From Pseudomonadota bacterium (GTDB lineage: Bacteria; Pseudomonadota; Gammaproteobacteria; Burkholderiales; Methylophilaceae): a stretch of DNA of 37,768 nucleotides. The position numbers were made by a program, and so were the translations under genes. The notes under the pieces were generated by a model that ran no database searches, had not been told where the DNA came from, and saw nothing but the letters and a program-made list of their open reading frames with translations. Location: NCBI GenBank assembly GCA_027621535.1, contig JAQCBB010000009.1, positions 1 to 37,768 on the forward strand. Reading direction: 5' to 3'. Positions 1 through 37,768 of this stretch are shown here, one piece after another; position 1 is the stretch's first letter, and the number at the start of each line of letters is the position of its first letter.

Positions 1-382
<382 letters not shown>

Positions 383-400
383 AATCTTGTCTATTACTAA

Positions 401-426
401 AACTTTCTAATAAATTTAAGAAAGTT
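401..426 (-). repeat. Inverted repeat just upstream of mature 16S 5' end
   Basis: AACTTTC (401-407) is perfectly complementary to GAAAGTT (420-426), with a short AT-rich middle. It sits 18 bp before the mature 16S end, where precursor stems cut by RNase III are usually found. The processing role is inference. Confidence 0.45.
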
Positions 427-478
427 AGATAAATCGCTTTGTGCTTTTTTTAAAAACTCAAATTCATTCACAAGGTTA

Positions 479-494
479 ACTAGCCTAAGCTAGT
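479..494. repeat. Inverted repeat in 16S leader
   Basis: ACTAGC (479-484), loop CTAA, GCTAGT (489-494): a perfect 6-bp stem in the transcribed rRNA leader. It probably contributes to leader folding; no specific role can be assigned. Confidence 0.4.
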
Positions 495-505
495 GTGGTC
501 TTGTT

Positions 506-517
506 CACAAATTTGTG
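506..517. repeat. Perfect 12-bp palindrome in 16S leader
   Basis: CACAAATTTGTG is self-complementary. It could be part of leader RNA structure or a dimeric-protein site; the sequence alone does not decide. Confidence 0.35.
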
Positions 518-538
518 TAAGCACTATATTTTTTGAGT

Positions 539-556
539 GTGATTGTAAACAATCAC
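539..556. repeat. Hairpin in 16S leader
   Basis: GTGATTG (539-545), loop TAAA, CAATCAC (550-556): a perfect 7-bp stem with a 4-nt loop, 41 bp downstream of the boxA in the direction of transcription. It has no following T run, so it is not a terminator. Confidence 0.45.
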
Positions 557-596
557 TGACCTCAATCAATAAGTACCCACACTTATCAGTTGCATA

Positions 597-609
597 TTGT
601 TAAAGATCA
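597..609 (-). promoter_or_regulatory. boxA antitermination element of the rRNA leader
   Basis: The reverse strand reads TGATCTTTAACAA, one base from the rrn boxA consensus TGCTCTTTAACAA bound by NusB/NusE in ribosomal antitermination. It starts only 7 bp after the tRNA-fMet CCA end and precedes the 16S gene. This makes the tRNA part of the 16S leader transcript. Confidence 0.8.
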
Positions 610-616
610 TTTCGAT

Positions 617-693
617 TGGTTGCGGGGACAGGATTTGAACCTGTGACCTTCGGGTTATGAGCCCGACGAGCTGCCAGACTGCTCCACCCCGCG
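617..693 (-). tRNA. Initiator tRNA-Met (fMet), anticodon CAT
   Basis: The reverse strand folds into a complete 77-nt tRNA with encoded CCA (617-619). The anticodon CAT is at 657-659. Two initiator hallmarks are visible: a C1-A72 mismatch at the end of the acceptor stem (CGCGGGG against CCCCGCA), and three consecutive G-C pairs in the anticodon stem (GGG CTCATAA CCC). It is needed for translation initiation. It lies 234 bp upstream of 16S, in the same direction, between a strong promoter (763-792) and the rRNA boxA, so cotranscription with rrn is likely. Confidence 0.97.
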
Positions 694-734
694 ATCGAGT
701 ATATCACCACCAAATTGTTATTTTCTGAGTGATC

Positions 735-753
735 TTGGCACCGGTAGTGCCAA
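735..753 (-). other. Hairpin at the predicted 5' end of the fMet-rrn transcript
   Basis: TTGGCAC (735-741), loop CGGTA, GTGCCAA (747-753) forms a perfect 7-bp stem. The promoter at 763-792 predicts a transcript start near 756, so the hairpin would occupy roughly nucleotides 4-22 of the RNA. No T run follows. A role in transcript stability, processing or early elongation is only a guess. Confidence 0.55.
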
Positions 754-762
754 AGAAGCGAA

Positions 763-792
763 ACTATATCAGGTTTAAAACTACCTTGTCAA
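763..792 (-). promoter_or_regulatory. Strong sigma-70 promoter for tRNA-fMet and probably rrn
   Basis: On the reverse strand TTGACA (787-792) is followed after 18 bp by TATAGT (763-768). The -35 is perfect and the -10 has one mismatch to TATAAT. Immediately upstream (about 803-826) is an A/T-rich tract resembling an UP element of rRNA promoters. The predicted start is near 756, about 63 nt before the tRNA. I found no comparably good promoter between the tRNA and 16S, which argues that this one drives both. Confidence 0.75.
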
Positions 793-851
793 ACACTTTG
801 TTGCTATTTTTTTATATTTTTTTTGTTAACCGTTTGTAACAAAGATCAGGT

Positions 852-2723
852 TTATTTTGCAATAAATTTATTCACTTTATTCACGTACCCAATTGGATCG
901 TCAAGTTGCCCACCTTCAGCCAAGATTGCTTGATCAAAAATAACCGAAGCGTAATCGTTAAAGACTTGATTTTCATCAACTTTTTCTAATTTTTTAATTA
1001 ACTCATGATTCGGATTAATCTCTAAAATCGGTTTACTTTCCGGAGTATTTTGTCCTGCTGCTTTTAAAATCCTCTCCAGATTTCCAGAAATATCATGTTC
1101 GCCCACTACCAAGCAAGCCGGCGAATCAGTTAAACGATGGGTAACTTTGACATCTTTTACTTTTTCACCCAATGTTTTTTTAATACGCTCAATAATACCT
1201 TTTGCCTGTTTTTCTATTTTTTGTTTTTCTGCTTTTTGATCTTCATTATCTAATTTACCAAGGTCTAAGTCTCCTTTTGCGATTGACTGAAGCTTTTTCC
1301 CATTGAATTCATACAAACTAGACACGAGCCATTCATCCACACGATCACTCAACAGCAAGACTTCGATATCTTTTTTCTTAAAGATTTCCAAATGAGGGCT
1401 ATTTTTAGCAGCCTGATGTGAATCTGCGGTTATAAAATAAATTACCTCTTGCCCTTCAGGCATATTCTTGATGTAAGCATCTAAACTGATCTTTTGCTGG
1501 TCTGTCTTCGAAGTGGCAAAACGTAGTAACTTCGCAATATTTTCTCGGTTGGCAAAATCTTCAGCCGGCCCCTCTTTTATGACCTTGCCAAACTGATTCC
1601 AAAAAATTTGATAATCATCAGGTTGCTTATCGGCCATAGTTTGTAGGGATGTTAATACCCTTTTGGTGACCCCAGATTTAATGGTATCCACTAAGGGGCT
1701 ATCTTGAAGTATTTCTCTGGAAACATTTAACGATAAATCTTGTGAATCAATCACTCCTTTTACAAAACGAAGGTATTGAGGAACAAGCTTCTCATTGGCA
1801 TCCATAACAAAAACTTTGCGCACATACAGCTTGATTGAATTTTGATTGTCTCGATCATATAAGTCAAACGGTGCCTTCTTAGGAATAAATAACAAAGAGG
1901 TGTACTCTGCTTTTCCCTCGACACGATTGTGATAATAGGCAAGAGGTGCATCAGAGTCATAAGAGAGTGATTTATAAAACTCTTCATACTCTTTTTTCTT
2001 AATATCCGACTTATTTCGTGTCCAAATCGCATTGGTGTTGTTAATGGTTTCTAGTTCGGTTAACTTGACCATCTCCTCTTTTTTCATTTCTGTCTTATAC
2101 ATCTGAATCGGAATAGAAATATGATCCGAATATTTGCGAATGATCGACTGGAGTCTCCAGGAGTCTAAAAACTCATGTTCCTCATCTTTTAATTTTAAAA
2201 TGACAGTTGTCCCACGTGTGTCTTTTTTAATTTCATCAATGGTAAACTCGCCGTCAGCTTGAGAAGTCCAGCGATATGCCTGTTCTTGACCCGTTTTAAG
2301 AGTTTCCACCACGACTTCTTTAGCAATAATAAAAGAGGAATAAAACCCAACCCCAAATTGTCCAATCAAATTGGCATCTTTTTTATACTCGCCAGATAAA
2401 TTAGCAATAAATTCCTTTGTACCCGAACGCGCAATCGTTCCCAAATTATTAATCAAGTCTTCACGATCCATGCCTATACCATTATCAGCAATAGTTAGCG
2501 TTTTAGTGGATTTATCGAAATCAACGATGACCTTCAATTCTGAATCGTTGCCATATAACTTGTCATTATCTAGGGCTTGAAATCTTAATTTATCCGTCGC
2601 ATCACTTGCATTTGAAATCAGCTCTCTTAATGCAATCTCTTTATTGCTGTATAAAGAATGGATCATAAGATTGAGAAGTTGTTTCACTTCCGTTTGGAAA
2701 TTTAGCTTTTCTGATTTAGACAT
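852..2723 (-). CDS. htpG: Molecular chaperone HtpG (Hsp90)
   Basis: Bacterial Hsp90, an ATP-dependent homodimeric cytoplasmic chaperone. The 623-residue length matches the family. The N-terminal GHKL ATPase shows ELISNASDA at 34-42 (catalytic Glu34, Mg-binding Asn38), DNGIGM at 80-85, and the glycine-rich lid GQFGVGFYSS at 121-130. The middle domain (about 220-490) and the C-terminal dimerisation domain follow. No clear Shine-Dalgarno precedes the ATG. A sigma-32-type promoter lies 33-61 bp upstream (2756-2784), so heat-shock control is likely. It is transcribed in the same direction as the lepA-tcdA operon and may also receive read-through from it. Downstream is the rrn promoter region with no convincing terminator. 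Confidence 0.98.
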   Translation of the reverse strand: MSKSEKLNFQTEVKQLLNLMIHSLYSNKEIALRELISNASDATDKLRFQALDNDKLYGNDSELKVIVDFDKSTKTLTIADNGIGMDREDLINNLGTIARSGTKEFIANLSGEYKKDANLIGQFGVGFYSSFIIAKEVVVETLKTGQEQAYRWTSQADGEFTIDEIKKDTRGTTVILKLKDEEHEFLDSWRLQSIIRKYSDHISIPIQMYKTEMKKEEMVKLTELETINNTNAIWTRNKSDIKKKEYEEFYKSLSYDSDAPLAYYHNRVEGKAEYTSLLFIPKKAPFDLYDRDNQNSIKLYVRKVFVMDANEKLVPQYLRFVKGVIDSQDLSLNVSREILQDSPLVDTIKSGVTKRVLTSLQTMADKQPDDYQIFWNQFGKVIKEGPAEDFANRENIAKLLRFATSKTDQQKISLDAYIKNMPEGQEVIYFITADSHQAAKNSPHLEIFKKKDIEVLLLSDRVDEWLVSSLYEFNGKKLQSIAKGDLDLGKLDNEDQKAEKQKIEKQAKGIIERIKKTLGEKVKDVKVTHRLTDSPACLVVGEHDISGNLERILKAAGQNTPESKPILEINPNHELIKKLEKVDENQVFNDYASVIFDQAILAEGGQLDDPIGYVNKVNKFIAK

Positions 2724-2755
2724 AAATTTTATTTATAGTGATTGATGATTACTAA

Positions 2756-2784
2756 ATAGTGGGGGTAAATTTTAATTTTTCAAG
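2756..2784 (-). promoter_or_regulatory. Sigma-32 (RpoH) heat-shock promoter of htpG
   Basis: The reverse strand has CTTGAAA (2778-2784), a 13-bp spacer, then CCCCACTAT (2756-2764). The RpoH consensus is CTTGAAA, N11-16, CCCCATnT, so the -35 is perfect and the -10 nearly so. The predicted start is near 2750, giving a leader of roughly 27 nt before the htpG ATG. The -35 element overlaps the tcdA stop codon (2780-2782). Confidence 0.8.
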
Positions 2785-3514
2785 CGTTGAGGATTTTTTT
2801 TTGCGCCTCGTAAGCCAAATGAAATCCCATAGTTGCAGTAACCATTACGGATGAACCGTAGCCAGAGCAACTTAAGTTATTCGAAAAATCTGCGCATACG
2901 TCGGGCTTGATTACTTGCTCATTCGAAAAAACCGAAGCGATGGCTAATTTTTTTTTAGATGGGTATCTTTTTTTTAATACTTTTCTTAATTTTGCTAATA
3001 GCGGATCCCCAAAAGTTTCAAATAAATCTGCGGTCTTAATCATAGAGGGATTTTTTCTTCCTCCCGCTCCACCAGATATCAAAAGTTTTATTTTATTGCT
3101 TAAGCAATGCTCAACTAAATCAATCTTCACTGAAACTTGATCAATGGCATCGATGACAACGTCCATATCTTTATGAATGAGCGTTTCTAAATTATCTTTA
3201 TCCAAAAACTGGTCTATTAAATTCAGTTTACAATTTGAATTTATACTCGTCACTCTCTCAGCTAAAGCCTGAATTTTAGATATGCCTACATTATGTTCAT
3301 AGGCTTGTATTTGACGATTGATGTTTGATGCCACAATATGATCCATATCAATTAAAGTCAATTCACCGAAACCTTGACGCACTAAACTTTCAACCACCCA
3401 AGAACCAACACCCCCCAAACCAATCACACACACATGACTATGACTTATTCGCTCAAATTGATTTTTTCCGAGTAAATTTTGCGTACTTAAAAAGTTATCT
3501 TTGTTTATTGGCAT
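2780..3514 (-). CDS. tcdA: tRNA threonylcarbamoyladenosine dehydratase TcdA (CsdL/YgdL)
   Basis: E1/ThiF/MoeB-like enzyme that uses ATP to cyclise t6A37 of ANN-decoding tRNAs to ct6A. The Rossmann ATP-binding motif GLGGVGS is at 32-38, followed by a conserved acidic strand (LIDMD) and the SNINRQ motif (about 64-69) typical of the family. A DAIDQV segment and GGAGGRKNP (about 148-156) match TcdA rather than MoeB, and the zinc CxxC pairs of MoeB are absent. At 244 residues it is close to E. coli TcdA. It begins 2 bp after acpS and is the last gene of the lepA operon. This slot is often filled by nagZ in related bacteria. Confidence 0.9.
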   Translation of the reverse strand: MPINKDNFLSTQNLLGKNQFERISHSHVCVIGLGGVGSWVVESLVRQGFGELTLIDMDHIVASNINRQIQAYEHNVGISKIQALAERVTSINSNCKLNLIDQFLDKDNLETLIHKDMDVVIDAIDQVSVKIDLVEHCLSNKIKLLISGGAGGRKNPSMIKTADLFETFGDPLLAKLRKVLKKRYPSKKKLAIASVFSNEQVIKPDVCADFSNNLSCSGYGSSVMVTATMGFHLAYEAQKKILNA

Positions 3515-3516
3515 GG

Positions 3517-3894
3517 TTATTTTTCTAATATGACCACAGCACTGGCGATTCTTTTTTCATCAGAAATAGATAAGTGATAAGTAACAATATGCTGTTGTTT
3601 CATATAAGCGCTGATTTTTTTATCCAAAACTAAGTAAGGTTGACCCATTGAATTATTGGCCACCTGTATTCCCTGAAAGGTGACAGGATGTCGGAATCCA
3701 ATTCCTAAGGCTTTTGAAAAAGCCTCCTTGGCAGCAAATCTTTTTGCTAAAAATTGGATATGATTTTTTTTATCACTAAACATCTCAAACTCTTCTGGAT
3801 TAAGAATTCTTCTTGCAAAATGATGGCCAAATTTCTCGTAAATTTTTTTTATACGCTCAATCTCAACAACATCATTTCCAATACCAAAGATCAT
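3517..3894 (-). CDS. acpS: Holo-[acyl-carrier-protein] synthase AcpS
   Basis: Transfers 4'-phosphopantetheine from CoA to the serine of acyl carrier protein, required for fatty-acid synthesis. The Mg-binding signature GIGNDVVEIERI at 4-15 contains Asp8, and the second motif KRFAAKEAFSKALG at 51-64 contains Glu57. The length of 125 residues is typical for a trimeric AcpS. It starts 1 bp after the pdxJ stop, the classic pdxJ-acpS pairing, and is probably translationally coupled. Confidence 0.97.
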   Translation of the reverse strand: MIFGIGNDVVEIERIKKIYEKFGHHFARRILNPEEFEMFSDKKNHIQFLAKRFAAKEAFSKALGIGFRHPVTFQGIQVANNSMGQPYLVLDKKISAYMKQQHIVTYHLSISDEKRIASAVVILEK

Positions 3895-3895
3895 G

Positions 3896-4606
3896 CTATG
3901 CCTTAATCAAAGATTTCATTTTTTTTATGGCGTTATCCCAACCAATGAATAATGCTTCAGCTACGATTGCATGGCCAATATTTAACTCATCAATATGTTT
4001 AACCGCAGTCATGGCGGAAACATTAGTATAATTTAATCCATGCCCAGCATTAATAATCAAATTATGCTGGGCCGCGTATTCAGCCATACGGGTTATTTTT
4101 TCTAGCTCCAATTGTTGTTGTTTCCCATGAGTGTCGGCATAGCCCCCTGTATGGAGCTCAATCACAGGGACCTGCATTTTAATAGCAGAATCAATCACTT
4201 CAATGTCAGGGGCAATAAATAATGACACCCTAATGTCATGATGAGCTAGCTCATTGACAATTGTTTTAATCTGATGGTAATTATTTTTAAGGTCTAAGCC
4301 TCCCTCTGTTGTTCTTTCTTCTCTTCTTTCAGGGACAATACAAACGTCTTCAGGCATAATTTCTAATGCGATCTTTAACATTTCGTCTGTTGCCGCCATC
4401 TCTAAATTCATTTTTGTTTGGATGATGGGTTTTAAATCAAATAAATCATGATCTTGCATGTGCCTTCGATCTTCTCTGAGATGTAATGTAATGCTATCGG
4501 CTCCCGACGATTCAGCAATCTTTACCGCATCTACAATACTCGGGTATAAGGTTCCACGCGCTTGTCGAATTGTTGCAATATGATCAATATTTATTCCAAG
4601 CTTCAT
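3896..4606 (-). CDS. pdxJ: Pyridoxine 5'-phosphate synthase PdxJ
   Basis: Condenses 1-deoxyxylulose 5-phosphate with 3-amino-1-hydroxyacetone phosphate to give pyridoxine 5'-phosphate, the last committed step of DXP-dependent vitamin B6 synthesis. This TIM-barrel protein of 236 residues shows the N-terminal GINIDHIATIRQARG at 4-18, the LHLREDRRHMQD segment (about 41-52), the VPERREERTTEGGL loop (about 91-104) and a C-terminal GHGLNY. Its ATG overlaps the recO stop by 4 bp (ATGA). Several PLP enzymes lie elsewhere in the window (IscS, the second desulfurase, CysM), but no regulatory link is visible. Confidence 0.97.
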   Translation of the reverse strand: MKLGINIDHIATIRQARGTLYPSIVDAVKIAESSGADSITLHLREDRRHMQDHDLFDLKPIIQTKMNLEMAATDEMLKIALEIMPEDVCIVPERREERTTEGGLDLKNNYHQIKTIVNELAHHDIRVSLFIAPDIEVIDSAIKMQVPVIELHTGGYADTHGKQQQLELEKITRMAEYAAQHNLIINAGHGLNYTNVSAMTAVKHIDELNIGHAIVAEALFIGWDNAIKKMKSLIKA

Positions 4607-5313
4607 TTTCTTTCCGTTTCATTTTTTAAAAATAATTCTTTAGTTTTTAATATATTATTTCCCATATAAAAATTGATGAGATAGCGCATTAATAATTTAC
4701 TTTCCTTTGCTGTGACTGGATCTTGATAATCATCGTTAGCCATATCTTTAAGCGTTTTGCCTCTTAATTTAATTCCATTATTGGTTTTTTCTAATAAAGA
4801 TGCCCCATACTCTGCTTCAAACCTATACAGTTGGTTGGTAATAATTTCATTACCATCCTCGTCTTCTAAAAGTTTAACTTGATAACCAAGCTCCTCAAGT
4901 AACTTTATCTCAAAACTTCTCAGAATTTTTTCATAATCATTTGATGATGATAGCTTTTGAAGACAAGTATGATAAAAATTAAAAAAACTTTGAATTGGCT
5001 CATCCTTGGAGAGCATCTTGATTATAAGTTCATTCATATAAAATCCACAAACTAATCCTTGATCCTGCAATCCTAGATATTTTGAAGTCCATTCCACGCT
5101 AAATAAAGTTTTTAAATCGCCGTCACCAGACCAAGTTGCTTGAACTTGTTGGAAAGGTTGTAGATATCCTCTGAGTAAAGATCGGGGGCGTCTAGCGCCC
5201 TTAGCTAATAAAGATAATCTTCCATAATTTTCAGAGAATATCTCAACTAAAAGACTTGTTTCCTTGAAGGGATAGGTATGAAGAATATAAATATTTTGGT
5301 CATCAAAACGCAT
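4603..5313 (-). CDS. recO: DNA repair protein RecO
   Basis: RecFOR-pathway mediator that helps load RecA onto SSB-coated single-stranded DNA. The N-terminal OB-fold (about 1-80) has the family-typical YILHTYPFKETSLLVEIFSENYGRL pattern split over 9-33 and the ARRPRS basic stretch near 40-45. A helical C-terminal domain follows (about 85-236), without the zinc-binding cysteine set seen in some homologues. The 236-residue length is normal. It follows era after 4 bp and overlaps pdxJ by 4 bp, the conserved era-recO-pdxJ order. Confidence 0.93.
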   Translation of the reverse strand: MRFDDQNIYILHTYPFKETSLLVEIFSENYGRLSLLAKGARRPRSLLRGYLQPFQQVQATWSGDGDLKTLFSVEWTSKYLGLQDQGLVCGFYMNELIIKMLSKDEPIQSFFNFYHTCLQKLSSSNDYEKILRSFEIKLLEELGYQVKLLEDEDGNEIITNQLYRFEAEYGASLLEKTNNGIKLRGKTLKDMANDDYQDPVTAKESKLLMRYLINFYMGNNILKTKELFLKNETERK

Positions 5314-5317
5314 TGCA

Positions 5318-6199
5318 TTATATTCCTAATGACTTTAAAGCTCTTGCATCATCAAACCAATTTTTTTGCACCTTAACCCAAACTTCTAACCAGACTTTAG
5401 AGCCAAATAATTTTTCCATATCCCTTCGAGAATCTGAAGATATTCTTTTAAGCTTTTCACCATTTTTTCCAATAAGCAATGGCTTTTGGCTATCCTTGTC
5501 AACTAAAATCGATGCAAAAACTCTTCTTAAATTTCCAGTTGTTTGAAAATCATCTATTTCAACCGCAATAACATAGGGGAGCTCATCTCCAGTTAAACGA
5601 AATATTTTTTCGCGAATAATTTCAGCCGCCAAAAATCGTTCATTTTTATCAGTAATTTCATCCGCATCAAAAATAAATGGTTGTTGTGGAAGAAATTCCC
5701 GTATTTCTTCTAAAATAACTTTTTGGTTATCTTTTAATTTAATAGAGGCAGGGATAATTTTTTTAAAAAAATTAAGCTCTGTATTTAGCTTTATTAATTC
5801 CAAGACCTGATTCTTATTTTTAATTTTATCAATTTTATTGATTAGGTTAATGATGGGCACATTTGATGGGATTTGATTTAATAGTTTTTTTTCAACCTCA
5901 TTTAATTCTTGTGGCTCAGACATAAAAATAACCAAATCAACGACATGCATAACGGTAGTCACTGATTTATTCATTCTTTTATTCATTTCATTTAAGAACT
6001 TTTGTTGATAACCAGGAGTATCCACGAATATATATTGAGTGTTCTTTTCAGTATGAATGCCCAGGATCTGATTTCGAGTTGTTTGTGCTTTTCTGGAGGT
6101 AATGGACAGCTTCTGACCAAGAATAAAATTTAACAAGGTAGACTTTCCAACATTGGGTTGACCGATGATTGCTACCTTGCCGCATTTTTGGTCCATCAT
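5318..6199 (-). CDS. era: GTPase Era
   Basis: Essential GTPase that binds the 3' end of 16S rRNA and assists 30S maturation. G1 is GQPNVGKST at 13-21, G3 is DTPG near 60-63, and G4 is NKID near 120-123. The C-terminal KH domain carries the LIGKNGEKLKRI loop. The 293-residue length matches E. coli Era (301). The start ATGATG overlaps the rnc stop (TGA) by 4 bp, and the conserved rnc-era pairing links rRNA processing with 30S assembly. Confidence 0.98.
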   Translation of the reverse strand: MMDQKCGKVAIIGQPNVGKSTLLNFILGQKLSITSRKAQTTRNQILGIHTEKNTQYIFVDTPGYQQKFLNEMNKRMNKSVTTVMHVVDLVIFMSEPQELNEVEKKLLNQIPSNVPIINLINKIDKIKNKNQVLELIKLNTELNFFKKIIPASIKLKDNQKVILEEIREFLPQQPFIFDADEITDKNERFLAAEIIREKIFRLTGDELPYVIAVEIDDFQTTGNLRRVFASILVDKDSQKPLLIGKNGEKLKRISSDSRRDMEKLFGSKVWLEVWVKVQKNWFDDARALKSLGI

Positions 6200-6882
6200 G
6201 TTAATTTTTCTTTTACTAAAGGTATGGCAACTGTTGCTGCTTCTTGTTCTGATGCCCGTCGTGAGGCTCCAGAGGCTTCAGCCGATATACTTAATTGTTG
6301 CACCGTACACCTTACAATAAATTCCTGAGCATGAGCCTCACCTTTAATTTCAATCACTTCATACTTTGGAAGCATCAATTTTTTAGATTGCAAAAGTTCT
6401 TGCAATGCTGTTTTTGAATCCTTATCAATTCTAGCTGGATTTATTTGGTCCAACCAATCATTAAAGTTATGCAGTATAAACTTTTGTGTAGGCTCTAAGC
6501 CCCCGTCTAGATATAATGCACCGATGATGGCTTCAAAGCAGTCTGCTAGTATAGAAGGTCTTCTCCATCCAGCACTTTTTAATTCACCTTCACCAAGCAA
6601 AATAAAGTCACCTAACTTTATTTTTGAAGCTACCTCTGCCAAAGAGCTCGCTTTCACCAATGAGGCCCTGAGTCTGCTTAAATCACCTTCGGGCAAATTA
6701 GGAAATTTTTTAAATAAAGACTCTGCAATTGTAAAATTAAGAATGCTATCGCCAAGAAATTCTAACCGCTCATTATTTTCACCATCGTAACTTCTATGAG
6801 TTAAAGCTTTTTCAAGCAACTTAGTTTCTTTAAAAGAATAATTTAACAACTCTATTAACTGCTTTATTTTCAAATCATCCAT
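6196..6882 (-). CDS. rnc: Ribonuclease III
   Basis: Double-strand-specific endoribonuclease that processes 30S pre-rRNA and regulatory RNAs. The RNase III signature NERLEFLGDSILN is at 37-49, containing the catalytic acidic residues (Glu41, Asp45). A second acidic cluster, DCFEAIIGALYLDGG, lies near 113-127. A C-terminal double-stranded-RNA-binding domain spans about 155-225. At 228 residues it is full length. Its ATG shares one base with the lepB stop (TAATG), the standard lepB-rnc-era coupling. Confidence 0.98.
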   Translation of the reverse strand: MDDLKIKQLIELLNYSFKETKLLEKALTHRSYDGENNERLEFLGDSILNFTIAESLFKKFPNLPEGDLSRLRASLVKASSLAEVASKIKLGDFILLGEGELKSAGWRRPSILADCFEAIIGALYLDGGLEPTQKFILHNFNDWLDQINPARIDKDSKTALQELLQSKKLMLPKYEVIEIKGEAHAQEFIVRCTVQQLSISAEASGASRRASEQEAATVAIPLVKEKLT

Positions 6883-7625
6883 TATTTAATCCAAGAACCA
6901 ATTCGATTGAAGTCATTAAAGTTTAACCAAATTATAAAAGCTTTACCCACAAGCAAGTCGTCTGGGACAAATCCCCATACCCGACTATCAGATGAATTAT
7001 CTCTATTGTCGCCCATAGCGAAATAATGTCCTTCAGGGACAATGAATTCAATAGTTTCCGATGGGATGTCATGAATCAAAATTGAATGGCTCAGGTTGTT
7101 ATTAGTTTCTAAAAATTCTTTTGCTTTTAAGCTTAAATCCTCATTAAACTGATACTCATACTCTCCTAAATAGGTTTGCGACAATTGTTGATTATTAATA
7201 AATAATTTTTTGCTTTCATAGCGGATTGTATCTCCTGGAAGCCCAATCACCCTTTTAATATAATCAATAGATGGATCTTTTGGGTAATGAAACACAAAAA
7301 CATCTCCCCGCTCTGGAGATCTAATTTTATAGATTAATTTATTAAATACAGGCAATCTCAGTCCATATGAAAATTTGTTCACAGCAATAAAATCGCCAGC
7401 AATTAATGTTGGCATCATAGAGCCAGATGGAATCTTAAATGGCTCAATAAGGAAAGTTCTAATGACAAACACTAAAAGCAGAATGGGAAAAAATTCTCGA
7501 GCAATCTTTATTAATTTTAATAGCCATGAATTCGAGGATGATTGTGAAATTTTAAATAAAATATCAACTATGAAAACTAATCCAAATACAAAGGTTGATA
7601 ACATCAAGATCATAGCAAAAATCAT
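6882..7625 (-). CDS. lepB: Signal peptidase I (LepB)
   Basis: Membrane-bound serine/lysine protease that removes signal peptides from exported preproteins. Two N-terminal membrane segments (about 1-22 and 45-62) precede the periplasmic catalytic domain. The catalytic dyad is Ser69 in IPSGSM and Lys124 in [12 protein letters not shown]. Box [12 protein letters not shown], is near 206-216. At 247 residues it is shorter than E. coli LepB (324) but usual for betaproteobacteria. It overlaps lepA by 4 bp (ATGA) and rnc by 1 bp. Confidence 0.97.
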
Positions 7626-9418
7626 TTGTCATCCACTTTTAAAATAGCTAAAAAAGCTTCTTGAGGAATTTCAACATTTCCAACCTGTTTCATTCTCTTT
7701 TTCCCCTCTTTTTGTTTTTCTAATAATTTTCTTTTTCTACTCACATCACCACCATAACACTTTGCCAAAACGTTTTTTCGCATAGCTTTCACGGTCTCGC
7801 GAGCAATAATATTAGCTCCAATTGCTGATTGAATGGCTACATCAAACATTTGCCTTGGAATCAATTCTCTCATTTTAGCAGCTAGATCTCGACCTCTATA
7901 TTTACTATTTAATCGATGGACTATTGTTGATAGCGCATCTACTCGTTCGCCATTGACAAGAATATCTAATTTAACCAGATCAGAGGCTCGAAATTCTAAA
8001 AAATCATAATCCATTGAAGCATACCCTCTCGATACAGATTTTAACTTATCAAAAAAATCTAATACCACTTCATTTAGTGGGATTTCATAGGTCAACATCA
8101 CTTGCCTCCCCAAGTATTGCATATTCTTTTGCTCGCCTCTCTTTTCGTTTGCTAAAGTCATAACCGATCCAACATAATCTTGAGGCATTAAAATACTCAA
8201 GGTAATAATAGGTTCTCGGATTTCCTCGATGGTTGAAAGATCAGGAAGTTTGGATGGGTTTTCAATTTGTTTGATATCTCCATTTTTTAACAGTAATTCA
8301 TATACTACTGTTGGTGCAGTGGTAATCAATTCCATCTCGTATTCTCGCTCTAACCTCTCTTGAATAATATCCATATGCAGCAGACCTAAAAATCCGCATC
8401 GAAAACCAAATCCAAGCGCACTTGAGTTTTCTGGTTCAAACTTTAACGAAGCATCATTTAAACTTAGCTTCTCAAGAGAAGTTCTTAGTGCCTCAAATTG
8501 ATTTGACTCAACAGGGTAAAGGCCTGCAAATACTTGTGGTTTAATTTCTCTAAATCCCGGTAAAGATGATTCTGCAGGTTTTGCAGTGTGGGTAATGGTA
8601 TCTCCCACTTTGGCTATTGCTAATTCTTTAATTCCAGCAATAACAAAGCCCACTTCACCAGCCTCAAGTTTTTCTTTTATGAGTGGTTTTGGTGTAAAAA
8701 TACCAACTTGATCAACATTGAAATATCGTCCATTAGACATTAAAGTTATTTTGTCTTTCGTCGTTAAAATACCTTCGACAATTCTTACCAACATGACAAC
8801 GCCAACGTAATTATCGAACCAAGCATCAATGATTAAAGCTTGTAAATTATTTTTTGGATCACCTTTTGGAGGAGGAACGAATGAAACTATTTTTTCCAAT
8901 ATATCTGGGATTCCTAAACCCGTTTTGGCCGAACAAGGAATGGCATCTGATGCATCAATTCCAATCACATCCTCTATTTCACCTTTTACCCGCTCAGGAT
9001 CAGCTGAAGTTAGATCCATTTTATTAAGTACGGTAAAGACTTCGACATTTTGGTCTAATGCAGTGTAACAATTGGCGACTGTTTGCGCTTCAACTCCCTG
9101 GGAAGCATCAACCACCAATAAACCACCTTCACAAGCTGCAAGTGAGCGGCTTACCTCATAGGTAAAATCTACATGTCCAGGGGTATCAATTAAATTTAAA
9201 ATATAATCTTGCCCATTTTTGGCTTTGTATTTTAAAGTCACTGTTTGAGCTTTAATGGTAATGCCTCGCTCTCGCTCAAGATCCATAGAATCTAAAACCT
9301 GGTCATCCATTTCTCGATCTGCCAAACCTCCACAAGACTGGATTAAGCGATCAGCTAAAGTAGATTTACCATGATCAATGTGAGCGATAATTGAAAAGTT
9401 TCTTATATTTTTTTGCAT
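7622..9418 (-). CDS. lepA: Elongation factor 4 (LepA), ribosome-associated GTPase
   Basis: Translational GTPase related to EF-G, acting in 30S biogenesis and in back-translocation. G1 is AHIDHGKST at 12-20, followed by the [10 protein letters not shown] switch I region, DTPGHVDF (G3) and NKMD (G4). The C-terminal LepA-specific domain ends with basic residues ([16 protein letters not shown] region). The 598-residue length is exactly typical. It is the first gene of the lepA-tcdA operon. It is separated from degQ by a hairpin terminator (9444-9463), so its promoter must lie inside or before that short gap; none is obvious, and the ATG has no clear Shine-Dalgarno. Confidence 0.98.
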
Positions 9419-9443
9419 GAAAGTTTAATAATATGAACAAATA

Positions 9444-9463
9444 AAGGCGCATACGCGCCTTTA
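9444..9463 (-). terminator. Rho-independent terminator after degQ
   Basis: AAAGGCGC (9444-9451), loop ATAC, GCGCCTTT (9456-9463) gives a perfect 8-bp GC-rich stem. On the reverse strand it is followed by a T-rich but interrupted run (ATTTGTT), as expected downstream of degQ, whose stop is 24 bp away. It separates the stress operon from lepA. Confidence 0.75.
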
Positions 9464-9486
9464 ATGTGATTTTACCCTAATCAATT

Positions 9487-10893
9487 CTAATTGGTTATTT
9501 TAATTGGAACGTAAAGTGTATCCCCGTTACGATAAACAAGTAAGGCAATTGTTTTGCCTTTTGCAATCTTTTGAATGGCTTGATTAAATGACTGAGCTGA
9601 TGTAATTGGATTATTATTTAATCCTAAAATTACATCGCCTTTCCTGATCCCAGCATTCAGTGATGCATCTGCAGATTCAACGACTATGACACCTGTATTT
9701 TCTTTGATTTGCTTTTTCTGCTGCGGAGTTAAATCTTTCACAACTAATCCGATTCTATTTTTTTGTATTTGATCAGGATTTTTGCGTGCAACCACCATTT
9801 CATCAGTAGGCATTTCACCAATTGTTATGCTTAAACTTTGTTCTTTTCCTTGTCTCAGAATAGCAACAGAGGCTTTAGTATTTGGCTTTGTCGCAGAGAC
9901 AAATTTTGGTAAATCTGAAGATATTTTAATATCTTTTTCGTTAAACTTTATAACAACATCCCCTGGTTTAAGTCCACCCTTATCTGCTGGAGACTCTTTT
10001 TCCACCCCAGCAACCAAAGCGCCTTGTGTTGTTTTCATTCCAAATGATTCGGAAAGTTCTTTGCTAATTTCTTGAATGGCAATTCCCAACCAACCTCTTG
10101 AAACCTTACCCTCTTTTTGTAGTTGCTCTGCTACGTCAATAGCAACATCTATGGGTATAGCAAAAGAGAGTCCCATATAACCCCCTGTTCTTGAATAAAT
10201 TTGAGAATTAATACCCACAACTTCACCAAAAGTATTAAATAGAGGGCCGCCTGAATTACCAGGATTAATTGCTACATCAGTTTGAATAAAAGGGACATAA
10301 TTTTCTTGCGGTAAGTTTCTTCCCAAGGCGCTAACAATTCCAACGGTCATAGTACTTTCCAAACCAAAAGGAGAACCAATAGCCGCAACCCACTCACCAA
10401 CTTTAAGTTTTGAAGGATCGCCAATATTTACTTTTGGTAGATTGTCTGCCTTAATTTTTAAAACCGCCACATCCGTCCTTTTATCAACGCCAAGTACCTC
10501 AGCTTGAATTTCTCTCTGATCACTCAACTTAACAATAACTGTATCCGCGTCATTAACGACATGGGCATTTGTGATGACAATACCTTTTGTATCAATAATA
10601 AAGCCTGAACCAGTTCCTATGACTTGCTTTTCCTGCGGCGTATTTCCATTTGGAGGAATCCCCCCAGGAAAACCCGGTATTCCGAATCGCTTAAAAAACT
10701 CTTGTAAATGTTCATCATACGGAAACGGTGGTGTGTTTCCTGGTTGAATCATGGTATTTTTAATTGAGGTAATGTTTACAACCGTTTTGCCTTGATTTTC
10801 GGCAAGCTCAGTAAAGTTAGGAAGAGTTACTGAGTTACTTATTAACGGGAACAAGATTACAAAAAGTGAAATCACAGTTTTAAAGAATTTCAT
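9487..10893 (-). CDS. degQ: Periplasmic Do-family serine protease (DegQ/MucD type)
   Basis: HtrA-family protease/chaperone that degrades misfolded envelope proteins. A signal peptide covers about 1-23 (hydrophobic core FKTVISLFVILFPLI). The trypsin-like domain carries the triad His111 (TNAHVV), Asp141 (TDVAVL) and Ser214 (GNSGGP). Two PDZ domains follow (about 265-350 and 380-460). The length of 468 residues fits MucD/DegQ. It closes the rpoE-rse operon, 17 bp after rseC, like mucD in Pseudomonas, so sigma-E control through the operon is likely. DegQ, DegP and MucD cannot be told apart by sequence here, so the symbol is approximate. Confidence 0.93.
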   Translation of the reverse strand: MKFFKTVISLFVILFPLISNSVTLPNFTELAENQGKTVVNITSIKNTMIQPGNTPPFPYDEHLQEFFKRFGIPGFPGGIPPNGNTPQEKQVIGTGSGFIIDTKGIVITNAHVVNDADTVIVKLSDQREIQAEVLGVDKRTDVAVLKIKADNLPKVNIGDPSKLKVGEWVAAIGSPFGLESTMTVGIVSALGRNLPQENYVPFIQTDVAINPGNSGGPLFNTFGEVVGINSQIYSRTGGYMGLSFAIPIDVAIDVAEQLQKEGKVSRGWLGIAIQEISKELSESFGMKTTQGALVAGVEKESPADKGGLKPGDVVIKFNEKDIKISSDLPKFVSATKPNTKASVAILRQGKEQSLSITIGEMPTDEMVVARKNPDQIQKNRIGLVVKDLTPQQKKQIKENTGVIVVESADASLNAGIRKGDVILGLNNNPITSAQSFNQAIQKIAKGKTIALLVYRNGDTLYVPIKITN

Positions 10894-10910
10894 AAAAAAA
10901 TATCTCCAAA

Positions 10911-11333
10911 TTAATTAAAGTATTTACTGATTCTAAGATTCAAATCCAAGCCAGAGGATCTTGTAAACTTTCGACTTATTGTAATCCCAAAAAAAACTCC
11001 AAAAATCGCTCCTAACAAGGAATATCCGACCGTATTGAAGTAATATTGTGCCAAAGACAAAAAAAATAAGAGTGAAATGAGAGGAACAAAATAAATCATC
11101 AGAGAAATTTTTAACAGTTTTCTTTCATCGTAATGAATATTAACAATATCTCCTTGTTTTACCTGAATATTTTTATCAACTACGATTAAATCACTTTTAT
11201 GATTCAAAAACTTTCCCCACAGGGAGTTACCACAACCTTGGTTCTTGCCACATAATCCACAAGGCTGGTCACGGTATGACTCTAAAAAAATTTTAGAGCT
11301 CGTGATCTTTACCACAATTCCCTTATCGCTCAT
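10911..11333 (-). CDS. rseC: RseC/MucC family positive regulator of sigma-E
   Basis: Small inner-membrane protein of the SoxR-reducing/RseC family. An N-terminal cytoplasmic part contains a cysteine cluster, Cys25-X2-Cys28-X5-Cys34. After a soluble region to about 70, two membrane helices occupy roughly 75-95 and 102-120. The 140-residue length is normal (E. coli RseC 159). It overlaps rseB by 4 bp (ATGA) and precedes degQ. RseC is a minor modulator of sigma-E in E. coli; its biochemical role is not settled. Confidence 0.88.
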   Translation of the reverse strand: MSDKGIVVKITSSKIFLESYRDQPCGLCGKNQGCGNSLWGKFLNHKSDLIVVDKNIQVKQGDIVNIHYDERKLLKISLMIYFVPLISLLFFLSLAQYYFNTVGYSLLGAIFGVFFGITISRKFTRSSGLDLNLRISKYFN

Positions 11334-12280
11334 TTAATTAAATTGACATTGTCAATTAAGATTGACAAAGTATTCATTGGCACAGCGCCAACCGCCATAA
11401 TCTGATAACCTTGTTTGTATTTAGCATGAATGTTATTTGAACCCTTTTGGGTCGAACCCGTTTGCGGTTTTTGATTTTTTGGAACAGGGTGTATAAAAAC
11501 TGAAATATAGGATAAGCCGTCAGAGTATACTATCTGATGAGCAATCGCGTTCAAGCCTGAATATCGTTTAGCATTATAGCTAACCTCTTCAAAACCTTGT
11601 GGCAATTGTTCAACACTCCAAAATTTTCGAACAGATTGTGAAATTTTATTTTCTTCGTTAATAATATATTTTTTTTGAGGGTCAACGGTTGGACTAAACC
11701 AACTCACATCGTAATTGGAAAGAAATTCTAAGTTTGTAAAAGATATGTTTTCAATAGTTTTTTGATTATTATCAATAACCATTAACTTAAGGGGTAAGTA
11801 TGTCTCGTTATCAAGCCATAAATGATAATTAAAACGATATTGATCTTTAGGATTAAGCACAATCATCGTCGATTGACGATTCGCCACTCGGAATGCCCCC
11901 CCATTAAAAATGGAATAGTTTTCTTTCAGTCTCTCAACATTAGCTGGAAAAATATTAGGGAACAGGCGGGCATTTTTATTTCTCTGTATAAGAATATTGT
12001 CATTATTGTTGTAGTATAAAAATGCGTCTGTTTGATGCATCAGCAACAAATTAGGCGCGCCATCTATCTTTTCAATTTTAAGAAATTCTTCATTTTTATG
12101 GTTAACATGAATCATCCGAGTGGAGTGTATATCTTGGTTTTCATCAACACTATTTAATATCCCTGAATAGCTTAGGTTCTGACTTGCAAGCGATGCTCTA
12201 TTAATTTTTTCCCAAAGATCAGACTCAGAAGCAGTCATGCCTGAAAAAGAGACAAAAAGAAGAAACAAGAATTTAATCAT
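11330..12280 (-). CDS. rseB: Periplasmic regulator RseB/MucB
   Basis: Binds the periplasmic part of the antisigma factor RseA, shields it from site-1 cleavage, and senses mislocalised lipoproteins or LPS. A signal peptide covers about 1-17 (IKFLFLLFVSFSGMTA). The LolA-like N-terminal domain (about 20-200) has LWEKINRASLASQNLSYSG near its start, and the smaller C-terminal MucB/RseB domain (about 215-316) ends with the GAVPMNTL segment typical of the family. It starts 1 bp after rseA and overlaps rseC by 4 bp. Confidence 0.93.
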   Translation of the reverse strand: MIKFLFLLFVSFSGMTASESDLWEKINRASLASQNLSYSGILNSVDENQDIHSTRMIHVNHKNEEFLKIEKIDGAPNLLLMHQTDAFLYYNNNDNILIQRNKNARLFPNIFPANVERLKENYSIFNGGAFRVANRQSTMIVLNPKDQYRFNYHLWLDNETYLPLKLMVIDNNQKTIENISFTNLEFLSNYDVSWFSPTVDPQKKYIINEENKISQSVRKFWSVEQLPQGFEEVSYNAKRYSGLNAIAHQIVYSDGLSYISVFIHPVPKNQKPQTGSTQKGSNNIHAKYKQGYQIMAVGAVPMNTLSILIDNVNLIK

Positions 12281-12281
12281 A

Positions 12282-12758
12282 CTAAATATTGGAGTGATAT
12301 CCAGCTTCTAGATAGTAATTTGGATTTCGTGTTGTAATTGAAAAATGATCTTCAATGATTTCAAGAGATATATCATCAGAAGCTAAAATCTCATTCACTG
12401 AATAGTTATTAGAAGATGAATTGAAATGAAAATTTGTGGCCAAAGATAATATAAAAGCAATTAATAAACCCAAGGCAAACACGAACACGTATTTCTTGTA
12501 ATCAAAACTTACTGAGGATTGATTGGATCTGAAGAAACCATTATAAAATTGAGTAGGCTCATTATTAATTTTTGACATAATTTTTGAAGTCAGCATCGGA
12601 TCAACATCTAGATATTCATTATTTATCACATCGCTAATCATTAGATATGTTCTATATTTTGATAAAGCATTAGAGTTTTTGGCAAGCTCATTGAGGCTTA
12701 CATCAAAATCTTTGCCTTTCAGTTCATTATCAATTATTGATGATATTATTTCTGACAT
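12282..12758 (-). CDS. rseA: Anti-sigma-E factor RseA
   Basis: Single-pass membrane antisigma factor holding RpoE at the inner membrane until regulated proteolysis. The N-terminal cytoplasmic RseA domain (about 1-65) has the family pattern SEIISSIIDNEL and the YRTYLMISDVI segment around 35-45. One membrane helix lies at about 91-108, followed by a short periplasmic tail of about 50 residues. At 158 residues it is shorter than E. coli RseA (216), mainly in the periplasmic part. It follows rpoE by 26 bp. Identification rests on position plus the N-terminal domain. Confidence 0.88.
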   Translation of the reverse strand: MSEIISSIIDNELKGKDFDVSLNELAKNSNALSKYRTYLMISDVINNEYLDVDPMLTSKIMSKINNEPTQFYNGFFRSNQSSVSFDYKKYVFVFALGLLIAFILSLATNFHFNSSSNNYSVNEILASDDISLEIIEDHFSITTRNPNYYLEAGYHSNI

Positions 12759-12784
12759 TTAATTTAATTCCTTACGTGTTATTT

Positions 12785-13474
12785 TTACCATCTTTTGTTA
12801 GATGTTTCAATCAAGGGTTTTAACTTTTCTGCAATCGATTCACGAGCTCTAAATATTCTCGAACGCACTGTTCCGATTGGGCAATCCATAATCTCAGCAA
12901 TTTCTTCATAACTCAAACCATCAATTTCTCTAAGTGTAATGGCTGACTTTAACTCTTCAGGAAGTTGTTCAATTGTCTCATTTACAGTAGCCGCAATTTC
13001 CTTAGTCATCAACGCGCTTTCAGGAGTTTCGTATGACCTTAAATCACCTGCATCGTCAAAATTCTCAATATCTTCAAGCTCTACATCGTTCATAGCCTTT
13101 GGTCTTCGACTGAGTGCCATTAAATGATTTTTTGCGGTATTGACACCGATTCGATAAAGCCATGTATAAAAAGCACTATCCCCACGGAAATTATTTATTG
13201 CTCGGTAAGCTTTAATAAAAGAATCTTGGACAATATCTTCTATCTCAGACTGGTCTCGAACCATTCTCGAGAGTAAACGAAATAATTTTTTATTATATTT
13301 TTCTACAAGGACGCCAAAAGCCTGTTTATCGCCTTTTTGTGCTTTTTCTACGAGTACTTGATCTATTTCGCGCTCCGGATTTTTCGGAGGATAATTCATA
13401 TTATTCTTATTTTGTGTGTCAGAATTTTCACTGTACACTCTTCTATTTAATTCAACAACTTTTAAGATATGCAT
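12785..13474 (-). CDS. rpoE: RNA polymerase sigma factor RpoE (sigma-E, AlgU)
   Basis: ECF sigma factor for envelope stress. Region 2 includes RLLSRMVRDQSEIEDIVQDSF followed by KAYRAINNFRGDSAFYTWLYRI, and region 4 contains LREIDGLSYEEIAEIMDCPIGTVRSRIFRARE; both closely match RpoE/AlgU. The upstream ATG (13474) has a good Shine-Dalgarno (AGAGG about 8 nt before), which supports 229 residues. However, homologues start near the internal Met26 (13399, NYPPKNPEREIDQ), which has only a weak AAGA upstream. The start is therefore uncertain. It is the first gene of rpoE-rseA-rseB-rseC-degQ and divergent from nadB, with a possible sigma-E-type promoter at 13496-13522. Confidence 0.95.
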   Translation of the reverse strand: MHILKVVELNRRVYSENSDTQNKNNMNYPPKNPEREIDQVLVEKAQKGDKQAFGVLVEKYNKKLFRLLSRMVRDQSEIEDIVQDSFIKAYRAINNFRGDSAFYTWLYRIGVNTAKNHLMALSRRPKAMNDVELEDIENFDDAGDLRSYETPESALMTKEIAATVNETIEQLPEELKSAITLREIDGLSYEEIAEIMDCPIGTVRSRIFRARESIAEKLKPLIETSNKRW

Positions 13475-13495
13475 TTTTTTGTCCTCTTATCTGAA

Positions 13496-13522
13496 TCTGA
13501 TAGCCTTTCAATAGAAAGGTTC
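13496..13522 (-). promoter_or_regulatory. Possible sigma-E-dependent autoregulatory promoter of rpoE
   Basis: The reverse strand reads GAACCTT (13516-13522), a 15-bp spacer, then TCAGA (13496-13500). The sigma-E consensus is GGAACTT, N15-16, TCAAA or TCTGA-like. Spacing and the GAAC core fit, but both boxes carry mismatches. The segment CTTTCAATAGAAAG (13505-13518) inside it is an inverted repeat. The 58-bp gap must also hold the nadB ribosome-binding site (GAAAGG, 13514-13519). Confidence 0.4.
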
Positions 13523-13532
13523 AAATAATTAG

Positions 13533-15116
13533 ATGCAATTTGATGTCTTAATTATTGGAGCTGGGCTCGCAGGTCTCTCCTCAGCTTTAAAGTTTGATAG
13601 CAATATATCAGTTGCTCTTATTGTTAAGAGACAGTTATCACTAAGTTCAAGTCACTGGGCACAAGGTGGCGTTGCGGGTGCGATCAATAGTGATGATAAT
13701 TTTAATTTGCATGAGCAAGATACAATTTCTGCTGGGGCTGGATTATGTCAATTAGAAACAGTTAGGCATGTCGTTCGAAATAGTGATTTATCTATCCAAT
13801 GGCTAATAGACCAAGGAGTTGAATTTACAAAAGTTGATGGGAAAAACTCTCTCCATCTAACGCGTGAAGGTGGTCATTCTTTAAATCGAATAGCGCATGT
13901 TGCAGATTTTACAGGCAAAGCCATACAAGATACTTTAATCCAAAAAGTACTCGGCCAAAAGAATATTACTGTTTTTGAAGAGCATTCAGCAGTAGATTTA
14001 ATTGTTTCGACCAAGCTTAAAAATAAATATTTACCAGAAAGATGCTTGGGTGCATATATTTTAGAAAATCAAACAGGCAAGGTGTTTAGCATATCTGCAA
14101 AAAAAACTATTTTAGCAACCGGTGGGGCATCAAAAGCTTATTTATATACCACCAATCCTCCTGTAAGCACCGGTGACGGAGTCGCTATGGCATGGCGTGC
14201 TGGATGTGAAATTCGAAATATGGAGTTTATTCAATTTCATCCCACTTGCCTTTATCATCCGATGGAGCGGTCTTTTTTAATATCTGAAACTGTTCGTGGG
14301 GAGGGTGGAGTCCTTCACCTTCCTAATGGTGAAAAATTTATGCATAAATATCATGAGTTAGAAGATCTTGCACCTCGGGATATTGTAGCTCGAGCAATTG
14401 ATAGTGAAATGAAGCAATATGGTTTAGAGCATGTGTATTTAGATATATCAATGCTGGATAAAAAATACATTAAAAAAAGGTTTCCAAGCATTTACTCACA
14501 TTGCTTAAAACTAAATATTGACATGACATCTGAGCCAATCCCTGTTGTCCCAGCAGCCCATTATTCATGTGGTGGAGTGGCAACTGACCTTAATGCAATG
14601 ACAACCCTTGAGGGATTATATGCAGTAGGCGAAACAGCTTGTACCGGGCTTCACGGTGCCAATAGACTTGCTAGCAATTCCCTGCTTGAATGTTTAGTCT
14701 TTTCATCCTCAGCAATTAATCATATTTCTGAAAATCTAAGCTTGGAGCATATACCTCTCCCGGAATGGGACGAAAGTCGAGTGTCTAATCCAGATGAAGC
14801 TGTCATGATTTTGCAAGTTTGGAATGAGCTTAGAAGATTTATGTGGAACTATGTCGGCATTGTTCGCACAAACCAACGCCTTAAAAGAGCATACGGTCGA
14901 ATTGAACTTTTAAAAGATGAGGTACAACATTATTATAATAATTTTCATATCAGCGCGGACTTGATTGAACTCAGAAATTTACTTCAAGTTTCAGAATTGA
15001 TCGTAATTTCTGCGCTTCAAAGAAAAGAAAGCCGTGGTTTGCATTATAGCAAAGACTACCCACTTAGAGCAGAAAAAGCAGTTGATACAGTGATAAAGTT
15101 AAATAAAAAAAGTTAG
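13533..15116 (+). CDS. nadB: L-aspartate oxidase NadB
   Basis: Flavoenzyme oxidising L-aspartate to iminoaspartate, the first step of de novo NAD synthesis, with quinolinate synthase NadA as partner (not in this window). The FAD dinucleotide motif IIGAGLAGLSSAL is at 7-19, SSHWAQGGVAGA near 39-50, and HPTCLYHP near 236-243. The succinate-dehydrogenase/fumarate-reductase-like HGANRLASNSLLECLVF segment lies near 367-383, and a helical C-terminal domain follows. The 527-residue length is typical. It is divergent from rpoE and followed after 7 bp by the SlyD-like gene. Confidence 0.96.
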   Translation: MQFDVLIIGAGLAGLSSALKFDSNISVALIVKRQLSLSSSHWAQGGVAGAINSDDNFNLHEQDTISAGAGLCQLETVRHVVRNSDLSIQWLIDQGVEFTKVDGKNSLHLTREGGHSLNRIAHVADFTGKAIQDTLIQKVLGQKNITVFEEHSAVDLIVSTKLKNKYLPERCLGAYILENQTGKVFSISAKKTILATGGASKAYLYTTNPPVSTGDGVAMAWRAGCEIRNMEFIQFHPTCLYHPMERSFLISETVRGEGGVLHLPNGEKFMHKYHELEDLAPRDIVARAIDSEMKQYGLEHVYLDISMLDKKYIKKRFPSIYSHCLKLNIDMTSEPIPVVPAAHYSCGGVATDLNAMTTLEGLYAVGETACTGLHGANRLASNSLLECLVFSSSAINHISENLSLEHIPLPEWDESRVSNPDEAVMILQVWNELRRFMWNYVGIVRTNQRLKRAYGRIELLKDEVQHYYNNFHISADLIELRNLLQVSELIVISALQRKESRGLHYSKDYPLRAEKAVDTVIKLNKKS

Positions 15117-15123
15117 GAAAAAT

Positions 15124-15606
15124 ATGAAAGTCTCAATGAATACTGTTGTTACCATCGATTTTGAACTCAAAGATAGTGACGGAAAAGTTTTAGAAAAAAG
15201 CAAAGAGCCGATTTCTTATCTTCATGGAGGGTTTGATAATATTTTTCCAAAAATTGAAGAGGCTATTCATGGCAAAACTCAAGGAGATGAAGTAGAAGTT
15301 TTTCTTGAACCTAAAGATGCTTTTGGAGAATACGACGAAGACTTGGTAAATATTGAATCCGAGGATAAATTTCCTGAGAAAAATGTCAAAATTGGAATGC
15401 AGTTTGAGGGAGAGGATGTGTCAGGTGATGAGGTCGTGTTTACCATAACTGATATTGCTGATGGTAAAGTTGTTGTCGATGGCAATCATCCTTATGCAGG
15501 TCTAAGGGTAATGTTCAAAGCAAGAATTGTAGAGGTTCGTTCAGCCAATCAAGAAGAAATTGAACATCAGCATGTGCACGGTCCTGGTAGACACCATCAT
15601 CATTAA
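15124..15606 (+). CDS. SlyD-like FKBP-type peptidyl-prolyl isomerase
   Basis: FKBP-type prolyl isomerase with an inserted chaperone flap (IF) domain, as in SlyD/SlpA. The N-terminal half-FKBP strand (MNTVVTIDFELKDSDGKVLE), the YLHGG loop near 32-36 and the IF domain (about 65-125, FGEYDEDLVN to DGNHPYAGL) match SlyD. The C-terminus is only 160 residues, ending in a short histidine-rich tail (HQHVHGPGRHHHH) instead of the long metal-binding tail of E. coli SlyD (196 residues). Nickel or zinc binding by this tail is plausible but unproven. Its stop overlaps the convergent suhB stop. Confidence 0.9.
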   Translation: MKVSMNTVVTIDFELKDSDGKVLEKSKEPISYLHGGFDNIFPKIEEAIHGKTQGDEVEVFLEPKDAFGEYDEDLVNIESEDKFPEKNVKIGMQFEGEDVSGDEVVFTITDIADGKVVVDGNHPYAGLRVMFKARIVEVRSANQEEIEHQHVHGPGRHHHH

Positions 15607-16403
15607 TGTTTTAATTCATCGCTCATATGTTTTTGAACAATCTTTATAAAATCATCATAAATTTTTCCGTTAGAAGCTAGAATATTACCTGTTTTAAGCC
15701 AAGCTTGTTTTTCGTTAAAATCAGAAACAATTCCCCCTGCTTCTTTTACCAATAAAGCTCCCGCTGCAATATCCCATTTAGATAAACCTATTTCCCAAAA
15801 ACCATCAAACCAACCGGCAGCAACATAGGCCAAATCAAGAGCTGCGGATCCTGGTCTTCTAATTCCTGAAGTGCTTAGCACCATCTCTTCAAACATTTTT
15901 AAGTAGCAGGGTAAATGAGAAAAATCTCTGAAAGGAATACCTGTTCCAATTATAGAATCTTTTAATTTTGTCTTTTTTGATACCCGAAGACGTCTATCAT
16001 TTAAAAATGCTCCTCTCCCTTTTGTTGCCGTAAATAAATCATTTCGATTGGGATCATAAATAACCGCTTGGGTGATTTCACCTTTGTGCATTAAAGCAAT
16101 AGAGACACAGTACTGGGGAAATTGATGAAGAAAATTTGTTGTGCCATCTAATGGATCAATAATCCAAATAAACTCAGAATTGTTATCATTAAATCCGGAC
16201 TCTTCGCCCAAAAAACCATGAGTTGGGTATGCTGTTTTTAGGGTATCAATGATTATTTCTTCAGACGCTAAATCAACTTCAGATACGAAATCATTAGCAG
16301 ATTTATTTTTAACTGTTAACCTATCTATATCTTCTGCGGCTCTTAATATCATGGAGCCAGCTTTTCGGGCTGCTTTAACTGCAGTATTCAGCATTGGATG
16401 CAT
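15603..16403 (-). CDS. suhB: Inositol-1-monophosphatase family protein SuhB
   Basis: Mg-dependent phosphatase fold. In E. coli SuhB also acts with NusA/NusB in ribosomal antitermination, a role relevant to the boxA-bearing rRNA leader at the other end of the window. Motifs: GEESG at 66-70, DPLDGTTNF at 83-91 (metal-binding Asp83, Asp86) and WDIAAGALLVKEAGG starting at 210. The N-terminus MHPMLNTAVKAARKAG is nearly identical to E. coli SuhB and supports this start. The 266-residue length is typical. It is convergent with the SlyD-like gene, sharing the bases of their two stop codons, and divergent from trmJ. Confidence 0.95.
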   Translation of the reverse strand: MHPMLNTAVKAARKAGSMILRAAEDIDRLTVKNKSANDFVSEVDLASEEIIIDTLKTAYPTHGFLGEESGFNDNNSEFIWIIDPLDGTTNFLHQFPQYCVSIALMHKGEITQAVIYDPNRNDLFTATKGRGAFLNDRRLRVSKKTKLKDSIIGTGIPFRDFSHLPCYLKMFEEMVLSTSGIRRPGSAALDLAYVAAGWFDGFWEIGLSKWDIAAGALLVKEAGGIVSDFNEKQAWLKTGNILASNGKIYDDFIKIVQKHMSDELKH

Positions 16404-16457
16404 TTTTTTTGTATGAATTTCTTAATTAATAATAATGTGTCATTCTAATGGAATAAA

Positions 16458-17192
16458 ATGAATTCAAAAAAAGAAATTTACAAAAACATAACTTTTATTC
16501 TGTCTCATACCAGTCACCCTGGGAATATTGGTTCCGCTGCAAGAGCAATGAAAACGATGGGCTTTCATAACCTTGAGTTGATATGCCCTGAAAAATTTCC
16601 TGATCCAGAGGCAGATGCATTAGCCTCAGGAGCTGGAGATGTTTTAGAAAAAACTAAGGTAAATGTAAATATCGAGGAGGCCTTAAGTCGAAGCAATATC
16701 ATTATTGGATTTACCGCACGTAAGCGAGAATTATCTCAAGAACATCTTCCTTCCCATGAAGTAGCTAAAAAAATAATTAAGCTTGGGGTCTCTAATAAAA
16801 TAGCGCTTTTGTTTGGAAATGAAACCTCAGGTTTATCTAATGATGAAATTCAACATTGTCACTACTTAGGTTACATTGACGCTAATCAGAATTACTCATC
16901 ACTTAATTTATCTCAAGCAGTTCAGGTTATGGCTTATGCGCTTCGACAGGAGATTAATCTAAATGAATTTAATACCTCAACTAAAAAGAGAGTAATAGCC
17001 AGCTTTGCTGAACAGAATGGTTTTTATGGGCACCTTGAAGGCACATTAAAAAATTTAGATTTATACGACGAAGTTCAAGGCAAAAGACTCATGCATCGAA
17101 TACGACTGATGTTCAATAGAATTCAGATGGATAAAGATGAAGTAAATATTTTTAGAGGAATATTAAATCAAATTAATAAAAAAATTGATTAG
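16458..17192 (+). CDS. trmJ: tRNA (cytidine/uridine-2'-O-)-methyltransferase TrmJ
   Basis: SPOUT-class enzyme that 2'-O-methylates position 32 in the tRNA anticodon loop using SAM. Motifs: HPGNIGSAARAMKTMG at 20-35 (RNA/SAM contact), FTARKREL near 85-92, GNETSGLSNDE at 120-130 and YSSLNLSQAVQVMAYALRQE near 145-164, together forming the trefoil knot. It has the C-terminal extension seen in TrmJ and is 244 residues long. A terminator hairpin (17194-17221) follows, so cysE is likely a separate unit. TrmJ next to iscR is a recurrent arrangement in proteobacteria. Confidence 0.94.
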   Translation: MNSKKEIYKNITFILSHTSHPGNIGSAARAMKTMGFHNLELICPEKFPDPEADALASGAGDVLEKTKVNVNIEEALSRSNIIIGFTARKRELSQEHLPSHEVAKKIIKLGVSNKIALLFGNETSGLSNDEIQHCHYLGYIDANQNYSSLNLSQAVQVMAYALRQEINLNEFNTSTKKRVIASFAEQNGFYGHLEGTLKNLDLYDEVQGKRLMHRIRLMFNRIQMDKDEVNIFRGILNQINKKID

Positions 17193-17193
17193 A

Positions 17194-17221
17194 AACCGAC
17201 TATTTTAGTCAGTTATTTTTT
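17194..17221 (+). terminator. Rho-independent terminator after trmJ
   Basis: AAC-C-GACTA pairs with TAGTC-A-GTT (17194-17214) with one C/A mismatch and a short loop. It is followed by ATTTTTT to 17221. It lies 2 bp after the trmJ stop codon and 43 bp before cysE. Confidence 0.65.
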
Positions 17222-17263
17222 GTGATAACATTCTGATTCTATTTTTAGTTGCAATAAAAAATT

Positions 17264-17911
17264 ATGTTTTTTAAACAATTTCGGGATGATTTGGCTGTTG
17301 TTTTTCAAAGAGATCCTGCTGCCCGAAACTTTATTGAAATTTTGTTAACCTACCCTGGGGTCCATGCAGTCCTTTTTCATCGACTTGCTCACCGTTTGTG
17401 GTTATTAAAATTAAAATTGATTGCGCGCATGGTTTCACATCTTGGACGCTTTCTCACTGGTATAGAAATACATCCTGGTGCAAAAATTGGGCAAAGATTT
17501 TTTATTGACCATGGGATGGGTGTAGTGATAGGAGAAACTTCAATTATTGGTAATGACTGTACCCTTTACCACGGGGTAACGCTTGGAGGTACGACTTGGA
17601 ACAAAGGAAAAAGACATCCAACACTTGGTGATAACGTGGTGATTGGTGCGGGCGCAAAAGTGCTGGGTCCAATAATGATAGGTAAAAATTCAAAGGTAGG
17701 TTCTAATGCAGTTGTTGTGTCTGATATTCCAGAGGATTCTACTGCTGTCGGTATTCCAGCCAAAATTATCGAAAGTGATCAAACGTTGAGTAAATTTAGT
17801 GCCTATGCTGTTGGGAAAGATCCGTCTGATCCTGTTCTCAATTCAATTGATGAGATTCTTACTTTGCTCGATAAACAACAAAAAGAAATCGACTCTCTGA
17901 AACATAAATAA
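17264..17911 (+). CDS. cysE: Serine O-acetyltransferase CysE
   Basis: Acetylates serine with acetyl-CoA to O-acetylserine, the substrate of cysteine synthase (CysM is encoded at 32371-33270). An N-terminal helical domain (about 1-65) is followed by a left-handed beta-helix of hexapeptide repeats ([49 protein letters not shown]). At 215 residues it is the short form without the long E. coli N-terminus. No clear Shine-Dalgarno precedes the ATG. It stands directly before the isc operon, which suits a supply of cysteine to the desulfurases, but iscR has its own promoter. Confidence 0.94.
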
Positions 17912-17928
17912 TTGAACTTTATCAATTA

Positions 17929-17953
17929 ATAGTTGACAAAATTACTCAAGTTT
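17929..17953 (+). promoter_or_regulatory. IscR type 1 operator
   Basis: The 25 bp here agree with the [2Fe-2S]-IscR type 1 consensus (ATASYYGACTRwwwYAGTCRRSTAT) at 22 of 25 positions by my hand alignment. The left half ATAGTTGAC matches fully; mismatches are at positions 10, 17 and 24. It overlaps the -35 box and most of the spacer of the iscR promoter, so repression of isc by holo-IscR is expected. Confidence 0.75.
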
Positions 17954-17960
17954 TTATAGA
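17933..17960 (+). promoter_or_regulatory. Sigma-70 promoter of the isc operon
   Basis: TTGACA (17933-17938), 16-bp spacer, TATAGA (17955-17960). The iscR ATG begins 9 bp after the -10 box, so the leader is very short or nearly absent. The element overlaps an IscR type 1 operator. Confidence 0.75.
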
Positions 17961-17969
17961 ATTTTAATT

Positions 17970-18452
17970 ATGAAATTAACTACAAAAGGAAGATTTGCAG
18001 TTTCTGCTATTTTAGACATTGCCTTAAATCAAAAACAGGGTCCTGTTACATTGCTTGCCGTTTCAGAAAGACAAGGTATTTCTTTGTCTTATCTTGAGCA
18101 GTTATTCAGTAAACTTAGAAGACGAGAAATAGTATCCAGTATCAGAGGACCAGGTGGAGGATACAAAATCATCAAAGCTTATACTGAAATTACGGTAAGA
18201 CAAATTATTGCAGCTGTTGATGAAAAAATCGATGCTACTCAATGTGGTGGGACAGAAAATTGCCATGCAGGTAATCGATGCACGACCCACGATTTATGGA
18301 TTTCAGTCAACAAAAAAATATTAAATTATCTTGATAGTTTATCCCTTCAAGACTTATATGATAACTATCACATTAGCCAAAATGATAAAAAAGGTCATCG
18401 AATTGATTTCTTCGAAAATCATTATGCAAAAGATAATGGAGCCAGAGTTTGA
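17970..18452 (+). CDS. iscR: Fe-S cluster assembly transcriptional regulator IscR
   Basis: Rrf2-family regulator that senses Fe-S status by binding a [2Fe-2S] cluster and represses its own operon. The N-terminal winged helix (about 1-75) has MKLTTKGRFAVSAILDIA and RGPGGGYKI. The cluster ligands Cys92, Cys98, Cys104 and His107 occupy the same numbers as in E. coli IscR. The 160-residue length is typical. Its stop overlaps the TTG start of the next gene (TTGA). The type 1 operator upstream supports autorepression. Confidence 0.97.
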   Translation: MKLTTKGRFAVSAILDIALNQKQGPVTLLAVSERQGISLSYLEQLFSKLRRREIVSSIRGPGGGYKIIKAYTEITVRQIIAAVDEKIDATQCGGTENCHAGNRCTTHDLWISVNKKILNYLDSLSLQDLYDNYHISQNDKKGHRIDFFENHYAKDNGARV

Positions 18453-19588
18453 GTTCACTCTATTTTGACAATAATGCAACGACCATGGTTGATCCTGAGG
18501 TTTTGCAAAGCATGAAGGATTGCTGGGACTGTCAACTTGGAAATCCATCAAGTAATCATTCCTTTGGTCGAAAAGCTCACCGACTTGTGGAAGAGGCAAG
18601 AATTAAAGTAGCGAATGCAGTTGGAGCTTTGCCAAAAGAAGTATTTTTTACATCTAGCGGAAGTGAAAGTAACAATTGGTTCGTCAACGGTATGGCAAAA
18701 GTTAATCCCGATGCCAAATTTTTTTATGGTGCAACTGAGCATCCATGCATCTCTAAACCGATGCAACAACTGCAAAATATTGGGATTTTTTCTGGAGTAA
18801 TACCTGTGAAAACATCCGGAGAAATTGACGAAACATTTTTTAAAAAAATTAATAAAAATGACATTAATATAGTGAGTTTAATGTATGTAAATAATGAGTC
18901 TGGCGTAATTCATGACTTAAAAAAAATAAAAGAAAATCTAGGCAACAACGTTTTACTGCATAGCGATGCAGTCCAAGCTCTTGGAAAAATTGAGTTAGCG
19001 TTTAATGATTTAGATATTGATGCCATCAGCATTTCAAGCCATAAAGTAAACGGGCCCCAAGGTGTTGCAGCCTTAATTATAAAAAATGGCTTAGATATTG
19101 AACCACTTATTTATGGTGGAGGACAAGAATCTGGTTTAAGAAGTGGTACTGAAAATATTGCATCAATTGTCGGTTTTGGTAAAGCTTGTGAACTCACTAA
19201 AGAGAAATTAAAAAAAACAACATATTTAAAAGAGTTAAGGGATTTTTTTGAAAAAAATATCAAGCTCATGAATGGATTTATTTTTGCTGAAACCAGTCCA
19301 AGAGTTGCCAATACCAGTTTTTTTGGTTTTCCAAATATTGATGGAGCAACCCTTATAACCGCATTGGATAAGCATGGAATTGGTATTGCTAGTGGATCGG
19401 CTTGTTCCTCGAATAATAAAGAACCAAGTCATGTGCTTTTAGCGATGGGAATAGAAGATCAACAAGCACAAAGCGCAATTCGATTAAGTCTTGGCGGCCA
19501 AAATACTAAAGAGGATGTTGTTTTCTTGCTGGAAAAAATAAAATTAGAGGTTAACCGCTTATTAACCTACACTTCATTAATGAATTAA
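18449..19588 (+). CDS. Additional class I (NifS/IscS-type) cysteine desulfurase
   Basis: Fold-type I PLP enzyme expected to abstract sulfur from cysteine. Visible residues: the N-terminal YFDNNATT near 5-12, the SGSESNN phosphate loop near 70-76, His97 in TEHP, the PLP lysine Lys199 in SSHKVNGPQG, and the catalytic loop Cys319 in GSACSSN. The 379 residues are shorter than IscS (403 here), and the sequence lacks the IscS C-terminal LSPLWEM tail that contacts IscU. The start is TTG overlapping the iscR stop (TTGA), with GGAG 9 nt upstream; no ATG alternative fits. It sits between iscR and iscS, so it should be IscR-regulated. Its sulfur acceptor is unknown. Confidence 0.88.
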   Translation: MSSLYFDNNATTMVDPEVLQSMKDCWDCQLGNPSSNHSFGRKAHRLVEEARIKVANAVGALPKEVFFTSSGSESNNWFVNGMAKVNPDAKFFYGATEHPCISKPMQQLQNIGIFSGVIPVKTSGEIDETFFKKINKNDINIVSLMYVNNESGVIHDLKKIKENLGNNVLLHSDAVQALGKIELAFNDLDIDAISISSHKVNGPQGVAALIIKNGLDIEPLIYGGGQESGLRSGTENIASIVGFGKACELTKEKLKKTTYLKELRDFFEKNIKLMNGFIFAETSPRVANTSFFGFPNIDGATLITALDKHGIGIASGSACSSNNKEPSHVLLAMGIEDQQAQSAIRLSLGGQNTKEDVVFLLEKIKLEVNRLLTYTSLMN

Positions 19589-19601
19589 TTAAGGAAAAAA
19601 A

Positions 19602-20813
19602 ATGAAATTACCGATTTATATGGACTATTCAGCCACCACACCAGTTGATAAGAGAGTGGCTGAAAGAATGATTCCTTTTATCACTGAGGAATTTGGTAAT
19701 CCAGCGTCCAGAAGTCACCCGTATGGATGGACAGCTGAGAAAGCAGTTGAAGAAGCTCGAAGACAAGTTGCGGATCTTGTGAATGCTGACCCTAAAGAGA
19801 TTGTTTGGACCAGTGGCGCTACTGAATCAAATAACCTTGCAATTAAAGGCACTGCCGAATTTTATAGCAAAGACAAGGGAAAACATATTATTACTGTAGC
19901 CACTGAACATAAAGCCGTAATTGATGCATTTCGAGAACTGGAGAGAATTGGGTATGAGGCAACTTATCTCACTCCTGAACCTAACGGCTTAATTAACATT
20001 GAAAAGTTTAAAGCAGCGATAAGACCTGATACTGTTTTAGCTTCGGTGATGTTTGTAAATAACGAAATTGGAGTGATTCAAGATATTAATTCGCTCGGAA
20101 ATATTTGTAGAGAGCATAATGTAATTTTCCACGTTGACGCTGCACAAGCTACTGGAAAAGTAGATATTAACTTAGCCGAATTACCAGTCGATGTCATGAG
20201 TTTTTGTGCTCATAAAACTTATGGTCCAAAAGGCATAGGCGCCTTATATGTCCGACGTAAACCAAGAATTAGACTGCAAGCTCAAATGCATGGAGGAGGA
20301 CATGAGCGTGGAATGCGCTCAGGGACATTAGCAACTCATCAAATTGTTGGTATGGGAGAAGCTTTCAAGATAGCAAAAGAAGAGATGCATGATGAAAATA
20401 AAAGAATTAAAAAATTACATGATCAGTTATTACATGGCCTCACAGAGATTGAAGAAGTTTATGTGAACGGTGACCTTACTCATAGAGTTCCTCACAATCT
20501 CAACATTAGTTTTAATTATGTTGAAGGAGAGTCTTTAATTATGGCCATCAAAGATATTGCTGTCTCCAGTGGATCTGCATGCACATCTGCCAGTTTAGAA
20601 CCTAGTTATGTTCTCAGAGCTTTGGGGCGCTCCGATGAATTGGCACACAGCTCAATTCGATTTTCAATAGGACGTTACACCACCGAAGAAGATATCAATC
20701 ATGCAATAGACTTATTAAAACAGAAAGTTGATAAATTAAGAGAACTATCTCCTCTTTGGGAAATGTTCAAAGATGGAGTTGATCTTGAAAAAGTTGAGTG
20801 GGCTGCTCATTAA
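19602..20813 (+). CDS. iscS: Cysteine desulfurase IscS
   Basis: PLP-dependent enzyme that converts cysteine to alanine and passes persulfide sulfur to IscU, tRNA thiolation and other acceptors. Key residues: TEHKAV near 101-106 with His103, the PLP lysine Lys205 in [10 protein letters not shown], and the mobile-loop Cys327 in GSACTSA. The C-terminus [19 protein letters not shown] is the conserved IscU-contacting tail. The 403-residue length matches E. coli IscS (404). A good ribosome-binding site (AAGGA) precedes the ATG. Confidence 0.98.
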
Positions 20814-20830
20814 AAATAAGGAGAAATTAA

Positions 20831-21208
20831 ATGGCTTATAGCGATAAAGTTTTAGATCATTATGAAAATCCAAGAAATGTTGGATCTTTAGATAAAAATG
20901 ATCCCAATGTAGGAACTGGGATGGTAGGTGCCCCAGCGTGTGGTGACGTCATGAAATTACAAATTAAATTAGGCAAAAACGGGCTTATAGAGGATGCTAA
21001 ATTTAAAACGTATGGATGTGGTTCAGCCATAGCATCTAGTAGCTTAGTTACTGAAATGCTTAAAGGTAAAACTCTTGATGAGGCAGAATCAATTAAAAAT
21101 TCTGCTATCGCTGAAGAGCTTGCGTTACCTCCTGTAAAAATTCATTGTTCTGTATTGGCTGAAGATGCGATTAAAGCTGCCATCAATGATTTAAAAAGTA
21201 AAAAATAA
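20831..21208 (+). CDS. iscU: Fe-S cluster assembly scaffold IscU
   Basis: Scaffold on which [2Fe-2S] clusters are built with IscS and then released by HscA/HscB. Ligands Cys37, Asp39, Cys63, His105 and Cys106 are all present, and the HscA recognition motif LPPVK is at 99-103. Numbering is identical to E. coli IscU. The 125-residue length is typical. AAGGAG lies 8 nt before the ATG, one of the clearest ribosome-binding sites here, fitting a highly expressed scaffold. Confidence 0.98.
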   Translation: MAYSDKVLDHYENPRNVGSLDKNDPNVGTGMVGAPACGDVMKLQIKLGKNGLIEDAKFKTYGCGSAIASSSLVTEMLKGKTLDEAESIKNSAIAEELALPPVKIHCSVLAEDAIKAAINDLKSKK

Positions 21209-21532
21209 ATGGCAATCTCTTTAACAAAAAAAGCCGCAGAAAGAGTTGATAAATACCTAAAAAACCGGGGTAAGGGGATTGGGTTGAGATTGGGTGTAAA
21301 AACAACAGGGTGCTCAGGAATGGCTTATACTCTTGAGTTTTTGGACCAGCAAAACCCAGAAGATGTGGTATTCGAAAGTAATAATATAAAAATTTATGTT
21401 GACCCTAAGAGCCTAGTTTATATCGATGGAACTGAACTTGATTTTACCCGTGAGGGTATTAATGACGGGTTTAAATTTAATAACCCAAATGTGAAAGATG
21501 AATGTGGCTGTGGTGAAAGTTTTACTGTGTAA
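21209..21532 (+). CDS. iscA: Iron-sulfur assembly protein IscA
   Basis: A-type carrier that helps form and transfer [4Fe-4S] clusters. The three conserved cysteines are Cys35 (TTGCSGMAY), Cys99 and Cys101 (DECGCGESF). The 107-residue length is typical. The ATG follows the iscU stop with no gap, and the stop shares one base with the hscB start (TAATG). Confidence 0.97.
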
Positions 21533-22023
21533 TGAAGTTTTTTGAAATCTTTGAATTAAAACCTACATTTAAAATCTGTCAAAATAATCTAAAAAAGAAA
21601 TTTTTAGAGTTACAAAAAAAATATCATCCAGACAATTATGCATCTGCTTCTGGTCATGAGAAAACTTTAGCTTTACTGAATTCATCAATGATTAACGATG
21701 CATTTGAGATTTTGAAGGATGATCTAAAAAGAGCTGAGTATTTGCTTAAATGTAATAAGATAGAGCAAAAAAATCAAACAAATCCTGAATTCCTGATTAA
21801 ACAAATGGAATATGAAGATTATCTTGAAGAAAATTCTCATCATTTAAATAAAATTGAAATGCTTCACAAAGAAATAGCACAAACTCTTGAATGCGAAATC
21901 GAAAAACTTACAATCTTATTTAATCAGAAAAATTTGGTTGCAGCATCAAATAAAATGAATGAATTAATATTTCTAAGCAAATTCAAGACAAAATTAAAAC
22001 AAAGGATGCATCAAATCATTTAA
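21532..22023 (+). CDS. hscB: Co-chaperone HscB
   Basis: J-domain protein that delivers IscU to HscA and stimulates its ATPase. The HPD motif is at 32-34 within [11 protein letters not shown]-terminal helical bundle (about 80-163) binds IscU. The sequence is divergent and lysine-rich, but its position and the HPD leave little doubt. It is coupled to iscA and hscA through TAATG junctions on both sides. Confidence 0.93.
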
Positions 22024-23858
22024 TGGCACTTCTTCAAATCTCAGAACCAGGAAAAAGCACAGAACCTCATCAAAGAAGGCTATCAATTGGAATTGATTTG
22101 GGAACAACAAACTCTTTAGTGGCTTCAGTAATAAGAGGAATTCCCACAATCATTTCAGATGGTGACCATCGCCTCATCCCTTCAAAAGTTTTATATCATG
22201 AAAATAATGTTTTAGTTGGACATGATATTCTAGAGTATAAAAATATAATTAGCAGTATCAAAAGATATTTAGGGAAAAAACTTAAAGATATTGATACCCG
22301 TTCTCTGCCTTTCAAAATAGATAAAGAACGTGAAGATATTTTTATACAAACACAACAGGGTCTAAAAACTCCAGTTGAAATATCATCTGAAATCTTAAAG
22401 AAATTAAAACAGATTGCGACCGAGAGATTTCAAGATGATATTTTTGGAGCAGTGATAACTGTTCCTGCATATTTTGATGAAGGACAAAGACAAGCAACCA
22501 AGGATGCTGCCCAATTGGCTGGAATAGATGTTTTAAGACTCATCAATGAACCTACAGCAGCAGCACTTGCCTATGGATTGGATACAAAAAAAGAGGGGAT
22601 CTATGCAATATATGATCTAGGAGGGGGTACTTTTGATATCTCCATTTTAAGATTTAGCAAAGGAGTTTTTGAGGTTTTATCAACGAATGGGAATGCCTCT
22701 TTAGGAGGTGATGATTTCGATCAAATCATTAAACATGAAATAGTTAAACAAAATTCTCTTGGACATCTTAACTCTGAGGATCATGAAAAGTTAAATAATA
22801 TTGCAAAAATGATCAAAGAAAAATTGACTAAAAATGATAGTTTGAGTGAACAATTTAATTTCAAAAATCATAATTTAAATGTGAGATTATCTTCCAAAAC
22901 CTTTGAAAATTTAGCAATAAATCTAATCGATAAAACTGTACAATGCGTAAAAAATGCTCTATTTGATGCTGACTTAAATGTGACCGATATTGACGGGGTT
23001 GTTATGGTGGGTGGGTCAACTCGAATGCCAGTGATTCAAAAATATATCCAACATTTTTTTAAGCAGTCACTATTAAATGACTTGAACCCTGATGAAGTCG
23101 TTGCCATAGGAGCTGCCAGACAAGCTCAAGCTTTGTCTGGACAGAATGATGACGACACGCTTCTTCTTGACGTTACTCCTTTGTCACTGGGTATCGAAAC
23201 TATGGGTGATTTAGTAGAAAAAATTATCCCGAGAAATTCAACTATTCCAATTGCCAAAGCACAAGAATTTACAACCTATAAAGATAGTCAAACAATGATG
23301 AAAATTCATGTAGTTCAAGGTGAACGAGAAAAAGTTTCTGAAAATAGATCATTGGCCGAATTTATTCTAAAAGATATACCACCTTTACCTGCTGGTGCGG
23401 CGAAAGTAAGAGTAACATTCCAAGTTGATGCAGACAGTATGCTCACCGTGTCTGCAGAAGAATTAACCACAGGAAATAAAACAAAAGTTGAAGTTAAGCC
23501 TTCTTATGGCATCGATGATAAGTCTATTAGGAAAATGTTAGAAGATTCATTTATAAATGCGAATACGGATAGAGAATTTAGATCTCTAGCTGAAATTGTT
23601 GTTGAAGCTAATCAAATCATAGAGTTAACTGAAAAAGCAGTAGCTATTGATGGTCATCTACTCGATGAAAATGAGCACCATTATATTCAAAAATCTCTAT
23701 TGGATTTAAAAAAAGAGATTGATTTAAACGATCCACAAAAAATTAAACAAGCTATCGACACACTCAATGATGCAAGTACCTCGTTTGCTGAAAAACGAAT
23801 GGATCACTCTGTTCGATCAGCACTCTCTGGAAAAAATATTAACAACATAGATTATTAA
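22023..23858 (+). CDS. hscA: Fe-S assembly chaperone HscA
   Basis: Specialised Hsp70 that uses ATP to help release the cluster from IscU, recognising LPPVK. The nucleotide-binding domain (about 20-385) shows [12 protein letters not shown] near 23-34, [15 protein letters not shown] near 154-168, the [13 protein letters not shown] linker and [10 protein letters not shown]. The substrate-binding domain (about 390-505) and a helical lid follow. The 611-residue length matches the family (616 in E. coli), shorter than DnaK and without the DnaK acidic tail. The ATG overlaps the hscB stop (TAATG). Confidence 0.97.
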
Positions 23859-23860
23859 TT

Positions 23861-24193
23861 ATGCCAAAAATTATTGTATTACCTCATGAAGAACTTTGCC
23901 CTGATGGAGACCTTCTTGATGCAAATCCGGGAGATACTATTTGCGACACGCTGCTCAACAATAATATTGATATTCAACATGCATGTGACAAAGTCTGCGC
24001 ATGCACCACATGCCATGTGATCATTAAGGAGGGTTATGCCTCTTTACCCCCATCCGATGATTTAGAGGATGATATGCTTGATAAAGCATGGGGATTAACA
24101 CCTAAATCAAGATTGTCATGTCAAAGTATCATACAAAACGATGACCTCACTATTGAAATACCGAAATACACAATTAATTTAGCAAAGGAATAA
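23861..24193 (+). CDS. fdx: [2Fe-2S] ferredoxin of the isc operon
   Basis: Adrenodoxin-type ferredoxin that donates electrons for cluster assembly on IscU. Cluster ligands Cys42, Cys48, Cys51 (ACDKVCACTTCH) and Cys87 (RLSCQS) match E. coli Fdx numbering. The 110-residue length is typical. It starts 2 bp after hscA. A terminator begins right at the end of the gene, so iscX, which often follows fdx, is absent here. Confidence 0.97.
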   Translation: MPKIIVLPHEELCPDGDLLDANPGDTICDTLLNNNIDIQHACDKVCACTTCHVIIKEGYASLPPSDDLEDDMLDKAWGLTPKSRLSCQSIIQNDDLTIEIPKYTINLAKE

Positions 24194-24221
24194 AAAAGGC
24201 CACTAAAGAAAGTAGCCTTTT
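24194..24221. terminator. Bidirectional terminator between fdx and the BI-1 gene
   Basis: AAAAGGC (24194-24200) pairs with GCCTTTT (24215-24221), extended by ACT/AGT inside after one mismatch. The plus strand ends in TTTT (for fdx). The minus strand ends in TTTTTTATT (for the convergent membrane-protein gene), the stronger direction. Confidence 0.75.
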
Positions 24222-24237
24222 GGAAAACTTAAATCAA

Positions 24238-24921
24238 TTAATCACGGTTACCCACGAATGCTAGTAGCAAATGAAGTAAATTCACAAATAAATTATATAT
24301 ATTCATGTACAGAGCGAGAGTTGCCATGATGTAGTTTGTTTCACCTCCACGAACAATTCTGTTCACATCAAAAAGAATGAAGCCCGAAAAAATAAGGACT
24401 GCGATCGCAGAGATTGCTAATGATGCAGCTGGGACTTGAAAAAATAAATTTACTAGCGAAGCAAGAATTAGTAAAACCAAACCAATAACTAGGAATTTGC
24501 CCATAAAACTAAAATCACGTTTTGAAGTTGTTGCTATGGCAGATAAAACTAAAAATATGGATGCGGTTCCCCCGGCAGCGAGAGTTACAATTTGTCCCCC
24601 ATTGCTCATACTAAAAGCAAATTGCAATATCGGCCCGAGCATCACTCCAAGAAAAAATGTTAGCGCCAAAAGAAAGACAACCCCTAAGCTGCTATTTCTG
24701 TTAGCTGAAATAAGAAAAAATAATCCAAAAACACCTGCCAACATCAGCAAACTAAACATGATTGGACTTTGTGCAGCAAAGCCAAAACTCATACTCATAC
24801 CTAATAGAGCCCCAATTACGGTTGGGATGAGCGAAAAGCCTAATAACGCATATGTGCTTCTTAGAACTTTATTGCTTTGTATCGCAGATGACGAAGTGGC
24901 AATATTAAAGTTATCTTGCAT
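24238..24921 (-). CDS. Bax inhibitor-1/YccA family membrane protein
   Basis: Polytopic inner-membrane protein with about seven hydrophobic helices across 227 residues. It ends in LHLLLAFVGNRD, the conserved C-terminal pattern of the BI-1/YccA/YbhL family. Members modulate FtsH (YccA) or act as pH-sensitive calcium channels (BsYetJ); which applies here cannot be told. I chose the ATG at 24921 because AAGGAAAG lies just upstream. An earlier ATG at 24990 would add 23 residues and overlap nagZ, but has no such site. It stands 65 bp downstream of nagZ and may have its own promoter in that gap. Confidence 0.88.
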   Translation of the reverse strand: MQDNFNIATSSSAIQSNKVLRSTYALLGFSLIPTVIGALLGMSMSFGFAAQSPIMFSLLMLAGVFGLFFLISANRNSSLGVVFLLALTFFLGVMLGPILQFAFSMSNGGQIVTLAAGGTASIFLVLSAIATTSKRDFSFMGKFLVIGLVLLILASLVNLFFQVPAASLAISAIAVLIFSGFILFDVNRIVRGGETNYIMATLALYMNIYNLFVNLLHLLLAFVGNRD

Positions 24922-24986
24922 AAAACTTTCCTTTATAAATTGATGGGTTGAACATACATATAGAGTATATAACATAACTAAAAGTT

Positions 24987-26024
24987 TCAACCTTTTTCAA
25001 CAAAATTTTCAATAATCATAAAATGTTTTACTTCATCTAAAGTAAAGTTATCAAAAATTAAATTATCATTCTTTGCTTGATTTAATCGAATTTGATTAAA
25101 ATTTTGTGATTTTATATTTTTTGGATCAACTCGATCAAGGAGTTCATCAACGGTATTAGGCTCATTACAAATTAATACAATATTGCATCCAGCATCAAAT
25201 GCCTCCAAGACGCGATCGTAAATGTCTGGAATGTAGTCGGCAACCCCTCTCATACTCAAGTCATCTGAAATCACTACTCCTTTAAATTTTAAAATTTTTC
25301 TCAAGTATTCTAAAATCCATTTTTTTGAAAGGCTAGCAGGCTTTATATCAACTTGATTATAAATTACATGACTTGGCATTAATGCAGCAATATCCTCATT
25401 AATAAAAGTTTTAAAACAACTTAAGTCGTCAGACATTTCTTCAATCGTTCTTAAATCTGTTGATATCTCATAATGAGAATCATTAGGGATAAAACCATGT
25501 CCAGGAAAATGTTTCCCAACAGCTGACATGCCCCCAGCATTTAGGCCATTTATAAATTGTTTAGCCAGATAAATCACTGTCTGAGCATTATTTGAAAAAG
25601 ATCGATTACCTATAACACTACTTTTTCCGTAATTAATATCCAAAACGGGTGAAAAATTTAAATCTATTCCGACCTCTCCAAGCTCTTTGGCAATAAGCCA
25701 ACCAGAATATCTAGCCAACCTCATAGCTAGGGTTTGATCTTGATTAAAAATATCTCCTAATCTACCCATTGCTGGCAATAAGAAAAATTCTTCCTTAAAT
25801 CTTTGTACCCTCCCTCCCTCATGGTCGACAGATATAAGCAAATCGGTTCTGACTAGCTTTATTTGTTTAATTAACTCTGATAACTGTGCTTTATTTTTGT
25901 AATTTCTTGAAAAAAGAATAACCCCACAGACCAAAGGGTGAGAAATTCTATTTATATCTTCCTGGGATAGCTCATAACCTACAACATCAGTCAAAATAGA
26001 GCTTTTTAGCATTAAAGTTTCCAT
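24987..26024 (-). CDS. nagZ: Beta-N-acetylglucosaminidase NagZ (GH3)
   Basis: Cytoplasmic glycoside hydrolase family 3 enzyme that removes GlcNAc from 1,6-anhydro-muropeptides during peptidoglycan recycling. Motifs: SVDHEGGRVQRF at 65-76, the KHFPGHG loop at 171-177, the Asp182-Ser-His184 general acid/base dyad, and the nucleophile Asp254 in ISDDLSM. The 345-residue length is normal and there is no signal peptide. The ORF start overlaps the upstream gene by 13 bp. A second ATG (26012) sits in TAATG with GGA 7-8 nt before it and may be the real start. It closes a chain including peptide-transport genes and a YkuD enzyme. Confidence 0.95.
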   Translation of the reverse strand: METLMLKSSILTDVVGYELSQEDINRISHPLVCGVILFSRNYKNKAQLSELIKQIKLVRTDLLISVDHEGGRVQRFKEEFFLLPAMGRLGDIFNQDQTLAMRLARYSGWLIAKELGEVGIDLNFSPVLDINYGKSSVIGNRSFSNNAQTVIYLAKQFINGLNAGGMSAVGKHFPGHGFIPNDSHYEISTDLRTIEEMSDDLSCFKTFINEDIAALMPSHVIYNQVDIKPASLSKKWILEYLRKILKFKGVVISDDLSMRGVADYIPDIYDRVLEAFDAGCNIVLICNEPNTVDELLDRVDPKNIKSQNFNQIRLNQAKNDNLIFDNFTLDEVKHFMIIENFVEKG

Positions 26025-26719
26025 GTAAAAGGATTAAAATTTGTCCTGTGATCATAATGATCAATACCCTCTTTTATTTTAAGGAAATTTATTATTTTGT
26101 AAATAAAGGGGGTGAAGGCAACCTCTACCAAAGTTTTTGCAAAGAACTGGGCAACTACAACAAGCCAAATTTTATCATTTGGGATCACACCTGAATTGTA
26201 AAATGCTAATGGATAAAAAATAATGGAATCCACGCCCTCTCCTGCTATGGTTGAAGAAATAGTTCTTAACCACAAGAATTTTCCTTGTGTCCATATTTTC
26301 ATCTTAGCCATTACCCACGAATTTATAAACTCCCCAGCAGCAAAAGCAATTAATCCCGCTAACGCAACTCGCCATGCCGACCCGAAGGCAATTTCATAAA
26401 CCTCTTGATTCTCCCAAAAAGATGCGGGAGGAAGAGCCACTATCATCCATGCCATAAATGATGCAAATGCTAATCCAGCAAATCCAGTCCATATAACTCG
26501 TCTAGATGCACTATATCCATAAACTTCAGTTAAGATGTCGCCAAAAATAAAAGAGATAGGGAAAAATAAAACTCCAGCTCCAAAGGTAATTGTTCCAATT
26601 AAAGGAAGATCAAGTTGTGAAATTTTTGCGGGTCCAATAATATTCGCTGTAATTAGTACCGTAACAAATGCAGCCATAACCAAATCGTAGTAACGATAAT
26701 TTTTACGGAGTTTACTCAT
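26012..26719 (-). CDS. Queuosine precursor transporter (YhhQ / VUT family)
   Basis: Integral membrane protein of 235 residues with about six hydrophobic helices, matching the vitamin-uptake-transporter/YhhQ family that imports queuosine precursors (preQ0/preQ1) for tRNA modification. Family patterns include ANIIGPAKI near the first helix, FPISFIFGDILTEVYGY near 53-69, AGEFINSWVMAKMKIWTQGKFLWLR split over 128-152, and STIAGEGVDSIIFY. The ATG overlaps the upstream permease stop in ATGAGTAA (8 nt). Its place between peptide permeases and nagZ has no obvious functional logic. Confidence 0.9.
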   Translation of the reverse strand: MSKLRKNYRYYDLVMAAFVTVLITANIIGPAKISQLDLPLIGTITFGAGVLFFPISFIFGDILTEVYGYSASRRVIWTGFAGLAFASFMAWMIVALPPASFWENQEVYEIAFGSAWRVALAGLIAFAAGEFINSWVMAKMKIWTQGKFLWLRTISSTIAGEGVDSIIFYPLAFYNSGVIPNDKIWLVVVAQFFAKTLVEVAFTPFIYKIINFLKIKEGIDHYDHRTNFNPFTWKL

Positions 26720-27491
26720 TGATATATTTCTTTAAACCTTCGCCTATCGAATTAAAAGATAGAATCATTAAAATCATACACAGAGAGACCATGATCACAT
26801 AATGTGGTGCTACTAATAAATAGTCAATACTGTCTCTGAGCATGCCACCCCATGATGGAAAGGGAGAAGACAAACCTAGGCCAAGAAAAGCCAACCCTGC
26901 TTCAGCTACAATTAAATTAGCGATGGTAAAATTTAATTCAACTGACAAAGGCGCTAAAATGTTAGGGATAATATGTTTATGAATAATTCTATTTCTATCT
27001 GCTCCCATCAGTATAGCTGCTTTAACAAAATCAGATTCTCTAATTGATAAAGTTTGACTTCTTGCTATTCTGGCAAATCCAATCCAAGCTGTAACAGTCA
27101 AGGCAAATAAGATATTCCAAAAACTCGTTTCCAAAAAAGCAGCTAACCCAATAATTAAAAGAATTCCAGGAAATGCTTGAACAATAGTCATCCCGCTAGT
27201 AATAATTTGATCAACAGGTCCCCTAAAGTAACCTGCAATACACCCCAAACAAATTCCCATCAAAAATGAAATGGATGTTGCTAAAACAACAATCTCAAAA
27301 GAGACTAGAAAACCATTAATCAAACGTATCAAGATATCTCGCCCATAATCATCATAGCCAAAGAATCCTCTAAAGCCAGGTGGTTTTAAAATTAAATCAA
27401 AATTCATTCCATAAGGATCCCACCCAAGAAAATTATTCAAAACCACAAGAATAAAAAAAAGTGATGGAAAAATTAGGCCAATTTTATTCAT
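26712..27491 (-). CDS. Oligopeptide-type ABC transporter permease (OppC/DppC family)
   Basis: Second membrane subunit of a peptide/nickel-type ABC importer: 259 residues with about six membrane helices. An N-terminal periplasmic stretch contains GYDDYGRDILIRLI, close to the family's GTDxxGRD motif. The cytoplasmic EAA loop reads KAAILMGADRNRIIHKHIIPN (split near 167-187) and should contact the ATPase. The conserved LGLGLSSPFPSWGGML segment follows near 223-238. It overlaps the OppB-like gene by 8 bp (ATGAATAA). No ATP-binding subunit is encoded nearby. Confidence 0.92.
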   Translation of the reverse strand: MNKIGLIFPSLFFILVVLNNFLGWDPYGMNFDLILKPPGFRGFFGYDDYGRDILIRLINGFLVSFEIVVLATSISFLMGICLGCIAGYFRGPVDQIITSGMTIVQAFPGILLIIGLAAFLETSFWNILFALTVTAWIGFARIARSQTLSIRESDFVKAAILMGADRNRIIHKHIIPNILAPLSVELNFTIANLIVAEAGLAFLGLGLSSPFPSWGGMLRDSIDYLLVAPHYVIMVSLCMILMILSFNSIGEGLKKYINE

Positions 27492-28410
27492 GATAAGTTT
27501 TTATTCTAGGATCTAATTTTAAATATATGAATTCAAGCATAAAATTAATAGTTACATAACTAATTGCTATAAAAAAAACAGCAGCCTGAGTAATTGGATA
27601 ATCGCGCTGATGAATTGAATCAATGAGAAGTTTACCTATTCCATTCCAACTAAAAATCATTTCAGTAATGATAGTTCCCGACAACAAGCCACCTAACTGA
27701 AGACCTATTGCCGTAACAATTGGAAGACTAATTAATTTTATGACATGAGTAAAGTATATATAGGATAGATTTAAACCTTTTGATTTTGCAGCAATAATAA
27801 GAACAGAATCTTTTAGCTCTTCAGAAGAATCCATTGTCATTTTAACGAGATACGCAATAAAACTAATAGATAAAGTTGCTGCTGGTAACAATATTGAGGA
27901 TGGTTGTTCCATGCCGCTTACTGGAAGTAAATCTAAAAACATCGCGAAAAATAAAATTAAAATAGGAGCTAAAATAAATGATGGAATAGCAATTAAAATG
28001 GCGTTTACACATTTTATTATTTGATTCAAAAAACTTCTATTGATATACGATACAAATAGGCCAAAAGGAATACTAATAACAACTGCCATTGAAATTGATA
28101 AAATTGCCAATAAAGCAGTGTTTATTAGAGCAGGTTTTAGTAAAAATAGAACATCAATATTCTGGTGAATTGACAGACCAAAATCTAACTGAAAGAGATT
28201 TTTCAAAGCTTTAAACACTTGCTCAGATATTGATAAATCCAAGCCAAGATGTTCCTTAATTTGATTTACATCAGCAGAAAAATTACTTTGACCGACAAGA
28301 AAATCAATTGGATCACCAGGAACAAGACGGATTAAAAAAAAAGTTATCAAATAAACAGAAAATATTAAAAATATGTAATGAAAAATTATTTTTAACCAAT
28401 AATTATTCAT
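27484..28410 (-). CDS. Oligopeptide-type ABC transporter permease (OppB/DppB family)
   Basis: First membrane subunit of the peptide importer: 308 residues, one N-terminal helix (about 9-28), the FFLIRLVPGDP motif at 25-35, then five helices. The EAA loop is IAAKSKGLNLSYIYFTHVIK (near 202-221), followed by a family-typical LSGTIITEMIFSWNGIGKLL segment and RDYP. It overlaps the YkuD gene and the OppC-like gene by 8 bp each (both ATGAATAA), which suggests translational coupling of transporter and enzyme. Confidence 0.93.
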   Translation of the reverse strand: MNNYWLKIIFHYIFLIFSVYLITFFLIRLVPGDPIDFLVGQSNFSADVNQIKEHLGLDLSISEQVFKALKNLFQLDFGLSIHQNIDVLFLLKPALINTALLAILSISMAVVISIPFGLFVSYINRSFLNQIIKCVNAILIAIPSFILAPILILFFAMFLDLLPVSGMEQPSSILLPAATLSISFIAYLVKMTMDSSEELKDSVLIIAAKSKGLNLSYIYFTHVIKLISLPIVTAIGLQLGGLLSGTIITEMIFSWNGIGKLLIDSIHQRDYPITQAAVFFIAISYVTINFMLEFIYLKLDPRIKTYHE

Positions 28411-28870
28411 TAATTAATACCCTCTCACCAATTGATACAAGCTGGAATAAGATAATGACATCTTCATTGAGCATTCGAATGCACCCATGGGATGCAGGCT
28501 GACCAATTTTTTCCTCTTCATGTGTTCCATGAATGTAGATAAATCTTTGCATGGTATCAACATCTCCGAGTCGATTAAAACCGACCTGTGTTCCAGATAA
28601 CCATAATATTCTTGAAAGAATTAAATCATTCGAATCATAATCTTTATTTTTATTCCATACATCCCCTGTCCATCGTCTTGCTTTGAAAATTCCATATTTT
28701 GGAACATCAGTTCCAATTTTGGCACGAACAGTATGTTCGCCGAGAGGAGTACAATAGCTACCCTTAATTTGTCCTAATCCTCGACTTGATGAAGAAATTG
28801 AAAAAATAGTTGAGAGGCCATTTTTTCCAATATGTTCAAGAGTTTGATTTTGAATAAAAATGTTAATCAT
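28403..28870 (-). CDS. YkuD-domain protein, likely cytoplasmic L,D-carboxypeptidase
   Basis: The L,D-transpeptidase catalytic (YkuD) domain fills the whole 155 residues. The active-site motif SHGCIRM is at 127-133 (catalytic Cys130, His128), with the upstream histidine His114 in IYIHGT. The family-typical RILWLSG and GDVDTMQRF strands precede it. There is no signal peptide, membrane helix or LysM domain, unlike cross-linking Ldt enzymes. Signal-less YkuD enzymes such as A. baumannii ElsL and V. cholerae LdcV are cytoplasmic L,D-carboxypeptidases of murein recycling, and I infer the same here. It is embedded between the binding protein and permeases of a peptide importer, with 8-bp overlaps on both sides, and nagZ lies downstream. 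Confidence 0.85.
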   Translation of the reverse strand: MINIFIQNQTLEHIGKNGLSTIFSISSSSRGLGQIKGSYCTPLGEHTVRAKIGTDVPKYGIFKARRWTGDVWNKNKDYDSNDLILSRILWLSGTQVGFNRLGDVDTMQRFIYIHGTHEEEKIGQPASHGCIRMLNEDVIILFQLVSIGERVLINE

Positions 28871-30290
28871 TTTTTCTTATATGACTTAAATCGACCCAAC
28901 TTCCATCAAGATATAAACGATAGTTACTAATTGAAGGGAGCGTTGCCATAAAATTTCCCTCAAACCATAAAGGTAACATTAATATATCCTCATGCATCAG
29001 AGTAACAACATTTTGCCAATTATTTTTCTCTAAAGCATTATTAATTAAATTGTCCATCTCTAAGCTTTCATAAAATCCCCGGTTTAATCCAAAAGGGGGT
29101 GTCATTTTTGAAAAGAAAATTTGTTTATATATTTCTGGAGATTTCAATCCAACCCAGGTCAAAGCATATATTTGAAAGTTTCCATTCTGAATGTCCTTAT
29201 AAAAAGTGCTCCAATCAAGACTTTTGATTTTTAGATTAATGCCTACCTGTTTTAATTGAGATTGAATAATAGTGGCTATTTTTATTCTAAAAGGATCTGT
29301 TGATGTCTTAAGCTCTAAATTTATAGGTAATTGATAGCCCGCCTCTACTAATATCTGCTTACTTAACTGAGGATTAAAATCATAATTTTTTAATTCTGTA
29401 TATGCCCAATGCTCGCTGGTAAAAAGTTGGTTTGCTAATTTAGTTTGTTCATTAAAGAAATATTGAATAATTTCTTTTTGGTTTATTGCATGAGCAATAG
29501 CTTTTCTGATCGCTTTATCTTTTACTAAATGATCTTGATGATTAAATCCAATATAAGAAACATTATGTCCTGATTTTGTTTCCGTATAAATTCCTCTTTT
29601 ATTTTGAAGTAATTTTATAATTGGTAATGGAAGATCATTTTGTAATAAATCAATCTCTCGATTAATAATCTTCAATGCTCTTACTGAGGGATCTTTAATT
29701 TCAATAAACTTAACTATCAAACCATCTGATCTTTCTATCAACACATTAGGTTTTGTTTCTAAGATTTTAAAATTTCCTGATCCTAAAGATGTTAATGATA
29801 AATCAACCCCCAATTCTTTTATATTAAAAGGAATGATGGGAAGGCAAAGCTTGTATAGAAAATATGGGTCATTATTTTTAAGTTTAATCAGAATGTTATT
29901 TTTTGATAATTGAATTGATTCAATAATATTTAAGTCCTCGTGAAACTTTGATAAAGGATTATCAATATTAGATTGAATGCTAAACAAGATATCTTTTTCG
30001 GTTAATTTTTGTCCATTGGAAAAAAAATTGTTAAATTGCTTAATTTTTAAAAGATAACTTTTATTGTTAATTTTCTCATATTCGATAAAATCAGAAGTCA
30101 GGTTAAATGCAAAATCTAAATCAAAAATTTTCTCATATACCAAGTCAACAATTTTTTCTGACGCAGCATCACGGTTTAAATGAGGATGAAGATTCTGAGG
30201 ATTTTGTGCTATTCCAAATGTTAATATTTCTGAATACACAGCTACTGAAAATAATGAAAAAAATAAAAAAAATAAAAATTTATTTGCCAT
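28863..30290 (-). CDS. Periplasmic oligopeptide-binding protein (SBP_bac_5 family)
   Basis: Extracytoplasmic solute-binding protein of the OppA/DppA/MppA family. From the ATG at 30290 it has a signal peptide (ANKFLFFLFFSLFSVAVYS) and 475 residues, shorter than OppA (543). Family features: TFGIAQNPQNLHPHL at the mature start, a TEKDILFSIQ segment, the AIRKAIAHAINQKEII helix near 258-273 and the LTWVGLKSPEIYKQIFFS region near 380-397. A TTG at 30314 would add 8 residues before the signal peptide and is less likely. The start lies inside the end of rlmD (11-bp overlap). Its ligand is unknown; the linked YkuD and NagZ genes suggest murein peptides, as for MppA. Confidence 0.9.
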   Translation of the reverse strand: MANKFLFFLFFSLFSVAVYSEILTFGIAQNPQNLHPHLNRDAASEKIVDLVYEKIFDLDFAFNLTSDFIEYEKINNKSYLLKIKQFNNFFSNGQKLTEKDILFSIQSNIDNPLSKFHEDLNIIESIQLSKNNILIKLKNNDPYFLYKLCLPIIPFNIKELGVDLSLTSLGSGNFKILETKPNVLIERSDGLIVKFIEIKDPSVRALKIINREIDLLQNDLPLPIIKLLQNKRGIYTETKSGHNVSYIGFNHQDHLVKDKAIRKAIAHAINQKEIIQYFFNEQTKLANQLFTSEHWAYTELKNYDFNPQLSKQILVEAGYQLPINLELKTSTDPFRIKIATIIQSQLKQVGINLKIKSLDWSTFYKDIQNGNFQIYALTWVGLKSPEIYKQIFFSKMTPPFGLNRGFYESLEMDNLINNALEKNNWQNVVTLMHEDILMLPLWFEGNFMATLPSISNYRLYLDGSWVDLSHIRKND

Positions 30291-31593
30291 ATTCAAACAC
30301 TGAAATGGATTCAATATGTGAAGTGTTTGGAAACATATTTAATATTCCAGAACCTTTAAATTTATAGCCTTTTTCAAACACTAAAATATTTGCATCTCTT
30401 GCAAAAGAACCTGGATTACAGGAAATATAAACAATTTTTTTAGGCTGAGAAGTATCCGGTGAAATCAATTGAATTAATTGCATTGCACCGTCTCGAGGAG
30501 GATCAATGAGCCATTTGTTTGATTGCTTATGCCTTTTTAAATATTGGTTATCAAGTTCAAATAAATTCTGATATGTGAATTGAATATTATTTAATCCATT
30601 AAGCTTTGCATTTGCTTCACCTAGCCTTACCAGTTGCTCACTTCCCTCAACACCCTCAACCCGATTAGCAAACTTTGCTATAGGAAGTGTAAAGTTTCCA
30701 AGTCCTGAAAAAAAATCAGAAACAATGTCCTCTGAGCTAAGGTCAAGCAATTCAACAGCCCTGGGAATCATAAGCTCATTAATAAATGGGTTAATTTGAA
30801 TAAAACCAGTTGGATCAAATTCAATATTTAAATTAAATTCATTTAATCGATAGCTAATTTTTTTCTTTTGTTGATCATGAAATAGAGGTTTAGCAGTCTC
30901 AGGGCCTTTTTCTTGCACCCAAACTTCAATATTGAAATCAGACTGAAATTGCTCAAATTTATTTATATCGTCCTTTGTCAGTTGGTCAAGAATTCTAAAA
31001 ATAAAAATGTCTCTTTTTTGATTTGAAGCATACTCAATTTGCGGCATTTTATTAAAGATAGATAAATTTTTAAGTAGATCTTTTAGTGGCTTTATGGATT
31101 TTGAAATTCTCTCTGGCAATATTGGGCACTGATCCATATCTGTTAAAAAATGCGTTAATCGCTCATTAAATCCTACCAAAACTTTATCTTTTTTTTCTAC
31201 GAATTTAGCCCTTAATCTAGCTTTATGTCTGTAATTTAAAAAACTCAAGGAAACAGGCTCAAAAACTATTTCTGGTTTAACTTTACCTATGCGTTCTAAG
31301 GTTTTAAAAAAAGCTTGGTGCTTAAAATTTATCTGGGCATTATTTGAAAAATGCTGCATTGAACATCCGCCACATTGAGTATAGTGTTCGCAAGCTGGAT
31401 CGGTTCGGTCTGGAGAAGGATTAGTAATTTTAATCGCAGCTGCATAGTAAATATTTTTTTTCTTTTTTAAAACATTAATTTCAACTTTCTCGCCAATCAA
31501 AGCATTGTGAATAAAAAAAGTTTTATCTTTATTTTTCGCAACGCCCCTTCCGTCTTGATCAATATCAACAATCTCTAAAAGTTCATCACTCAT
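30280..31593 (-). CDS. rlmD: 23S rRNA (uracil-1939-C5)-methyltransferase RlmD (RumA)
   Basis: SAM-dependent enzyme making m5U1939 in 23S rRNA. The N-terminal TRAM domain (about 1-58) has EIVDIDQDGRGVA. The [4Fe-4S] ligands are Cys68, Cys74, Cys77 (ACEHYTQCGGCSMQH) and a Cys in DMDQCPIL near 158. The SAM-binding core includes DFFSGLGNFTLPIA, and IDPPRDGA plus YISCNPGSFARD carries the catalytic cysteine. The 437-residue length is typical. It needs an Fe-S cluster, supplied by the isc products. It overlaps the exonuclease gene by 8 bp (ATGAGTGA). Confidence 0.96.
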   Translation of the reverse strand: MSDELLEIVDIDQDGRGVAKNKDKTFFIHNALIGEKVEINVLKKKKNIYYAAAIKITNPSPDRTDPACEHYTQCGGCSMQHFSNNAQINFKHQAFFKTLERIGKVKPEIVFEPVSLSFLNYRHKARLRAKFVEKKDKVLVGFNERLTHFLTDMDQCPILPERISKSIKPLKDLLKNLSIFNKMPQIEYASNQKRDIFIFRILDQLTKDDINKFEQFQSDFNIEVWVQEKGPETAKPLFHDQQKKKISYRLNEFNLNIEFDPTGFIQINPFINELMIPRAVELLDLSSEDIVSDFFSGLGNFTLPIAKFANRVEGVEGSEQLVRLGEANAKLNGLNNIQFTYQNLFELDNQYLKRHKQSNKWLIDPPRDGAMQLIQLISPDTSQPKKIVYISCNPGSFARDANILVFEKGYKFKGSGILNMFPNTSHIESISVFEYGK

Positions 31594-32374
31594 TTTTTTC
31601 CCAAGCCATCTTAAATTCTTGCAAGTGATTATGATTTGAACTGCTAATTTTTAATTTAACTTTTTCAATTTCAGATTCATACTCTTCCTGAGTTAATTGA
31701 TCTCTAATTAAACATAGCCTGAGGAATATAAGATAGGTATTCAGAACATCTGTTTCACAATAAGCTCTTATTTCGTCAATCTTACCTTGTTGGAAATTGA
31801 AAAAAACATCCGAACCGTCCATGTCTAATTTACCTGGAAAATCACATAGCTTGGCAATATCATCCAAAGAAGCATTTGCTCTACCGCCAAATAGAGCTAG
31901 AAAATCCATAACATCAAGGTGTCTGGCATGATAGCGATTAATATAATTATTGTATTTAAAATCGTTATTTATCTCACCCTGATCAAGATAGATTCCACCG
32001 CTGACTTGATTAATTAAAGCTCGATAATTAATCACCGGAAGATCAAACCCAGACCCATTCCAGGTAACTAAGGTCGGCACAAATCGATTCAATCCATCAA
32101 AAAAACGTTCTAATAATTCCTTCTCATTACTCTCTGAGTTACCAATAGACCATATCTCAAAATTAATTCCTTGTTTAAGGACGCATGAAATAGCAATAAT
32201 TTTTTGAAATTGTAGAGGAAGAAAATCTGTCCCTTTTTTTTGCCGATAATGGTAATTGGCTATTGAAACAACATCCTGATCATTGAAATTTTCAGAAATA
32301 TGAAGAGTTTTTCTTAAACCCTCAACATCAGGGATTGTTTCCGTATCAAATACAAGCGTAGTTGGCAAAATCAT
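31586..32374 (-). CDS. Predicted 3'-5' exonuclease, DEDDy family
   Basis: RNase H-like exonuclease of the DNA_pol_B_exo2 type, 262 residues. The exo motifs are visible: Asp10-Thr-Glu12 in VFDTETIPD (exo I), NGSGFDLPVI with Asp111 (exo II), and YCETDV with Tyr205 and Asp209 (exo III), making it DEDDy. There is no polymerase domain. Its biological substrate is not known. It lies between cysM and rlmD with overlaps of 4 and 8 bp, an arrangement I recall from other betaproteobacteria, but nothing in the neighbourhood defines its role. Confidence 0.85.
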   Translation of the reverse strand: MILPTTLVFDTETIPDVEGLRKTLHISENFNDQDVVSIANYHYRQKKGTDFLPLQFQKIIAISCVLKQGINFEIWSIGNSESNEKELLERFFDGLNRFVPTLVTWNGSGFDLPVINYRALINQVSGGIYLDQGEINNDFKYNNYINRYHARHLDVMDFLALFGGRANASLDDIAKLCDFPGKLDMDGSDVFFNFQQGKIDEIRAYCETDVLNTYLIFLRLCLIRDQLTQEEYESEIEKVKLKISSSNHNHLQEFKMAWEKNE

Positions 32375-33270
32375 GAGCTTGGGAACAGGCCCGTGGAAAG
32401 ATAACGGTCTCCTCGATCACATGCTATTGAAACAATAATTGCATCAGGATTTTTTTTAGCCAACATGAGAGCGACATAAAGCGCTCCCCCAGTCGATGCA
32501 CCAGAGAAAATTCCCTCAAATCTGGCCAGATCTCTGGCAGTTTGTTCAGCATGTTCCTGTGAAACATACATAATTTTATCAATATTTTCTTCAGTAAAAA
32601 TTTTTGGTATATATTCAATGGGCCATTTTCTTATCCCTGGAATCTGAGACCCCTCCTCTGGTTGAACGCCAATAATTTGGATATCTTGATTTTGTTCTTT
32701 TAAAAATTTTGATGTGCCAACAATAGTTCCTGTTGTGCCCATGCTAGAAACAAAATGAGTAACTTTTTGTTTTGTATCTCTCCAAATTTCTGGACCCGTT
32801 CCCTCATAATGAGCTCTTGGGTTATCTGAGTTCGCAAATTGATCTAAAATAACCCCCCTTCCCTCAGTTTGAAGTTTCTCTGCTGTGTCTCTTGCTAGCT
32901 CCATGCTTCCCTCTTTACTGGTAAGGATTAATTCAGCTCCATAAGCCATCATGGTCTGTCTTCTCTCTATTGATTGATTTTCAGGCATAACCAGGATCAT
33001 TCTGTATCCCATAACTGCGGCAGCCATTGCAAGAGCAATCCCTGTATTTCCGGATGTAGCCTCAATTAACGTATCACCAGGCTTTATCATTCCCTTTTTT
33101 TGAGCATTTACTATCATTGACATTGCCGGTCTATCCTTTACAGATCCAGCTGGATTATTACCTTCAAGCTTCAAAAGAACAGTACCGTAATTAGGCTCTA
33201 CTAATCTTTTAAGCTGCACTAGAGGGGTATTACCTATTAAATTTTCTAAATAATTAAATTGGTTGCTCAA
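32371..33270 (-). CDS. cysM: Cysteine synthase B (CysM)
   Basis: PLP enzyme making cysteine (or S-sulfocysteine from thiosulfate) from O-acetylserine. The N-terminal IGNTPLVQL is at 12-20, the PLP lysine is Lys45 in GSVKDRPA, and EATSGNTGIALAMAA is near 69-83. SMGTTGTIVGTSKFLKE and the C-terminal GIFSGASTGGA follow. The 299-residue length and the short C-terminus indicate CysM rather than CysK. The start is TTG within TTGA, overlapping the dsbB stop; an in-frame stop lies 12 codons or fewer upstream with no ATG between. Its substrate comes from CysE, encoded at 17264. Confidence 0.95.
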   Translation of the reverse strand: MSNQFNYLENLIGNTPLVQLKRLVEPNYGTVLLKLEGNNPAGSVKDRPAMSMIVNAQKKGMIKPGDTLIEATSGNTGIALAMAAAVMGYRMILVMPENQSIERRQTMMAYGAELILTSKEGSMELARDTAEKLQTEGRGVILDQFANSDNPRAHYEGTGPEIWRDTKQKVTHFVSSMGTTGTIVGTSKFLKEQNQDIQIIGVQPEEGSQIPGIRKWPIEYIPKIFTEENIDKIMYVSQEHAEQTARDLARFEGIFSGASTGGALYVALMLAKKNPDAIIVSIACDRGDRYLSTGLFPSS

Positions 33271-33752
33271 TGTGTGTTTCTCTTATAGTTTGTATAAGTC
33301 ATAGCTATTAAAATTAAAAACCAAATTGCCGACCATTCCGGAATCGTAATTCCTAAAAAACTCCAATCAATTTCTGAACAGTCTCCCGTTCCCCGAAAAA
33401 TAAGCTCAAACACCTCTCTCAATGGAAAATTATCAAACATATATTCAAGGTCAATTCCACATTCAGCAGGAATATTTATAACTTTTCTTTGAATTAATAC
33501 ATGCCTAATAGCAAATATCAATCCTATGAGATTTATCATTCCTAAAATAGATAACTCTATAATTTTATTCATTGGTTTAAAATAAAATATAAGAAATGTA
33601 ATGCCTGAAGTTAGAAAAATAACTCTTTGAGTAATGCATAATGGACAGGGTTCAAGATTAAAAATTTCTTGAATAATTACACTTAATATTACAAGGAGTA
33701 TAATGAAAATTCCCGAAATTAACTTAAGATGGTCCATGAAAATATTTTTCAT
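33267..33752 (-). CDS. dsbB: Disulfide bond formation protein DsbB
   Basis: Inner-membrane oxidoreductase that reoxidises DsbA and passes electrons to quinones. Four membrane helices are visible (about 9-30, 42-58, 67-88 and 138-155). The first periplasmic pair is Cys36-Pro-Leu-Cys39 (EPCPLC) followed by the conserved QR, and the second pair is Cys98 and Cys125. The 161-residue length is typical. It is the first gene of the minus-strand chain and divergent from xseA. No clear Shine-Dalgarno precedes the ATG. Confidence 0.93.
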   Translation of the reverse strand: MKNIFMDHLKLISGIFIILLVILSVIIQEIFNLEPCPLCITQRVIFLTSGITFLIFYFKPMNKIIELSILGMINLIGLIFAIRHVLIQRKVINIPAECGIDLEYMFDNFPLREVFELIFRGTGDCSEIDWSFLGITIPEWSAIWFLILIAMTYTNYKRNTH

Positions 33753-33818
33753 ATTAGCTTGTACTTTATAGTTTATATATATGTATTCTACGATAAACCA
33801 TCCAATTATTAAAAAATT

Positions 33819-35168
33819 GTGTCGCTAGTAAACGAACCAGATAAAATTAGTCCCGAAAAGATTTTTAAAATCTCAGAAATCAATCGCCTTGTAAAGAATT
33901 TAATTCAATTTCACCTTCCCAAGCTTTGGATTTGTGGGGAGGTATCAAATTTTACTGAAGCAACATCTGGTCACTGGTACTTTTCATTAAAAGATTCTCA
34001 AGCTCAAATCAAATGTACTATGTTTAGGGGTCATAATCAGTTTGCATCTATCAAACCAAAAAATGGGGACCTAATTGAAGCATTTGGTTCTGTATCAATC
34101 TATGAAGCAAGAGGTGATTATCAAATCAATTTAGAGCAATTAAGAGAAGCAGGAACAGGAGATCTTTTTGAAAAGTTTGTTGAGTTAAAAAATAAACTTG
34201 AAAATGCAGGATACTTTAAAGATATAAATAAAAAGAAAATACCCCTATTTCCCAAAAATATCGGAATAATTTCATCGTCAACAGGTGCAGCGCTTCAAGA
34301 CGTTCTTTCAATTTTTGAAAAAACCCGTAAATATCATGGGGTCATAATTTACCCATCTGCGGTTCAAGGAAAAGAAGCGAGCAAACAATTATGTAAAGCA
34401 TTACAGGTAGCCAATCAAAGAAATGAGGTTGATCTCATTATTCTTTGCAGAGGCGGCGGATCCATTGAAGACTTATGGCCCTTTAATGAAGAAGAGCTCG
34501 TATTTGAAATAGCTAAATCAAAATTGCCTATAATTTCTGGTGTTGGTCATGAAACTGACTTCACACTCTGTGATTTTGTTGCGGATGTCAGAGCTCCTAC
34601 ACCAACCGGGGCAGCGGCAATAGCTGTAGAGAATATACTCAAAATTGATGAATATATTACTCATTATGTATTAGCCATGAAAAAGATTTTAAAAAATATA
34701 ATGTCTAATAACGAACAGAAATTAGATTTTTTAGAAAAAAGGCTGATATCCCCTAAAGAAAAACTTATCCACCATACAAATAATCTCAAAAAAATATCAA
34801 AATTATTAACACATAAAATGAATATCAAATTAATGAATATTCAAAAACAGGTTGTTACGCTTCAAAAAAGAATACAGCCTCCAACAAGAACTCTTAAGCA
34901 AAATGAATTGGAATTAATAAGGTATTTAAAATCATTACAGCTTAATTTAAAAAAATACTTTAATGAAAAACAAACACAACTTAAATCTCAACATGAGAAG
35001 ATAGAAATCCTCAGCCCTAAAAACATTATGGCTAAGGGTTATTCTATTGTTTATAATAACGGCAAAGTAATTAAAAACTTTTCTGATGTTCAACTTAACG
35101 ACACAATTGATATTCATCTCCATTTAGGCAGAATTCTTGGAGAAGTAAAGGACACCAAAAAAACTTGA
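33819..35168 (+). CDS. xseA: Exodeoxyribonuclease VII large subunit
   Basis: Catalytic large subunit of the single-strand-specific exonuclease, partner of XseB (not in window). The N-terminal OB-fold (about 15-110) has WICGEVSNFTEATSGHWYFSLKD split across 36-58. The core carries GIISSSTGAALQDVL, RGGGSIEDLWPFNEEELV and GVGHETDFTLCDFVADVRAPTPTGAA. A long coiled-coil region spans about 280-400. The 449-residue length is typical. The start is GTG; an in-frame stop lies 3 codons upstream, so a longer start is impossible, and no Shine-Dalgarno is visible. Its stop overlaps kup (TTGA). Confidence 0.96.
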   Translation: MSLVNEPDKISPEKIFKISEINRLVKNLIQFHLPKLWICGEVSNFTEATSGHWYFSLKDSQAQIKCTMFRGHNQFASIKPKNGDLIEAFGSVSIYEARGDYQINLEQLREAGTGDLFEKFVELKNKLENAGYFKDINKKKIPLFPKNIGIISSSTGAALQDVLSIFEKTRKYHGVIIYPSAVQGKEASKQLCKALQVANQRNEVDLIILCRGGGSIEDLWPFNEEELVFEIAKSKLPIISGVGHETDFTLCDFVADVRAPTPTGAAAIAVENILKIDEYITHYVLAMKKILKNIMSNNEQKLDFLEKRLISPKEKLIHHTNNLKKISKLLTHKMNIKLMNIQKQVVTLQKRIQPPTRTLKQNELELIRYLKSLQLNLKKYFNEKQTQLKSQHEKIEILSPKNIMAKGYSIVYNNGKVIKNFSDVQLNDTIDIHLHLGRILGEVKDTKKT

Positions 35169-37039
35169 ATAATAACCCAACAAAAAAACAAACTGCAGCA
35201 TTATCACTTGCCGCTCTTGGTGTAGTATTCGGTGATATTGGTACGAGTCCACTTTATTCTATTCGTGAAATTTTTTCTGTAGGCAATGGTATTTTAGAAC
35301 TAAATATTCAAAATATGCTTGGTGTTCTGTCTATGATTTTTTGGTCTTTAATCGCTGTAGTCTCAGTGAAATATATTACTTTTATTATGCGCGCGAATAA
35401 TAATGGTGAAGGTGGAATAATGGCTTTACTATCGCTAGCCCACAGAAATGCTAAAACAAAACGCAAAAGAATGTTCATCGCTATCATTGGCATCATGGGA
35501 GCATGTATGTTTTATGCTGATGGCATGATCACTCCTGCAATTTCAGTATTGTCAGCCGTTGAAGGAATAGAAATTGCCTTTCCAGGGTTTCATTATTTTG
35601 TGATTCCAATAACGTTAGTAATAATCTTTTTTTTATTTTGGTTTCAAAGTCGAGGAACAGCCTCAGTAGGCTTCTTATTTGGCCCAGTTATGCTAATTTG
35701 GTTCTCTACCTTAGCATTTTTGGGTGTCATTAATATCATTAATGAGCCCTCAGTTCTAAAAGCTCTCAACCCTTTCTATGCCTATCAATATTTACACAGT
35801 AACTTTACTGTAGCTTTTATTACAATGGGAGCAATTATTCTATGCGTCACTGGGGCAGAGTCTCTTTATGCAGACATGGGTCATTTTGGCAGAGCTCCTA
35901 TTCGGATTACTTGGTTTAGTTTTGTATTTCCAGCACTAACGCTTAATTATTTTGGCCAAGGAGCTTTGATTATCAATAATCCAGAATATATTTCAAATCC
36001 ATTTTATTTAATGTCGCCAGAGTGGTTTACTATTCCACTTATTCTATTAGCAACAGTGGCGACGGTTATTGCCTCTCAGGCATGTATAACCGGTGCTTTT
36101 TCTGTATCCCGTCAAGCTCTTCAGCTTGGGTTCATACCTCGAATGAAAGTCGACCATACTTCTGAAAATCAAGAGGGTCAGATTTATTTGCCCCGAGTAA
36201 ATTTTCTTTTAATGATTGGTGTCATTGCGGTTGTATTGATTTTTCAAAAATCATCAAATCTTGCATCAGCTTATGGTGTTGCTATTACTATAGATATGCT
36301 CATAGCGTCATTGCTCGCCATTATAGTATTTGCTGAAATTTGGAAAAACTGGATAAAAACAATTTTTGTTTTCTCTATCTTTCTTATTATAGATTTAGTT
36401 TTCTTTGGAGCTAATATCATTAAAGTCCCCCATGGTGGATGGTTTCCACTTTTAATTGGTATCATCCTATTAATTTTAATGACCACCTGGAGTAAAGGCC
36501 GAGGCTTGCTCTACAAAAAACTTAAACAGGAGTCAATGTTAATCCACGATTTTATTAAAACCTTTAAAAGAGATTCAATAGCTCGAGTTAAAGGGACATC
36601 AGTTTTTATGACACCTAATTCAGAAGGGGTCCCCCATGCTCTTTTGCACAACCTCAAACATAATAAAGTTATCCATGAGAAAGTGGTCATTTTGACAGTA
36701 AAGTTCCTTGATATTCCTCATGCAAAGCAAAAAGATTTGTTAAAAATTGAAAAACTTCCAAATAATTTTTATCGCGCAACTATTAGTTATGGCTTCAGTG
36801 ATGAACCAAATATACCTAAAGAGCTATCTCGCTCCAAAGAAAAAGGTTTGAAATTTGAACCTATGAGCACGTCTTATTTCATTGGTAAAGAAACCCTTGT
36901 AATTACTCAAGATAAAAATATGACTGTTGTTAGAAAAAGAATATTTTCATTTTTATTCAACAGTGCTGAAGAAATTACAAATCAATTTAAATTGCCAGTC
37001 AATCGGGTTGTTGAATTAGGCAGTCAAAATAATTTTTAA
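35165..37039 (+). CDS. kup: Low-affinity potassium transporter Kup
   Basis: KUP/HAK/KT-family K+/H+ symporter in the inner membrane. It has a conserved start, LGVVFGDIGTSPLYSIREIF (near 18-37), twelve predicted membrane helices to about residue 455, and a hydrophilic C-terminal domain (about 460-624). GDGG-type loops and YADGMITPAISVLSAVEG near 118-135 match the family. The 624-residue length is typical (622 in E. coli). The start is TTG within TTGA, overlapping the xseA stop; upstream GGACACC gives at best a weak ribosome-binding site. Confidence 0.95.
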   Translation: MNNNPTKKQTAALSLAALGVVFGDIGTSPLYSIREIFSVGNGILELNIQNMLGVLSMIFWSLIAVVSVKYITFIMRANNNGEGGIMALLSLAHRNAKTKRKRMFIAIIGIMGACMFYADGMITPAISVLSAVEGIEIAFPGFHYFVIPITLVIIFFLFWFQSRGTASVGFLFGPVMLIWFSTLAFLGVINIINEPSVLKALNPFYAYQYLHSNFTVAFITMGAIILCVTGAESLYADMGHFGRAPIRITWFSFVFPALTLNYFGQGALIINNPEYISNPFYLMSPEWFTIPLILLATVATVIASQACITGAFSVSRQALQLGFIPRMKVDHTSENQEGQIYLPRVNFLLMIGVIAVVLIFQKSSNLASAYGVAITIDMLIASLLAIIVFAEIWKNWIKTIFVFSIFLIIDLVFFGANIIKVPHGGWFPLLIGIILLILMTTWSKGRGLLYKKLKQESMLIHDFIKTFKRDSIARVKGTSVFMTPNSEGVPHALLHNLKHNKVIHEKVVILTVKFLDIPHAKQKDLLKIEKLPNNFYRATISYGFSDEPNIPKELSRSKEKGLKFEPMSTSYFIGKETLVITQDKNMTVVRKRIFSFLFNSAEEITNQFKLPVNRVVELGSQNNF

Positions 37040-37044
37040 TTTTT

Positions 37045-37768
37045 ATGCAGAAAATTTTTATATTTTGTCTTTTTTTAATTAGCGCGTGCACTTCTACGAC
37101 ATTAAAAACAGATTCGGATGTCACTAGAAAACAATTTGTAATCCTTCCTGAATTTATGGCACTGTCCATGGCAAATGAGGGTTATCAACAAGCTAAACAA
37201 AAAGCATTAGAAAATAAACAATTAAATCAAGATGTTTACCTCTTAAATGAGGTTCGGAAAATTAGTTACCGATTGATTGACGAAGTAAGATATTTTCGTC
37301 CAGACGCCGCAGATTGGAAGTGGGAAGTTAATTTACAAACCAGTGATGAAATAAATGCTTATTGCATGCCTGGTGGAAAAATTATGGTATTCACAGGCTT
37401 GATTGATAAGGCTGCCAAAACAAATGATGAAATTGCAGCGGTTGTTGGTCACGAGATAGCTCATGCACTTCGAGAGCATGGCAGAGAAAGAATGTCTACA
37501 GCTTTAGTCCAACAGCTAGGAATTTTGGGTTTTGCCATATACATCAGTGACTCGTCAGATAATCGTGAATTAAAAAATCTTGCCGTTCAAGGAGTCGCAT
37601 TAGGCACTACGTTATTTTTTGCTTTACCTAACAGCCGTGAACAAGAAAGAGAAGCAGATAAAATTGGTTTAGAATTGGCTGCAAGAGCAGGATACAATCC
37701 CCTCGCAGCAGTGAGTTTGTGGCGAAAAATGGATGAACTCAGTGACTTGCAACCGCCAGAGTTTTTAA
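37045..37768 (+). CDS. M48 family metalloprotease, lipoprotein (3' end outside window)
   Basis: Reading frame opens with ATG at 37045 and is still open at the right edge (241 codons seen). A lipoprotein signal peptide ends in the lipobox Ile-Ser-Ala-Cys15, so the mature protein should be anchored in the envelope. The zinc motif HEIAH is at 136-140 (catalytic Glu137), and the third ligand is Glu203 in QEREADKIG, as in LoiP/YcaL-type M48 proteases. Those are about 250 residues, so only a short piece is probably missing. A hydrophobic stretch near 154-162 lies between the motifs. It starts 5 bp after kup with no clear Shine-Dalgarno. Confidence 0.9.
   Translation, partial: MQKIFIFCLFLISACTSTTLKTDSDVTRKQFVILPEFMALSMANEGYQQAKQKALENKQLNQDVYLLNEVRKISYRLIDEVRYFRPDAADWKWEVNLQTSDEINAYCMPGGKIMVFTGLIDKAAKTNDEIAAVVGHEIAHALREHGRERMSTALVQQLGILGFAIYISDSSDNRELKNLAVQGVALGTTLFFALPNSREQEREADKIGLELAARAGYNPLAAVSLWRKMDELSDLQPPEFL

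Follow-up and report, generated by a model that had tools for sequence, protein, structure and literature searches.

Several ABC-type importers of murein peptides that are linked to genes for processing their cargo are already known, namely MppA/Opp, YejBEF-YepA and DppE. In Escherichia coli, MppA coexists with AmpG; mpaA, annotated as a murein tripeptide amidase, lies near mppA, and neither a YkuD gene nor nagZ is annotated in the surrounding 7 kb. The processing enzymes of the Bacillus subtilis Dpp operon (ykf genes) are an S66-type carboxypeptidase, an epimerase and a peptidase, and we know of no NagZ or YkuD in this operon. MppA is described as a Cluster-C solute-binding protein (SBP) whose gene is separate from those of its partner permeases and ATPases, with Asp439 holding the amino group of the tripeptide (PMC6022919, PMC10009517). 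In B. subtilis, the SBP of the ABC importer, DppE, is reported to bind murein tripeptide and to be encoded together with recycling-implicated genes (PMC10009517). The YejBEF-YepA system of Agrobacterium tumefaciens is likewise described as an ABC importer feeding murein recycling; its peptide-type SBP, the YejA-like, alphaproteobacterial YepA, is encoded separately, and the system replaces AmpG and imports anhydromuropeptides (PMC9790009). As for trimming of the cargo, ElsL of Acinetobacter baumannii, a leaderless YkuD-domain protein with a catalytic Cys, cleaves murotetrapeptide in vitro and is reported to trim tetrapeptides before Mpl acts; its orthologues are reported mainly in Gamma- and Betaproteobacteria, and a word search of the main text of that paper found neither nagZ nor transporter (PMC8649774).

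The locus analyzed here resembles each of these systems in part and combines their elements differently. It lies in a window of 37,768 nt, the whole stretch of DNA that was analyzed, from the genome of a small aquatic bacterium of the Methylophilaceae. Six minus-strand genes follow one another: sbp (28863..30290), encoding a family-5 extracytoplasmic SBP (SBP_bac_5) of 475 aa (Pfam PF00496, 9.7e-48); ykuD (28403..28870), a leaderless YkuD-domain protein of 155 aa (PF03734, 2.1e-16); oppB (27484..28410) and oppC (26712..27491), OppB/DppB-like and OppC/DppC-like permeases of 308 and 259 aa (PF00528, 1.6e-29 and 8.9e-26); yhhQ (26012..26719), a YhhQ family queuosine-precursor transporter of 235 aa (TIGR00697, 102.6 bits against a cut-off of 50.95); and nagZ (24987..26024), a cytoplasmic beta-N-acetylhexosaminidase of 345 aa (PRK05337 equivalog, 396 bits, cut-off 207; PF00933). 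Their coordinates, together with Pfam and NCBIfam, bear out the first-pass annotation, which had read them as a single-strand run with an overlap at every junction; the five overlaps span 8, 8, 8, 8 and 13 bases. The overlapping run begins upstream of sbp with dsbB, cysM and a putative exonuclease-like ORF (31586..33752, minus strand, overlapping junctions; these names come from reading the sequence) and continues through rlmD (30280..31593, minus strand; PRK13168, 498.7 bits, cut-off 458), which overlaps sbp and belongs to the run but has no part in the function of the operon. All nine junctions between 24987 and 33752 overlap, compared with 9 of the 25 remaining junctions between same-strand genes in the window, so that in this compact genome gene overlap by itself is only mildly special, and the case against chance is the conserved gene order. 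A scan for promoters and terminators returned counts equal to those of shuffles (47 versus 45.8 and 5 versus 5.0), and a repeat search found nothing notable.

In the six other genera of Methylophilaceae that were compared, ykuD-oppB-oppC is kept without exception (6/6), and in the same genus every one of the 25 loci carrying ykuD has it with adjoining oppB and oppC and with sbp upstream; nagZ follows downstream in 24 of these, the contig of the remaining one, L059, ending before that point. Close relatives thus keep the genes together rather than dispersed. No ykuD match was obtained in five of the 30 relatives from the same genus, and these five assemblies are 47 to 69% complete. YhhQ, encoded in 15 of the 24 same-genus loci that reach nagZ, is an optional and dispensable passenger. 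Two Methylophilaceae carry ykuD-yhhQ-nagZ with oppBC absent at the locus and no strong match to the SBP elsewhere. Furthermore, among 14 more distant genomes of the same order with an ElsL-type YkuD, oppB is not beside ykuD in any of the 13 loci that could be judged, which indicates that the YkuD enzyme works without the importer. In 30 of 77 other loci ykuD stands beside nagZ with no permeases, and 29 of these 30 are labelled gammaproteobacterial.

The same core set recurs in the Thiomicrospira family, which is distant from the Methylophilaceae and of which 40 genomes were searched. Of these, 39 match the SBP subfamily strongly (one in pieces), and YkuD is likewise present in 39; a single genome, G089, is missing both. 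Directly behind ykuD, within 400 bases, oppB is present at 37 of 38 loci, the exception being L266 (G072), where no oppB was found in the 768 bases remaining after ykuD. Downstream nagZ is present at 32 of 38 loci, and four of the six loci without it have just 1.5 kb of flanking sequence. The SBP gene lies on the same strand within 10 kb of ykuD in 28 of 39 genomes, more than 50 kb away in seven and on another contig in four, G033 being one such case. The genes between sbp and ykuD vary while ykuD-oppB-oppC stays constant; near sbp, a cysM homologue is often found and a homologue of the exonuclease-like ORF sometimes. Taken together, these comparisons support a link of YkuD with nagZ in many gammaproteobacteria and one of SBP/OppBC with ykuD in the two distant families. 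Recent horizontal transfer of the whole cluster between the two families found no support, nagZ being nearest to each family's own relatives in a comparison that included only one same-order nagZ from outside Methylophilaceae, with the ykuD tree unresolved.

With respect to the YkuD protein, the single domain covers residues 25-153 of 155, and no hydrophobic signal was seen by eye at its N-terminus. The best NCBIfam model is ElsL (9e-40, 136 bits), which leads the transpeptidase models by roughly 100 bits although its cut-off of 270 is not reached; this cut-off looks narrow, since a Pseudomonas mendocina homologue encoded beside nagZ also falls below it with 178 bits. Cys130, Gly129 and His114 are invariant in 23 aligned sequences. 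Moreover, LdcA (Peptidase_S66 over cut-off) occurs in none of 46 YkuD-bearing genomes compared with 7 of 15 genomes lacking YkuD. In the 43 genomes at least 90% complete, the classes with both, YkuD only, LdcA only and neither hold 0, 33, 7 and 3 genomes (Fisher 3.7e-6), and with one genome per family 0, 15, 7 and 3 (Fisher 2.5e-4). The protein hence has the appearance of a cytoplasmic L,D-carboxypeptidase of the ElsL type, mutually exclusive with LdcA, in agreement with the earlier proposal of a cytoplasmic role for this signal-less enzyme. Unlike elsL as described (PMC8649774), ykuD is here embedded in an importer operon.

The SBP has an N-terminal hydrophobic segment, and its AlphaFold2 model has a pLDDT of 90.5. 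Four SBPs were seen to have no lipobox cysteine. By alignment, the protein forms a subfamily of its own that is common to Methylophilaceae and the Thiomicrospira family, and in a tree with nine references it occupies its own branch; clustering with nickel, haem or dipeptide binders, which would have spoken against a murein-peptide importer, was not seen among these nine. The permeases form clades with the Thiomicrospira-family copies (support 0.98 for OppB and 0.96 for OppC, eight references each). The SBP is 17-23% identical to the references, including 22% to E. coli NikA and 19% each to MppA and YejA; identity to YejB and YejE is 27% and 26%, and the Yej references are the most distant in all three trees. 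No NCBIfam equivalog cut-off is reached by the SBP. An alignment shows that the Asp matching Asp439 of MppA is absent from the window SBP and from 29 Methylophilaceae and 30 Thiomicrospira-family sequences. This amino-group Asp is present in E. coli MppA, OppA, DppA and SapA and absent from YejA, NikA, GsiB and the two other SBPs of the genome, as well as from AppA, a nonapeptide binder. A fold search, in which AppA and NikA-type proteins ranked above MppA (rank 36), was set aside for ligand assignment because AppA, NikA, DppA and MppA types all match without discrimination.

The operon contains no ATPase gene. Elsewhere in the genome, an orphan OppD/OppF-like ATPase pair with oligo_HPY lies between hisS and bamB, and at all ten loci examined (10/10) this pair stands without a permease. 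The genome thus holds an Opp/Dpp-type importer set of SBP, two permeases and two ATPases, which would work together, the pair being assigned to the importer by elimination only. Co-loss of the pair with the importer was considered for the importer-less G062 and G063, which give 0 matches to it, and was rejected because hisS, its neighbor, is also missing from both assemblies. AmpG (TIGR00901, 1.4e-139, 463.8 bits, cut-off 350) and Mpl (540.9 bits, cut-off 388.7) are both encoded in the same genome and exceed their cut-offs in 58 and 59 of 61 genomes, respectively.

Given that a distant family keeps the same core set, the operon probably serves to import and reuse pieces of the cell's own wall, and a peptidoglycan-recycling import operon, with a substrate derived from peptidoglycan, is the reading that we favor with some confidence from the sequence comparisons. 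Under this reading, the SBP would bind periplasmic wall fragments that carry a peptide, and OppB and OppC would take them into the cell, with the orphan ATPase pair supplying the energy in trans. The YkuD enzyme is predicted to strip the terminal D-Ala from tetrapeptides, letting Mpl relink the tripeptide to UDP-MurNAc, and NagZ would cut GlcNAc off muropeptides delivered by AmpG or by the operon importer, with YhhQ being carried along. With AmpG present, the importer would provide an additional route. The ligand would most plausibly be murein tri- or tetrapeptide that amidases have set free and that AmpG would not transport, and less plausibly a MurNAc-linked muropeptide; the narrower claim of a free murein peptide is tentative, somewhat short of an even chance. 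Weighing against the recycling reading are the missing amino-group Asp, the low fold-search rank of MppA, the more distant same-order genomes in which ykuD has no adjacent oppB, the sub-cut-off ElsL score of YkuD, and the remote position of the SBP gene in part of the Thiomicrospira family. The initial proposal of murein-peptide import followed by processing on arrival survives in part: the type of the YkuD enzyme and the linkage of SBP/OppBC with ykuD and nagZ uphold it, whereas a free peptide is only a tentative substrate (there is no MppA-type Asp and the fold does not discriminate). It had overlooked that no ATPase belongs to the operon, that YhhQ is dispensable and that AmpG is present.

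Among the alternatives, carriage of (anhydro)MurNAc-bearing muropeptides in the manner of YejBEF-YepA, parallel to AmpG and with NagZ and YkuD acting directly on import, is a narrower version of the recycling reading. A MurNAc-linked peptide would not need the free-amino-group Asp that the SBP lacks, and AmpG and YejBEF-YepA are reported to occur together in some bacteria (PMC9790009). Nevertheless, that Asp is missing from AppA and from the second SBP of the genome too, so the residue is not decisive and its absence is weakened as proof of an N-blocked ligand; moreover, AmpG would make such an importer redundant, the SBP is distant from YejA, and the ykuD-nagZ pair occurs without the importer. 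We consider muropeptide import rather unlikely, if worth serious attention. Ordinary nutritional uptake of di- or oligopeptides, with old synteny as the sole reason for the proximity of ykuD and nagZ, is also unlikely, and a shade more so. It draws on the NCBIfam models that the SBP and permeases match best, general ones for Opp, Dpp and nickel whose cut-offs are all missed by far, and on solved relatives of the SBP that are a mixture of peptide, haem and nickel binders; furthermore, old synteny does persist here anyway, since the two families have a wider block in common that includes cysM and the exonuclease-like ORF. What speaks against nutrition is that ykuD-oppB-oppC stays constant in the Thiomicrospira family while the genes separating sbp from ykuD vary, that one of the 40 genomes of this family is missing both SBP and YkuD, and that ykuD-yhhQ-nagZ is retained in the two Methylophilaceae lacking SBP and OppBC.

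Import of a metal chelate of the nickel type or of haem appears highly improbable. The best models are Opp2B, named for nickel, for OppB and Opp4C and Opp2C for OppC, and the fold search placed NikA-type structures near the top of its matches, but all scores are under the curated cut-offs, the identity of the SBP to NikA is little different from that to other references, and no nickel enzyme or regulator is found among the named conserved genes of the cluster. Least probable of all, to the point of being nearly discounted, is the idea of YkuD as an exported, murein-cross-linking L,D-transpeptidase: the Pfam domain is indeed common to YkuD and L,D-transpeptidases, yet the lead of the ElsL model, the lack of a signal peptide visible by eye and the absence of YkuD from genomes with LdcA all oppose it.

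Returning to the described systems and the recycling reading, the locus resembles E. coli MppA/OppBCDF and differs in the SBP, which lacks the residue equivalent to Asp439. It shares with B. subtilis Dpp/DppE an importer encoded alongside recycling genes, so that the principle is already known, but the latter is a Gram-positive system with other processing enzymes. From YejBEF-YepA it is set apart by the presence of AmpG and by proteins of another Opp/Dpp branch, as compared with YejA, YejB and YejE. The locus is accordingly a known principle in a new combination. The first-pass annotation knew of no described locus with this exact combination; literature searches confined to open-licence papers indeed showed none among the matches listed, and returned nothing on Methylophilaceae with peptidoglycan recycling or on ElsL with oligopeptide, but the novelty was somewhat overstated, linked importers being known. 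More speculatively, and with considerable doubt, the SBP and its tie to an ElsL-type carboxypeptidase could define an undescribed Opp-type importer subfamily that is a second dedicated peptidoglycan-fragment route beside AmpG in Methylophilaceae, and putatively in the Thiomicrospira family. Its cargo would then be peptides blocked at the N-terminus, by MurNAc or otherwise, and in genomes that are streamlined a second permease set, also wall-linked, would draw on the same orphan ATPase pair.

The operon offers a genetic handle on which ABC importers carry wall peptides, and suggests that a single unit can encode both the uptake of wall fragments and their trimming. Its retention in genomes of about 1.3 Mb suggests that wall recycling pays even under strong genome reduction. 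Furthermore, the comparative evidence points to replacement of LdcA by an ElsL-type YkuD across 25 families of one order.

The six genes that the first-pass annotation placed on one strand at 24987-30290 are borne out in both position and family, and the strand is the minus strand: sbp, encoding a family-5 solute-binding protein (SBP; SBP_bac_5, 9.7e-48), ykuD (YkuD, 2.1e-16), two BPD_transp_1 permease genes (oppB and oppC), yhhQ (Vut_1/YhhQ, 26012-26719) and nagZ, which scores 396 bits against the NagZ equivalog model with a cut-off of 207. Each junction is an overlap of 8 to 13 bases, and the overlapping run begins upstream of sbp: it starts at dsbB (33752) and reaches sbp by way of cysM, an ORF resembling an exonuclease gene, and rlmD. 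Of these identities, dsbB, cysM and the exonuclease-like ORF were read from the sequence without a family search. All nine junctions within 24987-33752 overlap, as against 9 of 25 in the rest of the window. No ATPase gene is encoded within the operon.

With respect to the YkuD enzyme, no signal peptide is visible in the protein, in agreement with its earlier description as leaderless. The model for ElsL, a cytoplasmic carboxypeptidase of Acinetobacter baumannii, scores about 100 bits above any transpeptidase model, at 136 bits, which is below the curated cut-off of 270. ElsL turns murotetrapeptide into tripeptide in vitro and is assigned by the authors of that study to the cytoplasm (PMC8649774). 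A test independent of this match is the co-occurrence of YkuD with LdcA (Peptidase_S66), which is above cut-off in 7 of 61 relatives and below it in an eighth, G030; the YkuD protein is absent from all of these. Among the 43 genomes that are at least 90% complete, none has both enzymes, 33 have YkuD only, 7 LdcA only and 3 neither (Fisher 3.7e-6); with one genome for each of 25 families, the same classes number 0, 15, 7 and 3 (Fisher 2.5e-4). The three genomes with neither enzyme stay unexplained.

When the YkuD protein was used as the query, it was found in 46 of 61 genomes, own genome counted, and the gene order proved to be conserved: in all 25 same-genus loci ykuD is preceded by sbp and followed by oppB, with nagZ further on in 24, the remaining contig ending first. 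The yhhQ gene is present in 15 of the 24 loci that extend to nagZ; its presence thus varies within the genus, and there is no evident reason for a queuosine-precursor transporter between oppC and nagZ. All six other genera examined have ykuD-oppB-oppC (in one, a small ORF separates ykuD from oppB), followed by nagZ in four, by a contig end in one and by different genes in one; sbp lies upstream in five, with intervening ORFs in three (L032, L034, L074), and in the sixth, G033, behind rlmD on a separate contig. Two Methylophilaceae loci (L122, L131) keep rlmD-ykuD-yhhQ-nagZ without sbp and oppBC, and no strong match to the window SBP was detected elsewhere in these incomplete assemblies. Further out within the order, 14 genomes with YkuD gave 15 loci, of which 13 were judgeable; oppB is beside ykuD in 0 of 13 and tadA is present in 8 of 13.

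Outside the family, a YkuD alignment scan of named genomes gave 592 confirmed loci, of which the best 80 include 77 with a recognisable ykuD among the selected ORFs. Within this best-80 set, oppB directly follows ykuD in 10 of 77, nine labelled Methylophilaceae, its genera or unassigned proteobacteria, together with Thiomicrospira microaerophila; nagZ directly follows, without permeases, in 30, of which 29 are labelled gammaproteobacterial (e.g., Pseudomonas, Nitrincola, Hahella, Solimonas, Endozoicomonas) and one Rhodospirillales; and tadA occurs in 24. In 40 genomes of the Thiomicrospira family, reached via T. microaerophila, the SBP subfamily has a strong match in 39 (scoring at least 456 bits in 38 and split into three pieces in G072), as has YkuD, which is a fragment in G101; only G089 (1.3 Mb) is without both. 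Among 38 ykuD loci inspected there, oppB directly follows in 37. Downstream nagZ is seen in 32, and among the six loci without it four had a flank of just 1.5 kb. In 28 of 39 genomes the SBP gene is on the same strand within 10 kb of ykuD; in 7 the distance exceeds 50 kb, and in 4 the two genes are on different contigs. An uninterrupted sbp-ykuD-oppB-oppC-nagZ occurs in at least five loci (L265, L280, L281, L284, L285); elsewhere in this family, the genes parting sbp from ykuD differ (DUF2238, AMMECR1, radical SAM).

In trees with only 8 or 9 references, the two families form one clade for SBP (support 0.81), OppB (0.98) and OppC (0.96). The nagZ of each is closest to its own relatives, so the block is unlikely to have been transferred recently as a whole. 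An old synteny block is suggested by Solimonas, many loci of the Thiomicrospira family and further gammaproteobacterial records (L132, L157, L158, L172, L251-L290), in which counterparts of cysM, of the exonuclease-like ORF and/or of rlmD likewise lie upstream of ykuD or sbp.

As for the substrate, free murein peptide, the cargo originally proposed, is still our first reading, although binding in the manner of MppA is disfavored. The 1.33 Mb genome encodes AmpG and Mpl, so an entry route for anhydromuropeptides exists and the cell could reuse free tripeptide. The SBP structure, predicted with confidence (pLDDT 90.5), has a fold that fits binders of nickel and haem as well as binders of peptides. 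Sequence comparison places the Asp of a W-x-x-D motif in OppA, MppA, DppA and SapA of E. coli; in MppA, Asp439 binds the free amino group of the tripeptide (PMC6022919). This Asp is absent from all 60 aligned sequences of the SBP subfamily, which speaks against MppA-like binding and would fit a cargo whose peptide is linked to MurNAc. However, the same residue is missing from the peptide binder AppA, from YejA, NikA and GsiB and from the genome's two other SBPs. We therefore rank free murein peptide first, with the MurNAc-linked muropeptide as a close second. The window SBP (28863-30290) and those of L050, L051 and L053 lack the Cys with which the N-terminal hydrophobic segment ends in the other 20 of 24 aligned SBPs; thus, the window SBP may have switched from a lipoprotein to a soluble periplasmic protein.

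The principle of murein-peptide ABC import is already known: MppA with Opp in E. coli, DppE of B. subtilis, with linked processing genes (PMC10009517), and YejBEF-YepA of A. tumefaciens (PMC9790009) are established importers of this class. The gene combination here differs from all three in its SBP subfamily, its YkuD-type carboxypeptidase, the inclusion of nagZ and the location of the ATPases outside the operon.

The oligo_HPY ATPases of the genome comprise one fused gene and one adjacent pair, OppD/OppF-like proteins of 280 and 260 aa (G000:C46:4741-6365, L098). This orphan pair lies between hisS and yfgM-bamB-der at all ten family loci examined, from ten genomes, with no permease or binding-protein gene beside it at any of the ten. 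Six single-contig same-genus genomes (G001, G003, G006, G008, G015, G018) have exactly two oligo_HPY matches and two family-5 SBPs each; hence, two permease sets probably share a single ATPase pair. The second of them, sbp-oppB-oppC, has an enoyl-ACP-reductase-like gene next in the one locus searched and likewise no ATPase gene beside it in 6 of 6 loci. Oligo_HPY-type ATPases were detected in 16 of 16 Thiomicrospira-family genomes searched; the 15 inspected are fused, with frames of at least 539 aa, and resemble GsiA and YejF.

In the genome analyzed here, this second SBP_bac_5-OppB-OppC set without ATPases (G000:C11, L111:5118-10707) is flanked by a lytic-transglycosylase-like gene (SLT and LysM) and an enoyl-ACP-reductase-like gene, and is a possible second wall-fragment importer. 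The fused ATPase gene adjoins its own SBP and permease genes in a third set on a short contig (G000:C80, L115; G+C 0.32 versus 0.35); given that most same-genus genomes have two SBPs, either the set is accessory or the contig is foreign.
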